A DNA stretch of 64,000 nucleotides from Bacteroidota bacterium (GTDB taxonomy: Bacteria > Bacteroidota > Bacteroidia > Flavobacteriales > Flavobacteriaceae). Positions within the stretch are counted from its first letter, which is position 1, and the number at the start of each line of letters is the position of its first letter. Below are positions 1 to 64,000 of this stretch, piece after piece. The translations under genes and the position numbers were made by a program. The notes beneath the pieces are model-generated. The model was not told where the DNA came from. It made no database searches and saw nothing but the letters and a program-made list of their open reading frames with translations. The DNA is taken from the NCBI GenBank assembly GCA_027619415.1, contig JAQCFO010000004.1, positions 31,835 through 95,834 on the forward strand, written 5' to 3'.

Positions 1-252
1 GAAATTTTAAAAAATTACAATTACACTTTTTTGTTAGTTTCTGATGAAAGAATTTCAAAAATATCTAAGTTTAAAAATGATAAAAAATATAATTTTAATT
101 TTTTAAAATCTGTTGGATCAAATGAAACTCTTGGAATCTATTCTTTACCAACAGCATATATTTTTAATGAAAAAGGAATAAAAATTGAAACTATTGTCGG
201 AACAATTGTTTGGGATTCTGAGCAAATGATAAAAAAATTAAAAACATTGTAG
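1..252 (+). CDS. Thioredoxin-like (TlpA/AhpC-type) protein, C-terminal fragment cut by window edge
   Basis: The frame is open from base 1, so the gene begins left of the window; the TTG at 31 in the ORF track is only the first possible start inside it. The visible ~83 residues end in LPTAYIFNEKGIKIETIVG. This matches the cis-Pro/beta-strand segment of thioredoxin-fold proteins (usually xPTxFlIDxxGxI) followed by the closing helix. The redox-active CxxC, if present, would lie outside the window, so its activity cannot be judged. It ends one base before the TTG of the following lipoprotein, so the two are probably co-transcribed, perhaps as an exported thiol protein with its client. The fold is fairly safe; the exact subfamily is not. 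Confidence 0.6.
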   Translation, partial: EILKNYNYTFLLVSDERISKISKFKNDKKYNFNFLKSVGSNETLGIYSLPTAYIFNEKGIKIETIVGTIVWDSEQMIKKLKTL

Positions 253-253
253 T

Positions 254-1453
254 TTGAAAAAATTCATTATAACTTTAACTTTACTAACTATAATTTCTTG
301 TACAACAAATAAGGTCTTTATAGAGGATATTTCCTTTTTATATGGAGATAATAATGCACAACCTAATTTAGTTTATTCCAATGGTACTTTATCATTATCA
401 TGGATTTCTTCTAAAAAAGAAGATAAAGCTTCCTTATATTTTAGTCAGTTTAAAAAAGGAAAATGGATTAAACCACAAAAAATTGCTTATGGTTCCGACT
501 GGTTTGTTAATTGGGCTGATTTCCCTGCTCATGCAATTAACGAGGATTTAATAATTACAAGCTATTTAAAGAAATCGGCTTCGGGAACATATACTTACGA
601 TGTTATTTTAAATTTACAGAAATTATCTGGAGAGAAAATAAAAGAAGATTTTATATTAAATACTGATGGTGCTAAAGCAGAACATGGTTTTGTAAGTATC
701 ATCCCTAATAATAATAAAGGGTTTTTTGTTACATGGTTAGATGGAAGAAATACTGTAGAAAAGAAACTAGATGGACATCACAAACCAATGACAATTCGTT
801 TTGCAGAAATTACTAATACTGGAGATGTTATAAATGAAAGCGAACTCGATACAGCAGTTTGTGATTGTTGTCAGACATCAATAGCGATGACTAATAATGG
901 ACCTATAATTGTTTATAGGGATAGAAGTGAGAAAGAGGTAAGAGACATTTATACTATCAGAAATATAAATGGAGTTTGGGAAGAACCTAATCTGTTACAT
1001 AATGATGGATGGATAATAAATGGATGTCCTGTAAATGGTCCTAAAGTTGCTGTGAATTCTACAAACCTTGCTGTTGCTTGGTTTACGGTAGTTAATAATA
1101 ATCCTTTAGTGAATGTTTCATTTTCAAAAAATAATGGTGATTCTTTTGGTACTCCATTCAAACTTAATGACCATGGTGCAATAGGTAGAGTAGATGTTGC
1201 ATTTTTAAATAATGAGGAAGTAATAGTTAGTTACATGGAAGTTGATGATATTGGAACGTATTTGAGAATAAAAAAGGTTTCAGTTAATGGAAAAATTTCT
1301 AAGCCAATTACGATATCTAAAATTGATGGTGGAAGAAATACAGGAGTTCCTCAGTTGGAAATAATAAATAATGAAATTTTTATTGTTTGGACTATTTCTG
1401 TAGGAGGAATGAATCAGTTGAAATCTATAAAATTTAACTCGAAAAACATCTAG
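254..1453 (+). CDS. Sialidase-like (BNR-type beta-propeller) lipoprotein
   Basis: The 399-residue product has a lipoprotein signal peptide (MKKFIITLTLLTIISC, lipidated Cys16), so it is probably anchored to the outer membrane. The rest is a run of short beta-strands with repeated W/F-x-D/N turns such as GFFVTWLDGRN, ISWISSKK and IFIVWTISVGG. This is the pattern of BNR/sialidase-type propellers, but clear Asp-box repeats (SxDxGxTW) are degenerate, for example SKNNGDSFGTPF near residue 295. A tight cysteine cluster CDCC (about residues 203-206) and a later NGCP motif (about 256) stand out and may form disulfides or bind a metal. The start is TTG one base after the upstream stop; no ATG gives an intact signal peptide. 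Sialidase activity is not implied, and function is unknown. Confidence 0.6.
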   Translation: MKKFIITLTLLTIISCTTNKVFIEDISFLYGDNNAQPNLVYSNGTLSLSWISSKKEDKASLYFSQFKKGKWIKPQKIAYGSDWFVNWADFPAHAINEDLIITSYLKKSASGTYTYDVILNLQKLSGEKIKEDFILNTDGAKAEHGFVSIIPNNNKGFFVTWLDGRNTVEKKLDGHHKPMTIRFAEITNTGDVINESELDTAVCDCCQTSIAMTNNGPIIVYRDRSEKEVRDIYTIRNINGVWEEPNLLHNDGWIINGCPVNGPKVAVNSTNLAVAWFTVVNNNPLVNVSFSKNNGDSFGTPFKLNDHGAIGRVDVAFLNNEEVIVSYMEVDDIGTYLRIKKVSVNGKISKPITISKIDGGRNTGVPQLEIINNEIFIVWTISVGGMNQLKSIKFNSKNI

Positions 1454-1671
1454 AAAACCCTCATTTGTGCACATCAGGTGACACACTTAAGTATATTTTG
1501 TATGTAGACATGGTAGATGGTAAACAAACACCAGTGGCTGCTTTATCTAACTTAACAACTAAAACAGCAAGTGTAGCTCTAGAGCCTGCAACCACTTATT
1601 ACTGGAGAGTGAAGACGTCAGATAGTATAAATTCGAGTTACTCAATTGTGTAGTCGTTTAAAACACAGTAA
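1454..1671 (+). pseudogene. Decayed C-terminus of a fibronectin type III surface protein
   Basis: Reading the frame of ORF 1465-1653 gives a typical flavobacterial Fn3 ending: SGDTLKYILYVD, then LEPATTYYWRVKTSDS, then SYSIV-stop-SFKTQ-stop. In intact homologous domains the position of the internal stop is normally Trp (xWSFKT), so a single TGG to TAG change explains it. No start, signal peptide or upstream part of the gene exists; the reading frame runs straight into the end of the preceding sialidase-like gene. It is therefore a remnant left by a deletion or recombination, not a functional gene. Confidence 0.6.
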
Positions 1672-1678
1672 GGGTTAG

Positions 1679-1782
1679 TATTATACGTACTTATACAAAC
1701 ATCTCCCGTCAAAAGAAAACCGATATTATTTAAGTAGGGTAGCACCAATTAAAAATTACTATTGAGATTTTTTTGGTTTTTA
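1679..1782 (+). repeat. Copy A of a ~104-bp direct repeat flanking the lipoprotein pair
   Basis: Aligns without gaps to 4747-4850, with 12 mismatches counted by eye. The best-conserved parts are TCAAAAGAAAACCGATATTA and TTGAGATTTTTTTGGTTTTT. Outer ends can pair (CAAA.ATCTC with GAGAT..TTTG), so it may fold in DNA or RNA. In this copy the inner stem seen in copy B is broken (CCCGTC versus TAGGG). It lies directly after the Fn3 pseudogene and about 95 bp before the FG-GAP lipoprotein gene. Function is unknown: a recombination site, a mobile-element end, or a shared 3'-UTR structure are all possible. Confidence 0.8.
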
Positions 1783-1877
1783 CTTTTAAATCAGCAACTT
1801 CAATTAAGTAGGTTAAACATACAGTTATCTATAAAGGGAGAAGATTAATACGGTCTAGATAATTGTTAAATTTAAGC

Positions 1878-3086
1878 ATGAAAAAAATTATATTTTTATT
1901 TTCTTTACTTATTATAGGGTGCAGTAAAGACTCAGATGATATTTCCCCAAATATTATAAACACAATTTCCCCTGAACCATTTATTATATACCCATCTTCT
2001 TTTCAAACTCACGAATTTAATCGTGGTTATTTTAGTCTTCATACTACCAAACTTCCCGATAACGGAAAATTAATTGTTGGGGTAACATATGTTGATTTTA
2101 ATAATGATGGATATGCTGATATAATTGGTAAGGATGAGAATAATCCTACCGTAGTAAAATTATATACAAATGATGGTAATAACAACTATACGGTTTCTGA
2201 GTTGATTACCGAAAATAAACAAAATGGTATGCGTAGGGGTATGAGAAAAATCATAACCGCGGATATTAATAATGATGGAAAATTGGATATACTTACGGGG
2301 TTAGCTCCTGATGTGGAGAATGACCCAAAGGGGTTATTTATTTTACAAAATAAAGGAAACATATTTTACGAACATACTATATTAAGTGGGGATGATGATT
2401 GGATGCATACTATTTCTACAGCAGATATCAATAACGATGGATATGTAGATGTAGTTCCAGGAGGAAAAAACTTTGTTTTGATGGGTAATGGTGATTTTAC
2501 ATTTGAAAAAAAATATTTACCAAATTATATAAGAAGAGGTACAGCTATAACAGAAGAATTGATTGATTTAAATAACGATGGGTATGTAGATATATTAATT
2601 GGTCATCACTTAGGTATGTGGGACAATTGGACTGATGATGAATATAAAAATTCAGTAACAATACATTATGGAACTGGAGATGAAAATTTATTTACCAGAG
2701 GCTATGTGTTAGAATCAAACTACTACGGAACAAATATAACATTAGATTTTTCAGTAATTGATTTTGATGGTGATGGTGATTACGATGTATTTGTTAATAG
2801 TAATTTTGATTATGGTTCAAAATATGTTATTCAATATCACGAAAATGTTGGTTATATGAATTTTGTAAATAAATCAAATGATGTGTTTGAAAATGAATGT
2901 AATCTTGTAATAAATCATTATGATATCGATTGGATTAAATTTATTGATATGGATGGTACTGGTAAAAAAGAATTGATGATAGAAGGTGCTAATTGGGATA
3001 AAACAAACGCTGAATATAATGAACCAAAATTTAATGGATTCAAATTAAATTCAAATAATAAATTTGAAAGAGTGTTACTAAAATAG
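1878..3086 (+). CDS. FG-GAP/VCBS-repeat lipoprotein
   Basis: 402 residues from the ATG at 1878; the track's TTG at 1863 would put five residues before the signal peptide MKKIIFLFSLLIIGC, whose Cys is the lipidation site. The mature protein carries at least six calcium-binding FG-GAP/VCBS-type loops: DFNNDGYADI, DINNDGKLDI, DINNDGYVDV, DLNNDGYVDI, DFDGDGDYDV and DMDGTGKKEL. They are spaced about 50-65 residues apart, as in the blades of an integrin-like beta-propeller. Such proteins sit on the cell surface and often bind polysaccharide or protein ligands, but the ligand here cannot be told. It is enclosed with the next gene between two copies of a 104-bp repeat and has loose intergenic spacing unlike the rest of the window, consistent with acquired DNA. 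Confidence 0.85.
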   Translation: MKKIIFLFSLLIIGCSKDSDDISPNIINTISPEPFIIYPSSFQTHEFNRGYFSLHTTKLPDNGKLIVGVTYVDFNNDGYADIIGKDENNPTVVKLYTNDGNNNYTVSELITENKQNGMRRGMRKIITADINNDGKLDILTGLAPDVENDPKGLFILQNKGNIFYEHTILSGDDDWMHTISTADINNDGYVDVVPGGKNFVLMGNGDFTFEKKYLPNYIRRGTAITEELIDLNNDGYVDILIGHHLGMWDNWTDDEYKNSVTIHYGTGDENLFTRGYVLESNYYGTNITLDFSVIDFDGDGDYDVFVNSNFDYGSKYVIQYHENVGYMNFVNKSNDVFENECNLVINHYDIDWIKFIDMDGTGKKELMIEGANWDKTNAEYNEPKFNGFKLNSNNKFERVLLK

Positions 3087-3236
3087 ATGGAACTAAAATT
3101 GTTGCCCAGATAAAAGAAAACTTTTTATAATTACAATATTTAATCCATTACAAACTTAAAGCCAGTTGAGATACATCCCTAATTATTTTTCAAATTTGTA
3201 TATTGTTATAAATATAATATTTAACAAAATACCATT

Positions 3237-4664
3237 ATGAAACTTATTAAGATTTTTATACTTATTACTTTATTCATTTCATGTTCAAATGAAGTTGTAG
3301 AAAATAATTCAATCTCATTTTCTGAAAAAAACTATGATGAAGCATTTCAATTAATTGAATATTGGCTTAATGCACAAAAAGATTACGAAAACTTAACAGG
3401 CTTAACTGCTATGGTAGGAAGTGAGGATGGAATTATTTGGTCAGAGGCTTTTGGAATGGCAAATGAAAAGGACTTGATGAGTGTTGAAAATACTTTTAGC
3501 ATTTGTTCAATTTCTAAATTATTTACATCCATTGCAATAATGAAACTTATAGAAGAGAAAAAAATTGCTTTAAATGACCCAATAAATAAACTATTGCCGT
3601 GGTTTGATTTGAAACAACAGTTTGAAAACTCTCCGCCATTAACAATTAAATCAATATTAACTCATTCCTCAGGACTTCCTAGAGAATCAAATCACCCATA
3701 CTGGTCATGGCCTGATTTCCTATTTCCTTCAAAAGAAGATGTGGTAAAAGAGCTTAAAAATCAAGAAATGTTATATCCAAGTTCCAAATATTATCAATAC
3801 AGTAATTTAGGGTTATCTCTTTTAGGCTATGTTGTTGAAGAAGTGTCTGGAGAATCTTTTGAAGATTATATAGATAAAAATATTTTAGAACCTTTAAAGA
3901 TGAAAGACACGAAAACTTATATGTCTAAAGAAGATTATGGAGAGGTGTTATCTATAGGGTATTCTTCAATTAAAAGAGATAGAAATAGAGATAAAGTAAA
4001 TTTTTTCAATGCTGATGGAATAGCGGCAGCAGCAGGTTTTACTTCAAATGTAGAGGATCTTGCAAAATTTGCAGCTTGGCAGATGAAATTATTAAATTCC
4101 TTAGAAAAAAATATTATATCATCAGAAACATTAAAGGAAATGCACAAGGTGAGTTGGGACGATGAGTTGAGTTCCGTAACAAGAGGGTTAGGTTTTGGTG
4201 TCTATGACTTTGGCGGAGAAAGTTGGGTAGGCCATGGAGGCTCTTGTCCAGGTTACAGATCTCAATTATATCTAAACCCAAAAATGGGAATTTCATACTC
4301 TGTAATGATCAATTCAAGTGGAACTAACCCTGAAAAATATATTCAAGGAATTCATCAAATTTTAAAAAAAGTAGCATTAAAGAAAGAAATACTTTCAAAT
4401 AAGTTCAAGGAAATTGAAGGGATTTATATAGCTCAACCTTGGGGAAGTGAAACTTATATTCAGTCATGGGGAAATCATTTAGCTCTTTTAAAAGTGCCAT
4501 CAAATTCTCCTGACTTAACTTTATATAAAAAAATAGAAATAGACATTTTTAAAAGAATTTTGAAAAATGGTGAATTGGGGGAAAAATTAGAAATATTAAG
4601 AGATGAAAAAGAGGGTGTTATTGGATTTAAATCACATCAAAATATATATTCTAAATCAAAATAA
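3237..4664 (+). CDS. Serine hydrolase, beta-lactamase/class C-like family, lipoprotein
   Basis: 475 residues with a lipoprotein signal ending ITLFISC. The catalytic motifs of the Beta-lactamase (PF00144) family are visible: SISK (SxxK, nucleophile Ser near residue 91), YSN (YxN, near 187) and HGG in WVGHGGSCPGY (near 332). A C-terminal beta-rich extension of about 100 residues follows. Members include D-aminopeptidases, esterases and penicillin-binding-like enzymes; true antibiotic hydrolysis should not be assumed. It is exported and probably periplasmic or outer-membrane bound. It follows the FG-GAP gene by 150 bp and is followed by repeat copy B, so the two genes may have moved together. 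Family assignment is firm, substrate unknown. Confidence 0.88.
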   Translation: MKLIKIFILITLFISCSNEVVENNSISFSEKNYDEAFQLIEYWLNAQKDYENLTGLTAMVGSEDGIIWSEAFGMANEKDLMSVENTFSICSISKLFTSIAIMKLIEEKKIALNDPINKLLPWFDLKQQFENSPPLTIKSILTHSSGLPRESNHPYWSWPDFLFPSKEDVVKELKNQEMLYPSSKYYQYSNLGLSLLGYVVEEVSGESFEDYIDKNILEPLKMKDTKTYMSKEDYGEVLSIGYSSIKRDRNRDKVNFFNADGIAAAAGFTSNVEDLAKFAAWQMKLLNSLEKNIISSETLKEMHKVSWDDELSSVTRGLGFGVYDFGGESWVGHGGSCPGYRSQLYLNPKMGISYSVMINSSGTNPEKYIQGIHQILKKVALKKEILSNKFKEIEGIYIAQPWGSETYIQSWGNHLALLKVPSNSPDLTLYKKIEIDIFKRILKNGELGEKLEILRDEKEGVIGFKSHQNIYSKSK

Positions 4665-4746
4665 AAAAGACTTAATATGAAATTCAAACCTATTTTGGTT
4701 TCCTTCGGATTAGATATATCTTCTTCTAAGACACCCTGAACCTCAC

Positions 4747-4850
4747 TATTATACATCATTATACAAACACCTCCCTTCAAAAGAAAACCGATATTATTTG
4801 AGAAGGGTAGGAATAATTAATAATTACTCTTGAGATTTTTTTGGTTTTTA
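4747..4850 (+). repeat. Copy B of the ~104-bp direct repeat
   Basis: Counterpart of 1679-1782 at an offset of exactly 3,068 bp. This copy has a good stem: CCTCCCTTC pairs with GAAGGGTAGG with a single bulged T, around an A-rich loop containing AAAACCGATATTATT. It ends in the same GAGATTTTTTTGGTTTTTA. It sits between the serine hydrolase gene and the tRNA-Ser terminator. Further copies were not noticed elsewhere in the window. Confidence 0.8.
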
Positions 4851-4861
4851 GTAATGCTGGC

Positions 4862-4879
4862 CGTACAATAATCGTACAA
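4862..4879 (+). repeat. Paired CGTACAA direct repeats, 11-bp period
   Basis: CGTACAA occurs at 4862-4868 and again at 4873-4879, one helical turn apart, about 60 bp from the 3' end of tRNA-Ser. The spacing fits side-by-side protein binding, such as a recombinase arm site or a regulator dimer. No integrase gene is in the window, so this is only suggestive. Confidence 0.4.
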
Positions 4880-4890
4880 GTTTTAAAAAG

Positions 4891-4930
4891 AAAAACCCTA
4901 ATCACTTGTTTATAAAGTAGTTAGGGTTTT
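4891..4930 (-). terminator. Intrinsic terminator of tRNA-Ser (probably two-way)
   Basis: On the minus strand a perfect 10-bp stem AAAACCCTAA/TTAGGGTTTT with a loop of about 19 nt is followed by TCTTTTT. It lies just downstream of the tRNA-Ser 3' end. The A/T flanks on both sides mean it could also stop transcripts coming from the serine hydrolase gene. Confidence 0.75.
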
Positions 4931-4936
4931 ACTAAG

Positions 4937-5021
4937 CGGAGAAGAAGGGATTCGAACCCCTGGTACCTTGCAGTACGCTAGTTTTCAAGACTAGTGCATT
5001 CGACCACTCTGCCACTTCTCC
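4937..5021 (-). tRNA. tRNA-Ser(TGA)
   Basis: The minus strand folds as a class II tRNA: acceptor GGAGAAG/CTTCTCC with discriminator G, and T-arm GGTTCGAATCC-type loop. The anticodon loop is CTTGAAA with anticodon TGA, and there is a long variable arm (GTACTGCAAGGTAC region) typical of serine tRNAs. It reads UCA/UCN serine codons. CCA is not encoded, so it must be added by the nucleotidyltransferase. The accessory block 1-4,935 ends exactly at its 3' side, the usual side for tRNA-targeted integration. Confidence 0.95.
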
Positions 5022-5095
5022 AATCGGATGCAAATATAACTTCATTTTTATTTTGACCCAATTTTATTTAAAAAATTATATAAATTCCTTTTTAC

Positions 5096-5103
5096 TACAT
5101 TTG
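5096..5103 (+). promoter_or_regulatory. Promoter -7 box of the TauE/SafE gene (near-leaderless)
   Basis: TACATTTG matches the Bacteroidetes TAnnTTTG box. It ends only 4 nt before the ATG at 5108, implying a leaderless transcript. No convincing -33 TTG is present. Confidence 0.45.
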
Positions 5104-5107
5104 AAAT

Positions 5108-5878
5108 ATGTTTGAATTTGATCAATCATTATGGGTTTATGCATTATTAATATTCGTAGGTTTTATTGCTGGATTTATGAATACAATGGCAGGAGGAGGT
5201 TCGCTACTAACGCTTCCTTTATTAATTTTTTTAGGATTACCTGCAGCAGTTGCAAATGGAACTAACAGAGTAGCTATACTAATGTCTACTTCATCTGCAA
5301 CTCTTGGTTTTAAGAGCAAGAACGTTTCCACTTATCCATTTAATATTTATTTAGGAATATCAGGTCTTTTTGGTGCTTTGATTGGTGCAAAATTAGCTAT
5401 TGAGATAAATGGTGATTTATTTAATAAAATACTAGCTGTTATTATGATTATAGTTGTTGGTTTAATTGTATTTAAGCCTAAAATTAATCACAATAATCTG
5501 ATTGAAAGATTAACAGGTAAACATCTTTTTATTTCTATTCTTGCATTCTTTTTTATTGGTGTTTACGGAGGCTTTATAAATGCTGGTATTGGTTTTGTAA
5601 TTATGTTGTTTTTACACTATTATAATAGATTAAATTTAGTTAAAGTCAATTCAGCTAAAGTTGTAATTGTTTTAATATATACTATAGGTGCTTTAGTAAC
5701 ATTTGCTTTAGCAGATAAAGTAAATTGGACTTTCGGTTTATTTCTTGCATCAGGTAATTTTATAGGTGGTTGGACATCTAGCAGATGGTCTGTTAAAAAA
5801 GGTGAGAAATCAATTAAAGTATTTTTAATTGTGATGGTGGTCTTAATGTCAATAAAACTTTGGTTTTTTAGTAATTGA
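5108..5878 (+). CDS. TauE/SafE family membrane permease
   Basis: 256 residues with about eight hydrophobic helices and the two inverted family repeats, the first starting [20 protein letters not shown] and the second [17 protein letters not shown]. Both carry the conserved G-x-x-x-N/G-x-x-G-G/G-x-G pattern. The family (formerly DUF81) exports sulfite, sulfoacetate or related organosulfur anions across the inner membrane; the substrate here is unknown. It runs into the ribBA gene tail-to-tail with an 11-bp overlap. It is the first core gene to the right of tRNA-Ser and is monocistronic. Confidence 0.88.
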
Positions 5879-7007
5879 TATATTCTACAATTTCTAAACC
5901 ATAACCAATCATTCCAATCCTTTTTATTTGAGAACTATTTGTTAGTAATTGGATTTTAGAAACTTTTAGTTCATGGAGTATTTGTGCTCCAATACCAAAA
6001 TCTTTTTTATCCATCAGAATCGGTGTTGATTTTATTTTATTTTTTGATTGTATAGATTTTAATTTCTTTAACCTAAATAGTATATTACTAGGGTTGGGTG
6101 TTTGATTTATAAAGACAATTACTCCATTTTCGTTTGAATTAATTTTTTTAAAAATATTTTCAAATGTTTCATCTGAATTAGAGGTTAATGAAGTTAGTAA
6201 GTCATTGTTGGTTAATGATGAGTTTATACGCACGTAAACTGGATCATTTATATCCCAGTCACCTTTAGTTAAAGCTATGTGAACTTGATTATTGTTGGTC
6301 TGTTGAAAAGCGTGTAATTTATATTCTCCAAACCTTGTATTAAAGTTAAAACAATCCTTCTTAGATATTAGACTGTCATGTTTCATTCGATATGCTACTA
6401 AATCTTCTATGGAGACAACCTTTAAGTTAAGTTTCTTTGCAACTATAATTAAATCAGGTAATCTTGCCATAGATCCATCTTCTGTCATTATTTCACATAT
6501 AACACCAGCTGGTGAATATCCAGCAAGTCTTGCAAAATCTATAGCTGCTTCTGTGTGACCAGTTCTCCGAAGTACTCCTCCATCTTTAGCAATTAATGGA
6601 AATATGTGACCTGGCCTAGCTAAATCATCACTTTTCGTACTTTCATCTACTATAGCTCTTATTGTTTTTGATCTATCTGAGGCTGATATCCCAGATGTAA
6701 CACCATTCCCCCTCATATCAACTGAAACAGTAAAAGCTGTATCCATAGGATCAGTATTGTTTGACACCATTGGATTTAGATTAAGCTTCTTTGATCTACT
6801 TTCAGTTAGAGGAACACATATTAATCCCCTTCCGTGCTTAGCCATGAAGTTTATTATTTCAGGTGTAACTAAATCTGCTGCGCAAATAAAATCCCCTTCA
6901 TTTTCTCTATTTTCATCATCAACAACTATTATTACTTTACCAGCTTTTATATCTTCTATAGCCTCTTTAATAGTGTTTAGTTTTATTTTATTATTTGTTA
7001 TAGACAT
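5868..7007 (-). CDS. ribB: 3,4-dihydroxy-2-butanone 4-phosphate synthase with degenerate GTP cyclohydrolase II-like domain
   Basis: 379 residues. The N-terminal ~205 residues form an intact RibB domain, with DDENRENEGDF for metal/substrate binding and RPGHIFPL plus GGVLRRTGHTEAA in the active site. It makes the four-carbon unit of riboflavin from ribulose 5-phosphate. The C-terminal ~170 residues align with RibA (DFGIGAQILHELKVSKIQLLTN is recognisable). The zinc/catalytic core HSEC...GDxxxSxRCDCG is replaced by VRINSSLTNNDLLTSLTS, with no cysteines, so cyclohydrolase activity is very unlikely. Related flavobacterial proteins are known to share this form. Last gene of the ftsK-lolA-lptF/G-ribB unit. 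Confidence 0.9.
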   Translation of the reverse strand: MSITNNKIKLNTIKEAIEDIKAGKVIIVVDDENRENEGDFICAADLVTPEIINFMAKHGRGLICVPLTESRSKKLNLNPMVSNNTDPMDTAFTVSVDMRGNGVTSGISASDRSKTIRAIVDESTKSDDLARPGHIFPLIAKDGGVLRRTGHTEAAIDFARLAGYSPAGVICEIMTEDGSMARLPDLIIVAKKLNLKVVSIEDLVAYRMKHDSLISKKDCFNFNTRFGEYKLHAFQQTNNNQVHIALTKGDWDINDPVYVRINSSLTNNDLLTSLTSNSDETFENIFKKINSNENGVIVFINQTPNPSNILFRLKKLKSIQSKNKIKSTPILMDKKDFGIGAQILHELKVSKIQLLTNSSQIKRIGMIGYGLEIVEYINY

Positions 7008-7026
7008 TTTTTAAATATAAGATGTT

Positions 7027-8478
7027 TTAAATTTTTTTTAACGTTATAATTTTATTTAGAAGAGCTCTAAAAGGATACGTTATTTTATCAAAATTAATTA
7101 TTGACCTGTCTGTTGAAGCTCTCCATATTAAATAAATTCCTAATGGCAGCATAATTAAATTTGGAATCCAACTAGCTATTAATGGATCCAAACTTCCATC
7201 TTCTGCAGCATTCCTGCTAAAAGTTCCTAGAAAATGATAGCTTAAGAATAGTATTAAAGAAATAACCATAGGAAGACCAAACCCTCCTTTTCTTATAATA
7301 GCACCTAAGGGAGCACCAACAAAAAATAAAATTAATGAACTTAATGCCAATGCGTATTTATCAAATAAATTTGATTTATGAAGATTGATAATTTTTTCTT
7401 TTATAAAAAATGTGTTTTTTTGGTTAACTAGAACTTGTTTTTGACTATTAAGTACATTTAAAACTGCATCAACTATATTAATCTGTATGTCTTTAGGATA
7501 ATCATTTAAATGGCTTCTGTAATCAATATAAAGATCTTTATTTATGCTTTTTATGTTCATCCTAATATTGTTTTGAAAATTTGTTATTCCAGTTCTTGTA
7601 TAAAAGTTTTTACCAAAATTTTCATATCTAAAAGCTAATTTGTTTGATAACGAGTCAATACTAAATTTTAATTGTGATACATTTTGCATTCTATAGGTAT
7701 TGCTATACTTTTCATCATCAAAATCCACTTGATTAAATCCACTTAAATCTATATTCATTATATACTTTTCAAAAGAAACATAGGAGTGAGGAACAAACTG
7801 TTTGTTATTTGGCCTTGTACTTTCAATGTCTTGATATCTTTTACCATTTTTTAAAATTAGTTGTAAAAGTTTGTCTGATTCTTCACTGATTAACTCACCA
7901 CTTTTGGCTTTTATTACAAGTGTGTTTTTTGAATTAGAGTTATTTCTATGAATAATTACATCTTCTAAAAGCGTGTTGTTTGGTCCATATTTTCTTGCAA
8001 CCTTAATACTCATCGTGTTGATATCATTAAAAACACCTTCAGTTATTGCTAGAGCTGGCTTTAATTTTGCTAAATTTTTCCTTAAGTTGTAGGATTTAAA
8101 TTCAGCAAACGGTATTAAAGTGTTTGCAATAAAAAACATCCCAATGCAAAGAGATAAGTTAAATACAACTATACTTTTCATTGCTGTGAAAAGTGACATC
8201 CCAGAAGATTTAATTGCTACTAATTCATATTGTTCAGAAAGATTCCCAAATGTCATTATAGAAGCTAGCAAAACTGTTAAGGGAAGTACTAAGGGTAGCA
8301 GCTTTGGAGAGTAATATAATAAGAATTTAAATAAAATTTCAAAATCTATTTCTTTTCCTGCTAAATCATCAATAAACACCCATATTATCTGAATTAAAAA
8401 AATAAACATCAAGATAAAGAAGAAGCTAAAAAAAATTTTCAGATATGATGTTAATATATATTTATGAAGAATCTTCAT
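7027..8478 (-). CDS. LptF/LptG family lipopolysaccharide export permease
   Basis: 483 residues. Three N-terminal transmembrane helices (first YLKIFFSFFFILMFIFLIQIIW) are followed by a periplasmic domain of about 200 residues rich in beta-strands. Three C-terminal helices include LGAIIRKGGFGLPMVISLILF, a family signature. This is the YjgP/YjgQ (PF03739) layout of the inner-membrane half of the Lpt transporter, which passes LPS to LptC/A/D with ATPase LptB. Which of LptF or LptG it is cannot be told; flavobacteria have two such genes. It lies 4 bp after lolA and 19 bp before ribB, all minus strand. Confidence 0.88.
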   Translation of the reverse strand: MKILHKYILTSYLKIFFSFFFILMFIFLIQIIWVFIDDLAGKEIDFEILFKFLLYYSPKLLPLVLPLTVLLASIMTFGNLSEQYELVAIKSSGMSLFTAMKSIVVFNLSLCIGMFFIANTLIPFAEFKSYNLRKNLAKLKPALAITEGVFNDINTMSIKVARKYGPNNTLLEDVIIHRNNSNSKNTLVIKAKSGELISEESDKLLQLILKNGKRYQDIESTRPNNKQFVPHSYVSFEKYIMNIDLSGFNQVDFDDEKYSNTYRMQNVSQLKFSIDSLSNKLAFRYENFGKNFYTRTGITNFQNNIRMNIKSINKDLYIDYRSHLNDYPKDIQINIVDAVLNVLNSQKQVLVNQKNTFFIKEKIINLHKSNLFDKYALALSSLILFFVGAPLGAIIRKGGFGLPMVISLILFLSYHFLGTFSRNAAEDGSLDPLIASWIPNLIMLPLGIYLIWRASTDRSIINFDKITYPFRALLNKIITLKKI

Positions 8479-8482
8479 TTCT

Positions 8483-9121
8483 TTAAAGAGTTTCTATATA
8501 ATAATTTTCATAATTACTTTTATCAAAGACAAATGTTTTTTCATCTATCGTAGGATTATAATTAATGTTATTTACTTTTAGAATTGTCTTAGTTTTGTTT
8601 TTGCCGATTTCAACTAACTTAGAAATATTAAAATTACTAATATTAACTCCTAGAAATAAATGACTTATTTCTGAGTCTGAGTCAATAGGAATAAGCTTTA
8701 CAAATTGAACCTTGTCGTTATTGTTAATTTCAAGTCTATCCCATAACAACATGTATCCACTTCTATAAAAATCTAACAATTGAGATGGTCTTATAGTTTG
8801 CTGTTCTTCATCGTTCATACTTGAAATTATAACTTCTTCATTTTCTTTTACTATTGTGTATATATAATTTGAATCACATATTTGTGTTAAGCCCATAAAA
8901 TTCAAAACATAACTGTCATCTTTAATTATAATAGAGCCCTTTGAATCCTGATTAATTCCCTCAAATTTGTTTTCTAAAGTATAAGTAAAATCAATCTGGT
9001 AACTTTTTGCTTCATCAATTTTTTCTGAAACTTTATTTAATAAATTCTCTGCTTTGATATCATTCTGACCATAAATGAAATTAATGATAAGTAGAGATGT
9101 AAATAATAAAACATTTTTCAT
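8483..9121 (-). CDS. LolA-like outer-membrane lipoprotein carrier
   Basis: 212 residues beginning with a Sec signal peptide MKNVLLFTSLLIINFIYGQ (cleavage after the small residue). The mature part has the LolA/LolB-like half-barrel pattern: an amphipathic helix (KAENLLNKVSEKIDEAKSYQIDFTYTL), then alternating strands, ending DEKTFVFDKSNY, the typical closing motif of LolA. The family carries lipoproteins through the periplasm to the outer membrane. Its start codon overlaps the ftsK stop (TAATG), so translation is coupled. Placement between ftsK and an Lpt permease is a conserved flavobacterial arrangement. Confidence 0.85.
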   Translation of the reverse strand: MKNVLLFTSLLIINFIYGQNDIKAENLLNKVSEKIDEAKSYQIDFTYTLENKFEGINQDSKGSIIIKDDSYVLNFMGLTQICDSNYIYTIVKENEEVIISSMNDEEQQTIRPSQLLDFYRSGYMLLWDRLEINNNDKVQFVKLIPIDSDSEISHLFLGVNISNFNISKLVEIGKNKTKTILKVNNINYNPTIDEKTFVFDKSNYENYYIETL

Positions 9122-11457
9122 TAATTATTTTTTTCGTTTTCTAAAAATGCATTTAACGAAGCAAGATCAGTTATTAGAACTTCTCTTGCCCTACTCCCGT
9201 CAAAAGTTCCGACAATACCAGCTGCTTCTAACTGATCTATTATTCTTCCAGCTCTATTATACCCCAATTTCATTTTTCTTTGAATAAGAGATGCAGATCC
9301 TTGCTGTGCAATTACTATTACTTCTGCTGCTTCTTTAAACAAAACATCTCTATCATCAATATTATTATCCATTGAGTTTGAACTCTCTTCGCCAATATAT
9401 TCTGGCAATTCATATGCTTTAGCATAAGCTCTTTGTGATCCTATGAAATTTGTAATTTTTTGAATCTCAGGTGTGTCTACAAAGGCACATTGTATTCTTA
9501 CAAGCTCATTTCCTTGAGTATATAACATATCACCACGACCTATTAATTGATCAGCCCCTCCGCTATCTAAAATCGTTCTTGAATCAATTTTAGAAGTTAC
9601 CCTAAAAGCTATTCTGGCAGGGAAATTTGCTTTTATAATTCCTGTAATTACATTTACAGAAGGTCTTTGAGTTGCTATGATTAAATGAATACCAACAGCT
9701 CGTGCCAATTGTGCCAATCGGGCTATAGGAGTTTCTACTTCTTTTCCAGCAGTCATTATTAAGTCTGCAAATTCATCAATAATCAATACTATGTATGGTA
9801 AAAAAACATTACCAGCATCTGGGTTTAATTTTCTCTGTTTAAACTTAGTATTGTACTCTTTAATATTTCTGCATAGAGCGTTTTTAAGCATTTCATAACG
9901 GTTATCCATTTCTATACAAAGAGAATTCAATGTTTTTATTACAGCTTTGTTGTCAGTTATAATTGCTTCGTCTGTATCAGGAAGTTTTGCTAAATAATGT
10001 CTTTCAATTTTATTAAAAAGCGTTAATTCAACTTTTTTGGGATCAACTAATACAAATTTAACTTCTGAGGGATGTTTCTTGTATATCAGAGATGTTAGTA
10101 CCGCGTTTAAACCAACAGACTTTCCTTGCCCTGTAGCTCCAGCCATTAGTAAGTGTGGCATTTTTACCAAATCAACTACATATGACTCATTACTAATTGT
10201 TTTCCCCAACACTAAAGGAAGTTCCATTTCTGATTCTTGAAAGTTTTTAGAAGCAATTACAGAACGCATAGAAACAATTGTTGCATTTTTATTAGGAACT
10301 TCTATTCCAATTGTTCCTTTACCTGGTATTGGCGCTATGATTCTAATTCCAAGTGCAGACAGAGATAAAGCTATATCATCTTCTAAATTTTTTATTTTTG
10401 AAATTCTAACTCCAGCTTCTGGAACTATTTCATATAATGTAACTGTGGGACCAATGGTCGCTTTAATTTGATCAATTTCAATTTTATAATTTTTTAAAGT
10501 TTCTATAATTTTCTCTTTATTTTCCTCTAACTCTTCTTCATTAATAGTGATAGTTCCTCCATTGTCGTAATCTTTTAGTAGATCAATAGATGGTGTTTGA
10601 AAGTTTTTAAGTTCAAGAGTATGATCATATTCTCCAAATTTTTTAACTAAATTTTTAGCAATTGAATCTTCATCTAATATTTCTTCTTTTTGATTTTCCT
10701 TAATTTCAATTTTAATATCTTCTTTTGGGTTTGTTTTATTAATAGAAGAGAAATTTTCTATTGTTGGTTTGAAACTTTCTTTTTTTATATTAAATTTAGA
10801 TACCGAATCTAAATCGATAGTAGTATTTATACTTTCTTTTTCAACCTCAATCCTTTCATCTTCATTGTTAAATGAATTTTTATTTTTAATCAATAGAGAT
10901 TTGGTCCAACTAAAGACTTTCTCAGGAGTTAAATTTATTCTAATCACTAAGTAAGAAAACAAACCAAAAACTAATATTGATATTACACCAATATCTCCTA
11001 CATATATTGATATAAATTCACTTAACTCATAGCCAATAGATCCCCCCAAAAGCTTATTTGAGAAAAAATATCCAAAGAAAATTGAAAACCAAATCATTAT
11101 TAATACACCCCAAATCCATTTATTTATGAGTTTTTTAGAATTTGCACCAACAAAATAAGAAAGCCCAGTTATTAGCAACAAGATTGAAAATATGAATGAT
11201 GCTATTCCAAACATTCTGTAAATTAAAAAATGACTTAGAATGGCGCCAAACTTTTTTGCAACATTAATAGAGTTTACCTCTTTGTTGAAAAAATTTTCAA
11301 TATCTGATTGATCTACTCTCCAAGTGTTGAAGTAAGATAATAATGAGGCAAAAGTTAAAATTGAAAATAAAATCAAAAAAACACCCAGCATTATCTGATG
11401 ACTACGACTTAATGTGAATGTTTCGTTAAAGTTTAATTTGGTATTAGATTTAGCCAT
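9121..11457 (-). CDS. ftsK: DNA translocase FtsK/SpoIIIE
   Basis: 778 residues. Four N-terminal membrane helices (about 25-190) anchor it at the septum. A linker of about 120 acidic/charged residues follows. The RecA-like motor has Walker A GATGQGKSVG (about residue 437) and Walker B VLIIDEFADL (about 555), plus the ATQRPSVNVITG segment. A C-terminal gamma winged-helix domain (RKMKLGYNRAGRIIDQLEAAGIVG) would read the KOPS-like sequences. It pumps chromosome termini at division for XerCD/dif resolution. First gene of its operon, followed by lolA with start/stop overlap. Confidence 0.97.
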   Translation of the reverse strand: MAKSNTKLNFNETFTLSRSHQIMLGVFLILFSILTFASLLSYFNTWRVDQSDIENFFNKEVNSINVAKKFGAILSHFLIYRMFGIASFIFSILLLITGLSYFVGANSKKLINKWIWGVLIMIWFSIFFGYFFSNKLLGGSIGYELSEFISIYVGDIGVISILVFGLFSYLVIRINLTPEKVFSWTKSLLIKNKNSFNNEDERIEVEKESINTTIDLDSVSKFNIKKESFKPTIENFSSINKTNPKEDIKIEIKENQKEEILDEDSIAKNLVKKFGEYDHTLELKNFQTPSIDLLKDYDNGGTITINEEELEENKEKIIETLKNYKIEIDQIKATIGPTVTLYEIVPEAGVRISKIKNLEDDIALSLSALGIRIIAPIPGKGTIGIEVPNKNATIVSMRSVIASKNFQESEMELPLVLGKTISNESYVVDLVKMPHLLMAGATGQGKSVGLNAVLTSLIYKKHPSEVKFVLVDPKKVELTLFNKIERHYLAKLPDTDEAIITDNKAVIKTLNSLCIEMDNRYEMLKNALCRNIKEYNTKFKQRKLNPDAGNVFLPYIVLIIDEFADLIMTAGKEVETPIARLAQLARAVGIHLIIATQRPSVNVITGIIKANFPARIAFRVTSKIDSRTILDSGGADQLIGRGDMLYTQGNELVRIQCAFVDTPEIQKITNFIGSQRAYAKAYELPEYIGEESSNSMDNNIDDRDVLFKEAAEVIVIAQQGSASLIQRKMKLGYNRAGRIIDQLEAAGIVGTFDGSRAREVLITDLASLNAFLENEKNN

Positions 11458-11470
11458 AATTGGTGAATAA

Positions 11471-11478
11471 CAAAAGTA
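11471..11478 (-). promoter_or_regulatory. Promoter -7 box of the ftsK operon
   Basis: Minus-strand TACTTTTG fits TAnnTTTG, 13 nt before the ftsK ATG. No clear -33 TTG was seen, so support is partial. Confidence 0.4.
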
Positions 11479-11498
11479 AAGATTTAAATTTAAAATTA

Positions 11499-12965
11499 TT
11501 AAACTGTTTTACTATCTAGTTTTTTAATTTTAATATTGAGTCCAGCAAAAATTAAAGTCATAAAAAAACTAAGCCAGTTAAAAACAGCATAAATAAAATA
11601 ATCTAATACACTTACTCCTAAAACACTTGATTGGTATGCTCCACAAGTATTCCATGGTATTAAAACAGAAGTAACAGTTCCAGTATCTTCAAGTGTTCTA
11701 CTTAAATTTTCTGGAGCTAGATTTTTTTCTTTGTAGGCTTTTGAAAACATTTTACCAGGAATTACTATTGACAAATATTGATCAGAAGCAGTTAGGTTAA
11801 TCACTAAACAACTTCCTGCTGTACTAGCAAATAATGAAAAAGTAGACTTACCTAATTCTAAAAGAGAGCTACTTATTTTATTTAACGATCCAATAGCTTC
11901 CATAATTCCTCCAAATACCATAGCACATATTACAAGCCAAATTGTATTAAGCATACCTTTCATTCCTCCACTTGTAAACAAGTCATTTAAATCAGGGTTC
12001 CCTGAATCTATAGATATATCAGTTGTGATGGCATTTAATATTGAAACGTATGCATTTTTTATTGTTAATGTACTCGAGCCTGATATTTGTTTGAGTAATT
12101 CAGGTTGAAAAATTACTGCAAATACTCCACCTAGTATTGTCCCTATAAATAAAGCTATTAAAGGAGGTGTTTTTTTAAATATCATAAAAATCACAATAAT
12201 TGGCACAATAAAAACTAATGGGTTAATGTTAAATGTATTACTTATGGTATTTATTAATAATTCATTATTTGTAGGGCCTGTTGAAACAACAAAAAAGTTT
12301 ATTATTATAAAGACAATTAAGGTTATAATAATTGTTGGAATTGTTGTAAGAGTTAAGTATTTAATGTGAGTAAACAGGTCAGATCCTGAAATTGCAGGAG
12401 CTAGGTTTGTTGTATCACTCAAAGGAGATAATTTATCTCCAAAATATGCGCCTGAAATAATTGCGCCAGCTGCCATTCCTGTAGGAATTCCAATAGCTTT
12501 AGATATACCAATGAGTGCTATTCCAACCGTTGCAGATGTAGTCCAGCTACTTCCGGTAGCGAGAGAAATTATTACACATATAATCAAGCAAGAAGGTAAG
12601 AAAATTGAAGGGTGAAGTATTTTTAAACCATAATAAATCATTGATGGTATAATCCCGCTAATCAACCATGTACCTGATAACGCTCCAACAAACAACAAAA
12701 TTAATATAGCTCCTGTAATTGACTTTAAATTAGTTGATACAGCATTAATCATAGCGCTGAATTCAATGCTTTTTTTAAAACCTATAACTGCAGCAATAGC
12801 AGCTCCAATTAATAAAACAAATTGGTTAGACCCTCCCATTGCTTCATCTCCATAAATATTAACATTATATGCTAATAAAATAACTAAAAGAAGTACCGGA
12901 GTTAGTGCTTCAAATAAAGAAATGTTAAAATTTTTATCACTTGTATTTGAGGATTTTTTAATCAT
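11499..12965 (-). CDS. nhaC: Na+/H+ antiporter, NhaC family
   Basis: 488 residues, about 12 transmembrane helices. Family features include SLATGSSWTTSATVGIALIGI, SGAYFGDKLSPLSDTTNLAPAI in the centre and SVLIPWNTCGAYQSSVLGV near the end, all of which hold the polar residues of the ion path. NhaC proteins exchange external protons for internal sodium across the inner membrane, as expected for a marine cell. Single gene, minus strand, 33 bp upstream of the ftsK start region and divergent from lpd. Confidence 0.9.
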   Translation of the reverse strand: MIKKSSNTSDKNFNISLFEALTPVLLLVILLAYNVNIYGDEAMGGSNQFVLLIGAAIAAVIGFKKSIEFSAMINAVSTNLKSITGAILILLFVGALSGTWLISGIIPSMIYYGLKILHPSIFLPSCLIICVIISLATGSSWTTSATVGIALIGISKAIGIPTGMAAGAIISGAYFGDKLSPLSDTTNLAPAISGSDLFTHIKYLTLTTIPTIIITLIVFIIINFFVVSTGPTNNELLINTISNTFNINPLVFIVPIIVIFMIFKKTPPLIALFIGTILGGVFAVIFQPELLKQISGSSTLTIKNAYVSILNAITTDISIDSGNPDLNDLFTSGGMKGMLNTIWLVICAMVFGGIMEAIGSLNKISSSLLELGKSTFSLFASTAGSCLVINLTASDQYLSIVIPGKMFSKAYKEKNLAPENLSRTLEDTGTVTSVLIPWNTCGAYQSSVLGVSVLDYFIYAVFNWLSFFMTLIFAGLNIKIKKLDSKTV

Positions 12966-13044
12966 AATGCTAATATAAGATTACTTATAAAAATAATTCA
13001 ATTTTTAATCTACTGATTATAATTAAATAAAATAAAAACATTTG

Positions 13045-13052
13045 TACTTTTG
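13045..13052 (+). promoter_or_regulatory. Promoter -7 box of lpd
   Basis: TACTTTTG (TAnnTTTG) lies 11 nt before the lpd ATG. No good -33 TTG at the expected distance. Confidence 0.4.
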
Positions 13053-13063
13053 AAAAAAAAACA

Positions 13064-14467
13064 ATGGATCAATTTGATGTTGTGGTTATAGGATCTGGAC
13101 CTGGAGGTTATGTTTGCGCTATTAGATGCGCTCAGTTAGGCATGAAAACAGCTATAATCGAAAAGTATGACACTTTAGGAGGAACTTGTTTAAATGTAGG
13201 CTGTATACCTTCCAAATCTCTTTTAGACTCATCTCACCATTATTATGATGCATTAAAACATTTTGATTCTCATGGTATAATTATAGATGGTGAATTAAAA
13301 GTTGATTTACAAAAAATGATATTAAGAAAAGATTCCGTTGTGGATCAAACTACAAAAGGAATTGATTATTTGATGTCTAAAAATAAAATTACTGTTTTTA
13401 AGGGTTTAGGCTCTTTTGTTGATTCTTCAAAAATTAACATTAGTAAAGTTGAAAATGATAAGCAAATCTCTTTCAAATCTGCAGTAATTGCAACTGGTTC
13501 TAAACCATCTTCTCTACCTTTTGCTAAAATTGATAAAGAGAGAATAATCACTTCTAATGAAGCTTTAAAGCTTAAAGAAATTCCAAAAAAACTTATCGTT
13601 ATAGGAGGAGGAGTGATTGGATTAGAGTTAGGTCAGGTTTATAATAGGTTAGGATCTGAAGTTTCAGTAATTGAGTATTCGGACACTATAACTCCATTTA
13701 TGGATTCTTCTGTGTCAAAAGAATTGATAAGGATTTTTAAGAAACAAAAAATCAAATTTTATTTATCTCATAAAGTATTTAATGTTATTTCTTCTGTTGA
13801 TTCTGTAACTATTCAAGCTGAAGATAGTAATGGAAATAAGGTAACTTTTGATGGTGATTATTGTTTGGTTTCAGTTGGAAGAATACCATATACTGATGGA
13901 TTAAACCTTGATGTTATCGGATTAAGTATAAACAACAAAGGTGAAATAGAAGTAAATGAGAATCTACAAACTAGTCAAGCTAATGTGTATGCGATAGGTG
14001 ATGTGATAAAAGGCCCTATGTTAGCTCATAAAGCTGAAGAAGAGGGGGTTATGGTTGCTGAAATAATAGCTAATCAAAAACCACATATTAATTATAATTT
14101 AATTCCTAATGTCATATATACCTGGCCAGAAGTAGCATCTGTTGGGAAAACTGAAGAACAATTGATTCAAATGGGTGTTTCTTTTAAAACAGGGCAGTTT
14201 CCAATGCGAGCTTTAGGAAGAGCTAGAGCTAGTATGGATGTTGATGGTTTTGTAAAAATATTAGCAGACAGTAAGACTGATGAAATATTAGGAGTTCACA
14301 TTATTGGAGCTAGAGCTGCGGACTTAATTGCCGAAGCAGTAACGGCAATGGAATTTAGAGCTTCTGCAGAAGATTTATCCAGAATGAGCCATGCACATCC
14401 AACATATGCCGAAGCTATTAAAGAAGCTGCTTTAGCAGCTACTGAAAATAGGCCTCTACATATTTAA
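13064..14467 (+). CDS. lpdA: Dihydrolipoyl dehydrogenase (E3)
   Basis: 467 residues. FAD-binding VIGSGPGGYVCAIRCAQLG is at the N-terminus; the redox disulfide GGTCLNVGCIPSK is near residues 39-51. NAD-binding VIGGGVIGLELGQVY lies mid-protein, the second FAD motif is VYAIGDVIKGPMLAHKAEEEG, and the C-terminal catalytic base is HAHPTYAE (His about 446). All parts of a functional E3 are present. It reoxidises dihydrolipoamide in pyruvate/2-oxoglutarate dehydrogenase and the glycine cleavage system; none of those partners are in the window. Tail-to-tail with argH, one base apart. Confidence 0.97.
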   Translation: MDQFDVVVIGSGPGGYVCAIRCAQLGMKTAIIEKYDTLGGTCLNVGCIPSKSLLDSSHHYYDALKHFDSHGIIIDGELKVDLQKMILRKDSVVDQTTKGIDYLMSKNKITVFKGLGSFVDSSKINISKVENDKQISFKSAVIATGSKPSSLPFAKIDKERIITSNEALKLKEIPKKLIVIGGGVIGLELGQVYNRLGSEVSVIEYSDTITPFMDSSVSKELIRIFKKQKIKFYLSHKVFNVISSVDSVTIQAEDSNGNKVTFDGDYCLVSVGRIPYTDGLNLDVIGLSINNKGEIEVNENLQTSQANVYAIGDVIKGPMLAHKAEEEGVMVAEIIANQKPHINYNLIPNVIYTWPEVASVGKTEEQLIQMGVSFKTGQFPMRALGRARASMDVDGFVKILADSKTDEILGVHIIGARAADLIAEAVTAMEFRASAEDLSRMSHAHPTYAEAIKEAALAATENRPLHI

Positions 14468-14468
14468 T

Positions 14469-15749
14469 TCAATAAGTATTTTTCATTTTTAATTTTATTT
14501 CTTTTAAACACAGATTACCTATGCTTCCTTTTAAGGTGTGATTAAATTTTCTATTTGGTTTAAACTTATTTAGTTCAATTTCATTTGAAATTTTTAAATA
14601 TGCATCTCTAAATGTCATTCCTTTAGAAACAAGATCGTTAATATTTTCTACTGAAAACATATATTTATACTTTTCATCATCAACTATTTTTTCTCTTATT
14701 TGTATTTTTTGAATTGTATAAGAAATTATTTTTATGCAGTTTTTAATTTCATTAACAGATTCTATTATTTTTCCTTTAAAAACCTGCATATCTCTATGAT
14801 ATCCACTGGTTAAGTTTGTTGAAACTATAGTAAACTCATTTGATAATGATTGAATTATATTACACTTAGCTCTGATTAATTCAAAAACATCTGGATTTTT
14901 TTTATGCGGCATTATACTAGAGCCAGTTGTAATTTCATTTGGAAAAGAAATGAAATTTAGTTCTTGAGTCATGTAAAAGCATATGTCAGCTGAAAATTTA
15001 GATAAAGTATGAGCAATAGATCCTATAGCAATTGCTACAGACTTCTCTGATTTTCCTCTATTCATTTGAGCTGAAACTACATTATACTTTAAGTCACTAA
15101 AACCTAACTCTTTTGTCGTGAAATCTCTGTCTATTTTAAAAGAACTTCCATATCCTGCTGCACTTCCAAGAGGATTTTGATCATTAATTTTAAATGCAGT
15201 ATTTATGTAGAGTATGTCATCAATTAGACATTCTGCATATGCAGAAAACCAAAGTCCAAATGATGATGGCATAGCAACTTGCATATGTGTATATCCTGGA
15301 ATTAAATTTTCTTTATTTTCATTGGAAAGTTTTATTAATATATCAAATAATTCTTTTGTCAATAATTTAATTTCACTCAATTCGTCTTTTAAATACAATT
15401 GAGTTGCAACTAGTACTTGATCATTTCTAGATCTACCAGTATGAATTTTCTTCCCGACATCTCCAAGTTTTTCAGTTAAGATGTATTCAATTTTTGAATG
15501 AACATCTTCAAATATTTCTTCAATTTCAAATGTCCCATTATTAATGTCATTATTAATTTTTTTTAATTCATTTAACAATTTATTTAATTCATTAGTATTT
15601 AAAATATTTATTTTACATAACATTTTAGCATGAGCTATAGATCCTATTATATCATATTTAGCTAAATACAAGTCATTTATCCTGTCATTTCCGATAGTAA
15701 AATTTTCTATTTTTTTATTCAATTCATCATTTTTATTCCAGAGTTTCAT
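14469..15749 (-). CDS. argH: Argininosuccinate lyase
   Basis: 426 residues, a little shorter than the usual ~460, mostly at the C-terminus. Fumarase/ASL superfamily motifs are present: DVHSKIEYILTEKLGDVGKKIHTGRSRNDQV, YTHMQVAMP and the signature loop GSSIMPHKKNPDVFE holding the catalytic Ser. It splits argininosuccinate to arginine and fumarate, the last step. Last gene of the arginine operon, 11 bp after the deacetylase. Confidence 0.95.
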   Translation of the reverse strand: MKLWNKNDELNKKIENFTIGNDRINDLYLAKYDIIGSIAHAKMLCKINILNTNELNKLLNELKKINNDINNGTFEIEEIFEDVHSKIEYILTEKLGDVGKKIHTGRSRNDQVLVATQLYLKDELSEIKLLTKELFDILIKLSNENKENLIPGYTHMQVAMPSSFGLWFSAYAECLIDDILYINTAFKINDQNPLGSAAGYGSSFKIDRDFTTKELGFSDLKYNVVSAQMNRGKSEKSVAIAIGSIAHTLSKFSADICFYMTQELNFISFPNEITTGSSIMPHKKNPDVFELIRAKCNIIQSLSNEFTIVSTNLTSGYHRDMQVFKGKIIESVNEIKNCIKIISYTIQKIQIREKIVDDEKYKYMFSVENINDLVSKGMTFRDAYLKISNEIELNKFKPNRKFNHTLKGSIGNLCLKEIKLKMKNTY

Positions 15750-15760
15750 AATTATTTTTT

Positions 15761-16816
15761 TTAAATAATATTATTTAATAATTTTAAATAAATAGGTATT
15801 GCTTTTTTAATTTCATCGATATAGATAAATTCATTTGCAGTATGAGACCTAGTTGAATCACCTGGACCAATTTTAATTGAAGGAAATGAAATTTTAGATT
15901 GATCAGATAAAGTAGGTGAGCCATATTTTTCAATTTTTAACTTATTTGCTGCTATAACTACAGGATGGTTAGTATAAATAGTAGATGAATTTAGATTCAA
16001 GGATCTAGGTTTGATTTCACATGGCGCTTCTTTTTTTAAAATCTCATAAATTTCATTGTTTGTATAACAGTCATTTACTCTAACATCTAATACCAATTCT
16101 AATTCTGAAGGAACGACATTGTGTTGATTTCCTGATTTAATTTGAGTTACTGTAACTTTGGTTTCTCCAAGAAATTTAGATTTCTTTTCAAAACGTATAT
16201 TGTTGATCCAATTTAAAACTTCAATAGAATTAATTATCGGATTATCGTTGTTTTCATGTGCAGCGTGACTTGACGTTCCTTTAATTTTTAAATCAAACAC
16301 AATCAAACCTCTTTCTGCAACAGCCATTTTCATTAGAGTTGGCTCACCTACTATAGCAAAATTAATTTCAGGAATTAAAGGAATAATTGAAGTAATACCA
16401 TTATTCCCAGAAGATTCTTCTTCTGCAGATGCTAAGATTATAATATTATATTTTAATTTTTTCTTGTTATATAAATATGTAAAAACAGCTATTAATGATA
16501 CAAGCGCACCTCCTGCGTCATTACTTCCTAAACCGTATAATTTCCCTTTGTCAATACTGTTGTCAAAAGGATTTCTGGTGTATCCTTTGTTTGGCTTTAC
16601 CGTATCATGATGAGAGTTTAAAAGAATTGTTGGCTTATTTATATCAAAAAATTTATTTTTAGCGTAGACATTGTTTTTATTTCTATTGAATTCAATGTCA
16701 TATTTTTTAAACCACTTTTCAATAATATTGGCTGTTTTTTCTTCGTTAAACGAAAACGATTCTTCTGCAATTAAATCTTGTAATAATTTTATTGCATTTA
16801 AAATTAATTTTTCCAT
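15761..16816 (-). CDS. argE: M20 metallopeptidase, N-acetyl (or N-succinyl) ornithine/citrulline deacylase
   Basis: 351 residues. M20 zinc ligands and catalytic residues are visible: LNSHHDTV (His and Asp), GSNDAGGALVSL (bridging Asp), SAEEESSGNNG (catalytic and ligand Glu) and VGEPT. The dimerisation domain and a final ligand His (RSHTANEF) are present. By operon context it removes the N-acyl group after carbamoylation, giving citrulline for ArgG. In Bacteroidetes this step acts on N-acetyl- or N-succinyl-citrulline because the carbamoyltransferase is of the ArgF' type. It overlaps argB by one base (ATGA-like junction). Confidence 0.88.
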   Translation of the reverse strand: MEKLILNAIKLLQDLIAEESFSFNEEKTANIIEKWFKKYDIEFNRNKNNVYAKNKFFDINKPTILLNSHHDTVKPNKGYTRNPFDNSIDKGKLYGLGSNDAGGALVSLIAVFTYLYNKKKLKYNIIILASAEEESSGNNGITSIIPLIPEINFAIVGEPTLMKMAVAERGLIVFDLKIKGTSSHAAHENNDNPIINSIEVLNWINNIRFEKKSKFLGETKVTVTQIKSGNQHNVVPSELELVLDVRVNDCYTNNEIYEILKKEAPCEIKPRSLNLNSSTIYTNHPVVIAANKLKIEKYGSPTLSDQSKISFPSIKIGPGDSTRSHTANEFIYIDEIKKAIPIYLKLLNNII

Positions 16817-17595
16817 TATTCTAAAGTTAATTTAGTACAATTATTTTCTTCGTTAATAATATTGTGATTTCCAATAAACACATTCTCCACACCTTTTTCC
16901 AAAGCAGAAAAACAATTTTCAATTTTCGGAATCATTCCATCAGTAATTATATTTTTATTTATTAAATCCTTGTATTCAGATAGTCTAATATATTTCTTTA
17001 TACTACTTTCGTCATTTTGATCAATTAATAAACCTGGTTTGTCAAAACAATATTTTAGAGTAACATCAAATTCTTTTGATAATGCAATAGAAACAACAGA
17101 AGTAATTGAGTCAGCATTAGTATTTAAAATTTGTCCTTGACCATCATGTGATAATGAACAAACAACAGGTGTTATATTAGAGTTTAATAAAATTTTAATA
17201 ATATCTACGTTAACTTCTTCTATATCTCCGACAAAGCCATAATCTATTTCATTAATAACTCTTTTTTTAGCTCTGATTAAATTGCAATCAACTCCAGACA
17301 AGCCTATTGTATTGCAATTGTATTTTTGAAGTTTAGCAACAATATTTTTGTTTAACAATCCCGCATAAGTCATTATGATTACATCTAAAGTTTTACCGTC
17401 TGTAATTCTTCTTCCATTTATTAATTTCGCGTCAATTCCAAGTTTGTTTAAGTTATCTGAAGCTACTAAACCACCTCCGTGAACTAGTAATTTCATTCCT
17501 TCAATTTTAGAAAAATCTTTTAAAAATTGATTTAAAATAATTTTATCATTTATTATGCCTCCTCCAACTTTAACTATTGTTAATTTATTTCTCAT
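16816..17595 (-). CDS. argB: N-acetylglutamate (or N-succinylglutamate) kinase
   Basis: 259 residues of the amino-acid kinase fold. Motifs: N-terminal IVKVGGGIIND (phosphate-binding Lys), LVHGGG and GLSGVDCNLIRAKKR, GQGQILNTNADSITSVVSIAL-type segment for substrate and ATP binding, DGMIPKIENC near the end. It phosphorylates the N-acylated glutamate. It lacks the N-terminal helix found in hexameric arginine-inhibited kinases, so allosteric arginine control is less likely. That would leave the leader region as the more likely arginine sensor (inference). Overlaps argF' by 11 bp. Confidence 0.93.
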   Translation of the reverse strand: MRNKLTIVKVGGGIINDKIILNQFLKDFSKIEGMKLLVHGGGLVASDNLNKLGIDAKLINGRRITDGKTLDVIIMTYAGLLNKNIVAKLQKYNCNTIGLSGVDCNLIRAKKRVINEIDYGFVGDIEEVNVDIIKILLNSNITPVVCSLSHDGQGQILNTNADSITSVVSIALSKEFDVTLKYCFDKPGLLIDQNDESSIKKYIRLSEYKDLINKNIITDGMIPKIENCFSALEKGVENVFIGNHNIINEENNCTKLTLE

Positions 17596-18535
17596 TAGTA
17601 ATCATTTTTTTTAAAATAATTTGAGCTGCATATGTTCTATTGTTAGCTTGTTGAATTACTAATGAATTATCTGAATCAATTACCTTGTCTGAAACAATTA
17701 CATTTCTTCTTACAGGGAGACAATGCATGAATTTTGCATTATTAGTTAATTCCATTTTTTCCGTATTAATTAACCATGAATTATCATTGAGCAATATTTT
17801 CCCGTAATTGTCATAGCTGGACCAATTTTTTGCATAAATAAAATCAGCATTTTTAAATGCTTTTTTTTGATCATAAATAACCTTTATTCCTTGAGTTATT
17901 TCTGGATTTAGATTATAACCTTCAGGATTAGCAATAACAAACTCATAATCAGTAACCTTCATCATATTAACAAATGAATTTGCAACAGCATGTGGAAGAG
18001 CTTTTGGGTGAGGCGCCCAGCTCAAAACTACTTTTGGTTTAGATGTTTTAATGTTTTCTTTAATTGTTATCGCATCAGCTAATGCTTGTAAGGGATGAGC
18101 TATAGAGCTCTCCATGTTTAATACTGGTACTGTCGCGTATTTTAAGAAAGAGTTTATTATTTTTTCTCCTTCATCATCAACTTTGTTTGTAAGAGTTGCA
18201 AATGCTCTAATTGCAATAATATCACAATATTGAGAAATAACTTTAGCTGCTTCTTTAATGTGTTCAGCTTTATCACCAGACATTATCGATTGATCTTCAA
18301 ATTCAAGATTCCATCCTTCATTATTAAAATTCATGATCATGGTATTTAAACCTAAAAGTGAAGCGGCTTTTAAAGTGCTCAACCTGGTTCTAAGACTTGG
18401 GTTAAAGAATATCATGCCTAAAATTTTATTTTCTCCAATTTTTTTAAAAGCATGTGAATTGTTTTTTAAAAATATCGCTTGTTTAACAAGAGATTTATAA
18501 TCCACTACATCATTAATGTTTATAAAATTTTTCAT
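17585..18535 (-). CDS. argF': N-acyl-L-ornithine carbamoyltransferase (ArgF', acetyl- or succinyl-ornithine type)
   Basis: 316 residues. The carbamoyl-phosphate loop is present as FFNPSLRTRLST (S-x-R-T-R), with HPLQALADA and the C-terminal HCLPVRRNV found in ArgF'-type enzymes (ordinary OTCases have HCLP with different neighbours). These enzymes carbamoylate N-acetyl- or N-succinyl-ornithine rather than free ornithine, as in Xanthomonas and Bacteroides. The segment I believe decides between acyl groups reads GDKAEHIKE (about residues 87-95). The key position appears to be Ala, where I expect Pro (succinyl) or Glu (acetyl); substrate stays open. Overlaps argD by 4 bp. Confidence 0.88.
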   Translation of the reverse strand: MKNFININDVVDYKSLVKQAIFLKNNSHAFKKIGENKILGMIFFNPSLRTRLSTLKAASLLGLNTMIMNFNNEGWNLEFEDQSIMSGDKAEHIKEAAKVISQYCDIIAIRAFATLTNKVDDEGEKIINSFLKYATVPVLNMESSIAHPLQALADAITIKENIKTSKPKVVLSWAPHPKALPHAVANSFVNMMKVTDYEFVIANPEGYNLNPEITQGIKVIYDQKKAFKNADFIYAKNWSSYDNYGKILLNDNSWLINTEKMELTNNAKFMHCLPVRRNVIVSDKVIDSDNSLVIQQANNRTYAAQIILKKMITNEK

Positions 18536-19659
18536 GATAATTCTATTTTTAAAGCATCATAAAGCATATCGATATGTTTTTTTTTAATATTTAAAGGAGG
18601 AAGTATTCTTAATAGATTTTTGTTTGAACTCCCACCAGTAAAAATTTTATGTTTAAAAATTAATTTTTTTCTCAGTTCTTTTACTTCAAAATCAAATTCT
18701 AAACCAAGCATTAAACCTCTTCCTTTAATATTCATTACTGATTTAATATTTGATATTTTTTTTATAAAATAGTTGCCTAATTCTTTTGAATTATTCATTA
18801 GTTGTTCATTTTCAATTGTTTGTAAAACTGCAATGACTGCTGAACAAGCGAGGTGATTTCCTCCAAAAGTTGTTCCTAACATACCGAATTGAGCATTTAT
18901 TTTTTTACTTATTAATACTCCACCAACAGGAAAGCCATTTCCCATTCCTTTTGCCATAGAGATAATATCTGGCTCGATTCCATGTTTTTGAAATGCAAAA
19001 AAGTCACCAGTTCTTCCAAAGCCTGATTGAACTTCATCAGCAATAAGGCACACATTACTTTTTTTACATATATCAGCTAAGAATTTAACAAAATCTGTAT
19101 CAGGCTCATTTAAACCGCCAACTCCCTGTATAGATTCAATTATTACTGCACACACATCCTTTTTACATATTTCTTTTTTTAGATTTTCTTTATCGTTAAA
19201 ATTTAAAAAAGTCACATTAATTGAATTATTAAGTTTGGATTTTATACTTAAGTTGTCCGTTGAAGCTAAAGCAGCATTACTTCTCCCATGAAATGAATTT
19301 TTAAATGCAATAATTTTTGATTTTCCTGTATTAAAAGAGGCTACTTGTAAAGCATTTTCATTTGCTTCTGCTCCAGTACTACACATGAATAGATTATAAT
19401 CTACGCAGTTAGACTGTTTTATAATTTCATCTGCAACTTTTTGCTGTAGCTCGTTAATTATATAATTTGAATAAAAACCAATTTTATTTAATTGATTTGA
19501 TAATTCTTTAATATATAATGGGTGACTGTGTCCGATTGAAATAACCGCATGACCACCATATAAATCAAGAAATTTTGTACCATCCTTGTCATATACATAA
19601 CATCCTTTAGCATGTGATGGTATAATTTGATATAAAGGATAAACATTGAATAAATTCAT
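18532..19659 (-). CDS. argD: N-acylornithine aminotransferase
   Basis: 375 residues, class III PLP aminotransferase. Seen: STGAEANENALQVA near the phosphate-binding site, HGRSNAALAST, LIADEVQSGFGRTG with the cofactor Asp, and the PLP lysine in SMAKGMGNGFPVGG. It converts N-acetyl- (or N-succinyl-) glutamate semialdehyde to the ornithine derivative using glutamate. Two bases separate it from argC and it overlaps argF' by four. Confidence 0.94.
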   Translation of the reverse strand: MNLFNVYPLYQIIPSHAKGCYVYDKDGTKFLDLYGGHAVISIGHSHPLYIKELSNQLNKIGFYSNYIINELQQKVADEIIKQSNCVDYNLFMCSTGAEANENALQVASFNTGKSKIIAFKNSFHGRSNAALASTDNLSIKSKLNNSINVTFLNFNDKENLKKEICKKDVCAVIIESIQGVGGLNEPDTDFVKFLADICKKSNVCLIADEVQSGFGRTGDFFAFQKHGIEPDIISMAKGMGNGFPVGGVLISKKINAQFGMLGTTFGGNHLACSAVIAVLQTIENEQLMNNSKELGNYFIKKISNIKSVMNIKGRGLMLGLEFDFEVKELRKKLIFKHKIFTGGSSNKNLLRILPPLNIKKKHIDMLYDALKIELS

Positions 19660-19661
19660 AT

Positions 19662-20660
19662 TTAAAACATTGAACTTTTTAATTTTAATCCTGCATTTTC
19701 ATTTAATTTGAACATTAAATTCATGTTTTGAATTGCTTGACCTGAAGCTCCTTTTATTAAATTATCAATAATTGAAGTGATTAATATTTTGTCATTACTC
19801 TTACTTATATGAATTAGACATTTGTTAGTGTTTATAACTTGTTTTAAATGAATTTCATTTTCAGAAATCACAACAAATGGATGGTTTTTATAAAATATTT
19901 TGTATAAATCTTTTATTACATTTAGATCAACATCACTGTTAAAATAACTAGTACAGAATATTCCTCTAGTAAAATTACCTCTAACTGGTAAGAAATTAAT
20001 TTTATTGGATTTGTTAGATATTTTATTAAATGAAAAATAAATTTCTCCTAGATGTTGATGAGTAAAGGGTTTGTACCAAGAAACATTGCTGTTTCTCCAA
20101 TTGAAATGTGATGTATTGTTAAGCTTTATTCCTGCTCCAGTACTTCCTGTTATGGCGTTGGTGTGAATTTCACTATTTATAAAATTATTTTTTATTGCGG
20201 GAATTAAACCCAACTGTATTGCAGTAGCAAAACATCCTGGATTTGAAATGTTTTTTGCATTTTTAATTTCTTCTTTTTGAAGTTCTGGTAAGCCGTAAAC
20301 AAAGGATCTGGTTGTATTGGTATTTTTTTTTACAAATGAGTTTTCAAGTCTAAAATCTTGACTTAAATCAATTATTCTAGTTTTAGGGTTTATATTGTGG
20401 TTATTTAAAAACTTATTTGAATTACCATGACCTAAGCATAAAAATAATACATCAACATTGTCAACTAGTTTGTTTACAAATTTCATATTTAATTCACCTG
20501 TTAGGTCTTGATGAATATCAGAAATATACCTTTCATTATTGACATTACTATACGCAAAAATTAGTTCAGATTCTGGGTGGTTTATTAGTAACCTTATAAG
20601 CTCCCCACCTGTATATCCAGATGCACCTACAATCCCAATTCCAATTTTATTTATTGACAT
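19662..20660 (-). CDS. argC: N-acetyl-gamma-glutamyl-phosphate reductase
   Basis: 332 residues. The N-terminal Rossmann fold begins GIVGASGYTGGELIRLL (NADP binding), and the catalytic cysteine is in NPGCFATAIQLGLIPA. Also seen are GSTGAGIKLNNTSHF and PFTHQHLGEI, and PVRGNFTRGIF near the substrate site. It reduces the acylglutamyl phosphate made by ArgB to the semialdehyde. The reading frame overlaps the 3' end of argG by 14 bp. Confidence 0.95.
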   Translation of the reverse strand: MSINKIGIGIVGASGYTGGELIRLLINHPESELIFAYSNVNNERYISDIHQDLTGELNMKFVNKLVDNVDVLFLCLGHGNSNKFLNNHNINPKTRIIDLSQDFRLENSFVKKNTNTTRSFVYGLPELQKEEIKNAKNISNPGCFATAIQLGLIPAIKNNFINSEIHTNAITGSTGAGIKLNNTSHFNWRNSNVSWYKPFTHQHLGEIYFSFNKISNKSNKINFLPVRGNFTRGIFCTSYFNSDVDLNVIKDLYKIFYKNHPFVVISENEIHLKQVINTNKCLIHISKSNDKILITSIIDNLIKGASGQAIQNMNLMFKLNENAGLKLKSSMF

Positions 20661-21825
20661 GTTTATATATTTTATTTTGATTAGAAGTAATTTTTATAAA
20701 ACCTTTCGCATCTTCAGCAGTCCATTTTTTATTTACTTCTCCGTAAGAACCAAAACCTGAATTCATAAGATCGTTATTTGATCTTATTCCATTTAATTCG
20801 AATCTATATGGGCTAAGAGTAGCAAATACTTCTCCGTTAACATTTTTTTGACTACTATCTAAAAAGCTTTCAATATCTCTAATTACAGGTTCTAAATACT
20901 GACCTTCATGAAGAAGCATGCCATAAAAATTTGATAATTGTTCTTTTTGGAATTGCTGCCATTTTGTTAACGTGTGTTTTTCTAATAAATGATGAGCTTT
21001 TAAAATTAACATTGGTCCTCCAGCTTGAAAACCAACTCTTCCTTTAATACCAATAATTGTATCACCAACGTGTATGTCTCTACCAATACAATATCGATCA
21101 CAAATTTTTGATATTTTTTCTATGCATTCGACCGGATCATATTGCTGATCGTCTATTCCAGAGATCTCTCCTTTATTAAAACTTAATTTAATTTCTTTTT
21201 TAAATGTGTTCTTTAGGCTGTTAGGATATGCTTCTTCTGGTAATTTTCTTTCAGAAGATAAAGTTTCGTAACCACCAATACTAGTACCCCAAAGTCCTTT
21301 ATTTATAGAATATTTTGCTTTTTCCCAATTAAATTTTACTCCATTATTTTTTAAATATTTAATTTCATCCTGCCTTGATAAATTACCATCTCTAATTGGA
21401 GTTATTATTTTAATTTCTGGAGCAATTACTTGAAAAACCATATCAAATCTAACTTGGTCATTTCCAGCTCCAGTGCTTCCATGAGCTAGATGGGTTGCAT
21501 TATGTTTTTTTGCGTATTTCGCTATTTCTAAAGCCTGTATAGTTCTTTCAGCACTTACTGAAAGAGGGTAGGTATTGTTCCTAAGTACATTTCCAAAGAC
21601 TAAAAATTTAATTATTTTATTGTAATATGATTGAACAGCATTAATTGATTTAAACTGAAATGCACCCATTTTAATTGCTTTTTCTTTAATTTTTTCAGTT
21701 TCACTTATTGTAAAGCCGCCAGTATTTATGTTAATCGCATGAACTTCATTTCCTTCTTTAGAAAGCTTATTAAGACAATATGAAGTGTCAAGACCTCCAC
21801 TATATGCTAATATTATTTTTTTCAT
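20647..21825 (-). CDS. argG: Argininosuccinate synthase
   Basis: 392 residues from the ATG at 21825. The track's earlier start (21867) lies inside the upstream acetyltransferase and adds 14 unlikely residues before MKKIILAYSGGLDTSYCL, the ATP pyrophosphatase P-loop. Other family motifs: HGSTGAGNDQVRFD and the ATP/citrulline segment SIGGYETLSSE; a tetramer C-terminus is present. It joins citrulline and aspartate. Its ATG overlaps the stop of the acetyltransferase by 4 bp, indicating translational coupling. Confidence 0.95.
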   Translation of the reverse strand: MKKIILAYSGGLDTSYCLNKLSKEGNEVHAININTGGFTISETEKIKEKAIKMGAFQFKSINAVQSYYNKIIKFLVFGNVLRNNTYPLSVSAERTIQALEIAKYAKKHNATHLAHGSTGAGNDQVRFDMVFQVIAPEIKIITPIRDGNLSRQDEIKYLKNNGVKFNWEKAKYSINKGLWGTSIGGYETLSSERKLPEEAYPNSLKNTFKKEIKLSFNKGEISGIDDQQYDPVECIEKISKICDRYCIGRDIHVGDTIIGIKGRVGFQAGGPMLILKAHHLLEKHTLTKWQQFQKEQLSNFYGMLLHEGQYLEPVIRDIESFLDSSQKNVNGEVFATLSPYRFELNGIRSNNDLMNSGFGSYGEVNKKWTAEDAKGFIKITSNQNKIYKHVNK

Positions 21826-22352
21826 TTGTTTGATTTTGAATTGTAAAGCATCCCTGTGCAAAGGCACATTTCTCTTTTGGTTCTAATTAATACATCATAA
21901 TTTTTACATGTTTGACAGCCTTTCCAGAATTCATCATCATCTGTCAACTCAGAGAAAGTCACTGGCTTGTATCCTAATTCGTAATTAATTTTCATAACTG
22001 GTAGACCAGTTGTTATCCCAAATATTTTGGCATCTGGATATTTTTTTTTTGAATGATTGAAAATCAGAGTTTTGATTTTCTTAGCTAACCCATTTCCTCT
22101 AAATTTTGGAGCAACGATTAACCCTGAATGAGCAACATATTTTCCATGACTCCATACCTCTATATAGCAAAAACCTGCAAATTCATTATTGTTAATAGCT
22201 ATTATGGCATTTTTATTTTCAATTTTAGTTCTTATATATTGAGGAGTCCTCAAAGCAATGCCAGTTCCTCTGACCTTGGCAGATAAACTAATAGTTTCTG
22301 AAATTATGTTACAATATTTAATGTGCTTCAATGAAGCAATGAGGATTTTCAC
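21822..22352 (-). CDS. GNAT acetyltransferase heading the arginine operon (probable N-acylglutamate synthase)
   Basis: About 176 residues if started at GTG 22352, giving VKILIASLKHIKYC. I prefer this to the track's ATG at 22436, which would overlap the leader peptide ORF and add a low-complexity stretch coded by a T11 run. GNAT features: beta4 HSGLIVAP, then the acetyl-CoA loop KFRGNGLAKKI (R/Q-x-x-G-x-G/A) and GYKPVTFSEL. A C-terminal cysteine set (GCQTCKNYD, MCLCTG) is unusual and could bind zinc. As first gene before argGCDF'BEH, and with no argA or argJ present, it probably supplies N-acetyl- or N-succinylglutamate. The role is inferred from context. Confidence 0.78.
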   Translation of the reverse strand: MKILIASLKHIKYCNIISETISLSAKVRGTGIALRTPQYIRTKIENKNAIIAINNNEFAGFCYIEVWSHGKYVAHSGLIVAPKFRGNGLAKKIKTLIFNHSKKKYPDAKIFGITTGLPVMKINYELGYKPVTFSELTDDDEFWKGCQTCKNYDVLIRTKREMCLCTGMLYNSKSNK

Positions 22353-22394
22353 GATGATTTTAAAAAAAAAAATAATTAAGATTGAATTTGAAAT

Positions 22395-22416
22395 GAAACT
22401 GGACTCACCTAGTTTC
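22395..22416 (-). promoter_or_regulatory. Hairpin in the arginine operon leader, directly after the leader-peptide stop
   Basis: Minus strand GAAACTAGG-TGAGT-CCAGTTTC: 6 bp plus 2 bp of stem, one bulged base and a 5-nt loop. It begins at the base following the TAA of the leader ORF, where a terminating ribosome would cover it. An U11 run lies 22 nt further on, so it is not a canonical terminator by itself; alternative folds with the GC-rich part upstream are possible. Confidence 0.55.
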
Positions 22417-22503
22417 TTAAATAGAAAAAGACCCAATAGGGCGGGCGCGACGTGAAACGCGAGTTATAGTAATGGCTATATATATTCTATTTATAAAATT
22501 CAC
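22417..22503 (-). CDS. Putative arginine leader peptide (28 codons)
   Basis: Not in the ORF track. On the minus strand a GTG at 22503 opens a 28-codon frame ending TAA (22419-22417). Its middle encodes TRVSRRARPIG, with Arg codons CGC, CGT, CGC, CGC within seven codons, plus one AGA earlier. The stretch is sharply GC-rich in an AT-rich genome whose proteins mostly use AGA. The GTG is 5 nt after a good promoter box, and the stop abuts a hairpin. The next gene is the first of the arginine operon. This is the layout of an amino-acid attenuator leader (compare hisL, trpL and ilvL of enterobacteria). There is no ATG in frame, so a leaderless GTG start must be assumed. Expression and function are inferred. 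Confidence 0.6.
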   Translation of the reverse strand: MNFINRIYIAITITRVSRRARPIGSFSI

Positions 22504-22508
22504 AAAAG

Positions 22509-22538
22509 CAAATATGAAATATTTTTTTGTATTTACAA
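22509..22538 (-). promoter_or_regulatory. Promoter of the arginine operon
   Basis: Minus strand TTG (22538-22536), 19-nt spacer, CATATTTG (22516-22509): the Bacteroidetes sigma-ABfr pattern TTG-N19-TAnnTTTG with one mismatch (C for T). The predicted transcript would start near 22503, giving about 150 nt of leader before the acetyltransferase gene. Confidence 0.6.
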
Positions 22539-22633
22539 AATTTTATTTTGAGTATCAATATCTCTAAATTAAAAGCATTTAGGGTAGGCAAGAGACTAAT
22601 TAGAATGGGACTGCTTATTATTTTGAATTTATT

Positions 22634-23101
22634 TTAGCAACAAGTTCCTAATGTTGAACAAGAAGATTGATTATTTAAATCGGATAATTTTATTTTTTGT
22701 ATTTCCAAAGGAATTCCACAATTATCTTTTGACAAACAATCAGTTTGTTTAGATTTTAATAAAAAATTTTTTCCATCAAAATCAAGTGCAAATTTACTAA
22801 TGCTTTCTGCTTGATATTCAACTTCTATATCTAAATCATCTATTTTTAAAATTTTTTCTGATAATTTGATAATTTTTAATAACCTTTTCGGATGCAATCT
22901 ATGGTCAAAATCATTTGCATTCCAAAGTTGAAAATTTACAATTTCTTCATTTCTTAAGTTTCCACCACAATCAATAAAATTTTTAGTGATTTTACCAACT
23001 TCTGTAATATGAAAGTGCTTAGGAACAAATTCCTTATTCGGCAATTTAAACTCTATTATTTCCAATTTTAATAAAACTAATTTTAATTCTGATAATTTCA
23101 T
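22634..23101 (-). CDS. DUF6428-like small protein with cysteine-rich tail
   Basis: 155 residues, no signal peptide. The core has PKHFHITEVGKITKNFIDCGG and FQLWNANDFDHRLHPKRLLKI, which I recognise as the DUF6428 family seen in Flavobacteria and Cytophaga. Function is unknown; relatives often sit near ArsR-type regulators or arsenic genes, but no such gene is near here. The protein ends SSCSTLGTCC and also has DCLSKDNCG, so a thiol or metal-binding role is plausible. Its TAnnTTTG box is 4 nt before the ATG, suggesting a leaderless mRNA. Divergent from pabB. Confidence 0.7.
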   Translation of the reverse strand: MKLSELKLVLLKLEIIEFKLPNKEFVPKHFHITEVGKITKNFIDCGGNLRNEEIVNFQLWNANDFDHRLHPKRLLKIIKLSEKILKIDDLDIEVEYQAESISKFALDFDGKNFLLKSKQTDCLSKDNCGIPLEIQKIKLSDLNNQSSCSTLGTCC

Positions 23102-23105
23102 AATG

Positions 23106-23113
23106 CAAATATA
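23106..23113 (-). promoter_or_regulatory. Promoter -7 box of the DUF6428 gene (near-leaderless)
   Basis: Minus strand TATATTTG is a perfect TAnnTTTG and lies 4 nt before the ATG. The -33 element is not evident. Confidence 0.45.
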
Positions 23114-23281
23114 TACGTTGCTGAATTAAAAAATAAAATATTCCTATATAGATTGAATTAGGATTAGTTGCTTTAAAAGTTGTATTTGTAAAATTCACTT
23201 TGCTAATATTAAAAAAAAATCAAATTAAACTATTGATAAGAATACTATTAGTTAAATTAGCTATAAATAAATATTCCTTAA

Positions 23282-24568
23282 TTGATTAGAGTTTCTAGAT
23301 CCTTTAAATTAAAAGATGTCAGTTCTTTTAAGAAAAAACTTTTTAAATGGTCCGCTAATTCGGATATTTCAGTTTTTTTAAATTCCAATAATTATGAGTC
23401 TGACATAGGTGAGTATGATGCGATTTTAGCCATAGGACTTCATTCAAAAACTCAATTTACTAAACAAAATTCTTTAACAAAATTAGACGATTACATTAAT
23501 CAAACTAAAGATTGGGTTTTTGGATATTTATCTTATGATTTGAAAAATGAATTAGAAAAACTTAATAGTAAAAACATTGATAGTTTTTTCCTGCCAAATT
23601 TATTTTTTTTTCAACCAAAAAAAATATGGTTAGTTTCTAAACATTCAGTTGAGGCACTTTATTTAGACGGAAGTCTAATTCAAGACGATTGGATTGAAAT
23701 TAACGAAACATCTCCTTTTTATAATTTTTCAAAGTCAAACAAAATAAAATTAAAAAAAAGATTGAATAAAAATCAATACAAAAATAACATTTGCTTATTA
23801 TTAAATCATATTAACAGGGGGGATGTGTATGAGGCTAATTATTGTATGGAATGGTTTTCTGAAAATTCCGTGATAATTCCAGAAGAAGTATACCTTAAAC
23901 TTAACGAAATTTCTACAACACCTATGAGTGCTTATTTTAAAAATAAGAATCTTTACCTGTTGTCTTCTTCACCTGAAAGATATATTAAAAGAATTAATGA
24001 CAGGATCGTAAGTCAACCCATAAAAGGGACTTCCAGAAGAGATCAAAATAATTTGATAGATTCAAAATTAATGAAAGAACTAGAGCTTAATGTTAAAGAA
24101 AGATCTGAAAATATAATGATTGTTGATCTAATTCGTAACGATCTTTCTAGATTTTCTATTCCGGGATCTGTTAAAGTTAATGAGTTATGTAAAGTGTATC
24201 CTTTTAAACAAGTTCATCAAATGATATCAACTGTAGAATCTAAAGTTCAATCTAATTTAAGTTTTGCAGAAATTATAAAATCTACTTTTCCTATGGGAAG
24301 TATGACAGGAGCACCTAAAGTAAGAGCAATGACTATTATTGAAAATTTGGAAGTTTCTACTCGTGGTTTATATAGTGGTGCATTAGGTTACATAAAGCCA
24401 ACAGGTGATTTTGATTTTAATGTAGTTATAAGGTCTCTGATTTATGATTCAGACACTAAATATCTTTCTTTTCATGTTGGTAGCGCTATCACTTCTAAAT
24501 CAGAAATTTTAAAAGAATATGATGAATGCTTGCTTAAGGCAAAAGCAATGATTTCCGTGTTAAAATAA
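23282..24568 (+). CDS. pabB: Aminodeoxychorismate synthase component I (PabB-like)
   Basis: 428 residues of the chorismate-binding family. Seen: SSSPERYI, QPIKGTSRRD, ERSENIMIVDLIRNDL, and the active-site signature PMGSMTGAPKVRAM, then SGALGYIKPTGDFDFNVVIRSL near the end. The short N-terminal domain (about 150 residues) fits PabB rather than TrpE. It aminates chorismate to 4-amino-4-deoxychorismate for folate, taking ammonia from a PabA-type amidotransferase that is not in the window. The start is TTG; no ATG is available before conserved sequence. Followed 28 bp later by tilS on the same strand. Confidence 0.88.
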   Translation: MIRVSRSFKLKDVSSFKKKLFKWSANSDISVFLNSNNYESDIGEYDAILAIGLHSKTQFTKQNSLTKLDDYINQTKDWVFGYLSYDLKNELEKLNSKNIDSFFLPNLFFFQPKKIWLVSKHSVEALYLDGSLIQDDWIEINETSPFYNFSKSNKIKLKKRLNKNQYKNNICLLLNHINRGDVYEANYCMEWFSENSVIIPEEVYLKLNEISTTPMSAYFKNKNLYLLSSSPERYIKRINDRIVSQPIKGTSRRDQNNLIDSKLMKELELNVKERSENIMIVDLIRNDLSRFSIPGSVKVNELCKVYPFKQVHQMISTVESKVQSNLSFAEIIKSTFPMGSMTGAPKVRAMTIIENLEVSTRGLYSGALGYIKPTGDFDFNVVIRSLIYDSDTKYLSFHVGSAITSKSEILKEYDECLLKAKAMISVLK

Positions 24569-24605
24569 TTAATTTTTATATATTAAAAACGTAATATTGC
24601 TTTTG

Positions 24606-25889
24606 ATGATTGATCAATTTGAAAAACATATCTATAATGAATTTCCTTTTTTAAAAAATTCAAAACTACTTGTTTGTGTTAGTGGTGGCGTTGATAGTAT
24701 GGTTCTTTCTAATTTGTTATTACAATTAGAATATAAAATTGGTATTGCACACTGTAATTTTAATCTACGAGGAAGTGAAAGTGACTTGGATGAAGAGTTT
24801 GTTAGAGAATATGCTAAAAACAAATCTATTGTATTTCATTTTAAATCCTTTAAAACTAAACTTGCTAAGCACTCTACTCAAATGGCGGCAAGAACTTTAA
24901 GGTATGATTGGTTTAATTATCTTTTGCATTCAAAAGAATATGATTATATTTTAACAGCACATCATTTAGATGACTCTTTAGAGACGTTTATTTTAAACTT
25001 AAGTAGAGCTTCAGGGATTGAAGGTTTGTTAGGGATAAAGCCTATTAATAACAACTTAATTCGTCCATTATTAATATTTTCAAAAGAAAATTTAATTAGT
25101 TATGCAATAGAAACCAATATTAAATGGAGAGAAGATTCTTCAAATATAAAAGACGATTATTTAAGAAATAAAATAAGAAATAATATAATTCCTCAATTAA
25201 AAGAATTAGATCCAAATTTTTTGATTCAATCTAAAAAATCTATGAACTTCCTTAGAGAATCAAATGAAGTTTTAAAAAGATACGTGAATGAATTTAAAAA
25301 TGAACATTTTATTAATATAGATAATCAAATTAAAATTTTTAAAACTTCAATTATCAAAATAGAATCTGAAAATTTTATTTATGAGTTATTTAAAAAATAT
25401 GGTTTTAAATCACCTAAAGAAATCTTGAGTTTGTGTAAATCAATTTCAGGAAAAATGATTAAATCAAGTGAGTACACATTATTAAGTGACAGAGATTTTT
25501 TAATTATAAAACTGAGCAACCTTGTTGATAATAATAAATATAATGTTGGGCTTGATGGAATTCAAGAACCTATTAAATTAACTGTTTCAAAAGGGGTTTT
25601 TAATGAAGATTATAATTCTAATATATTATTTTTGGATATAAAAGAAATTAAACTTCCTTTAATTCTAAGGAAATATAAAAAGGCTGATTTTTTTTATCCT
25701 AATAAAATGAATGGAAAAAAAATGATTTCTAAGTATTTTAAAGACGAAAAAATGTCTTACTTTGACAAACAAAATCAATGGTTATTGTGTGACGGTTCGG
25801 AGATCTTGTGGGTAGTTGGCATGAGATTTGATAAAAGAAAATACATAACTAAAAATGCTAATATTAAAATTGAATTCAATGAAGTTTAG
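24606..25889 (+). CDS. tilS: tRNA(Ile)-lysidine synthase
   Basis: 427 residues from the ATG at 24606 (the track's TTG at 24597 adds three residues). The PP-loop LLVCVSGGVDSMVLSNLL binds ATP; HCNFNLRGSESDLDEEFV and the TAHHLDDSLETFILNLSR segment are typical of TilS. Two C-terminal domains for tRNA recognition follow (about 230-427). It changes C34 of the minor tRNA-Ile to lysidine so that AUA is read as isoleucine. That is essential, and heavily used in an AT-rich genome. Its end overlaps the dsbD start. Confidence 0.95.
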   Translation: MIDQFEKHIYNEFPFLKNSKLLVCVSGGVDSMVLSNLLLQLEYKIGIAHCNFNLRGSESDLDEEFVREYAKNKSIVFHFKSFKTKLAKHSTQMAARTLRYDWFNYLLHSKEYDYILTAHHLDDSLETFILNLSRASGIEGLLGIKPINNNLIRPLLIFSKENLISYAIETNIKWREDSSNIKDDYLRNKIRNNIIPQLKELDPNFLIQSKKSMNFLRESNEVLKRYVNEFKNEHFINIDNQIKIFKTSIIKIESENFIYELFKKYGFKSPKEILSLCKSISGKMIKSSEYTLLSDRDFLIIKLSNLVDNNKYNVGLDGIQEPIKLTVSKGVFNEDYNSNILFLDIKEIKLPLILRKYKKADFFYPNKMNGKKMISKYFKDEKMSYFDKQNQWLLCDGSEILWVVGMRFDKRKYITKNANIKIEFNEV

Positions 25890-27831
25890 ATTACTACTTT
25901 TTATTTTTTTTATTTTTTCTCAATTTAGTTTTTCTCAAGAACCTGTATCTTTTTCCACATCTGTTAAAAAGGTTTCTGATGATACATATGAACTAATCAC
26001 TAATTCAAAAATCGAATCTAATTGGCGTTTGTATTCTCAAAATTTAATTGATGGCGGAGCAATTCCAACAGAATTTATTTTTAACGATTCTGATAATTAT
26101 GATTTAATAGAAGGTGTTAAAGAATCTAAATCGATAACAAAGTTTGATCCGATATTTGGTATAGATCAATCATATTTTATAAATGAATCTTCGTTTATTC
26201 AATCTGTTAAGATTATTGATAAATCTATAAACACAATTAAAGCAATTATTGCATATCAAGCCTGTGATGATATGGTTTGTATTTTTAGAGAAGCAGAGTT
26301 GGTTTTTAATTTAGATGGGTCTGTTAACGCAATAGTTAATGAAAACCTGACAACGGATTTAGTTATTGACAAGTCTAATCCGTTAGTTTTAGATTTAAAA
26401 AATACAGATGTCTTAGAATCTTATTCATCTTCAGAAAACTTGTCTTCAAACCCATATTTAAATTTACTTATTTTAGGGTTTTTAGGTGGCTTACTAGCCC
26501 TGTTAACACCTTGTGTTTTTCCGATGATCCCTTTAACAGTTTCTTTTTTTACAAATAAAGGTTCGGATTCTTCCTTAAATGCTTTTATTTATGGGAGTTT
26601 TATAATTTTAATTTACATTTCTTTAAGTATTCCATTTCATTTTATAGATTCATTAGATCCAGAAATATTAAACAGTATTTCTACTAACGCTGTACTAAAT
26701 GTTTTATTTTTTATAGTGTTTGTTGTTTTTGCTTTTTCTTTTTTTGGATTTTATGAAATCACAATTCCATCAAGCTGGATAAATTCTATTGATTCTAAGT
26801 CTAATAGTATTGGAGGTTTTATAGGGGTGTTTTTTATGGCCTTAACATTGGTATTAGTTTCTTTTTCATGTACCGGACCAATACTTGGTTCACTTTTAGT
26901 AGGATCAATTTCATCTCAAGGAGGAGCGATGCAATTAACAATAGGAATGCTAGGTTTTGGAATAGCCTTGGCTCTTCCTTTTACACTATTTGCATTGTTC
27001 CCTAACTTATTAAATTCATTACCTAAGTCAGGAAGATGGATGAATACTTTTAAAGTGATTTTAGGCTTTCTTGAATTAGGTTTTGCATTTAAGTTTTTGT
27101 CTAATGCCGATTTAGTAGAGCATTGGGGAATACTTAAAAGAGAAATATTTATTGGTATTTGGGTTTTGGTTTTATTATTATTATTTTCTTATCTGATAGG
27201 ACTTTTTAAATTCCCTCATGAAAGTCAGAAAATAAAGCAATCTAAGTTTAATGTAGTACTTAGCATATTATCTCTGTCATTTGCGGTTTATCTTTCTCCT
27301 GCCTTATTGCCTGATGGGTCTAATAAAGCAAGACTTTTAAGTGGATTTACACCACCATCATTTTATAGTGTGTATTCTAAGACTTCAGATTGTCCACTAG
27401 GTTTTCAATGTTTCAAAGATTTCGAATCTGGATTAGAGTTTGCTAAAGCTAATAATAAGCCAATTTTATTAGATTTTACAGGTTGGGCTTGTGTAAATTG
27501 TAGAAGAATTGAGGAAAACGTATGGACTGACCCTGCAATATTCAATTTAATTAATGATAATTTTGTTTTAATTTCTTTATATGTTGATGATAGAAAAGAA
27601 TTAGATGAAAAAGATAAAATTTCTTTGAAATATAAATCTGGAAAAATCAAGGAAATAAATACAATAGGAGAGAAGTCCGCTACTTTTCAAGCATTGAATT
27701 TTAAAAGTGCATCACAGCCTTTTTATGTTCTATTAGATACTGATCTAAGAATACTAAACAGTCCAATACAATACACTTCAAAGGATATATATAAAGCTTG
27801 GCTTGAGGAAGGGTTGGAGAATTTAAAGTAA
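25879..27831 (+). CDS. dsbD: Thiol:disulfide interchange protein DsbD
   Basis: 650 residues from the ATG at 25879; the track's start at 25855 precedes the signal peptide MKFRLLLFIFFIFSQFSFSQ. Three parts: an exported N-terminal domain with CDDMVC (about 130-136); eight membrane helices with the redox cysteines in LLTPCVFPMIP and VSFSCTGPILGSLL; a periplasmic thioredoxin domain with GWACVNCRRIEENVW. All six electron-relay cysteines appear present. It carries electrons from cytoplasmic thioredoxin to periplasmic thiol proteins. Its ATG lies within the last codons of tilS; it overlaps the flavin reductase gene tail-to-tail by 9 bp. Confidence 0.95.
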   Translation: MKFRLLLFIFFIFSQFSFSQEPVSFSTSVKKVSDDTYELITNSKIESNWRLYSQNLIDGGAIPTEFIFNDSDNYDLIEGVKESKSITKFDPIFGIDQSYFINESSFIQSVKIIDKSINTIKAIIAYQACDDMVCIFREAELVFNLDGSVNAIVNENLTTDLVIDKSNPLVLDLKNTDVLESYSSSENLSSNPYLNLLILGFLGGLLALLTPCVFPMIPLTVSFFTNKGSDSSLNAFIYGSFIILIYISLSIPFHFIDSLDPEILNSISTNAVLNVLFFIVFVVFAFSFFGFYEITIPSSWINSIDSKSNSIGGFIGVFFMALTLVLVSFSCTGPILGSLLVGSISSQGGAMQLTIGMLGFGIALALPFTLFALFPNLLNSLPKSGRWMNTFKVILGFLELGFAFKFLSNADLVEHWGILKREIFIGIWVLVLLLLFSYLIGLFKFPHESQKIKQSKFNVVLSILSLSFAVYLSPALLPDGSNKARLLSGFTPPSFYSVYSKTSDCPLGFQCFKDFESGLEFAKANNKPILLDFTGWACVNCRRIEENVWTDPAIFNLINDNFVLISLYVDDRKELDEKDKISLKYKSGKIKEINTIGEKSATFQALNFKSASQPFYVLLDTDLRILNSPIQYTSKDIYKAWLEEGLENLK

Positions 27832-28302
27832 ATTTTTAATTAATCCATTTTGATAAATTAAAGGTTTTAACAAGTTTTCATTTAATTCACCTTCAAGTAC
27901 CTTACCGACATATATGTAATGATCACCTGCCTCTATTTTTTCAGTTACTTGGCATTCTAAAAATGCAATTGAATTTGATATTTTTTTAATTTGATTATTA
28001 GAATTTATTGTATCAACACCCTTAAATGTTTGTTCAGGCTTAAGCTTGTTATTAGCAAATTGATTACAAATGTTTATTTGTTTTTCATTAAGAATATTAA
28101 CTATAAAGAAGTTCTTTTTTTTTAAAGCAATATTAGATTTTGCCTCTTTATTTAAGCAAAATAAAATTAAAAAAGGATCAATTGAAACTGAAGTGAAAGA
28201 ACTGGCAGTAAACCCATAATCTGTCATTTTATCATTTGATGTAATTACTGTAACACCTGTTGTAAAACTTCCACAAATTTTTTTAAAGAGATCTTTTTCC
28301 AT
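27823..28302 (-). CDS. Flavin reductase-like FMN-binding protein
   Basis: 159 residues. The N-terminal motif ICGSFTTGVTVITS and FTASSFTSVSIDPFLILFCLN are the FMN-binding signature of the flavin reductase (HpaC/DIM6/NTAB) family; a final ligand region is AGDHYIYVGKVLEG. Such proteins make reduced flavin for two-component monooxygenases or act as independent flavin reductases. The partner is not evident. It lies 15 bp downstream of a nitroreductase on the same strand, so the two FMN proteins are probably co-expressed. Confidence 0.87.
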   Translation of the reverse strand: MEKDLFKKICGSFTTGVTVITSNDKMTDYGFTASSFTSVSIDPFLILFCLNKEAKSNIALKKKNFFIVNILNEKQINICNQFANNKLKPEQTFKGVDTINSNNQIKKISNSIAFLECQVTEKIEAGDHYIYVGKVLEGELNENLLKPLIYQNGLIKNLL

Positions 28303-28317
28303 GTATATAATTTTTGA

Positions 28318-29037
28318 TTAAATATACTTATAAACCATTTCAAAAGGAACTCTAAATTGAGGTCCGTAAACACCTTTTTTTTCTCTTTCCCCACAACCAA
28401 TAACCATGTTAATTTCAGACCCTCTAGGTAGTTTTAATATTTTTTTAACAATTAGACTATCAAAACCTTCCATTGGACAAGTGTCATATCCAATCTCTGA
28501 CATACTGATCATAAAATTTTGTGAAGCTAAACCAGCACTTTTATGCGCTACAATTCTCAAATCGCTATTTAAGGTTTGTCTAACAACTGGAGTGAACAGT
28601 CCTACAATTTGAAACATTATATATTTAAAAAGACCTAGAATTCCTAAAAAATCAAAATAAAGAATTGGTATTAGTTTTGAATAGTAATTTAAAGCAAGTT
28701 TATATCTTTTTGTTGTTATTGAATTTTCTTTATACTGTTTGTTTAGAAATTCTATATTCTTTTTCGCTCTCTTTCGCCAGAGATTTTTTCTTGTTACTAC
28801 AACTACAATTTGAGAAGCTGTTTTTGCTGCACTTTGGTTCATGCAGGCTTTAGAAAGTTTTTTTAAGTATAAAGGATCATTTACGTGAATAAACTCCCAT
28901 AGTTGAAGGTTACTGCTGTTAGGTGCTAAAGTTGCATTGTGGATACATTCTTTAACTTTATTACTTTCAATTTTACTGTCTTTAAAAATTCTTACTGACC
29001 TTCTATCTTTAATTGCCTGAGATACTGTTTTTTCCAT
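28318..29037 (-). CDS. Nitroreductase family FMN oxidoreductase
   Basis: 239 residues. Family motifs: N-terminal QAIKDRRSVRIFKD (FMN phosphate binding), ATLAPNSSNLQLWEFIHV, AGLASQNFMISMSEIGYDTCPMEGFD and VIGCGEREKKGVYGP near the end. An insertion of about 50 mostly hydrophobic residues (YYSKLIPILYFDFLGILGLFKYIMFQIVGLFTP) around 115-155 is longer than in minimal nitroreductases and may form the dimer or a membrane-facing cap. The natural substrate is unknown. Followed by the flavin reductase gene. Confidence 0.87.
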   Translation of the reverse strand: MEKTVSQAIKDRRSVRIFKDSKIESNKVKECIHNATLAPNSSNLQLWEFIHVNDPLYLKKLSKACMNQSAAKTASQIVVVVTRKNLWRKRAKKNIEFLNKQYKENSITTKRYKLALNYYSKLIPILYFDFLGILGLFKYIMFQIVGLFTPVVRQTLNSDLRIVAHKSAGLASQNFMISMSEIGYDTCPMEGFDSLIVKKILKLPRGSEINMVIGCGEREKKGVYGPQFRVPFEMVYKYI

Positions 29038-29072
29038 TTATTTTTTAAATTAGGCTTCCAAAATACCATTAA

Positions 29073-30455
29073 TCACTGAATTAACTTAAGTAGTTTTTTT
29101 AAAAAATTAATTTTGTTTTTAAAGGGGGGGTATCTTAATGGGGGATCTATCCACAACGGTTTTGATAAATATGGTTTAAAATGTGAAAATGTTTTGAATG
29201 TTGATTCTCCATGATATTTTCCCATACCACTTTGTCCGATTCCTCCAAAAGGCAATCTATCATTAGCTATATGAATAACCGTGTCATTAATAGCTCCTCC
29301 TCCAAATGGATAAGATTCTAAAAATTTTCTTCCAAAGGCGATGTTTTTAGTAAATATATAGAGAGCTAATGGATGAGAATATTTTTTAATAACTTTATCA
29401 ACTTCATTAAAATCATCGTATCCTATAATTGGAAGTATAGGGCCAAATATTTCGTCCTGCATTAGTTTAGAATCTAGATTATCTAATTCAACAAGTGTGG
29501 GTTGAAAATATTTTTTATCAATATCAGTATTTCCACCATAAAGTATTTTTTGATTTTCAATTAATGATGATAAATAGTTCATGTGCTTTTCGCTTATTAT
29601 TCTTCCGTATTCAACTGATTCAATAGGTTTCTCTCCATAAGTTTTAATTATTTGGTTTTTTAACTCTGTAATTAACTTAGATTTAATCTTGTTATCCACA
29701 ATTAAAAAATCTGGAGCAATACATGTTTGACCGCAATTCGTGAATTTTCCCCAAACAATTCTTTTTGCAGTAACCTTTAATGAAGCTGTTTTGTCAATTA
29801 CACAAGGGTTTTTTCCCCCTAATTCAAGTGTGACTGGCGTTAAATTTTTTGCTGCTTCTTTTGCTACTATTTTACCAACGCTAACACTTCCAGTGAAGAA
29901 AATGTAATCCCATTTAAACTTTAATATTTCAGATGCAATTTCTGGACCTCCTTGAACAACCTTAACAAAACCATCATCAAAAACACTAGATAATATTTTA
30001 TTTAAAATTTTAGATGTGTTTACAGAATATTCAGATGGCTTTAATAAAACTGTATTTCCAGCTGCAACTGCGCCAATTAATGGAGCAATTGCTAATTGAA
30101 ATGGATAGTTCCATGGAGATATGTGTAATGTGTTTCCATAAGGCTCGGCTATAATATAATCAGATGAAGGAAAATTAAGTAATGATGATCTGACTGGCTT
30201 TCTTTTAACCCATTTTTTGATATTTTTTAAAGCTATTTTAATTTCAAAATAAACAAATGCAATTTCAGTTAAATAGCTTTCTCCACTAGATTTGCCTAAA
30301 TCATTATTTAAAGCATTTTCAATATCTTTTTCATTGAGTTCTATCTCTTTTTTTAAATTCTTTAATAATGATATTCTAAAATTTATATCAATAGTTTTTT
30401 TTGAATCAAAATAATTTTTTTGTTTATCAATTATTCTTTTTAATGTATTATCCAT
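29073..30455 (-). CDS. Aldehyde dehydrogenase, ALDH3-like
   Basis: 460 residues, the length of class 3 ALDHs. Seen: SPWNYPFQLAIAPLIGAVAAGNTVLLKPSE for cofactor binding; VTLELGGKNPCVI with the general-base Glu; NCGQTCIAPDF with the nucleophile Cys; and PFGGIGQSGMGKYHGE. The C-terminus ends in a short basic/hydrophobic helix (FLKKLLKLIQ) that could touch the membrane, as in fatty-aldehyde dehydrogenases. It probably oxidises medium- or long-chain aldehydes to acids. Single gene, divergent from the ilv operon. Confidence 0.9.
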   Translation of the reverse strand: MDNTLKRIIDKQKNYFDSKKTIDINFRISLLKNLKKEIELNEKDIENALNNDLGKSSGESYLTEIAFVYFEIKIALKNIKKWVKRKPVRSSLLNFPSSDYIIAEPYGNTLHISPWNYPFQLAIAPLIGAVAAGNTVLLKPSEYSVNTSKILNKILSSVFDDGFVKVVQGGPEIASEILKFKWDYIFFTGSVSVGKIVAKEAAKNLTPVTLELGGKNPCVIDKTASLKVTAKRIVWGKFTNCGQTCIAPDFLIVDNKIKSKLITELKNQIIKTYGEKPIESVEYGRIISEKHMNYLSSLIENQKILYGGNTDIDKKYFQPTLVELDNLDSKLMQDEIFGPILPIIGYDDFNEVDKVIKKYSHPLALYIFTKNIAFGRKFLESYPFGGGAINDTVIHIANDRLPFGGIGQSGMGKYHGESTFKTFSHFKPYLSKPLWIDPPLRYPPFKNKINFLKKLLKLIQ

Positions 30456-30515
30456 AATAAAGGGTAAAATAATTATGTCATTATTGACGAATCAATAAAA
30501 ATATACATTATAAAA

Positions 30516-30544
30516 TTGTTAAGAGTAAAAAATAAATACTTTTG
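30516..30544 (+). promoter_or_regulatory. Promoter of the ilv operon
   Basis: TTG (30516-30518), 18-nt spacer, TACTTTTG (30537-30544): a full Bacteroidetes promoter. Transcription would begin near 30550, upstream of the attenuator and about 85 nt before ilvD. Confidence 0.65.
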
Positions 30545-30588
30545 ATTAATTTTATATTAATAAATAATACAAATATTTTATAAATATA

Positions 30589-30619
30589 TCCTTCTCTTAA
30601 TTATGTGAAGGGTTTTTTT
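30589..30619 (+). terminator. Intrinsic terminator in the ilvD leader (probable attenuator)
   Basis: TCCTTC-TCTTAATTATGT-GAAGGG followed by TTTTTTT. The stem is 5 GC-containing pairs plus a wobble, the loop 12 nt. It lies 13 nt before the ilvD ATG and downstream of the ilv promoter. The upstream gene is divergent, so this cannot be the terminator of a preceding plus-strand gene. A 12-codon frame rich in Ile/Leu codons ends 5 nt before the stem, but this composition is expected in AT-rich DNA. Confidence 0.7.
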
Positions 30620-30632
30620 ACTGTTTTTATAA

Positions 30633-32303
30633 ATGAAATTAAATAAATATAGTTATGTTGTAACTCAGGATTCATCTCAACCGGCAGCTAAAGCTATGTT
30701 GCATGCCATTGGTTTGTCTGAAGATGATTTAAACAAACCTTTTATTGGTATTGCTAGTACTGGATATGAAGGCAATCCTTGCAATATGCACTTAAACGAT
30801 TTGTCGAAATCAATAAAGGAAGGAGTAAATAATGCTGAAATTAATGGTCTAATTTTTAACACCATTGGAGTTAGTGATGGTATTTCAATGGGAACACAAG
30901 GGATGCGTTACTCTTTACCTTCAAGAGATATTATAGCTGATTCCATAGAGACAGTTGTTCAAGCTATGGCTTACGATGGGTTAATTACAGTAGTTGGTTG
31001 TGACAAAAACATGCCAGGCGCGTTAATAGCTATGATAAGACTTAATAGACCCTCTATTTTAGTTTATGGTGGAACAATTGCTCCAGGTTGTCATAATAAC
31101 AAGAAACTCGATGTTGTATCAGCTTTTGAAGCTTGGGGGGAGAATGTAGCTGGAAAAATTGATGAAACTGAATTTAAAGCAATTGTAAAAAATGCATGTC
31201 CTGGAGCTGGAGCATGTGGAGGAATGTATACTGCTAATACAATGTCTTCAGCTATTGAAGCTATGGGGATGTCTCTTCCTTATAGTTCATCGAACCCAGC
31301 AATCAGTTCTGAAAAAAATAATGAATGTAATGAGTTAGGTAAAGCGGTAAAGAATCTTTTAATTAAAGATTTAAAACCTTTGGATATAATTACTAAAAAA
31401 TCTTTAGAAAATGCTGTAAGATTAATAACTGTTTTAGGTGGATCAACAAATGCTGTATTGCATTTGTTAGCTATTGCTAAAGCGGCAAAAATTAAATTTT
31501 CAATTGACGATTTTCAAATTATTTCCGAAACAACACCTTTTTTAGCGGATCTAAAACCTAGCGGAAAATTTTTAATGGAAGACCTTCACAATGTAGGCGG
31601 AATTCCTGCTGTAATGAAATATATGTTAGATAACAATTATCTTGATGGAGATTGTATGACTGTTACAGGTAAGACTATTTCAGAAAATTTATCTTCAGTA
31701 AAGGCACTTTCTTCAAATCAAAAAATAATTAAACCTTTTAATAAACCAATAAAAAAAACAGGTCATATTAGAATATTATATGGAAATTTAGCAATAAATG
31801 GTTCTGTAGCTAAAATTACTGGAAAAGAAGGATTATATTTTACTGGTTTAGCAAAAGTTTTTGATTGCGAAAATGAAGCAAATGATGGAATTAAAAAAGG
31901 TCTAGTTAATAAAGGAGATGTTGTTGTGATTAGATATGTTGGTCCTAAAGGAGGACCTGGAATGCCAGAAATGCTAAAACCAACTTCAGCTATAATGGGA
32001 TGTGGTTTAGGTAAAGATGTTGCTTTAATTACTGATGGAAGATTTTCAGGAGGAACACATGGCTTTGTAGTAGGTCATATTACACCAGAGGCTCAAGATG
32101 GCGGAAATATTGCTTTAATTAAAAATGGAGATAAAATAGTTATTGACGCCGTAAGCAATACCATAAATGTTGATGTTTCTGTAAAAGAATTATTAAAAAG
32201 AAAATCCAAATGGCTAAAGCCTAAGATTAAATTTGATAGTGGAGTATTGTATAATTATATTAGAAATGTTTCTGATGCCTCTAGTGGGTGTGTAACTGAT
32301 TAA
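30633..32303 (+). CDS. ilvD: Dihydroxy-acid dehydratase
   Basis: 556 residues. Iron-sulfur ligands are recognisable in [13 protein letters not shown] and [21 protein letters not shown]; the C-terminal domain has [11 protein letters not shown] and [23 protein letters not shown]. It dehydrates the 2,3-dihydroxy acids to 2-keto acids for isoleucine and valine. First gene of the ilvD-ilvB-ilvN-ilvC-gapN unit; 3 bp before ilvB. Its 5' leader carries a terminator. Confidence 0.97.
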
Positions 32304-32306
32304 GTT

Positions 32307-34004
32307 ATGAGTAAAATAACTAGAATATCTGGCGCAGAAGCCGTGATTAAGTCTCTTTTAAAAGAAGGAATTGATTTGATTTATGGTTATCCCGGAGGAG
32401 CTATTATGCCTATTTATGATGAGCTTCACAAGTATGAAGATAAATTAAATCATGTTTTAACAAGGCACGAGCAAGGAGCCACTCATGCTGCTCAAGGATT
32501 TGCTAGAGTAACGGGAAAAGTAGGAGTGGTGATGGCAACTTCTGGACCTGGTGCTACAAATTTAATTACAGGAATTGCAGATGCTCAAATAGATTCAACT
32601 CCAATGGTTTGTATAACTGGACAAGTCGCATCACACTTATTAGGTTCCGACGCATTTCAAGAAACAGATATAATTGGTATTTCTTCTCCAGTAACTAAAT
32701 GGAACTGTCAGGTAACTAAAGCTTCTGAAATTCCTAAAGTTTTAGCAAAAGCTTTTTACATTGCTAAATCTGGTAGGCCGGGCCCAGTTTTGATAGATAT
32801 CACAAAAGATGCCCAATTTGAATTAATGGAGTTTTCTTATTCACAATGTAAATCAGTAAGAAGCTACATTCCTGTTCCTGATTATTCAATTAAACAATTG
32901 AAAAAAGCTGCTGAATTAATTAACAATGCTAAAAAACCTTTAATTGTCTTTGGTCAGGGAGTTATTTTAGGAAATGCAGAAACTGAATTTAAAAATTTTA
33001 TTGAAAAAACTGGAATTCCTTCAGCATGGACTATACTTGGTTTATCTGCCCTTCCTTCTGATCATCCATTAAATGTTGGAATGGTTGGAATGCACGGAAA
33101 CTATGCTCCGAATGTTTTAACTAACCAATGTGATTTGCTAATTGCTGTGGGAATGCGATTCGATGATAGAGTAACAGGAAATTTAGATACTTATGCTAAA
33201 CAGGCAAAAATAATACATTTCGACATTGATCCTGCTGAAATAAACAAAATAGTTGAAGTTGACGTTCCATTACTAGGAAATGTAAAAGAAACGCTTCCAG
33301 AGATATTGAAATTGGTAAATAAAAATAACCATGAAAGTTGGTTGGGGAAATTTCATTCTTTATATGAAATAGAATATAATAAAGTCATAAAAGAAGAACT
33401 GCATCCAACTAAAGAAGGTTTAAGTATGGCTGAAGTGGTGAAAGAAATAAATATAGCATCAAAAGGAAATGCTATAATAATAACAGATGTAGGTCAACAT
33501 CAAATGGTTGCTTGTAGGTATGCTAGGTTTAACAAATCTAAATCTAACGTTACGTCAGGTGGATTAGGAACTATGGGTTTTGCCCTCCCTGCTGCTTTAG
33601 GAGCAAAGATGGGTGCTCCAGAAAGGGAAGTTGTTGCTATAATTGGTGATGGCGGATTTCAAATGACTATTCAAGAATTAGGTACGATTTTTCAAACTGG
33701 TAGTGCAGTAAAAATTGTTGTTCTTAATAACAATTACTTAGGAATGGTTAGACAATGGCAGGAAATGTTTTTTGAAAAAAGATACGCTTCTACTGAGCTC
33801 ATTAATCCTGATTTTGTGACTATCGCAAAGGGATATTATATTGAAGCAAAAAAAGTGAGTAAGAGAGAAGAATTAAAGTCTTCTATAGAGTTGATGATGA
33901 ATTCTAAGAAACCATTTTTCCTTGAAGTTTCAGTTGAAAAAGAACATAATGTTTTTCCAATGATTCCAACAGGAGCATCAGTGTCTGATATTAGATTAGA
34001 TTAA
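32307..34004 (+). CDS. ilvB: Acetolactate synthase large subunit
   Basis: 565 residues. Three ThDP-enzyme domains: N-terminal YGYPGGAIMPIYDEL with the catalytic Glu in LTRHEQGATHAAQGFAR; central FAD-associated domain (GMRFDDRVTGNL); C-terminal IGDGGFQMTIQEL...NNNYLGMVRQWQ, the ThDP/Mg-binding GDG-N motif. It forms acetolactate and acetohydroxybutyrate. The regulatory subunit gene follows after 5 bp, as usual. Confidence 0.97.
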   Translation: MSKITRISGAEAVIKSLLKEGIDLIYGYPGGAIMPIYDELHKYEDKLNHVLTRHEQGATHAAQGFARVTGKVGVVMATSGPGATNLITGIADAQIDSTPMVCITGQVASHLLGSDAFQETDIIGISSPVTKWNCQVTKASEIPKVLAKAFYIAKSGRPGPVLIDITKDAQFELMEFSYSQCKSVRSYIPVPDYSIKQLKKAAELINNAKKPLIVFGQGVILGNAETEFKNFIEKTGIPSAWTILGLSALPSDHPLNVGMVGMHGNYAPNVLTNQCDLLIAVGMRFDDRVTGNLDTYAKQAKIIHFDIDPAEINKIVEVDVPLLGNVKETLPEILKLVNKNNHESWLGKFHSLYEIEYNKVIKEELHPTKEGLSMAEVVKEINIASKGNAIIITDVGQHQMVACRYARFNKSKSNVTSGGLGTMGFALPAALGAKMGAPEREVVAIIGDGGFQMTIQELGTIFQTGSAVKIVVLNNNYLGMVRQWQEMFFEKRYASTELINPDFVTIAKGYYIEAKKVSKREELKSSIELMMNSKKPFFLEVSVEKEHNVFPMIPTGASVSDIRLD

Positions 34005-34009
34005 TAATT

Positions 34010-34543
34010 ATGAGTGAATTAAACAAAACATATACAATTTCAGTTTATACAGAAAATAATCTTGGTTTGTTAAATAGAATTTCTGCAATATTTCTAAAAC
34101 GACATATTAGCATAGAAAGCTTCACAACTTCTGAATCTGAGATTGAAAATATTTTTAGATTTATTATAGTAGTTAATATTACTAAATCTAGAGTAGAAAG
34201 AGTCGTCAAACAAATAGAAAAACAAATTGAAGTTATAGCCGCTTTTTATCATTCAAATGAAGAAACTATTTTTTTAGAAACAGCATTGTATAAGATTAAA
34301 TCACAATCATTATTTAATGAAAAACCCCTACAAAAAATAATCAAAAATAGTCAAGCGAATATCATTACAGTTTCTCCAGAATATTTTGTAATTGAAAAAA
34401 CTGGATGGAGAAAGGATACAGAGAAGTTATATTATGATTTGGAGCCATATGGGTTATTACAATTTGTTAGATCAGGAAGAATTTCAGTTTCAAAAGAACC
34501 AATGAACATTTCGAATATTCTAGGATTAAATACAGATAAATAA
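34010..34543 (+). CDS. ilvN: Acetolactate synthase small (regulatory) subunit
   Basis: 177 residues. An N-terminal ACT domain begins YTISVYTENNLGLLNRISAIFLKRHISIESFTTSESE, the valine-binding pattern of IlvN/IlvH. The C-terminal ~95 residues form the subunit domain (VSPEYFVIEKTGWRKDTEKLY). It activates the large subunit and gives valine feedback. Three bases separate it from ilvC. Confidence 0.93.
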   Translation: MSELNKTYTISVYTENNLGLLNRISAIFLKRHISIESFTTSESEIENIFRFIIVVNITKSRVERVVKQIEKQIEVIAAFYHSNEETIFLETALYKIKSQSLFNEKPLQKIIKNSQANIITVSPEYFVIEKTGWRKDTEKLYYDLEPYGLLQFVRSGRISVSKEPMNISNILGLNTDK

Positions 34544-34546
34544 ATT

Positions 34547-36016
34547 ATGAAAAATTATTTTAATCAATTACCATTAAGTCAAAAAATTGAGCAATTAGCA
34601 AAATGCAGACTTATGGACACTTCTGAATTTGAAGATGGAGTATCTATATTAAAAGGGAAAAATATTGTAATTATAGGATGTGGAGCCCAAGGGTTGAATC
34701 AAGGTTTAAATATGAGAGATTCAGGTTTGAATGTATCATATGCATTAAGGCAAGCAGCAATTGATCAAAAAAGAGATTCTTACAATAATGCTATATCAAA
34801 TGAATTTAAAGTTGGTACGTTTGAAGCAATGATTCCAAAAGCTGATATGGTTTTAAATTTAACACCTGATAAAAATCATACTGATGTTGTTAATAAACTA
34901 ATGCCATTAATGAAAAAAGATTCAATACTTTCATATTCTCATGGCTTTAATATAGTAGAAGAAGGACTAACTGTGAGAAATGATATTACCGTAATAATGG
35001 TAGCACCTAAGTCTCCTGGAAGCGAATTAAGAGAAGAATATAAAAGAGGTTTTGGAGTTCCAACACTTATAGCAGTTCATCCAGCTAATAATCCACATAA
35101 TAATGGTTTGGATCTTGCAAAAGCTTATGCAGTTGCAACAGGTGGACATAAAGCAGGTGTGTTAGAGTCTTCTTTTGTAGCTGAGGTTAAGTCAGACTTA
35201 ATGGGAGAACAGACAATATTGTGTGGTGTATTGCAAACTGGGTCTATATTATCATTTAATAAAATGATTGAAAATGGTATTGATCCTAGTTATGCCTCTA
35301 AATTAATCCAATTTGGATGGGAAACTATTACTGAAGCCTTAAAGCATGGTGGAATCACTAATATGATGGACAGGTTAAATAATGCAGCTAAAATTGAAGC
35401 TTTTAAAATATCGGAAGAATTAAAAGCTATTATGAGACCATTGTTTCAAAAACATATGGATGATATAATGTCTGGTCATTTTTCATCTATAATGATGGAA
35501 GATTGGTCTAATAATGATGTGAATTTATTAAAGTGGAGAGCTCAAACTGGAGAAACAATATTTGAAAAAACTCCAACAACAACTGATGAAATTTCAGAAC
35601 AGGAATTTTTTGATAATGGATTGCTTATGGTATCATTTATTCGCTCAGGTGTTGAACTAGCTTTTGAAACAATGACTAGTTCAGGAATAATAGCTGAATC
35701 AGCATATTACGAATCATTACATGAAACTCCTTTAATTGCTAATCTTATAGCGAAAAACAAGTTGTTTGAAATGAATAGAATAATTTCTGATACAGCTGAA
35801 TACGGTTGTTATTTATTTGATCATGCTTGTAAGCCTTTACTTAATGACTTCTTTAAGACTATTTCAAATAATCATATTGGAGAGAAGTTTTTAAATAAAG
35901 ATAAAATTGACAATTCAGATTTAATTAAAATAAATGAAATAATTAGAAATCACCCTGTTGAAATTATTGGAAAAAAGCTAAGAAATTCAATGAAATCAAT
36001 GAAATCAATAAACTAA
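34547..36016 (+). CDS. ilvC: Ketol-acid reductoisomerase, class II
   Basis: 489 residues, the length of the long class II (Escherichia coli-type) enzyme with duplicated C-terminal knotted domain, rather than the ~340-residue class I. NADPH-binding [24 protein letters not shown] is near residue 33. Substrate/metal segments: [15 protein letters not shown] and the second-domain [19 protein letters not shown]. It turns acetolactate into dihydroxyisovalerate. The gene ends with a small tandem repeat coding MKSMKS. Confidence 0.96.
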
Positions 36017-36020
36017 AAAA

Positions 36021-37601
36021 ATGAATTCTGTACCTAAAAAATTTCAAATAAATAGTGTCATTCACAACAATGAATATTTAATTAACGGAAAAATCTCTAA
36101 ATGGTCAGGTAATAAAGCGAATGTTTATTCTACTCTTTTATGCGATACTGATGAAAAAGAACCTCTTTTAATCGGGACATCTCCCGAAATGTCAACTGAA
36201 TCAGCAATGGAAGCTTTAAATGCAGCTTCAAGTTCTTATGATTCAGGAATGGGAAAGTGGCCAAGAATGAAAGTTTACGAAAGAATTAACTGCATGTCTG
36301 CTTTTGTTCAGAAAATGATTCTTAAAAGAGAGGAGATAGTTAAACTTTTAATGTGGGAAATTGGAAAAAACTTAAATGACTCTAAAAAAGAATTTGATAG
36401 AACAATTGAATACATTAACGATACTATTGAAGAATATAAAAGAATTGACAGAAAGTGTGCAACTATTCAAAACCAATCAGGAGTTAGAGCATTAATAAGA
36501 AGGGGTCCATTAGGTGTTGTTCTTTGCTTGGGACCATATAATTATCCATTAAACGAAACTTTTGCATTGCTTATCCCTGCCATTATAATGGGTAATACAA
36601 CGATATTTAAGCCTGCTAAACACGGTGTTTTATTAATAGCTCCTCTTTTAGAAGCGTTCAAAGAATCTTTTCCACCAGGTGTAGTCAATATCATTTTTGG
36701 AAGAGGTAGGGTTATAGCTTCTCCTATAATGAAAAGTGGAAAAGTTGATGTTTTATCATTAATTGGGCATAGTTCATCAGCTATTGCATTACAAGATTTA
36801 CACCCTCAAAAAAATAGATTACGTTTAGTATTAGGTTTAGAGGCTAAAAATCCTGCAATTATTTTAAAAGATGCAGATTTAGACTTAACAGTAAATGAAT
36901 GTCTCTCCGGATCGCTGTCATTTAATGGACAAAGATGCACTGCTATAAAAATCATTTATGTTCATGAAGATATTAAAGATGAGTTTTTATATAAATTTTC
37001 GAAAAAGGTTGATGAACTAGAATTAGGCATGCCATGGGATAATACGTTTTTAACTCCTCTTCCAGAACCATCAAAACCTCAATATATTTCTGATTTAATT
37101 GATGATGCTACTTCATTGGGAGCTAAAATAATAAACAAAAAAGGTGGAATTAAATATAAAAATTTTGTTTTTCCTGCTGTTCTATATCCAGTATCTAAAA
37201 ACATGAGAGTTTTTAAGGAAGAACAATTTGGTCCAGTTGTCCCTGTTGTTTCATATAATGATGTTTCTAAGCCATTAGATGATATGTGTGATTCAAATTA
37301 TGGACAGCAAGCTAGTATATTTGGAAAAAATGTTGATACATTGGGTCCAATTATTGATTCTCTAGTGAATTTAGTGTGTAGGGTTAATTTAAATAGTGCT
37401 TGTCAAAGAGGACCAGATAAATATCCATTTACTGGCCGAAAAGATTCAGCTGTTTCAACTCTAAGTGTCCATGATGCTTTAAGATCTTTTTCAATTAGAA
37501 CATTCGTTGCTTCTAATGACAACGAATTAAATAAGAGTATTTTAAGAGAAATGATAGATTCTAAAAAATCGAACTTTATTAGGACTGACTATTATCTTTA
37601 G
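36021..37601 (+). CDS. gapN: NADP-dependent glyceraldehyde-3-phosphate dehydrogenase-like aldehyde dehydrogenase
   Basis: 526 residues, ALDH superfamily. Catalytic Cys in [13 protein letters not shown], base Glu in [14 protein letters not shown] (the usual LELGG is altered to LGLEAKNP, as in the flavobacterial GapN-like group), cofactor segment [34 protein letters not shown]. GapN oxidises glyceraldehyde 3-phosphate directly to 3-phosphoglycerate, producing NADPH. Position 4 bp after ilvC suggests it is part of the same transcript, perhaps to feed NADPH to reductoisomerase (inference). Substrate not proven from sequence. Overlaps dnaN tail-to-tail by 4 bp. Confidence 0.8.
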
Positions 37602-38716
37602 GAATTAAGCATTACAGGCATAACAAGCATTGTGATTTGTTCGAAATCATTGTCAGTTTTCGTTGGAGTTAAGATTCCAGCTCTATTAGGAAGTGATAAT
37701 TCAAGCTTAACCTCGTCTGAATCAATATTAGACAGCATTTCCACTAGAAATCTAGAATTAAAACCAATTTGTATATCATCTCCATTATAATTACAGCTAA
37801 GTCTCTCTTCCGCTTTATTACTGTAATCTAAATCTTCTGCAGAAATAATCAATTCATTTCCTGTAATTTTTAATCTAATTTGATGAGTTGTTTTATTTGA
37901 AAAAATACTTACTCTTTTTGTTGAATTAAGAAACAAAGCTCTGTCAACAGTAAGTACATTAGGATTTTCTTTTGGAATTACCGCCTCATAATTAGGATAT
38001 TTTCCATCAATGAGTCTGCAAGTTAAAGTTAAATTAGAAAATATAAATTTTGCATTACTTTCATTAAACTCAATATTAACATCAAAGTCATTATTAATTA
38101 AAATTCCTTTTAAAATATTAAGTGGTTTTTTAGGCATTATAAATTCAATTAATTTATCTGATTTATAATCTGTTCTTACATATCTAACTAACTTATGTGC
38201 GTCAGTTGCTACAAATGTGGAATTCTCACTTGAGAATTGAAAGAAAACACCACTCATAATAGGTCTTAAATCATCATTTCCAGAAGCAAAAATCGTAGTA
38301 TTTATAGCTTGATATAAGACTTTGGATGAGATAACAGAATTAGATGCATCAGTAATTGCTAATGTTTTTGGAAAATCATCTCCTTTTGCATAAGCAAGAG
38401 CATACTTTCCGTGATTTGAACTTATTTCTATAATATTGTTTTCTAAAACATTAAATGTTAAAGGTTGTTCTGGAAAAGTTTTTAGAGTATCAATAAGTAG
38501 TTTAGCAGGAATAGCTACAGTTCCTTCCTTGTCAGAGTCAACTTTAACATCTGCAGTAAGAGTAGTTTCTAGGTCTGAAGCTGTAATTCTTAAAATATTT
38601 TTTGAAATTTTAAATAAAAAATAATCTAAAATTGGCAGAGTATTATTAGTATTTAAAATACCTCCTAAAACTTGAATGTTTTTAAGTAATAAAGAACTTG
38701 AAACTATAAACTTCAT
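37598..38716 (-). CDS. dnaN: DNA polymerase III beta sliding clamp
   Basis: 372 residues from the ATG at 38716, giving [21 protein letters not shown]; the track's start at 38752 adds 12 non-conserved residues. Three repeated clamp domains; markers include [15 protein letters not shown] between domains 2 and 3 and the C-terminal [12 protein letters not shown], equivalent to the VMPMRL end that lines the partner-binding pocket. The ring tethers polymerase and repair proteins to DNA. It is not beside dnaA or recF here. Confidence 0.96.
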
Positions 38717-38793
38717 AATTAAATTATATACTTGTAAATATATTAGAAACAATCGTTAAAATAAAACTAATTTATTAACACTTTTTACAAGCT

Positions 38794-39624
38794 TCATTCA
38801 AACTGTATAGTTACTATATCTCTATATTTTAATCCGAACAAACTACTTGCTCCCCCTGTTTTCCCTGGGATACTTTTGTATATAGCCAGTTCAAGGAAAT
38901 TCGATTTATTAAAAAGAGCTATTTTCTTACCATCTTCTTTTCTTATTTCTTTTTTAACATCAAACTTAATTGCTTCACTATATGAGTTTACAATTGATTC
39001 AAATTTGTAATTTCGTGCATTGATGGAGTATGGTCTCGACTTGCCAAATTCATCAAAAATAGTTTTCGAAATATTAGTGACAACATTTTCATAATTATCT
39101 ATATAAATAATATTGCCAGTGATTTCTTTGTTTTTTTCATTTATTATTGGATTGATATCATAAAGTTCTTTTAACTCATAAATTCTTTTACCTACAAGAT
39201 CAATAGATCCTCCTCTATATATATGAGCAGCTACTTTAACAAACACATCTAAAACTGGGAAACTGGTAGATTCTTCGTTATGAATATTTATTTCAATTAT
39301 TTTTTCAGGATTAATTTTTGAAGAGATAAGAGACATTATTCCATTATTAGCGCATATAAAATAATGACCATCTAAAATCATAGCAATGTGATTTTGCTCA
39401 GGTGTTTTTTCAGAATCTATCCCTATAATATGAATTGATCCTTCAGGAAAATTCTTATAAGAATTTTGTATTATATAAGCTCCTTCAATTATATTGAAAG
39501 GAGATATATTGTGTGATATATCAATGATATTTATATTTTTAATCTCGTTGTGAAGGGCTCCTTTCAATGAACCAACAAAGTGATCTTTATTACCAAAATC
39601 AGTTGTTAATGTAATTAGGCTCAT
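38794..39624 (-). CDS. S-adenosyl-L-methionine hydroxide adenosyltransferase family (DUF62) protein
   Basis: 276 residues. N-terminal ITLTTDFGNKDHFVGSLKGAL and ICANNGIMSLI-type segments plus C-terminal LFNKSNFLELAIYKS are the hallmarks of the SAM-hydroxide adenosyltransferase/fluorinase family. Known members hydrolyse SAM to adenosine and methionine; fluorinases have a specific halide-site loop that I do not see here. Physiological purpose is unclear. Minus strand, 77 bp before dnaN and possibly independent. Confidence 0.88.
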   Translation of the reverse strand: MSLITLTTDFGNKDHFVGSLKGALHNEIKNINIIDISHNISPFNIIEGAYIIQNSYKNFPEGSIHIIGIDSEKTPEQNHIAMILDGHYFICANNGIMSLISSKINPEKIIEINIHNEESTSFPVLDVFVKVAAHIYRGGSIDLVGKRIYELKELYDINPIINEKNKEITGNIIYIDNYENVVTNISKTIFDEFGKSRPYSINARNYKFESIVNSYSEAIKFDVKKEIRKEDGKKIALFNKSNFLELAIYKSIPGKTGGASSLFGLKYRDIVTIQFE

Positions 39625-39702
39625 TTGTTAAAAAAAATTAATATATAAGATTAAAAATTACATAAATTTACAACTTGCCAATAAATAATACGCATAGCTT
39701 AA

Positions 39703-40656
39703 GTGAAAAAAACTGAATATTTTATTAACCAGATACATCCATCAGAATTTTTTGATAAAAAAGACTATGATCTTGTTTTATTAATAAAGAAACATTTTAC
39801 AAAAATAAAAATAATTCTAAAAGGTGATCGGTTGATTCTAAATGGCGATGCTTCTTTAGTAACTCAATTAACTGCAAGACTAGATACATTATTATTACTT
39901 ATCAAAAGTAAAAACAATATTATTAATGATGAATTTATAAATTCTATTTTAAGTGGAAATGGAAAAGAGATAATAGAAACTAATAAAACTAAACTTATTT
40001 TGTATGGAGTTGGCAAGAAGCCAATAAAGGCACATACTGTTAATCAAATTAAGATTGTTGTTGCATTTGAAAAAAATGATATGGTTTTTGCTGTTGGTCC
40101 AGCTGGAACTGGAAAAACTTATACAGGAATTGCTATTGCAGTTAAAGCATTAAAAGATAAAGCTGTTAAAAAGATAATCTTAACTAGACCTGCCGTTGAA
40201 TCGGGTGAGAGCTTAGGCTTTTTACCTGGAGAATTAAAAGATAAGTTAGATCCCTATATGCAACCATTATATGATTCATTAAAAGATATGATTGCTATAG
40301 AAAAGCTAGAAGATTACATTAAAAGAGGGATTATTGAAATAGCTCCTTTGGCTTATATGCGCGGAAGAACATTAGATGATGCTTTTGTAATTTTAGATGA
40401 GGGACAAAACGCTACTTATAATCAAATGAAAATGTTTTTAACCAGAATGGGTAATAATGCTAAATTTATGATTAATGGAGATCCTGATCAAATCGATCTA
40501 CCTACAAAAATAAAATCTGGTTTAAAGGAAGCAAGTATTTTACTTAAGAACATTAAAGGTATCAAAATTGTACAGTTAGACGATAGTGATGTGTTAAGAC
40601 ATGAAGTTGTAAAAAGAATTATAGATGCTTATAAAACAAAAGAAGAATTAACATGA
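39703..40656 (+). CDS. phoH: PhoH-like ATPase
   Basis: 317 residues, GTG start (no better ATG ahead of the conserved part). Walker A in AVGPAGTGKTYTGIA, Walker B AFVILDEGQNATYNQMKMFLTR and PDQIDLP sensor; the N-terminal ~100 residues form a small KH-like domain. PhoH/YbeZ proteins are linked to RNA helicase activity and ribosome maturation with YbeY, which is not in the window. It overlaps purC by 4 bp (ATGA), so it is translationally coupled to it. Confidence 0.92.
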   Translation: MKKTEYFINQIHPSEFFDKKDYDLVLLIKKHFTKIKIILKGDRLILNGDASLVTQLTARLDTLLLLIKSKNNIINDEFINSILSGNGKEIIETNKTKLILYGVGKKPIKAHTVNQIKIVVAFEKNDMVFAVGPAGTGKTYTGIAIAVKALKDKAVKKIILTRPAVESGESLGFLPGELKDKLDPYMQPLYDSLKDMIAIEKLEDYIKRGIIEIAPLAYMRGRTLDDAFVILDEGQNATYNQMKMFLTRMGNNAKFMINGDPDQIDLPTKIKSGLKEASILLKNIKGIKIVQLDDSDVLRHEVVKRIIDAYKTKEELT

Positions 40657-41603
40657 ATTCAATTACAAAAACAGATTTTAAATTTGAAAATCAAATTTCT
40701 AAATATTCAGGAAAAGTAAGGGATGTATACAATATTGACAATAAATACCTAGTAATGGTTGCTTCAGATAGGTTATCCGCTTTTGATATTGTTTTGCCAA
40801 AGGGAATCCCTTATAAGGGACAAATTTTAAATCAAATTGCATGTAAAATGTTAAATGAAACATCTCATATTGTCCAAAATTGGCTAATAGACTCTCCAGA
40901 TCCAAATGTATCAATTGGACAAATTTGTGAACCTTTTAAAATTGAAATGGTAATAAGGGGTTATTTATCAGGCCATGCTGCAAGATTATATAATTCTGGA
41001 ATAAGACAAATTTGTGGAATTAACATGCCAGAAGGTATGTCGGAAAATGATAAATTCAAATCTCCTATTATAACTCCTACTACTAAAGCAGTAAATGGTC
41101 AGCATGATGAAGATATTTCAAAAGAGGAGTTGTTAAATAAAAACATAGTTTCTATAGAAGATTACAAAATATTAGAAGATTATACATACAAGTTATTTTC
41201 TGAAGGTTCAAGAATTGCAAATAAACAAGGTTTAATATTGGTAGATACTAAATATGAGTTTGGAAAAAATTCAAATGGGGATATAATTTTAATTGATGAA
41301 ATTCATACTCCAGACTCTTCAAGGTATTTTTATTTAGATTCATATAAAAAATTACAAAGATCAAGATCCACTCAAAAGCAATTATCTAAAGAGTTTGTTA
41401 GACAGTGGCTTATAAATAAAGGTTTCCAAGGGAAAAAAGGAGAAGTTATCCCAGAAATGAATTCAGACTATATAAAAGAAGTTTCAGAAAGATACATAGA
41501 GCTTTATGAGAAAATAACTGGATCTAAGTTTGTTAAATCAGAAACAAGCGATATTCAATCAAGAATTCAGTTAAATGTTAATTCTTATTTTAAATCAAAA
41601 TAA
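40653..41603 (+). CDS. purC: SAICAR synthase (phosphoribosylaminoimidazole-succinocarboxamide synthase)
   Basis: 316 residues, the long form. N-terminal KYSGKVRDVYNIDNKYLVMVASDRLSAFD and EMVIRGYLSGHAARLY, then LILVDTKYEFG and LIDEIHTPDSSRYF (ATP/substrate sites). It joins CAIR and aspartate in purine synthesis. Start overlaps the end of phoH; its 3' end overlaps miaA by 19 bp. Confidence 0.96.
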   Translation: MNSITKTDFKFENQISKYSGKVRDVYNIDNKYLVMVASDRLSAFDIVLPKGIPYKGQILNQIACKMLNETSHIVQNWLIDSPDPNVSIGQICEPFKIEMVIRGYLSGHAARLYNSGIRQICGINMPEGMSENDKFKSPIITPTTKAVNGQHDEDISKEELLNKNIVSIEDYKILEDYTYKLFSEGSRIANKQGLILVDTKYEFGKNSNGDIILIDEIHTPDSSRYFYLDSYKKLQRSRSTQKQLSKEFVRQWLINKGFQGKKGEVIPEMNSDYIKEVSERYIELYEKITGSKFVKSETSDIQSRIQLNVNSYFKSK

Positions 41604-42487
41604 GTAGATACTATGCTCTTAACATTATAACTGCGATCAATCCATAAAATATCATTCTTTTTATTTAACCAAGTAATTTGCCTCTTTGCATACCTTCTTG
41701 TGTTTTTTTTAATTTCTTCGATGTAAGTTTCTAAAGATTTTGTACTATTTAAATAATCAAAAAGTTCTTTATATCCTACTGTTTGAAGTGCAGTTAAACT
41801 CTTATACTTTTTGAGCAATTTAACTTCATTCAGTAAGCCACTTATAAGCATTTGGTCAACTCTATTATTAATCAATTTATATAAATCTTTTCTTTCAATA
41901 TTAATTGCAATTGGAAAAACTTTATATGGACGATTTAATTTAGTTTTATTTAAAAAACTTGAGTAAGGTTTTTTGGAAGAAATACAAACTTCTAAAGCTC
42001 TGATAATTCTTCTAGAATTATAAATATCTATTTTTTCATAGTATTTTAGATCAAGCTCTTTTAATTTATTCTGAAGGAATTCTATTCCATTCACTTCATA
42101 CTGCTTGTTTAACTTATTTCTAACACCCAAATCTATTTCTGGAAATTTATCTATACCGTTTATTGAAGCGTCCATGTATAATCCAGATCCTCCAACCATT
42201 ATCATAAAATCGTTAGTTTTGAACTTGTTGTTTAAAATTTCATTTGATTCAATTTCAAAATCATTGATAGTATAACGATCTAAAATAGATTTGTGCTGTA
42301 TACAGTGGTGTCTTACTGTAGAAAGCTCAATACTTGAAGGAACACCGGTTCCAATACTCATTTCTTTGTAAAATTGCCTTGAATCACAGGAAATAATTTC
42401 ACAATTTAATAATTGTGCCAACTCTATACTAAACTTTGTTTTGCCAACTGCTGTAGGTCCAGAAATTGTAATTAAAGTTTTTTTCAT
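41585..42487 (-). CDS. miaA: tRNA dimethylallyltransferase
   Basis: 300 residues. P-loop ISGPTAVGKTKFSIELA, then CDSRQFYKEMSIGTGVPS (substrate), VGGSGLYMDASI and NSRRIIRALEV; the C-terminal TRRYAKRQITWLNKK is the tRNA-binding segment. It adds the prenyl group to A37 of tRNAs reading UNN codons. Last gene of the Gfo-yggS-exonuclease-miaA run; overlaps the exonuclease gene by 4 bp. Confidence 0.95.
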   Translation of the reverse strand: MKKTLITISGPTAVGKTKFSIELAQLLNCEIISCDSRQFYKEMSIGTGVPSSIELSTVRHHCIQHKSILDRYTINDFEIESNEILNNKFKTNDFMIMVGGSGLYMDASINGIDKFPEIDLGVRNKLNKQYEVNGIEFLQNKLKELDLKYYEKIDIYNSRRIIRALEVCISSKKPYSSFLNKTKLNRPYKVFPIAINIERKDLYKLINNRVDQMLISGLLNEVKLLKKYKSLTALQTVGYKELFDYLNSTKSLETYIEEIKKNTRRYAKRQITWLNKKNDILWIDRSYNVKSIVSTYFDLK

Positions 42488-43797
42488 ACTAACTTATCAA
42501 TATTAATTATTTTTTCAACTTTATGTTTATTTATGTAATTAACAATCAATGATTCAGATCCTTCAATTTCTTCTGAACTAGTAATTAACGACTCTAGGAT
42601 TTCTATATTATTAATTTGATAATTAAGAGTAAAATAACCGTATCCTATGTATTTATTGTTTTTAATTAATAGAACACTTTTTTCATCAACACTTCTTCCT
42701 TTATCAATTATTAACATATTGACAAATGGAAAACTATACTTTTTTAATATTTCAAAAATATTTAAATTACTTTTCTCAGATTTATTACTTTCTAGATTAT
42801 ATTTCATGTTTAAAACTGATAGTTTTTTATTAGCAAGTTTTAACGATGAATATGTTTCAATAAATTCTATAGAGTCGTGATAATGCAATATTCTTAGAAA
42901 TTTAAAATTATCATTATCTGTACAAATTTCTAAACCAAACTTCTTTATGGTATTTTTCAATAAGCTGTTAAACTTAGGCTGATGGGTTTTTATTTCCTTA
43001 TTCTCTTTTAATAGGGCTATCAGTTCACTTCCAGTATTTTCATAGCTTACATCGTTTAATTCTAATCTAATTTTCAATGATTTGTTACTAATTCCAGTTA
43101 AATGTTGATTAACCCTATTTTTAATAGATTTACTTTTTCCTATATAAATAATTTTTCCGTTAGAATCGTGAAAATAATATATTCCTATTTCATTTTTTAA
43201 ATTTTTTACTAAATCTGCCCATTTGTTTATTTTTGGTTTAACATCTTTTACAATTGAACTATTGAATATCTCTTTTTTTATGTCTTTTACAAGTAATAGT
43301 TTGAATAATTCTAATGTAGCTTTAGCATCTCCAGAAGCTCTGTGCCTATTACTAATTGGAATTCCAAGTGATTTTACCAAGTTTCCTAATTTATAAGAAC
43401 TCATGTTTGGAATTAGTTTTTTTGAAAGATTAACAGTACATAGCTGAGGAGTTATAAATTCATATCCTAATCTATCAAACTCTATTTTCAGCATCCTATA
43501 GTCAAATGATGAATTATGTGCTACAAGAATAGTTTTATCTGTAATTTCTAATATTCTTTTAGCAATTTGAAAAAATTTCGGTGCATTTACTAACATATTA
43601 TCCGTTATACCTGTTAATTGCTGTACAAAGGGTTGTATTGGTATTTCAGGGTTAACTAAACTTATAAATTGATCAATAATATCTACTCCATCAAATTTAT
43701 AGATGGCAATTTCAGTAATACCTTCTTGATTAAATTTTCCTCCTGTTGTTTCTACGTCAATAATTGAATACAATTTTTTTTTATTTACGTTTACCAA
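42484..43797 (-). CDS. Exonuclease (DnaQ-like DEDDh) fused to a GIY-YIG nuclease domain
   Basis: 437 residues. The N-terminal ~170 residues are a DEDDh exonuclease: IIDVETTGGKFNQEGITEIAI, VAHNSSFDYRMLKIEF and HRASGDAKATLELFKLL (catalytic Asp/Glu/His). The middle (about 200-280) is a GIY-YIG domain: GIYYFHDSNGKIIYIGKSKSIKNRVNQHL. The C-terminal ~150 residues resemble the poorly conserved part after GIY-YIG in UvrC-like (Cho) proteins. The combination is known in Bacteroidetes and is annotated as PolC-type exonuclease/UvrC-like; it is probably a repair nuclease. Start is TTG at 43797 or a nearby TTG just before YSIID; uncertain by about 9 codons. Confidence 0.85.
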   Translation of the reverse strand: MVNVNKKKLYSIIDVETTGGKFNQEGITEIAIYKFDGVDIIDQFISLVNPEIPIQPFVQQLTGITDNMLVNAPKFFQIAKRILEITDKTILVAHNSSFDYRMLKIEFDRLGYEFITPQLCTVNLSKKLIPNMSSYKLGNLVKSLGIPISNRHRASGDAKATLELFKLLLVKDIKKEIFNSSIVKDVKPKINKWADLVKNLKNEIGIYYFHDSNGKIIYIGKSKSIKNRVNQHLTGISNKSLKIRLELNDVSYENTGSELIALLKENKEIKTHQPKFNSLLKNTIKKFGLEICTDNDNFKFLRILHYHDSIEFIETYSSLKLANKKLSVLNMKYNLESNKSEKSNLNIFEILKKYSFPFVNMLIIDKGRSVDEKSVLLIKNNKYIGYGYFTLNYQINNIEILESLITSSEEIEGSESLIVNYINKHKVEKIINIDKLV

Positions 43798-44431
43798 AAA
43801 TAGTGCTACCTAACCTTATAAGATTACTTTGGCATTCAATTGCTATATTATAGTCTCCACTCATCCCCATCGATAAAATATCAAGAGATAATTTTTTTTT
43901 ATGCTTGTTAAACAAATCTTTTAAAGAGTTGAATTGACTTTTTATAATATCTTGATTATTAGTGAAGCTAGCCATTCCCATTAATCCAACAACTTTAAGA
44001 TTGTTAAATGTGGATAATAGTTCATCTTTCATAATCATATCAAAATCATTAATTGAAAATCCGAACTTTGTTTTATCATTAGTGATGTCAATCTGAATTA
44101 AAATATTAATGATTTTAGTATTATTTATTGCTTGTTTATTGATTTCTTTAATAAGTTTAATACTATCCACACTGTGTATTAAATGAATAAACGGAGCTAT
44201 ATATTTAACTTTATTTGTTTGAAGGTGACCAATCATGTGCCATTTAATATCTTTTGGAAGGGCATCATGTTTTAAAATTAGTTCTTGGATCTTGTTTTCA
44301 CCAAAATCTAATTGGCCAGTATTATAAGCTAATATAATATCCTCATTTGGTTTAGTTTTTGAAACCGCAACAAGACTTACATTTTGAGGTAATTCATATT
44401 TAATTTTCTGTAAATTATCGACAATGTTCAT
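43781..44431 (-). CDS. YggS-family pyridoxal-phosphate homeostasis protein
   Basis: 216 residues, single TIM barrel like the N-domain of alanine racemase. PLP lysine in SLVAVSKTKPNEDI; DFGENKIQEL; WHMIGHLQTNKVKYI; SMGMSGDYNIAIECQSNLIRLGSTIFG closes the phosphate site. It binds PLP and balances vitamin B6 pools; no catalytic reaction is known. Overlaps the oxidoreductase by 4 bp and the exonuclease by 17 bp. Confidence 0.94.
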   Translation of the reverse strand: MNIVDNLQKIKYELPQNVSLVAVSKTKPNEDIILAYNTGQLDFGENKIQELILKHDALPKDIKWHMIGHLQTNKVKYIAPFIHLIHSVDSIKLIKEINKQAINNTKIINILIQIDITNDKTKFGFSINDFDMIMKDELLSTFNNLKVVGLMGMASFTNNQDIIKSQFNSLKDLFNKHKKKLSLDILSMGMSGDYNIAIECQSNLIRLGSTIFGKRK

Positions 44432-45384
44432 TGAATTTTTTTAATAATTTTATTGGCCAAATTCAGAGCTAAATAACCGTCTTCTAAACTTATAACTGGT
44501 TTTGAATTATTGTTTATTGTAAAGGCAAATGAATTATGCTCTTCAACAATTGCATTAGTTATTTTTATTTCTGGATTCTGATAATTTATTTGTTTTTTAT
44601 CTCCGTTGGAATTTTCAATAATCATTGCATATTTATCTGAATTATTAATTGCATTAGATATTTTTACAATTTCACTTTTCTTTTCTAAAAAATCTACAGA
44701 AATATAGGTATGATTTTGAAAAAAACGAGTTTTTCTCATGTTTTTTAATGAAATTCTACTTGATGTGAAGTTTGCAACACAACCATTTTCAAATTCAACT
44801 CTTGCATTGGTAATATCAGGTGTTTCACTAATTACACAAACTCCATTCGCACTTACTGATTTAATTTTTGATTTAACTATGCTAAGAACAATATCTATAT
44901 CATGGATCATAAGATCTAGAACTACTGAAACATCATTTCCTCTTGGATTAAATTCAGCAAGCCTATGGCATTCTATGAATTTTGGATTATTGATAGTCTC
45001 TTTTATACTCACGTAAGCTGGATTAAAACGTTCAACATGACCGACTTGACCAATTAGATTTTTATCTTTTGCTAATTGAACTAACTCTTTAGCTTGCTTA
45101 ACAGTAGAAGTAATTGGTTTTTCAATAAAAATATGTTTATTATTTTCTAAACATATTTTAGCTATTTCATAATGAGTAGTGGTATTAGAACAAATAAAAA
45201 CCACATCAACTGAATTTATTAAATCAATCGCATCTTTAAAGTTAATATAATCAACACCTAGTTTTTTGGATTTTTTTAAATCTTTATCATGAAATCCTAT
45301 AACATCATATAATTTTGACTCGTTAAGAAGCTTAAGATGAATAGTACCCAAATGACCTGTTCCAATAACACCTACTTTTATCAT
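44428..45384 (-). CDS. Gfo/Idh/MocA family oxidoreductase
   Basis: 318 residues. N-terminal NAD(P)-binding VGVIGTGHLGTIHLKLL, then HIFIEKPITSTVKQAKEL with the EKP catalytic motif, and LDLMIHDIDIVLSIVK with the family's H-D-x-D site. The substrate, probably a sugar or inositol-like compound, cannot be told from sequence. First gene of a four-gene minus-strand unit with overlapping junctions, divergent from pcm. Confidence 0.88.
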   Translation of the reverse strand: MIKVGVIGTGHLGTIHLKLLNESKLYDVIGFHDKDLKKSKKLGVDYINFKDAIDLINSVDVVFICSNTTTHYEIAKICLENNKHIFIEKPITSTVKQAKELVQLAKDKNLIGQVGHVERFNPAYVSIKETINNPKFIECHRLAEFNPRGNDVSVVLDLMIHDIDIVLSIVKSKIKSVSANGVCVISETPDITNARVEFENGCVANFTSSRISLKNMRKTRFFQNHTYISVDFLEKKSEIVKISNAINNSDKYAMIIENSNGDKKQINYQNPEIKITNAIVEEHNSFAFTINNNSKPVISLEDGYLALNLANKIIKKIQ

Positions 45385-45443
45385 CTAATATTTTTTTCAA
45401 AAATACAATTCTTATTTATTAATTTTATAATAATTAAAAGCTA

Positions 45444-46085
45444 TTGTTAGATACTTCAAAACATAAGGGTTTAAGAAAAAGGTTAGTTGAAGAACTAATT
45501 AAAAAGGGTATTGATTCAAGAATGGTTTTAAACGCTATTTTAAATATTCCAAGACATTTGTTTATTGATAATGATTTTGAGGCACACGCTTATATAGATA
45601 AAGCATTCCCGATTGATTCTAATCAAACAATATCTCAACCTTATACTGTGGCATTTCAAACAACGATCCTGGGGATAGAAAAAAATGACAAAGTTCTTGA
45701 GATAGGTACAGGTTCTGGCTATCAGACAGCTGTATTAGTAAAACTAAATGCTAATGTTTACACTATTGAAAGGCAACATTTATTATACAGAAAATCTATG
45801 AAGAGGTTAAATTTTTTAGGCTATTCACCAAAATTAGTAAAATATGGAGATGGTTACTTGGGTCTGCCAGAACATGCACCATTTGATAAAATATTGGTTA
45901 CTGCAGGAGCTTCCAAAATTCCAAAAAAATTACTTCTTCAATTAAAAATAGGAGGAAAAATTATTATTCCTATTGGAGAATTGAATCAAGAAATGACATT
46001 AATAATTAGAAAAAGTGAAACTAAATTTGAGAAAAAAAAATTAGGTAAGTTTAATTTTGTTCCGATGCTAAAAAAAACTAATTAA
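45444..46085 (+). CDS. pcm: Protein-L-isoaspartate O-methyltransferase
   Basis: 213 residues, TTG start giving MLDTSKHKGLRKRLVEELIKKGI, which matches the N-termini of flavobacterial Pcm. SAM-binding motif I is VLEIGTGSGYQTAVL; FPIDSNQTISQPYTVAFQT is the substrate-binding loop; DKILVTAGASKIPKKLL follows. It methylates isoaspartyl residues to start their repair. One base separates its stop from that of smpB on the other strand. Confidence 0.93.
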   Translation: MLDTSKHKGLRKRLVEELIKKGIDSRMVLNAILNIPRHLFIDNDFEAHAYIDKAFPIDSNQTISQPYTVAFQTTILGIEKNDKVLEIGTGSGYQTAVLVKLNANVYTIERQHLLYRKSMKRLNFLGYSPKLVKYGDGYLGLPEHAPFDKILVTAGASKIPKKLLLQLKIGGKIIIPIGELNQEMTLIIRKSETKFEKKKLGKFNFVPMLKKTN

Positions 46086-46086
46086 A

Positions 46087-46539
46087 TTATTTCTTTTTTA
46101 ACCTATCCAGCTGAATCTTGTTTTCTCTATTTTTTATAGCATGCCTTTTATCGTATGTTTTTTTTCCTTTAGCTAATGAAATTAAAATTTTAGCAAAACC
46201 ATTTTCGCTAATAAATACTTTTAATGGAATTATAGTTAAACCAGTATTTCTAACTTCTTTTAATAATTTTTTTAATTCATTTTTATTTAAAAGTAATTTT
46301 CTTTGACTTCTAGTCTGGTGATTAAACTGATTACCAAACAAATATTCATCAATAAACATATTAATAATAAACAATTCGCCTAAGTCATTGAATTCACAAA
46401 AACTGTCAGAAATAGAGGTTTTACCATCTCTTATAGATTTAATTTCTGTTCCAGTTAAGACAATTCCTGCCGAATACTGGTCTAACAACTCGTATTCAAA
46501 CTTAGCTTTCTTATTTAGTATATTTACTTTTTTAATCAC
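46087..46539 (-). CDS. smpB: SsrA-binding protein SmpB
   Basis: 150 residues with GTG start. Conserved SmpB features: NKKAKFEYELLDQYSAGIVLTGTEIKSIRDGK at the N-terminus, LLLNKNELKKLL in the centre, the tail KGKKTYDKRHAIKNRE. It carries tmRNA to stalled ribosomes. tmRNA itself (ssrA) was not found in the window. Its TAnnTTTG box is 4 nt before the start codon. Confidence 0.96.
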   Translation of the reverse strand: MIKKVNILNKKAKFEYELLDQYSAGIVLTGTEIKSIRDGKTSISDSFCEFNDLGELFIINMFIDEYLFGNQFNHQTRSQRKLLLNKNELKKLLKEVRNTGLTIIPLKVFISENGFAKILISLAKGKKTYDKRHAIKNRENKIQLDRLKKK

Positions 46540-46543
46540 AGAA

Positions 46544-46551
46544 CAAAGTTA
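46544..46551 (-). promoter_or_regulatory. Promoter -7 box of smpB (near-leaderless)
   Basis: Minus strand TAACTTTG (TAnnTTTG) with TTCT before the GTG start. No -33 TTG at the right spacing. Confidence 0.42.
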
Positions 46552-46570
46552 ACAAGTATATTTCACTTAT

Positions 46571-46903
46571 ATGGCTAAAATTAATTGGATTGAAATTAAT
46601 TCATTAGATGATATTACAAAATTAAGAGATAATTACATAGTAATTTTCAAACACTCACCTAGATGTGTTGTTAGTAAAATTGTTTTTACAAGATTTGAAT
46701 TTGCTTTTCATGAAAATTTAAACATTCAAAAATACATTTACATTGATGTAATAAAAACGAAAGAACTTTCAAAAAATATTTCTAATAAATATAGCGTCTA
46801 TCATGAGTCTCCTCAGTTAATATTGTTAAAAGATGATGAAGTTTTACACCATTCATCTCATTCGGATATTAAATTTTCTAATTTGAACAATTATATAATA
46901 TAA
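46571..46903 (+). CDS. ytxJ: YtxJ-like bacillithiol-system monothiol protein (DUF2847)
   Basis: 110 residues, thioredoxin fold. The active-site region is IVIFKHSPRCVVSKIVF with a single cysteine; YHESPQLILLKDDEVLHHSSH is the cis-Pro segment. The family is named for the bacillithiol redox system and is common in Flavobacteria, which make bacillithiol; it probably de-bacillithiolates proteins. Stands alone between smpB (divergent) and glyA. Confidence 0.85.
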   Translation: MAKINWIEINSLDDITKLRDNYIVIFKHSPRCVVSKIVFTRFEFAFHENLNIQKYIYIDVIKTKELSKNISNKYSVYHESPQLILLKDDEVLHHSSHSDIKFSNLNNYII

Positions 46904-46940
46904 ATTGTTAATTGTTTTTTGATTTATTTTAATTTATTTA

Positions 46941-46971
46941 TTGGTTTGATCTTTTATCATGTTTAAATTTG
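46941..46971 (+). promoter_or_regulatory. Promoter of glyA
   Basis: TTG (46941-46943), 20-nt spacer, TAAATTTG (46964-46971), followed by the ATG 15 nt later. A good Bacteroidetes match. Confidence 0.55.
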
Positions 46972-46986
46972 TTTAAAATTTATAAA

Positions 46987-48261
46987 ATGAGAGTTGATAA
47001 AGAAATAAGTGATTTAATTAATAAAGAAGAAATTAGACAATTAAGAGGCGTAGAATTAATTGCATCTGAAAATTTCACTAGCCCTGCAGTTATGGAGGCT
47101 ACAGGTTCAATTTTAACAAATAAATATGCCGAAGGATACCCCGGTAAAAGGTATTACGGTGGATGTGAAGTTGTTGATGAAATAGAAACTTTAGCTATTA
47201 ATAGAGCTAAAGAGCTTTTTGGAGCCTCTTATGCTAATGTTCAGCCTCATTCGGGTTCACAAGCTAATACTGCCGTTTATCATGCGTTTTTAAATCCTGG
47301 TGATAAAATACTAGGTTTCGATTTATCTCATGGTGGTCACTTAACTCATGGTTCTCCCGTAAATTTTAGTGGAAGGTTATATGACCCTGTTTTTTATGGA
47401 GTTGAAAAAGAAACAGGAATATTGAATTATGATAAGATTTTAGAAATTGCTAAAAAAGAAAAACCAAAATTAATTATAGCTGGTGCTTCGGCTTACTCTA
47501 GAGATATTGATTTTGAAAAGTTTAGAGAAATTGCAGATCAAGTAGATGCATTTTTATTAGCAGACATATCTCATCCTTCTGGTTTAATTGCAAAAGGTAT
47601 TTTAAATGATCCAATTCCTTATTGCCATGTTGTAACAACTACAACTCATAAAACACTAAGAGGACCAAGAGGTGGTTTAATATTAATGGGAGAAGATTTT
47701 GACAATCCATTTGGAATCAAATTAAAGAGCGGTTCATTAAAAAAAATGTCTTCATTAATAGACTTAGCTGTATTTCCAGGAAATCAAGGCGGTCCATTGG
47801 AACATGTAATTGCTGGAAAAGCGATTGCATTTGGAGAAGCATTGAAAGATGATTTTATGACTTACATGATACAAGTTAGGCAGAATGCAAAAGTAATGGC
47901 AGAAGAATTTGTTAAAAGGGGTTATAATATAATTTCTGGTGGAACAGACAATCATATGATACTAATTGATTTAAGAAATAAAAATATTTCAGGAAAAGAT
48001 GCTGAATTAGTATTGGTTCGAGCTGATATTACAGCAAATAAAAACATGGTTCCATTTGATGACAAGTCTCCTTTTGTTACTTCAGGAATTAGGTTTGGAA
48101 CCCCAGCAATAACTACTAGAGGACTTAAAGAAAAAGATATGATTACAATAGTAGATTTAATAGATAGAGTTATAAAACAACCTGATAACGATATGGAAAT
48201 AAATTGTGTAAAAAAAGAAGTGAATCAGTTAATGGCAGGAAGAGCTTTGTTTAATTATTGA
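46987..48261 (+). CDS. glyA: Serine hydroxymethyltransferase
   Basis: 424 residues from the ATG at 46987; the track's start at 46969 overlaps the promoter region and adds six residues. Motifs: [52 protein letters not shown] and the PLP lysine in [16 protein letters not shown]. It interconverts serine and glycine and charges tetrahydrofolate with one-carbon units. Overlaps the glutamine cyclotransferase gene tail-to-tail by 7 bp. Confidence 0.97.
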
Positions 48262-49286
48262 TTTTCTAATATTTTAATTTCAAATAATTTATTCCAATTT
48301 TTTCCAGTAACAAAAAAAGTTTTTCTTTGCTTATTATATGCTATTCCGTTTAAAACATCAAGTTTAGAATGCTGTTTGACTTTTGTTTTTAAACCATTAA
48401 AATCAATAACACCCTCAACTTTACCGCTTTTTGGATCTATAATTAAACCTACTTCCTTGTTGAATTGGTAAGTATTGGCATAAATTTTACCTTCATACCA
48501 TTCTAATTCATTTATTTTTTTAATTATTTTATTGTCAGTTACAACACTGAAATTATAAAGTTCATTTAAGTTTACTGGGTCAAGAACCCAAATTTTTTCT
48601 GTTCCATCTGATTTGTACAATTTTTCGCCATCATTACATAATCCCCAACCCTCAAGACTGTTTTCATAACTAAAAGATTTAATTAAATTAAAATCATTTT
48701 TATTATATACAAAACCAACCTTTTCTTTCCAGGTTAATTGAAAAATTTTATCATCGATAATTGTTATTCCTTCCCCAAAATATGATTTGTCTAGAATTAT
48801 TTTATTTAAAACCTTTCCTGTTTTAAAATCCACCTTTTTTAATGTTGAGAATCCATACTGACCAGTACCCTCATATAAATTAAAATCATCATCAAATTCA
48901 AGCCCCTGAGTATATGAATTAATGTCATGATCAAATTCATTTATAATTTTATAAGTGTAAAGCTTGGGTTTAGTAGCAGAATATATAATTATATTTTTTT
49001 GAATAATGAAATTTTCATCATTTACTTTAAAAGATGCTTTTATAGTATTGACACCAAGCTCGTTATTCAAAACATAATTGGGGGAAATTTTTACATTATC
49101 TATAGAAAAAATTAAATCTGTTAGAGTGTTATTAGTAGGATTATTAATTACTAAATCTATTATGTTACCATTATTTAAATACTCATTTGTTTTAGAAATA
49201 TGTATAGAATAGTCATGGCTTACATTAACATCACATGAAATTAGAGTAATTATAATTAATAACACATATAGTTTTATGACTCTCAT
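48255..49286 (-). CDS. Glutaminyl-peptide cyclotransferase (plant-type glutamine cyclotransferase), lipoprotein
   Basis: 343 residues with lipoprotein signal [13 protein letters not shown]. After a ~100-residue Ig-like N-domain comes a five-bladed beta-propeller: [80 protein letters not shown] and [23 protein letters not shown]. These are the family's signature blades with the zinc-site Glu residues. It cyclises N-terminal Gln to pyroglutamate on exported peptides. The N-terminal extension is common in Bacteroidetes. Confidence 0.9.
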
Positions 49287-49361
49287 TTTAGAAATTTATT
49301 AATCAAATTTAAATATTAATAATTAACCCTTAACATATTTAATTATAAAAACTTATATATA

Positions 49362-49369
49362 TATATTTG
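49362..49369 (+). promoter_or_regulatory. Promoter -7 box of the SRP RNA gene
   Basis: TATATTTG, a perfect TAnnTTTG, ends 4 nt before the predicted 5' end of the RNA, which supports both calls. Confidence 0.55.
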
Positions 49370-49373
49370 TAAT

Positions 49374-49469
49374 GGGCAAGTCTTACACAACCAGCTCCTG
49401 TTTAATCCCCCAGGGTGGGAACACAGCAAGGGTCGATGGTTGTAGCAGTGTGATGTAAGTAGCTTGCCC
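49374..49469 (+). ncRNA. ffs: Signal recognition particle RNA (4.5S, small bacterial type)
   Basis: The ends GGGCAAG/CTTGCCC pair to close one long hairpin. The arms CTTACA/TGTAAG and ACAACCA/TGGTTGT continue the helix. The tip carries CAGGGTGGGAACACAGCAAGGGT, the domain IV Ffh-binding core in its Bacteroidetes form (compare CAGG..CGGAAGGAAGCAGC in E. coli). The final stem followed by TTTTTTT acts as its terminator. Works with Ffh/FtsY to target membrane proteins. Confidence 0.93.
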
Positions 49470-49476
49470 TTTTTTT

Positions 49477-50280
49477 ATGTCTAAAACAGTTCTAGTTACT
49501 GGCGCATCATCAGGAATAGGTAAATCTATAGCTCTTTATTTATGTTCTAAAGGTTTCAAAGTGTACGGTACATGCCGTAATCCTAAGAAATATGATATTA
49601 TAGATTTTATTTTATTAAAATGTGATATAACTTTAATTAATGAAATTAAGAATGTTGTTAATTTTGTTTTAAAAAAAGAAGGAAGAATAGATATATTAAT
49701 AAATAATGCTGGAATAGGAATTACTGGCCCTGTAGAGGAGACATCTGAATCTGATATTAAATCTGCCTTTGAAACAAACTTTTTTGGACCAATTAATATC
49801 ATTAAGGCATGTATTCCCTCAATGAGAAGACATAAAACTGGTTTAATTATTAATATTACTTCTGTAATGGGTTATTTCGCAATGCCATTTAGAGGAGTTT
49901 ATAGTGCTACTAAAAGTTCAATGGAAATAATTGGAGAAGCATTTAGTATGGAATTAAACAAGTTCAATATTAAAGTAGTTAATATTGCTCCAGGTGACTT
50001 TAAGACTGGTATAATATCTAGAAGAATAAACAGTCCTAGTATTCAGAAATCTTCTTACGAAAAAGATTATGTGAAATGTATTAATTCTGCTAACAGTCAA
50101 GTGAAGAATGCTCTTTCGCCAGATATTATTTCAAAATTAGTTTATAAAATAATTTTATCTAAAAATCCAAAAATTCATTATAAAGTAGGTGCGTTTATTC
50201 AAAAATTTTCAATAGTTTTAAAAAGACTTTTACCAGATAGATTATTTGAAAAAATAATACTTTATTATAACAAAAATTAA
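49477..50280 (+). CDS. Short-chain dehydrogenase/reductase
   Basis: 267 residues, classical SDR. Cofactor [24 protein letters not shown], catalytic Ser in [11 protein letters not shown] and YSATKSSME (Tyr/Lys). Arg/Lys in [13 protein letters not shown] suggests NADP preference. The ATG directly follows the T-run of the SRP RNA terminator, leaving no room for its own promoter; it may depend on read-through from the SRP promoter or a promoter inside the RNA gene. Substrate unknown. Confidence 0.88.
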
Positions 50281-50291
50281 ACCTATTACAT

Positions 50292-50945
50292 ATGAAATTC
50301 TTTATTGATACAGCAAATTTAGAACAAATAAAAGAGGCACAGGACTTAGGTGTTCTTGATGGAGTAACTACAAACCCATCTTTAATGGCTAAAGAAGGGA
50401 TTACGGGACATCAAAATATTTTAGATCATTATGTGAAGATTTGTAATATTGTTGATGGAGATGTCTCGGCTGAAGTAATTTCAACTGATTTTGAAGGAAT
50501 GGTGGAAGAGGGTGAGGCTCTTGCTAAATTACATTCTCAAATTGTAGTTAAAATTCCGATGATTTTAGATGGTATAAAAGCAATAAAATATTTTTCAAAC
50601 AAAGGCATAAGAACTAACTGTACTCTAATTTTTTCTGTTGGTCAAGCTCTTATTGCTGCAAAAGCTGGCGCAACATACGTTTCTCCTTTTATTGGAAGAC
50701 TTGACGACATTTCAACTGATGGTCTAAATTTAATATCAGAAATCGCAAATGTTTATGATAATTATGCTTTTAATACTCAAATACTTGCAGCTTCAATTCG
50801 ACATACTATGCACGTAATAGATTGTGCTAAAATTGGTGCGGACGTAATGACTGGTCCACTTTCGTCTATTAAAGGTTTAATAAATCATCCTCTTACTGAT
50901 ATAGGTTTAGAAAAATTCTTGAAAGATTATAAGAAAGGAAATTAA
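50292..50945 (+). CDS. Transaldolase/fructose-6-phosphate aldolase family protein
   Basis: 217 residues, the short subfamily of transaldolases (TalC/FSA). [36 protein letters not shown] at the start, Schiff-base lysine in [11 protein letters not shown] (about residue 86), [31 protein letters not shown] with the second active-site stretch. Many members of this length are true transaldolases of the pentose phosphate pathway. Eleven bp after the SDR; overlaps the next gene tail-to-tail by 4 bp. Confidence 0.92.
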
Positions 50946-52285
50946 TTTAAGTTTAAATAAGTTTCTAACTCATTAATAGTCAAAATTTTATTTATTTCTC
51001 CTTTTTTGTTAGTTATGATAACTTTATTTAGGTTATTTAAAATCATTTTTTTGCTCATGTTTTCAAAGTTTACAGATCTAAAATGATTGAGGTGTGTTCT
51101 ATTTTTGTATTTATTTATTATGTTTTTCCATTTTCCATTATCAGTGTTAATATTAATAGCATGAAAATCATAATTTTTATTATAATCTAATATTCTGTTA
51201 ATTCTTTTAAACAAGCCAATTTGATGAGAATTTTGTTCGTAAGACCAAAAAACAAATATTACTGGATTTTTATTATCAAAATCTGTAGTTTTTATTATTG
51301 AATTGTTTTTATCTATTAATTCGATTTCTGGAATAATATTTCCTGATTGTAAAGAAATTATATTACTAAACAATTGATTTATTTCTGCATTAGTTTTTTC
51401 ATTTTTAGAAGTTTCTAAAAATTTATTTAAAAAAGTATCAATATTAACTAAGTTTGATTCTTCAAGAAGGTATTCGTAAGCAATGTATCTTAAAATTTTA
51501 GATCTAATTATAGCTTGAGATATATTTTTTTTTACAAAATCTATTCTATTTAAATTATAATCTAATTTAGAAATATTTTTTTTATTTTGAAATTGACTAG
51601 ACTCGTTAAATATTCTAGATACAATGTAATCTAAGTATGGTTTAAAATTAGATAAGCTCCCTATGTTAAGATCAATGTCGTTTCTAAAATCATATATTTC
51701 ACTAGAGTTTAGATTGAGTTCTAGATTAGAAATGTAAGTTTCTAAACTTGAATAAACAGGTAGCTTAATAGCATGTTTTAAAATAAGTTTAGTTGTTTTA
51801 GTAGTTGAATTATTTTTTATAAACCTTACATATTCATCAGTTTTGTTTTTTAACAACGAATCGATAATTTTTTTAAACTCTTTTTCTTTTAAATTACTTT
51901 TAGATTTTATAAAAATTTCCTCCTCTTCATGTTTTAAAAATATATCAATTAGATAATTGTTTTTGGAGGATCCTTTTCCAGTAAAAACTAAAGATTCGTC
52001 AAAGTCTAATACGTTTAATCTTAAAATTAAACTATCTCCCTTTTCAAGAATTAAATATTGAAATTCAGGTAGATGAAAGAAGTTGTAAAGTCCATCATCA
52101 ACACTATCTAATTTTGAAAAAAAAATTCCAGCCTCGTTAATATTGATTTTCTTAATTAAATTTTCATCTTTTCGAATAAATATTTCATTATTATTTTTTT
52201 TTAAAATTTTACCTCCTATATACGTGTCTTGTTCATTAGAACATGAAATTAACAGTATAATAAATGTTAAAAATATTTTTTTCAA
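50942..52285 (-). CDS. TlpA-like thioredoxin-fold lipoprotein lacking CxxC
   Basis: 447 residues. Lipoprotein signal [12 protein letters not shown], then DUF4369-like N-terminal beta-strands ([19 protein letters not shown]), an all-helical middle of about 180 residues, and a C-terminal thioredoxin-like domain: [43 protein letters not shown]. Where TlpA proteins have WxxxCxxC this one has WSYEQNSHQ, and there is no cysteine after the lipidation site region, so thiol redox activity is excluded. Probably a structural or binding protein of the periplasm. Function unknown. Confidence 0.72.
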
Positions 52286-52360
52286 GAGTGATTAACTAAA
52301 TAAATACTTATAATAATAAATTTAAAGATAAATAAAGAATAATCATATAATTGATTTTAT

Positions 52361-52368
52361 TAAATTTG
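52361..52368 (+). promoter_or_regulatory. Promoter -7 box of the ABC-F gene
   Basis: TAAATTTG (TAnnTTTG) lies 21 nt before the ATG at 52390. No convincing -33 element. Confidence 0.35.
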
Positions 52369-52389
52369 CATCCTAAATTAGAAAAATTT

Positions 52390-54012
52390 ATGTTAAGCGT
52401 TTCAAATCTTTCAGTTCAATTTGGCAAAAGAGTTTTGTTTGATGAAGTTAATACAGCTTTTGTAAAAGGAAATTGTTATGGTATTATTGGTGCAAATGGA
52501 GCTGGTAAATCCACATTTTTAAAAATCCTTTCAAAATCATTTGAACCAAATTCTGGAAACGTTCATTTGGAAGCTGGAAAAAGATTATCTGTTTTAGAGC
52601 AAAATCACTTTGCTTTTGATCATAAACAAGTTTTAGCAACAGTTATAATGGGTAACGAGGTTCTTTTTAACATTAAAAATGAAATGGATCAAATTTATGC
52701 AAAGTCTGATTTTTCTGATAGCGACAGTGATAGAGTAGGAGTTTTACAATTAGAATATGAAGAGATGGATGGTTGGAATGCAGAAAGTTCTGCTGCGGCT
52801 TTATTATCTAATTTAGACATCAAAGAAGGTTTACACTTTAAAAATATGTCTGAACTAGATGGTGTACAAAAAGTTAAAGTATTATTGGCACAAGCTTTAT
52901 TTGGAGATCCTGATGTTCTAATAATGGATGAACCAACAAATGATTTAGATTTTGAAACTATTAAATGGTTAGAAAATTTTATAGCAAACTATGATAATAC
53001 TGTAATAGTGGTATCTCATGATAGGCACTTTTTAGATTCAGTATGTACTCATATTTCTGACATAGATTTTGGTAAAATTAATCATTTCTCTGGAAATTAC
53101 ACATTTTGGTATGAATCAAGTCAATTAGCTCTAAGACAGAAAACACAACAAAATAAAAAATCTGAAGAAAAGAAAAAAGAATTAGAAGATTTTATAGCTA
53201 GGTTTAGTGCTAATGCATCAAAATCTAAGCAAGCTACTTCTAGAAAAAAAATGTTAGACAACCTAAATATAGAGGATATAAAACCTTCGTCAAGAAGATA
53301 CCCTGCCATTATATATACATCAGAGAGAGAAGCTGGCGATCAAATACTTAGTGTTGAAAATTTAAGCTATTCTGATTCTTCTAGTGTATTGTTTGATAAA
53401 ATTGATTTTAATTTAAACAAAGGAGATAAGGTTGTTTTATATTCAAAAGATACTAGAGCAACAACTGCATTTTATGAAATATTGAATAATAACTTGAAAT
53501 CAAAATCTGGAAGATTTGATTGGGGAATTACTACATCACAATCTTATTTGCCACTAGACAATAGTTCTTTTTTTAATCAAAAAACAAATTTAGTAGATTG
53601 GCTAAGACAATGGGCTAAAAATGATGAAGAGAGAGAAGAGGTTTTTATAAGAGGTTTTTTAGGTAAAATGATTTTTAGTGGTGAAGAGGCTTTAAAGACT
53701 TGTGATGTTTTATCTGGAGGTGAAAAAGTAAGATGTATGCTTTCTAGAATGATGATGCTTAGATCTAACGTATTAATGTTTGATGAACCAACAAGTCATT
53801 TAGATTTAGAATCCATTACTGCTTTAAATAATTCTATTAAAAAATTTAAAGGGAATGTTATATTAACTACTCATGATTATGAATTTGCTCAATCAGTAGG
53901 AAATAGAGTTATAGAAATAACACCTTATGGACTAATAGATAGGATAAACACTTTTGATGAATACATGAACGACTCCAAGGTTCAAGAATTAAGGAAAAAG
54001 TTATATTCCTAA
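52390..54012 (+). CDS. ABC-F family ATPase (YbiT-like translation factor)
   Basis: 540 residues from the ATG at 52390 (MLSVSNLSVQFGKRVLF); the track's 52351 start adds 13 residues that overlap the promoter box. Two ABC domains without membrane segments. The first has Walker A GANGAGKSTFLKIL, signature replaced by MSELDGVQKVKVLLAQAL, Walker B VLIMDEPTNDLDF. The second has signature VLSGGEKVRCMLSRMM and Walker B VLMFDEPTSHLDL; its Walker A is poor (YSKDTRATTAFYEIL), as in YbiT-type members. The P-site interaction linker lies between (about 240-310). Acts on ribosomes. Overlaps DUF2007 tail-to-tail by 12 bp. Confidence 0.88.
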   Translation: MLSVSNLSVQFGKRVLFDEVNTAFVKGNCYGIIGANGAGKSTFLKILSKSFEPNSGNVHLEAGKRLSVLEQNHFAFDHKQVLATVIMGNEVLFNIKNEMDQIYAKSDFSDSDSDRVGVLQLEYEEMDGWNAESSAAALLSNLDIKEGLHFKNMSELDGVQKVKVLLAQALFGDPDVLIMDEPTNDLDFETIKWLENFIANYDNTVIVVSHDRHFLDSVCTHISDIDFGKINHFSGNYTFWYESSQLALRQKTQQNKKSEEKKKELEDFIARFSANASKSKQATSRKKMLDNLNIEDIKPSSRRYPAIIYTSEREAGDQILSVENLSYSDSSSVLFDKIDFNLNKGDKVVLYSKDTRATTAFYEILNNNLKSKSGRFDWGITTSQSYLPLDNSSFFNQKTNLVDWLRQWAKNDEEREEVFIRGFLGKMIFSGEEALKTCDVLSGGEKVRCMLSRMMMLRSNVLMFDEPTSHLDLESITALNNSIKKFKGNVILTTHDYEFAQSVGNRVIEITPYGLIDRINTFDEYMNDSKVQELRKKLYS

Positions 54013-54216
54013 CTTATTTAATATGTTTTTAGCTTTTTCAACTTCATCATGAAAAACAAAAAGTTTAATTTGATCAAAACTTGAAACTCCAAAACCAGCT
54101 AATCTAGCAGATTCAAGTTCATTTTTTACAATTGGAAAAATAGAATTCAATTCTAATTCGTTTATAACCCTTTTGGAGTTCACAAAAGAACCTTCGTATA
54201 TTTTAATTACTGGCAA
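54001..54216 (-). CDS. DUF2007 domain protein
   Basis: 71 residues. IKIYEGSFVNSKRVINELELNSIFPIVKNE...FGVSSFDQIKLFVFHDEVEKAKNIL matches the small ferredoxin-like DUF2007 (putative signal-transducing, GlnB-like) family. No known function. Immediately downstream of pheT (one base), probably co-transcribed. Confidence 0.85.
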   Translation of the reverse strand: MPVIKIYEGSFVNSKRVINELELNSIFPIVKNELESARLAGFGVSSFDQIKLFVFHDEVEKAKNILNKLGI

Positions 54217-54217
54217 A

Positions 54218-56632
54218 TTAAGATCTTAATCTAGCTTTAAATTCATTTTCAATCTTTTTTTGAACTTTATTCATTGTGGTTTGGATTTCTTTTTCTGTTA
54301 AAGTTTTTTTGTTATCCATTAAAGAAAAACTTAAAGTGTAAGACTTTTTCCCGACTGGTAATTTTTTATCTTCATACACATCAGAAAGATTCATGTCAAT
54401 TAAATTTTTACTTTTAGAATTGTTAAAAACTAAATTTTGAATATCATTATATTTTATTTCTTTATTAAATAAAAAATTCAACTCTCTATTTACTGATGGA
54501 AATTTTGAAATTGGTTTATATTTTTTAAACTCTTCTAAAAAGTTTTTTAAAATTAAATCCATATCTAAAGATGCGTAATATACTTGTTGATTTATTTCAA
54601 ATATGGATTTAGTTTTATTTGAAACAGCACCAATTATAGCGTATCTATCATTACCATTAAAAAGTTCTAAAGCTTTATCAAACCCATTAAATTCAATAAT
54701 CTTTTCGTTTACGCTGATTGATAGTCTATCAAATAAATTTAAAATAATGTTTTTTAAAGAATAAAAATCTGTAATAGTGCTGCTATTATTCCAATTTTTT
54801 TTAATCATCTCTACTGAAAATAAAATTCCTAATTTTCTAGATTCTTTATTGACTTCATCAAGTTGTTCGTAAATTTTTCCGAATTCATAAAAATTAGTAT
54901 TTCTGTTCTTTCTATTTAAGTTATATTTTAAAGTTTTAAGACAAGATTCTAATAAAGAAGTTCTTAATTCTGCAACATCAGAGCTTAATGAATTAATAAT
55001 TTTTACACTTTTTCTTTCTGAAATAGTTAAATTATTTTTTGTTAATGAGTTATTGATGATTTCATTAAATCCTAAAGAATTTAAATAATTTGAAATAATG
55101 TTTTCTGTTTTAAAGTGAAGATTTTTTTCTGTACTATTTAAAGAAATAGATAAGTTGCTTGATAAGGAAATTTCATTAAATCCGTATATTCTTAAAATTT
55201 CTTCAACAACATCACACTCTCTTGTTACATCATGTCTATAGTTAGGTACTATAATTCCTAATCCAGTTTCAGTAATGTTATTTATTTTGAAATCTAAAGA
55301 GATTAAAATAGATTTAATATCTTCTCTAGGTATTTCTTGACCTATTAATTTATTCGTTTTTTCAAAATTTAATAGAATAGAAGTTTCTTCTGGTTTATTT
55401 GGGAACTCGTCTATAATATCACTTGATATTTTACCATCACATATTTCACAAATTAGTATTGCAGCCCTTTTAAGTGAGTATTCTACGGAATCAATACATA
55501 TACCTCTTTCAAATCTAAATGAGGCGTCACTATTTATTCCGTGATACTTAGCTGTTTTTCTAATGTTTACTGGGTTAAAATAGGCGCTTTCTAAAAAAAT
55601 AGATTTTGTTTCATTTGATATGCTATAATCTTGACCTCCAAAAACTCCAGCTATACACATAGGAGTGTCTGAATCACAGATCATTAAATCAGAATCTTGA
55701 AGCTTTCTAGAAACACCGTCTAATGTTACAAAATCAGTGATATTTTTTAATTTTTTAATATTAATTTTTTTCGTTGAAATTTTATCTAAATCATATGCAT
55801 GTAATGGTTGTCCTATTTCGTGTAATACATAATTAGTAATATCAACTACATTGTTTAAAGGAGAGAGGCCTATAGATTTTAAACGATTCTTTAACCATTT
55901 AGGAGATTCTTTTATAGTGACATTTTCTATACAAACTCCTGAAAATCTAGGGCACATTTCAGTATCGTGAATATTAACATTAACTTTTTGAGTTCTTGAA
56001 TTTATGTGAAATGATGAAACAGAAGGTGTAATCAATTCATACACTGTTCCCCTATGCATCAACGCAGCTCTTAGATCTCTTGCAACCCCAAAATGACTCA
56101 TAGCATCTGATCTATTAGGAGTTAATCCTATATTAAATATTTTGTCAGTATAATTGTCATATATTTTAGAAACTTTTGTTCCTGCTTTATTTTTTTTATC
56201 TAAAACAATTATACCTTCATGAGAATTACCGATTCCTATCTCATCTTCAGAACAAATCATTCCTTGACTAATTTCACCTCTAATTTTACTTTTAATAATT
56301 TTAAACTTTTCGTTGTTTATCGGATATAAAGTAGTGCCGACAGTAGCAACTACAACTTTTTGATTTAATTGAATATTAGGTGCTCCACATACAATCTGTA
56401 GAGGTTCTTCAGTACCAATATCAACTTTTGTAAGTTTTAACCTATCAGCATTTGGATGTTTATCACAGTAAACAACTTCACCAACTACTAAGCCCTCAAG
56501 ATTTCCTTTATATTCTTGATAGTTTTCTATTCCTTCAACCTCTAAACCTATATCGGTTAGAATTTCTGATACTTCATCAATTTTTAAATCAATTTTTAAA
56601 AAATCTTTAAGCCAATTAAAAGATATATTCAT
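54218..56632 (-). CDS. pheT: Phenylalanyl-tRNA synthetase beta subunit
   Basis: 804 residues, full bacterial length. Domain order: tRNA-binding EMAP-like domain (about 40-150, LEGLVVGEVVYCDKHPNADRLKLTKVD), B3/4 editing domain (about 215-380, with ICIENVTIKESPKWLKNRL), B5 (about 400-470), catalytic-like core, and the C-terminal anticodon-binding ferredoxin-like domain (about 710-804, YKPISKFPSVNRELNFLF). Forms a heterotetramer with PheS, whose gene is not in the window. Confidence 0.97.
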   Translation of the reverse strand: MNISFNWLKDFLKIDLKIDEVSEILTDIGLEVEGIENYQEYKGNLEGLVVGEVVYCDKHPNADRLKLTKVDIGTEEPLQIVCGAPNIQLNQKVVVATVGTTLYPINNEKFKIIKSKIRGEISQGMICSEDEIGIGNSHEGIIVLDKKNKAGTKVSKIYDNYTDKIFNIGLTPNRSDAMSHFGVARDLRAALMHRGTVYELITPSVSSFHINSRTQKVNVNIHDTEMCPRFSGVCIENVTIKESPKWLKNRLKSIGLSPLNNVVDITNYVLHEIGQPLHAYDLDKISTKKINIKKLKNITDFVTLDGVSRKLQDSDLMICDSDTPMCIAGVFGGQDYSISNETKSIFLESAYFNPVNIRKTAKYHGINSDASFRFERGICIDSVEYSLKRAAILICEICDGKISSDIIDEFPNKPEETSILLNFEKTNKLIGQEIPREDIKSILISLDFKINNITETGLGIIVPNYRHDVTRECDVVEEILRIYGFNEISLSSNLSISLNSTEKNLHFKTENIISNYLNSLGFNEIINNSLTKNNLTISERKSVKIINSLSSDVAELRTSLLESCLKTLKYNLNRKNRNTNFYEFGKIYEQLDEVNKESRKLGILFSVEMIKKNWNNSSTITDFYSLKNIILNLFDRLSISVNEKIIEFNGFDKALELFNGNDRYAIIGAVSNKTKSIFEINQQVYYASLDMDLILKNFLEEFKKYKPISKFPSVNRELNFLFNKEIKYNDIQNLVFNNSKSKNLIDMNLSDVYEDKKLPVGKKSYTLSFSLMDNKKTLTEKEIQTTMNKVQKKIENEFKARLRS

Positions 56633-56686
56633 TTGCTTTTTTTATTAAATGTAAAGATACAATTAAGAAATTTTATTTATAAAATA

Positions 56687-58792
56687 TTAACTAATGTATT
56701 TCCAAAGTAAATTATTTTTATTTAAAGAGAAATACTCTTTCTTAATTTCTTTATTATCACTAAGTTTTAAACTTGGATCTATACTAATTAACTCTTTAGC
56801 ATCCTCTCTAGCTAACTCCAATATGTCTCTATCCTTTATTATGTCAGCAATTTTAAAATTCAACAGCCCACTTTGTTGAGTTCCTAATAGGTTTCCAGGA
56901 CCTCTTAATTCCATGTCAACTTCTGATATTCTGAAACCATCGTTTGTGCTAGTCATGGTTTTAATTCTTGTTTTAGCTTCATTACTAATTTTTTCTTTAC
57001 TCATTAAAATACAATAACTATTTTCAGATCCACGGCCAACTCTTCCTCTCAACTGATGTAGTTGAGATAAGCCAAATCTTTCAGAACTTTCAATAACCAT
57101 TACCGATGCATTTGGTATATTCACACCTACCTCAATTACTGTAGTAGAAACCATTATTTGAGTTTGCCCATTTTTGAATCTATCCATTTCAATAGTTTTA
57201 TCAGCTGGCTTCATTCTACCATGTAAGATACTTATTTGATAATTTTCAACAGGAAATTCTCTTATTATACTTTCGTAACCATCAATTAGATCTTTATAGT
57301 CCATAACCTTAGATTCTTCAATTAAAGGATAAACTACATATATTTGTCTGCCTTTTGAAATTTCATTTCTTATGAATTTAAACACCTCTAAACGATTTCT
57401 GTCTGTTCGATGAACTGTATTTACTTTTTTTCTTCCTGGAGGTAATTCATCTATAATTGAAATATCCAAATCACCATAAACACTCATAGCCAGAGTCCTG
57501 GGAATAGGTGTAGCTGTCATAACTAATATATGAGGAGGAGTTGTATTTTTTTTCCATAATTTTGATCTTTGAGCAACGCCAAAACGATGCTGTTCATCAA
57601 TAATTGCAAATCCTAAATTTTTAAAAACAACTTTATCTTCTAAAACTGCATGAGTTCCTATTAAAATATCAACTAAGCCATTTTTTAATTCCTCAAAAAG
57701 AGTAATTCTTTCTTTCTTTGAAGTTGAACCAGTTAAAAGTTTAACATTTAAATTGATTTTAGATAAAGAATCGCTGATACTTTTAAAATGTTGCTGAGCT
57801 AATATTTCAGTAGGAGCGATTAAGCATGTTTGAAAATTATTATCAATAGCAATTAATGAACACAAAATAGCTACGATTGTTTTTCCAGATCCTACATCAC
57901 CTTGTAGAAGTCTATTCATTTGAGCATTGGATGAAAAATCTTTTCTAATATCTTTTACAACTCTTTTTTGAGCATTAGTAAGTTTAAAGTCTAAATGATG
58001 ATTATAAAAAGTATTAAAATATTTACCAACATTAGAAAAAACAAAGCCTTTGAATCTATTTTTATTTGATAAGTTTTTAAACAAAAACTGTAACTGAATA
58101 AAAAAAAACTCCTCATATTTCAATCTGAATTGTGCCTTTGCTAAAAGTATTTGACTTTTAGGAAAATGTAGATTAAAAAATGCTTCAAACCTTGTGAGCA
58201 TTGTATATCTTTCATTTATTGTCTTACTTAAGTTTTCATTAAAATTATTTGAAGAATTTTGAAAAATATTTATAATAAACTCTCTAATTAATTTATTTGT
58301 TATTCCCCTAGAAACTAGAGTTTCTGTGGAGCTATAAATAGGCAAAAGATTATGTTTTGTACTTTTTTTATGCTTATTTAAAAGTTCTATTTCAGGATGC
58401 ACAATCGAACACATATTGTTAAACCAATTAATCTTTCCATAAACTACATAGTTTTCATTTAAGTTAATTGATTTTTCAATCCACTTCACTGCTCTAAACC
58501 AAATAATTTCTATTTTATTTTCACCGTCACTAAAAACTCCTATTAATCTTTTAGATTTAATATTATTAGAATATTTTAGATTAATAAATTTCCCTATAAT
58601 CTGAACTTCTGAATTTGTTTTTTCTAACTCACTTATTTTATGATATTTAGTTCTATCGATATATCTAAAAGGAAAATAATTCAATAGATCGTTATAAGTA
58701 AAAACTTTCAATTCTGACTTTAATAAACTAGCCCTATTAGGGCCAATTCCCTTTAAATAATCAATTGGTGTAAATAAATAATTTTCTTTCAC
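56687..58792 (-). CDS. recG: ATP-dependent DNA helicase RecG
   Basis: 701 residues, GTG start. N-terminal wedge/OB domain (first ~170) begins LFTPIDYLKGIGPNRASLL. Helicase motifs: I GDVGSGKTIVAILCSL, II FAIIDEQHRFGVAQR, III VMTATPIPRTLAMSVYGDLD, VI HQLRGRVGRGSENSYC, followed by the RecG-type TRAM hairpin. Rewinds and reverses stalled forks and acts on Holliday junctions. Upstream of pheT by 54 bp on the same strand. Confidence 0.97.
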   Translation of the reverse strand: MKENYLFTPIDYLKGIGPNRASLLKSELKVFTYNDLLNYFPFRYIDRTKYHKISELEKTNSEVQIIGKFINLKYSNNIKSKRLIGVFSDGENKIEIIWFRAVKWIEKSINLNENYVVYGKINWFNNMCSIVHPEIELLNKHKKSTKHNLLPIYSSTETLVSRGITNKLIREFIINIFQNSSNNFNENLSKTINERYTMLTRFEAFFNLHFPKSQILLAKAQFRLKYEEFFFIQLQFLFKNLSNKNRFKGFVFSNVGKYFNTFYNHHLDFKLTNAQKRVVKDIRKDFSSNAQMNRLLQGDVGSGKTIVAILCSLIAIDNNFQTCLIAPTEILAQQHFKSISDSLSKINLNVKLLTGSTSKKERITLFEELKNGLVDILIGTHAVLEDKVVFKNLGFAIIDEQHRFGVAQRSKLWKKNTTPPHILVMTATPIPRTLAMSVYGDLDISIIDELPPGRKKVNTVHRTDRNRLEVFKFIRNEISKGRQIYVVYPLIEESKVMDYKDLIDGYESIIREFPVENYQISILHGRMKPADKTIEMDRFKNGQTQIMVSTTVIEVGVNIPNASVMVIESSERFGLSQLHQLRGRVGRGSENSYCILMSKEKISNEAKTRIKTMTSTNDGFRISEVDMELRGPGNLLGTQQSGLLNFKIADIIKDRDILELAREDAKELISIDPSLKLSDNKEIKKEYFSLNKNNLLWKYIS

Positions 58793-58871
58793 AACACTAA
58801 TATAATTTATTAACTTTATAAGGTAAAAATTACATACAAAAATTCTATAACAAAATTAACTTCATTAATAA

Positions 58872-61139
58872 TTGAAAGATTATTTAAGTAAATTAAACGA
58901 ATCTCAAAAATTACCTACAATTCACAGGAATGGACCTATAATGGTTATTGCTGGGGCAGGATCTGGAAAAACTAGAGTGTTGACTTATAGAATAGCTTAT
59001 TTAATGGAAATGGGTGTGGATCCTTTTTCTATTCTTGCACTAACTTTCACAAATAAGGCAGCTAGGGAAATGAAATCGAGAATTTCATTAATTGTTGGTG
59101 AAGAAAAATCAAAGAATTTATGGATGGGTACATTTCATTCAATTTTTGCTAGAATTCTAAGATCAGAAGCGGAACTTTTGGGTTATTCATCAAATTTTAC
59201 CATTTACGACACTCAAGATTCTGAAAGACTGATAGCTACTATCATTAAGGAATTAAAATTAGATAAAGACCTTTATAATTATAGAAATATTAGAAATAGG
59301 ATTTCCTCTTTAAAAAATAATTTAGTTACAATTAAGGCTTATTTAAGTAATCAAGAATTAATACAACAAGACAATGAGGCTAGAAGACCTATGTTTGGAA
59401 AGGTATATCAAACTTATGTTAATAGGTGCTTTAAAGCTTCTGCTATGGATTTTGATGATCTAATGTTGAAAACAAATGAGTTGCTAAATAGATTTCCTGA
59501 AGTATTAGCTAAATATCAAGAAAGATTTAAATATATACATGTAGATGAGTATCAAGATACTAATCACTCTCAATATTTAATAATAAAAGCTCTAGCTGAC
59601 CGCTATGAAAATTTATGTGTAGTAGGAGATGATGCTCAAAGTATATATGGCTTTAGAGGCGCTAACATTGAGAATATTTTAAGCTTTCAAAAAGATTATT
59701 TAAACTCAACTGTTTATAGGTTGGAGCAAAATTATCGATCAACTCAAAATATTGTTAATGCAGCAAATTCAGTAATAAAAAATAATATAAATAAATTAGA
59801 CAAAAATGTCTGGACAGAAAATGAAGAAGGTGATAAGATTCAAATAAATGAATCAATAACTGATTCTGAAGAAGGCAGGTATGTTGCTTCTTCAATATTT
59901 GAAAATAAAAATAATTTAAGATTAGACAACGACTCCTTTGCAGTTCTATACAGAACAAACGCTCAATCTAGATCAATTGAGGATGCTTTAAGAAGAAAAA
60001 ATATTTCATATCAAATTTATGGTGGACTTTCATTTTATCAACGAAAAGAGATTAAAGATATTCTGGCATATTTAAGAGTCATAATCAATCCTAGTGACGA
60101 AGAGAGTATTAAGAGAATCCTTAATTATCCTACAAGAGGAATTGGACAAACAACAGTGGATAAACTTCTTATTTATTCAAATGAAAATAATATTAGTCTA
60201 TTCAAGACTCTTGAAATACTAGAAAGCATAGATATAAACATTAATAATGGAACAAAAACTAAGTTAATTGATTTTTTGAACTTAATAAAAAGTTTTCAAC
60301 TTAGAAATAATAGTTTAAATGCTTTAGAAATTATAGACGAAGTTCTGAAAAGAATTGGAGTCATTAACCTTTTAAAAGTTGAAGGAACTCCAGAATCAAT
60401 AAGTAGAATAGAAAATATAGAAGAATTATTAAATGCTGTAAAGGATTTTATTGAAGGTGAAGAGGATATTATAAATTCAGAAGGTACTTTAAGTGATTTT
60501 TTAGAAGATGTAGCGTTAATTTCTGAATTAGATAAAGATGTAAATGAGACACAAAAAAAAGTTTCATTAATGACAATTCACCTTGCTAAAGGTTTAGAGT
60601 TTTCACATGTATATATAGTTGGTTTAGAAGAAGATCTTTTTCCGTCAGCTTTAAGTTCGAGCACTAGGTCAGATTTAGAAGAAGAAAGAAGATTGTTTTA
60701 TGTAGCTTTAACTAGAGCTGAAAAGAAAATAACTCTTACATATGCCAAAACTAGATATAGATGGGGTAAATTAAATGACTGTGAACCAAGTAGATTTATT
60801 AAAGAAATAGAAAGTAAATATACTAATCCTAATTACTCAGAAACTAAGTCTTTATTTCAATCTAGTGGCGCCTCTAATTCACTTAGGTTTAAAAAACTAG
60901 AAAAAAAAACCAATTTAAAACCTTTAGGCACGACTAGACTTGTTAATCAGAAATCCATTGGAAACTCAAATTTTACAGACTTAACAATGGGTGACTTTAT
61001 TATTCATAATAGATTCGGTAAAGGAGTGGTTATGGAAACGGAAGGTTTAGGTTTTGATAAAAAGGCAGAAGTAAAATTTGATACAAGTGGAATTAAAAAA
61101 ATATTATTAAAATTTGCTAAATATGAAAAAGTAAATTAA
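58872..61139 (+). CDS. pcrA: UvrD/PcrA-type DNA helicase
   Basis: 755 residues, superfamily 1A. TTG start giving MKDYLSKLNESQKLP, the normal N-terminus. Motifs: Q LNESQKLPT; I VIAGAGSGKTRVL; Ia LTFTNKAAREMKSRI; II HVDEYQDTNHSQY; III VGDDAQSIYGFRGAN; IV RLEQNYRSTQNIV; V VSLMTIHLAKGLEFSHVYIVGLEE; VI RRLFYVALTRAEKK. The C-terminal ~50 residues (GDFIIHNRFGKGVVM...) are the Tudor-like RNA polymerase-binding domain of UvrD/PcrA. Works in nucleotide excision and mismatch repair. Overlaps the DEAD-box gene by 4 bp. Confidence 0.96.
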   Translation: MKDYLSKLNESQKLPTIHRNGPIMVIAGAGSGKTRVLTYRIAYLMEMGVDPFSILALTFTNKAAREMKSRISLIVGEEKSKNLWMGTFHSIFARILRSEAELLGYSSNFTIYDTQDSERLIATIIKELKLDKDLYNYRNIRNRISSLKNNLVTIKAYLSNQELIQQDNEARRPMFGKVYQTYVNRCFKASAMDFDDLMLKTNELLNRFPEVLAKYQERFKYIHVDEYQDTNHSQYLIIKALADRYENLCVVGDDAQSIYGFRGANIENILSFQKDYLNSTVYRLEQNYRSTQNIVNAANSVIKNNINKLDKNVWTENEEGDKIQINESITDSEEGRYVASSIFENKNNLRLDNDSFAVLYRTNAQSRSIEDALRRKNISYQIYGGLSFYQRKEIKDILAYLRVIINPSDEESIKRILNYPTRGIGQTTVDKLLIYSNENNISLFKTLEILESIDININNGTKTKLIDFLNLIKSFQLRNNSLNALEIIDEVLKRIGVINLLKVEGTPESISRIENIEELLNAVKDFIEGEEDIINSEGTLSDFLEDVALISELDKDVNETQKKVSLMTIHLAKGLEFSHVYIVGLEEDLFPSALSSSTRSDLEEERRLFYVALTRAEKKITLTYAKTRYRWGKLNDCEPSRFIKEIESKYTNPNYSETKSLFQSSGASNSLRFKKLEKKTNLKPLGTTRLVNQKSIGNSNFTDLTMGDFIIHNRFGKGVVMETEGLGFDKKAEVKFDTSGIKKILLKFAKYEKVN

Positions 61140-62902
61140 CCATTATACCTTCCATTGTTTTTGCTTCTTCTGTCAGATCTTCCTTTGAATTCCCTTTGCG
61201 AGCCACTTCTTTTGCTTTTGAAATTAGATTTACTTTTTTTATCTCTTTGAAACTTTCTTTCAACTTTTTCTTTAGAAATTTTAATTTCTAAACTAACTCC
61301 GTTAAAGTTTATTTTTGGACCTTTTTTTATAAGATCACTTTCAGCTTTAGCGTCAATTTCAAAAATACTATAAGACTCTCTAATGTCAATAGCTCCAATT
61401 TCAATTTCATTAGATTTTATTATTCTGTTTACTAATGAAATTAGTTCAATTGGAGTTACTCCATTTGTTCTACCAATATTAACTGATAAATTAGAAAAGT
61501 CAGTTCTGCTTCTAGACCTTTCTTTAAATGGTTTTCTGTCCTCACTTCTGTTTTCACTTTTTGTTTCACTTTTTGTTTCACTTTTAACGTCTTTAGAATT
61601 ATTATAATAGTCTAAAAATTTATTAAATTCCGCTGAAACAAAGTGTTTTATTAAATCTTCTCTTGAAAATGATTCTAATTTTAAGTAAATGTCTTCTAAA
61701 AAAGGTTCGATTTGTTTTTCATCTACTTTAACTTTTTGAATTTTTTCAATTAATTTTAAAAGTTGTTTTGAGCAAATTTCTTTCCCTGACGGAACTTCTT
61801 GTCTTATAAAGTTAATTTGAGATTTATTTTCAATTGATTTAAGTTTTCTTCCTTCTCTAGAATTTGAAATAGCTATTGAAATTCCGCTTTTTCCTGCTCT
61901 TCCTGTACGGCCACTTCTATGTGTGTATACTTCAGGGTCATCAGGAAGAGAATAATTAATTACATGTGTTAAGCTATCTACATCAAGGCCTCTTGCCGCG
62001 ACGTCAGTTGCTATTAATATTTGTAAAGATTTATCTCTAAACTTAGACATGACTTCATCTCTTTGACCTTGAGACAATTCACCATGAATGGCATCTGCAT
62101 TATAACCATCGTTCATAAACTTATTAGCAATATCTTGAGTTTCTCTTCTAGTTCTACAAAAAACAATCCCATAGATATCTGGATTAAAGTCAGCTATTCT
62201 TTTTAAGGTGTCATATTTATCTCTTGAGTTAACATTATAAACATGATGTTCAACATTTTTGGCTCCAGAATTTAATTTTTCTACAGTAATTTCTTCTGCA
62301 TCCTTCATGAATTTTTTAGAAATTGATCTTACTTCTCTAGACATAGTTGCAGAAAACAACATAGTTTGTCTATTTTCTGATGTAGTATTCAATATATAGT
62401 TTAAATCTTCCTTAAACCCCATACTTAGCATTTCATCTGCTTCATCTAAAACAACTTTATTTACAATATCTAATTTTAAAACTCTTCTTTTAATTAAGTC
62501 TTTTGTTCTTCCTGGTGTTCCTACTACAATTTGAACACCTCTTTTTATTGACTTTATTTGATTTTCAATACTTGTACCACCATATACCGCAATAATTTTG
62601 ACGTAATCTAAATGTTTTGCAAATTTTAATAAATCTTTAGAAATTTGGATGCATAATTCACGAGTAGGGCAGAGTATTATTGTTTGAACATGCTTTATTT
62701 TTGGATCCACTTGTTGTATACAAGGAAGGCCGAATGCAGCAGTTTTTCCAGTTCCAGTTTGAGCTAAAGCAATTAAATCTTTTTTTCCTTTAAGTAAGTA
62801 TGGAATTGCTTGCTCTTGAACTGCTGTAGGAGAAGTAAATCCCATTTCTTCAACAGCCATTAATAACCCTTTATTTATACCTAAATCTTTGAAATTGCCC
62901 AT
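61136..62902 (-). CDS. DEAD-box RNA helicase with DbpA-type RNA-binding domain
   Basis: 588 residues. Motifs: F...Q motif GFTSPTAVQEQAIPYLL, AQTGTGKTAAFGLP, PTRELCIQ, VLDEADEML, FSATMS, ATDVAARGLDVD, HRSGRTGRAGKSG. A DbpA/CsdA-like RNA-binding domain (about 470-550, VNIGRTNGVTPIELISLVNRI) and a basic RS/RK-rich tail (KSKSNFKSKRSGSQREFKG) follow. A short KSET-KSET-KSEN repeat precedes the RNA-binding domain and is encoded by a 12-bp tandem repeat. Likely a cold-shock and ribosome-assembly helicase like DeaD; this exact paralogue is not certain. Confidence 0.93.
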   Translation of the reverse strand: MGNFKDLGINKGLLMAVEEMGFTSPTAVQEQAIPYLLKGKKDLIALAQTGTGKTAAFGLPCIQQVDPKIKHVQTIILCPTRELCIQISKDLLKFAKHLDYVKIIAVYGGTSIENQIKSIKRGVQIVVGTPGRTKDLIKRRVLKLDIVNKVVLDEADEMLSMGFKEDLNYILNTTSENRQTMLFSATMSREVRSISKKFMKDAEEITVEKLNSGAKNVEHHVYNVNSRDKYDTLKRIADFNPDIYGIVFCRTRRETQDIANKFMNDGYNADAIHGELSQGQRDEVMSKFRDKSLQILIATDVAARGLDVDSLTHVINYSLPDDPEVYTHRSGRTGRAGKSGISIAISNSREGRKLKSIENKSQINFIRQEVPSGKEICSKQLLKLIEKIQKVKVDEKQIEPFLEDIYLKLESFSREDLIKHFVSAEFNKFLDYYNNSKDVKSETKSETKSENRSEDRKPFKERSRSRTDFSNLSVNIGRTNGVTPIELISLVNRIIKSNEIEIGAIDIRESYSIFEIDAKAESDLIKKGPKINFNGVSLEIKISKEKVERKFQRDKKSKSNFKSKRSGSQREFKGRSDRRSKNNGRYNG

Positions 62903-62984
62903 TTTTTTAATTAAGTGTGCAAATATCGTCTATTTAATTGGGTATTTAATAGCTTAAAAGAATTATTTAGTTTGAGATATATAT

Positions 62985-63012
62985 AAAAAAAACACACCTT
63001 AATAAGATGTGT
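62985..63012 (-). terminator. Intrinsic terminator downstream of the OmpA-family gene
   Basis: Minus strand ACACA-T-CTT-ATT-AAG-G-TGTGT followed by TTTTTTT: an 8-bp stem with one mismatch and a 3-nt loop. It lies 28 bp after the OmpA-like stop codon and before the DEAD-box gene, which therefore needs its own promoter. Confidence 0.75.
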
Positions 63013-63039
63013 CATTTTTAATAGAATTAAATGTGTGTT

Positions 63040-63897
63040 TTAATTTGCTCCACCTTTCATGCCTTGTTCAATTAAATTATAGAATTGATCAAGTTTAGGA
63101 AGAACAACAATTCTAGTCCTTCTATTTTTAGATCTATTTTCAGCTGTTTCATTATCTGCAACAGGAACATAAAAACTTCTACCAGCAGCAGTCATTCTTT
63201 CAGGCTGAACACCAAAATCATTTTGCAAAACTCTTACAACAGAAGTTGCACGTTTAACACTTAAGTCCCAGTTATCAATTAACACTTCATTTTGTATTGA
63301 TTGATCATCAGTATGACCTTCAACAAGGAATTCAATTTCTGGCTTGTCTAAAACTACTTTAGCAACTTTTCCAAGGACTTCTTTAGCACGCTCAGAAACA
63401 ACATAACTGCCGCTGTTAAATAATAATTTATCAGATATAGATATAAAAACCACACCTTTTTCAACATTCACTTCAATGTCTTTATCATTAAAGTCAATAA
63501 AATTCCCTTTCAAACTAGTAACTAAAGCTAGAGTTACAGAATCTCTTCTAGTAACAGCATCACGCATATTTGTTATTTTCAAATCTTTTTCTTTCATACT
63601 CTCTAGAGATTTTTCTAAATTTTCTGCACCTTTTTGAGATAGAGTAGTAAGATTACCCATGTTGTTAATTAGATCCTCGTTATTGTTTTTTAAAAAAGCA
63701 ACTTGTTCTTTAAGGGATTTTAAATCTGCTTCAGCACTAACTTTTTCTTCAAAACAGTTGTTTAGCTTTAAAGTAGCTGAGTTTAACAAGTCTTTACTTT
63801 GTTGATTAACAGCTTCTAATGCAATATATTTCTTTTGAGAAACACAAGATGGAAGCATAAAAGATACAGTAAGTATCAGTAAAAATATTTTGTTCAT
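63040..63897 (-). CDS. OmpA-family peptidoglycan-binding lipoprotein
   Basis: 285 residues. Lipoprotein signal LLILTVSFMLPSC (Cys18), then a long coiled-coil region (about 25-110, rich in heptads such as LLNSATLKLNNCFEEKVSAEADLKSLKEQVAFLKNNNEDLI). The OmpA C-terminal domain (about 150-275) has LFNSGSYVVSERAKEVL, EFLVEGHTDDQSI and NRSKNRRTRIVV with the diaminopimelate-binding Asp/Arg. It tethers the outer membrane to peptidoglycan. Common in Flavobacteria as a stand-alone gene. Confidence 0.93.
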   Translation of the reverse strand: MNKIFLLILTVSFMLPSCVSQKKYIALEAVNQQSKDLLNSATLKLNNCFEEKVSAEADLKSLKEQVAFLKNNNEDLINNMGNLTTLSQKGAENLEKSLESMKEKDLKITNMRDAVTRRDSVTLALVTSLKGNFIDFNDKDIEVNVEKGVVFISISDKLLFNSGSYVVSERAKEVLGKVAKVVLDKPEIEFLVEGHTDDQSIQNEVLIDNWDLSVKRATSVVRVLQNDFGVQPERMTAAGRSFYVPVADNETAENRSKNRRTRIVVLPKLDQFYNLIEQGMKGGAN

Positions 63898-63922
63898 GTT
63901 TAGGTTTTTTTTAATTTTAATT

Positions 63923-63930
63923 CAAATTTA
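63923..63930 (-). promoter_or_regulatory. Promoter -7 box of the OmpA-family gene
   Basis: Minus strand TAAATTTG (TAnnTTTG), 25 nt before the ATG. A -33 TTG was not found. Confidence 0.4.
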
Positions 63931-64000
63931 GTAAAAATTTTATACTCTTGAGTTAGATTAACTTTTATTTAATTCTAAGAATTTTCTTTTTTTAAGAATT

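Follow-up and report, generated by a model that had tools for sequence, protein, structure and literature searches.

Results

The Arginine Operon and Its Leader

The window, which is the whole 64,000-nucleotide stretch of DNA that was analysed, comes from a marine flavobacterium and carries on its minus strand an arginine operon with the gene order GNAT-argG-argC-argD-argF'-argB-argE-argH. The first gene (21825 to 22352) encodes a GNAT acetyltransferase that matched Pfam PF00583 (Acetyltransf_1) and had no NCBIfam call; judging from its position, it may catalyse the N-acylglutamate synthase step. The genes argG to argH (14469 to 21828) were assigned from their ORFs with NCBIfam, which verified the gene order given in an earlier note on this DNA. 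The argF' product is N-acetylornithine carbamoyltransferase-like, and the argE gene encodes an argE-like deacylase. The operon is directly preceded by an unannotated Arg-rich leader ORF. A DUF6428 gene (PF20001; 22634 to 23101, minus strand) is located directly upstream of the leader.

The leader ORF (22503 to 22417, minus strand) comprises 28 codons, starts with GTG, and reads VNFINRIYIAITITRVSRRARPIGSFSI up to the stop codon at 22419 to 22417. The nearest relatives, L002 and L003, share its length and frame, and that of L014 is one codon longer. A -7-like promoter box, CATATTTG (22509 to 22516, minus strand), resembles the Bacteroidetes consensus TAnnTTTG and is preceded by a -33-like TTTG element (22536 to 22539, minus strand) with the spacing TTTG-N19-CATATTTG; the GTG at 22503 stands 5 nt past the box. 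In most relatives, a TAnnTTTG-like box was also found just 5' of the leader start, with its TTTG 4 to 10 nt before the start codon. Since the sigma-A box of a flavobacterium, TAnnTTTG, has a published position of -12 to -5 (PMC9723704) and the leader start follows closely behind, the transcripts would be nearly leaderless.

Four Arg codons (CGC, CGT, CGC, and CGC) are clustered within seven codons of the leader (22441 to 22461, minus strand); the ORF has one more Arg codon, an AGA close to its start. The 48 larger ORFs of the window use AGA 429 times, AGG 83 times, CGT 30 times, CGA 16 times, CGC 4 times, and CGG once; CGN codons account for 9% of their Arg codons (51/563) and CGC for 4/563. 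When all six frames of the window were divided into overlapping 11-codon segments, four or more CGN codons were present in 10 of 127,936. The GC content at 22429 to 22465 was 62%, compared with 28% for the window.

Two hairpins accompany the ORF. P1 (GCCC-UAUU-GGGU; 22431 to 22442, minus strand) lies within it, and P2 (GAAACU-A-GG-UGAGU-CC-AGUUUC; 22395 to 22416, minus strand) begins immediately past the stop codon. According to run and composition counts, the spacer from P2 to the GNAT gene (22353 to 22394, minus strand) is G-poor and C-containing, and a U11 tract at 22372 to 22362, shortly before the GNAT start at 22352, occurs only in the window's clade. The earlier note had described the promoter, the GTG 5 nt on, the 28-codon frame, the all-CGN cluster in an AGA-using context, the GC-rich patch, and a hairpin abutting the stop codon, all of which were confirmed on the minus strand. 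The range that it assigned to them, 22353 to 22538, mixes promoter and spacer; the functional core of the leader element is 22503 to 22395 (minus strand). The overlap of P1 with the Arg codons, the covariation of P2 with its near-invariant loop, and the lack of ArgR in Flavobacteriales, all described below, go beyond that note.

Conservation of the Leader in Related Loci

A single ArgG similarity search yielded 80 argG loci, 79 of which had upstream sequence (Flavobacteriaceae). Because these loci are mutually related, counts over them do not represent independent events, and the search of 248 genomes with an RNA model reported below is the less biased check. The same arrangement was present in 79/79 loci, 0.6 to 0.9 kb upstream of argG, and each contained an in-frame ORF of 21 to 32 codons whose terminal Arg codons run into P1. 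The leaders of the two nearest relatives, VNLLNRTFSAINILRVARGARPFGYLSI and VNFINRSFTATTFNSAPRRARPFGYFSI, have the length and frame seen in the window, and MKGQEYIAYTLSVPAPISPFRPRRRP, MKDATTYSLGTAAKFSPAPLRPRRP, and MIKVNHFSFTPRHPRRPFGGI are examples from more distant relatives. One clade starts with GTG, and at some loci the apparent start is TTG. Neither loss of the ORF or its Arg cluster nor frameshifting indels, which the earlier note had named as observations that would speak against it, was encountered in the relatives. The unannotated Arg-rich ORF is therefore a real and conserved feature, and its arrangement exceeds chance, given the rarity of the CGN cluster in the window and its recurrence in all 79 loci.

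The frame from the start codon to P1 was open in 75/75 distinct sequences, a count that holds partly by construction, compared with 1/75 for the +1 frame and 31/75 for the +2 frame. Within the ten codons leading up to P1, Arg accounted for 35%, compared with 2% in the remainder of the leaders of the argG loci, and each run contained two to seven Arg codons. Of the clustered Arg codons, 266/275 were CGY (152 CGC and 114 CGT, with nine of all other types), compared with 140/777 Arg codons in argG of the same loci. The few Arg codons outside the cluster were mostly AGA or AGG.

The peptide body showed pN/pS values of about 0.8, 0.8, and 1.1 in three clades and 0.28 in Muricauda-like genomes, with lengths preserved. 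Since the body is nearly free to change in three of four clades while its length is kept, the constraint falls chiefly on Arg codons, reading frame, and RNA rather than on the peptide sequence. At most loci the ORF ends in RRP and a stop codon; in several clades, including that of the window, it runs on as RPLGV, RPFGGI, RPFGYFSI, or RPLRVHFYV. The position of the stop codon floats across loci, the distance between the start of P1 and the ORF end ranging from 9 to 30 nt.

Two thirds of the loci (for example, L006, L012, and L024) carry the motif ACATA 12 to 18 nt downstream of the leader start codon, compared with 1.6% of argG control stretches; the window's clade does not have it. It falls in different reading frames and thus looks like a nucleic-acid element.

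Structure and Covariation of P1 and P2

P1 has the general form CGCCC/GGGYG, and its 5' arm holds the last Arg codon in 79/79 loci. In P2, a stem of 6 bp is followed by a bulge (mostly 1 to 2 nt), two GG/CC pairs, and a UGNGY loop; the loop sequence GGUGnGYCC is near-invariant among relatives. The spacing between P1 and P2 varied by only a few nucleotides across loci. Among 89 distinct aligned sequences, 94.1% of the cells of the P1-P2 model were paired and 8/11 pairs changed on both sides. The covariation score was 0.342, compared with 0.164 +/- 0.009 for shuffled alignments and values well below 0.342 for slid controls, although the alignment was fitted to the RNA model and so favours it. 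An independent count of the P2 stem gave 94% paired, compared with 77 +/- 2% with shuffled partners, and the inner P2 pair, elsewhere G-C, is replaced by A-U in L094 and L099. In P1, changes were limited to one compensatory pair in L093 (C-G to A-U, which also replaces Pro with Thr) and G-U/G-C alternation; the evidence for P1 is thinner than that for P2 because P1 is nearly invariant. Judged from these substitution patterns, P1 and P2 are shown to be conserved RNA structures.

P2 was also considered as a repeated genomic hairpin. In 833 kb, 100 P2-like sites were counted, a total (the total count alone was compared) close to the number of argG loci, and this idea was dropped. In the window's clade, early leader codons AAAUAGAA (22485 to 22493, minus strand) can pair over 8 to 10 bp with the linker UUCUAUUU (22419 to 22427, minus strand); such pairing would enclose the Arg codons and P1, and the window shares it in strong form with two near relatives. 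The mean z score over 79 loci was -0.19, indicating that this pairing is not general.

Distribution of the Element and of ArgR

The RNA model found one strong copy in the window's genome. In whole-genome searches of 248 Flavobacteriales, all 17 strong matches (E<1e-6; 13 genera), one per genome, were situated upstream of GNAT-argG, and the element is associated with this operon alone. Weaker matches in other families (E 1e-5 to 0.1) were set aside, as those inspected resembled ordinary terminators or coding sequence and had no argG or GNAT gene nearby. A search of the wider class matched 5/295 genomes, comprising four Flavobacteriaceae and one weak match, so the signal fades outside the family. 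Related Arg-rich leader frames were seen in two other families (RRRPVRV in L120 and RRPLWV in L127). None of the Rfam 15 covariance models matched at the element, either in the window at the gathering threshold or in six related loci at E values up to 5.

In one genus of Flavobacteriaceae, g2 (probably Flavobacterium), the same GNAT gene is preceded by a different conserved leader, MNKTSxHITSLSRTNRPxTSPEVRML (L114 to L119, about 210 to 330 nt upstream). This leader contains a hairpin, GTACTTC-TCCC-GAAGTAC, inside its frame, and its Arg codons, just three in number, are of mixed types.

The ArgR C-terminal domain (PF02863) was detected in 0/248 Flavobacteriales genomes, and 8/14 controls were positive, including a Bacteroides. 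The window's genome is 86% complete; the absence of ArgR is a pattern across the order. Flavobacteriales thus appear to lack the usual arginine repressor, so arginine control in this order must rest on something else. Rho is encoded in the window's genome.

Discussion

Leaders that sense codons are a known kind of control. We consider it likely that the element described here acts in cis as an arginine-codon sensor, placed in the 5' leader of the mRNA from the GNAT-arg operon, and the sensing half of this reading is well supported by the comparison of leaders. The transcription start is expected only a few bases from the start codon of the leader, giving an almost leaderless mRNA whose leader would be taken up by a ribosome at once, and the ribosome would then read two to seven Arg codons, the clustered ones nearly all CGY, up to and into P1. 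During a shortage of charged tRNA-Arg, the ribosome would stall on the CGY run and mask the 5' arm of P1. The footprint of a ribosome is of known size and large enough for one stalled on these codons to cover that arm; P1 therefore could not form, and we propose that the operon would be expressed. When arginine is plentiful, the ribosome would pass through and leave, P1 would form beside P2, and expression into the operon would be stopped. We infer the stalling on arginine shortage, the direction of control, and the formation of P1 as the off state. Stalling should correspond to the on state, as the operon is biosynthetic. The P1-P2 spacing is kept while the stop codon floats, so the geometry of Arg codons, P1, and P2 is what is conserved, and the stalled state, rather than the termination state, has a fixed geometry. 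Some features sit less easily with codon sensing: a plain attenuator needs no strongly conserved P2 loop, the Arg codons can be as few as two, GTG and TTG starts occur, and the g2 leader differs.

The ORF end raises the question of whether the nascent peptide itself could arrest the ribosome. TnaC also ends in Arg-Pro-stop and stalls with tryptophan, and the Arg-Arg-Pro-stop that closes the ORF in most loci could by analogy stall a terminating ribosome with free arginine as the ligand. We regard this as highly improbable, as the stop floats and the ORF extends past RP in several clades, the window's among them; L093 has Thr in place of Pro together with the compensating change in P1; three clades out of four show an almost neutral peptide body; and the clustered codons shun AGA and AGG, which a constraint on the peptide would permit. 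A TnaC-like set of residues conserved up to a fixed stop was not found in the argG loci. The covarying P2 stem and its near-invariant GGUGnGYCC loop go beyond what codon sensing requires and could instead mark P1-P2 as a metabolite riboswitch or a protein-binding site to which the ORF is secondary. However, P1-P2 has few base pairs and is only some 45 nt long, no expression platform is shared in the spacer to GNAT, and the CGY-biased Arg run and the frame preserved in 79/79 loci would be left without explanation, which makes this reading unlikely. The conservation of the P2 loop, which neither codon sensing nor termination at P1 or by Rho accounts for, points to a partner of P2.

The earlier note had proposed a probable attenuator with U11 as the terminator tract. 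The Arg-codon cluster, the conserved frame, and the overlap with a hairpin agree with attenuation; a terminator and antiterminator that exclude each other, followed by a U tract, do not emerge. U11 was rejected as a terminator tract, being restricted to one clade and having no hairpin directly before it, and the longest T run in the gap between P2 and GNAT was mostly 3 to 6 across loci. Neither a conserved intrinsic terminator nor a terminator/antiterminator pair was found in the leaders of the relatives, and folding with a ribosome placed on the Arg codons revealed no shared alternative structure. Because a conserved terminator was not found, the off switch is put forward as a proposal, for which the candidates are Rho-dependent termination, a weak P1/U-rich termination site, and action through P2.

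Within the codon-sensing reading, P1 itself could be the terminator, a short GC hairpin with a U-rich stretch that a stalled ribosome would mask. The P1 of the window, followed by CUUUUUCUAU, scored as terminator-like, the only such match, and the linkers of relatives are pyrimidine-rich. We find this version rather doubtful, given that the terminator likeness is weak outside the window, the stem has 4 to 5 bp, most relatives have no continuous U run after P1, and the conserved P2 lies downstream, where it could be transcribed only by polymerases that had escaped P1. Alternatively, Rho may act in the gap after the leader, with the stalled ribosome barring it and release exposing the G-poor, C-containing stretch. 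This gap contains 18.8% C and 5.4% G, compared with 17.1% C and 11.3% G upstream of other genes, Rho is present in the genome, and the Salmonella speF leader employs Arg codons plus Rho (PMC6386406). Since the gap is G-poor and Rho is present, Rho is the leading candidate for the off step, at low confidence; the gap of just 38 to 52 nt is short for a typical rut site and termination zone unless the leader and linker contribute, and Rho action is a tentative possibility. A bolder proposal is that the tandem P1-P2 is a new transcription-control RNA of Bacteroidetes, ribosome-gated on a leaderless mRNA, in which the UGNGY loop would act directly on RNA polymerase, Rho, or another factor, no classical terminator would be used, and ArgR would have been replaced across Flavobacteriaceae. 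We regard this as speculative and rather unlikely.

Returning to the arginine-codon sensor, its closest known counterparts share parts of the design. As in the enterobacterial his, trp, phe, and ilv attenuators, a short ORF rich in the cognate codon precedes the operon and its codons run into a hairpin; here, in contrast, the mRNA is nearly leaderless, there is an extra hairpin with a near-invariant loop, and a conserved terminator or mutually exclusive hairpins were not found among the relatives. Enterobacterial arginine operons use the ArgR repressor instead. The Bacteroid-trp motif contains a leader ORF with Trp codons. This cis-regulatory RNA, predicted for an amino-acid pathway in Bacteroidetes (Rfam RF01692; PMC2864571), differs from the present element in amino acid and operon, and it was not matched when the window and six related loci were scanned with Rfam. 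In the Salmonella speF leader, consecutive Arg codons of orf34 sense arginine in combination with RNA refolding and Rho (PMC6386406), but this leader controls ornithine decarboxylase (polyamines), uses AGG/CGG, and has a conserved peptide domain and a long 5' UTR; no sequence relation between the two leaders was seen. The rbfL ORF of Staphylococcus aureus (PMC13009471) is likewise short, starts with GUG, and senses arginine restriction through Arg codons, but it has eight codons, uses AGA/AGG, and works in a Shine-Dalgarno-based manner, occluding the ribosome site of a biofilm regulator and thereby repressing its translation. The Corynebacterium ilvB-II uORF motif (PMC10272879) is also a conserved RNA motif that is a codon-sensing leader before a biosynthetic operon, although for branched-chain amino acids and in Actinobacteria. 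A further Bacteroidetes hairpin motif, the GUCCY-hairpin (table entry in PMC2864571), is named for the sequence GUCCY, and the loop of P2 closes with GUCC or GCCC. For F. psychrophilum, leader-peptide attenuation before amino-acid operons is noted in the main text of PMC9723704, which gives no details. No description of an arginine leader in Flavobacteriaceae was found in the literature searched, which included the main text of PMC9723704 and the table entry of the GUCCY-hairpin motif.

The leader offers a concrete answer to how arginine synthesis may be controlled in a large and ecologically important group that appears to lack ArgR. It also adds an RNA family, located on near-leaderless mRNAs without Shine-Dalgarno sequences, to a phylum with few described amino-acid leaders. 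Because the clustered Arg codons are CGY whereas AGA is favoured elsewhere in the leader and in the genome, these loci would provide a natural test of whether leader codons report particular tRNA isoacceptors.
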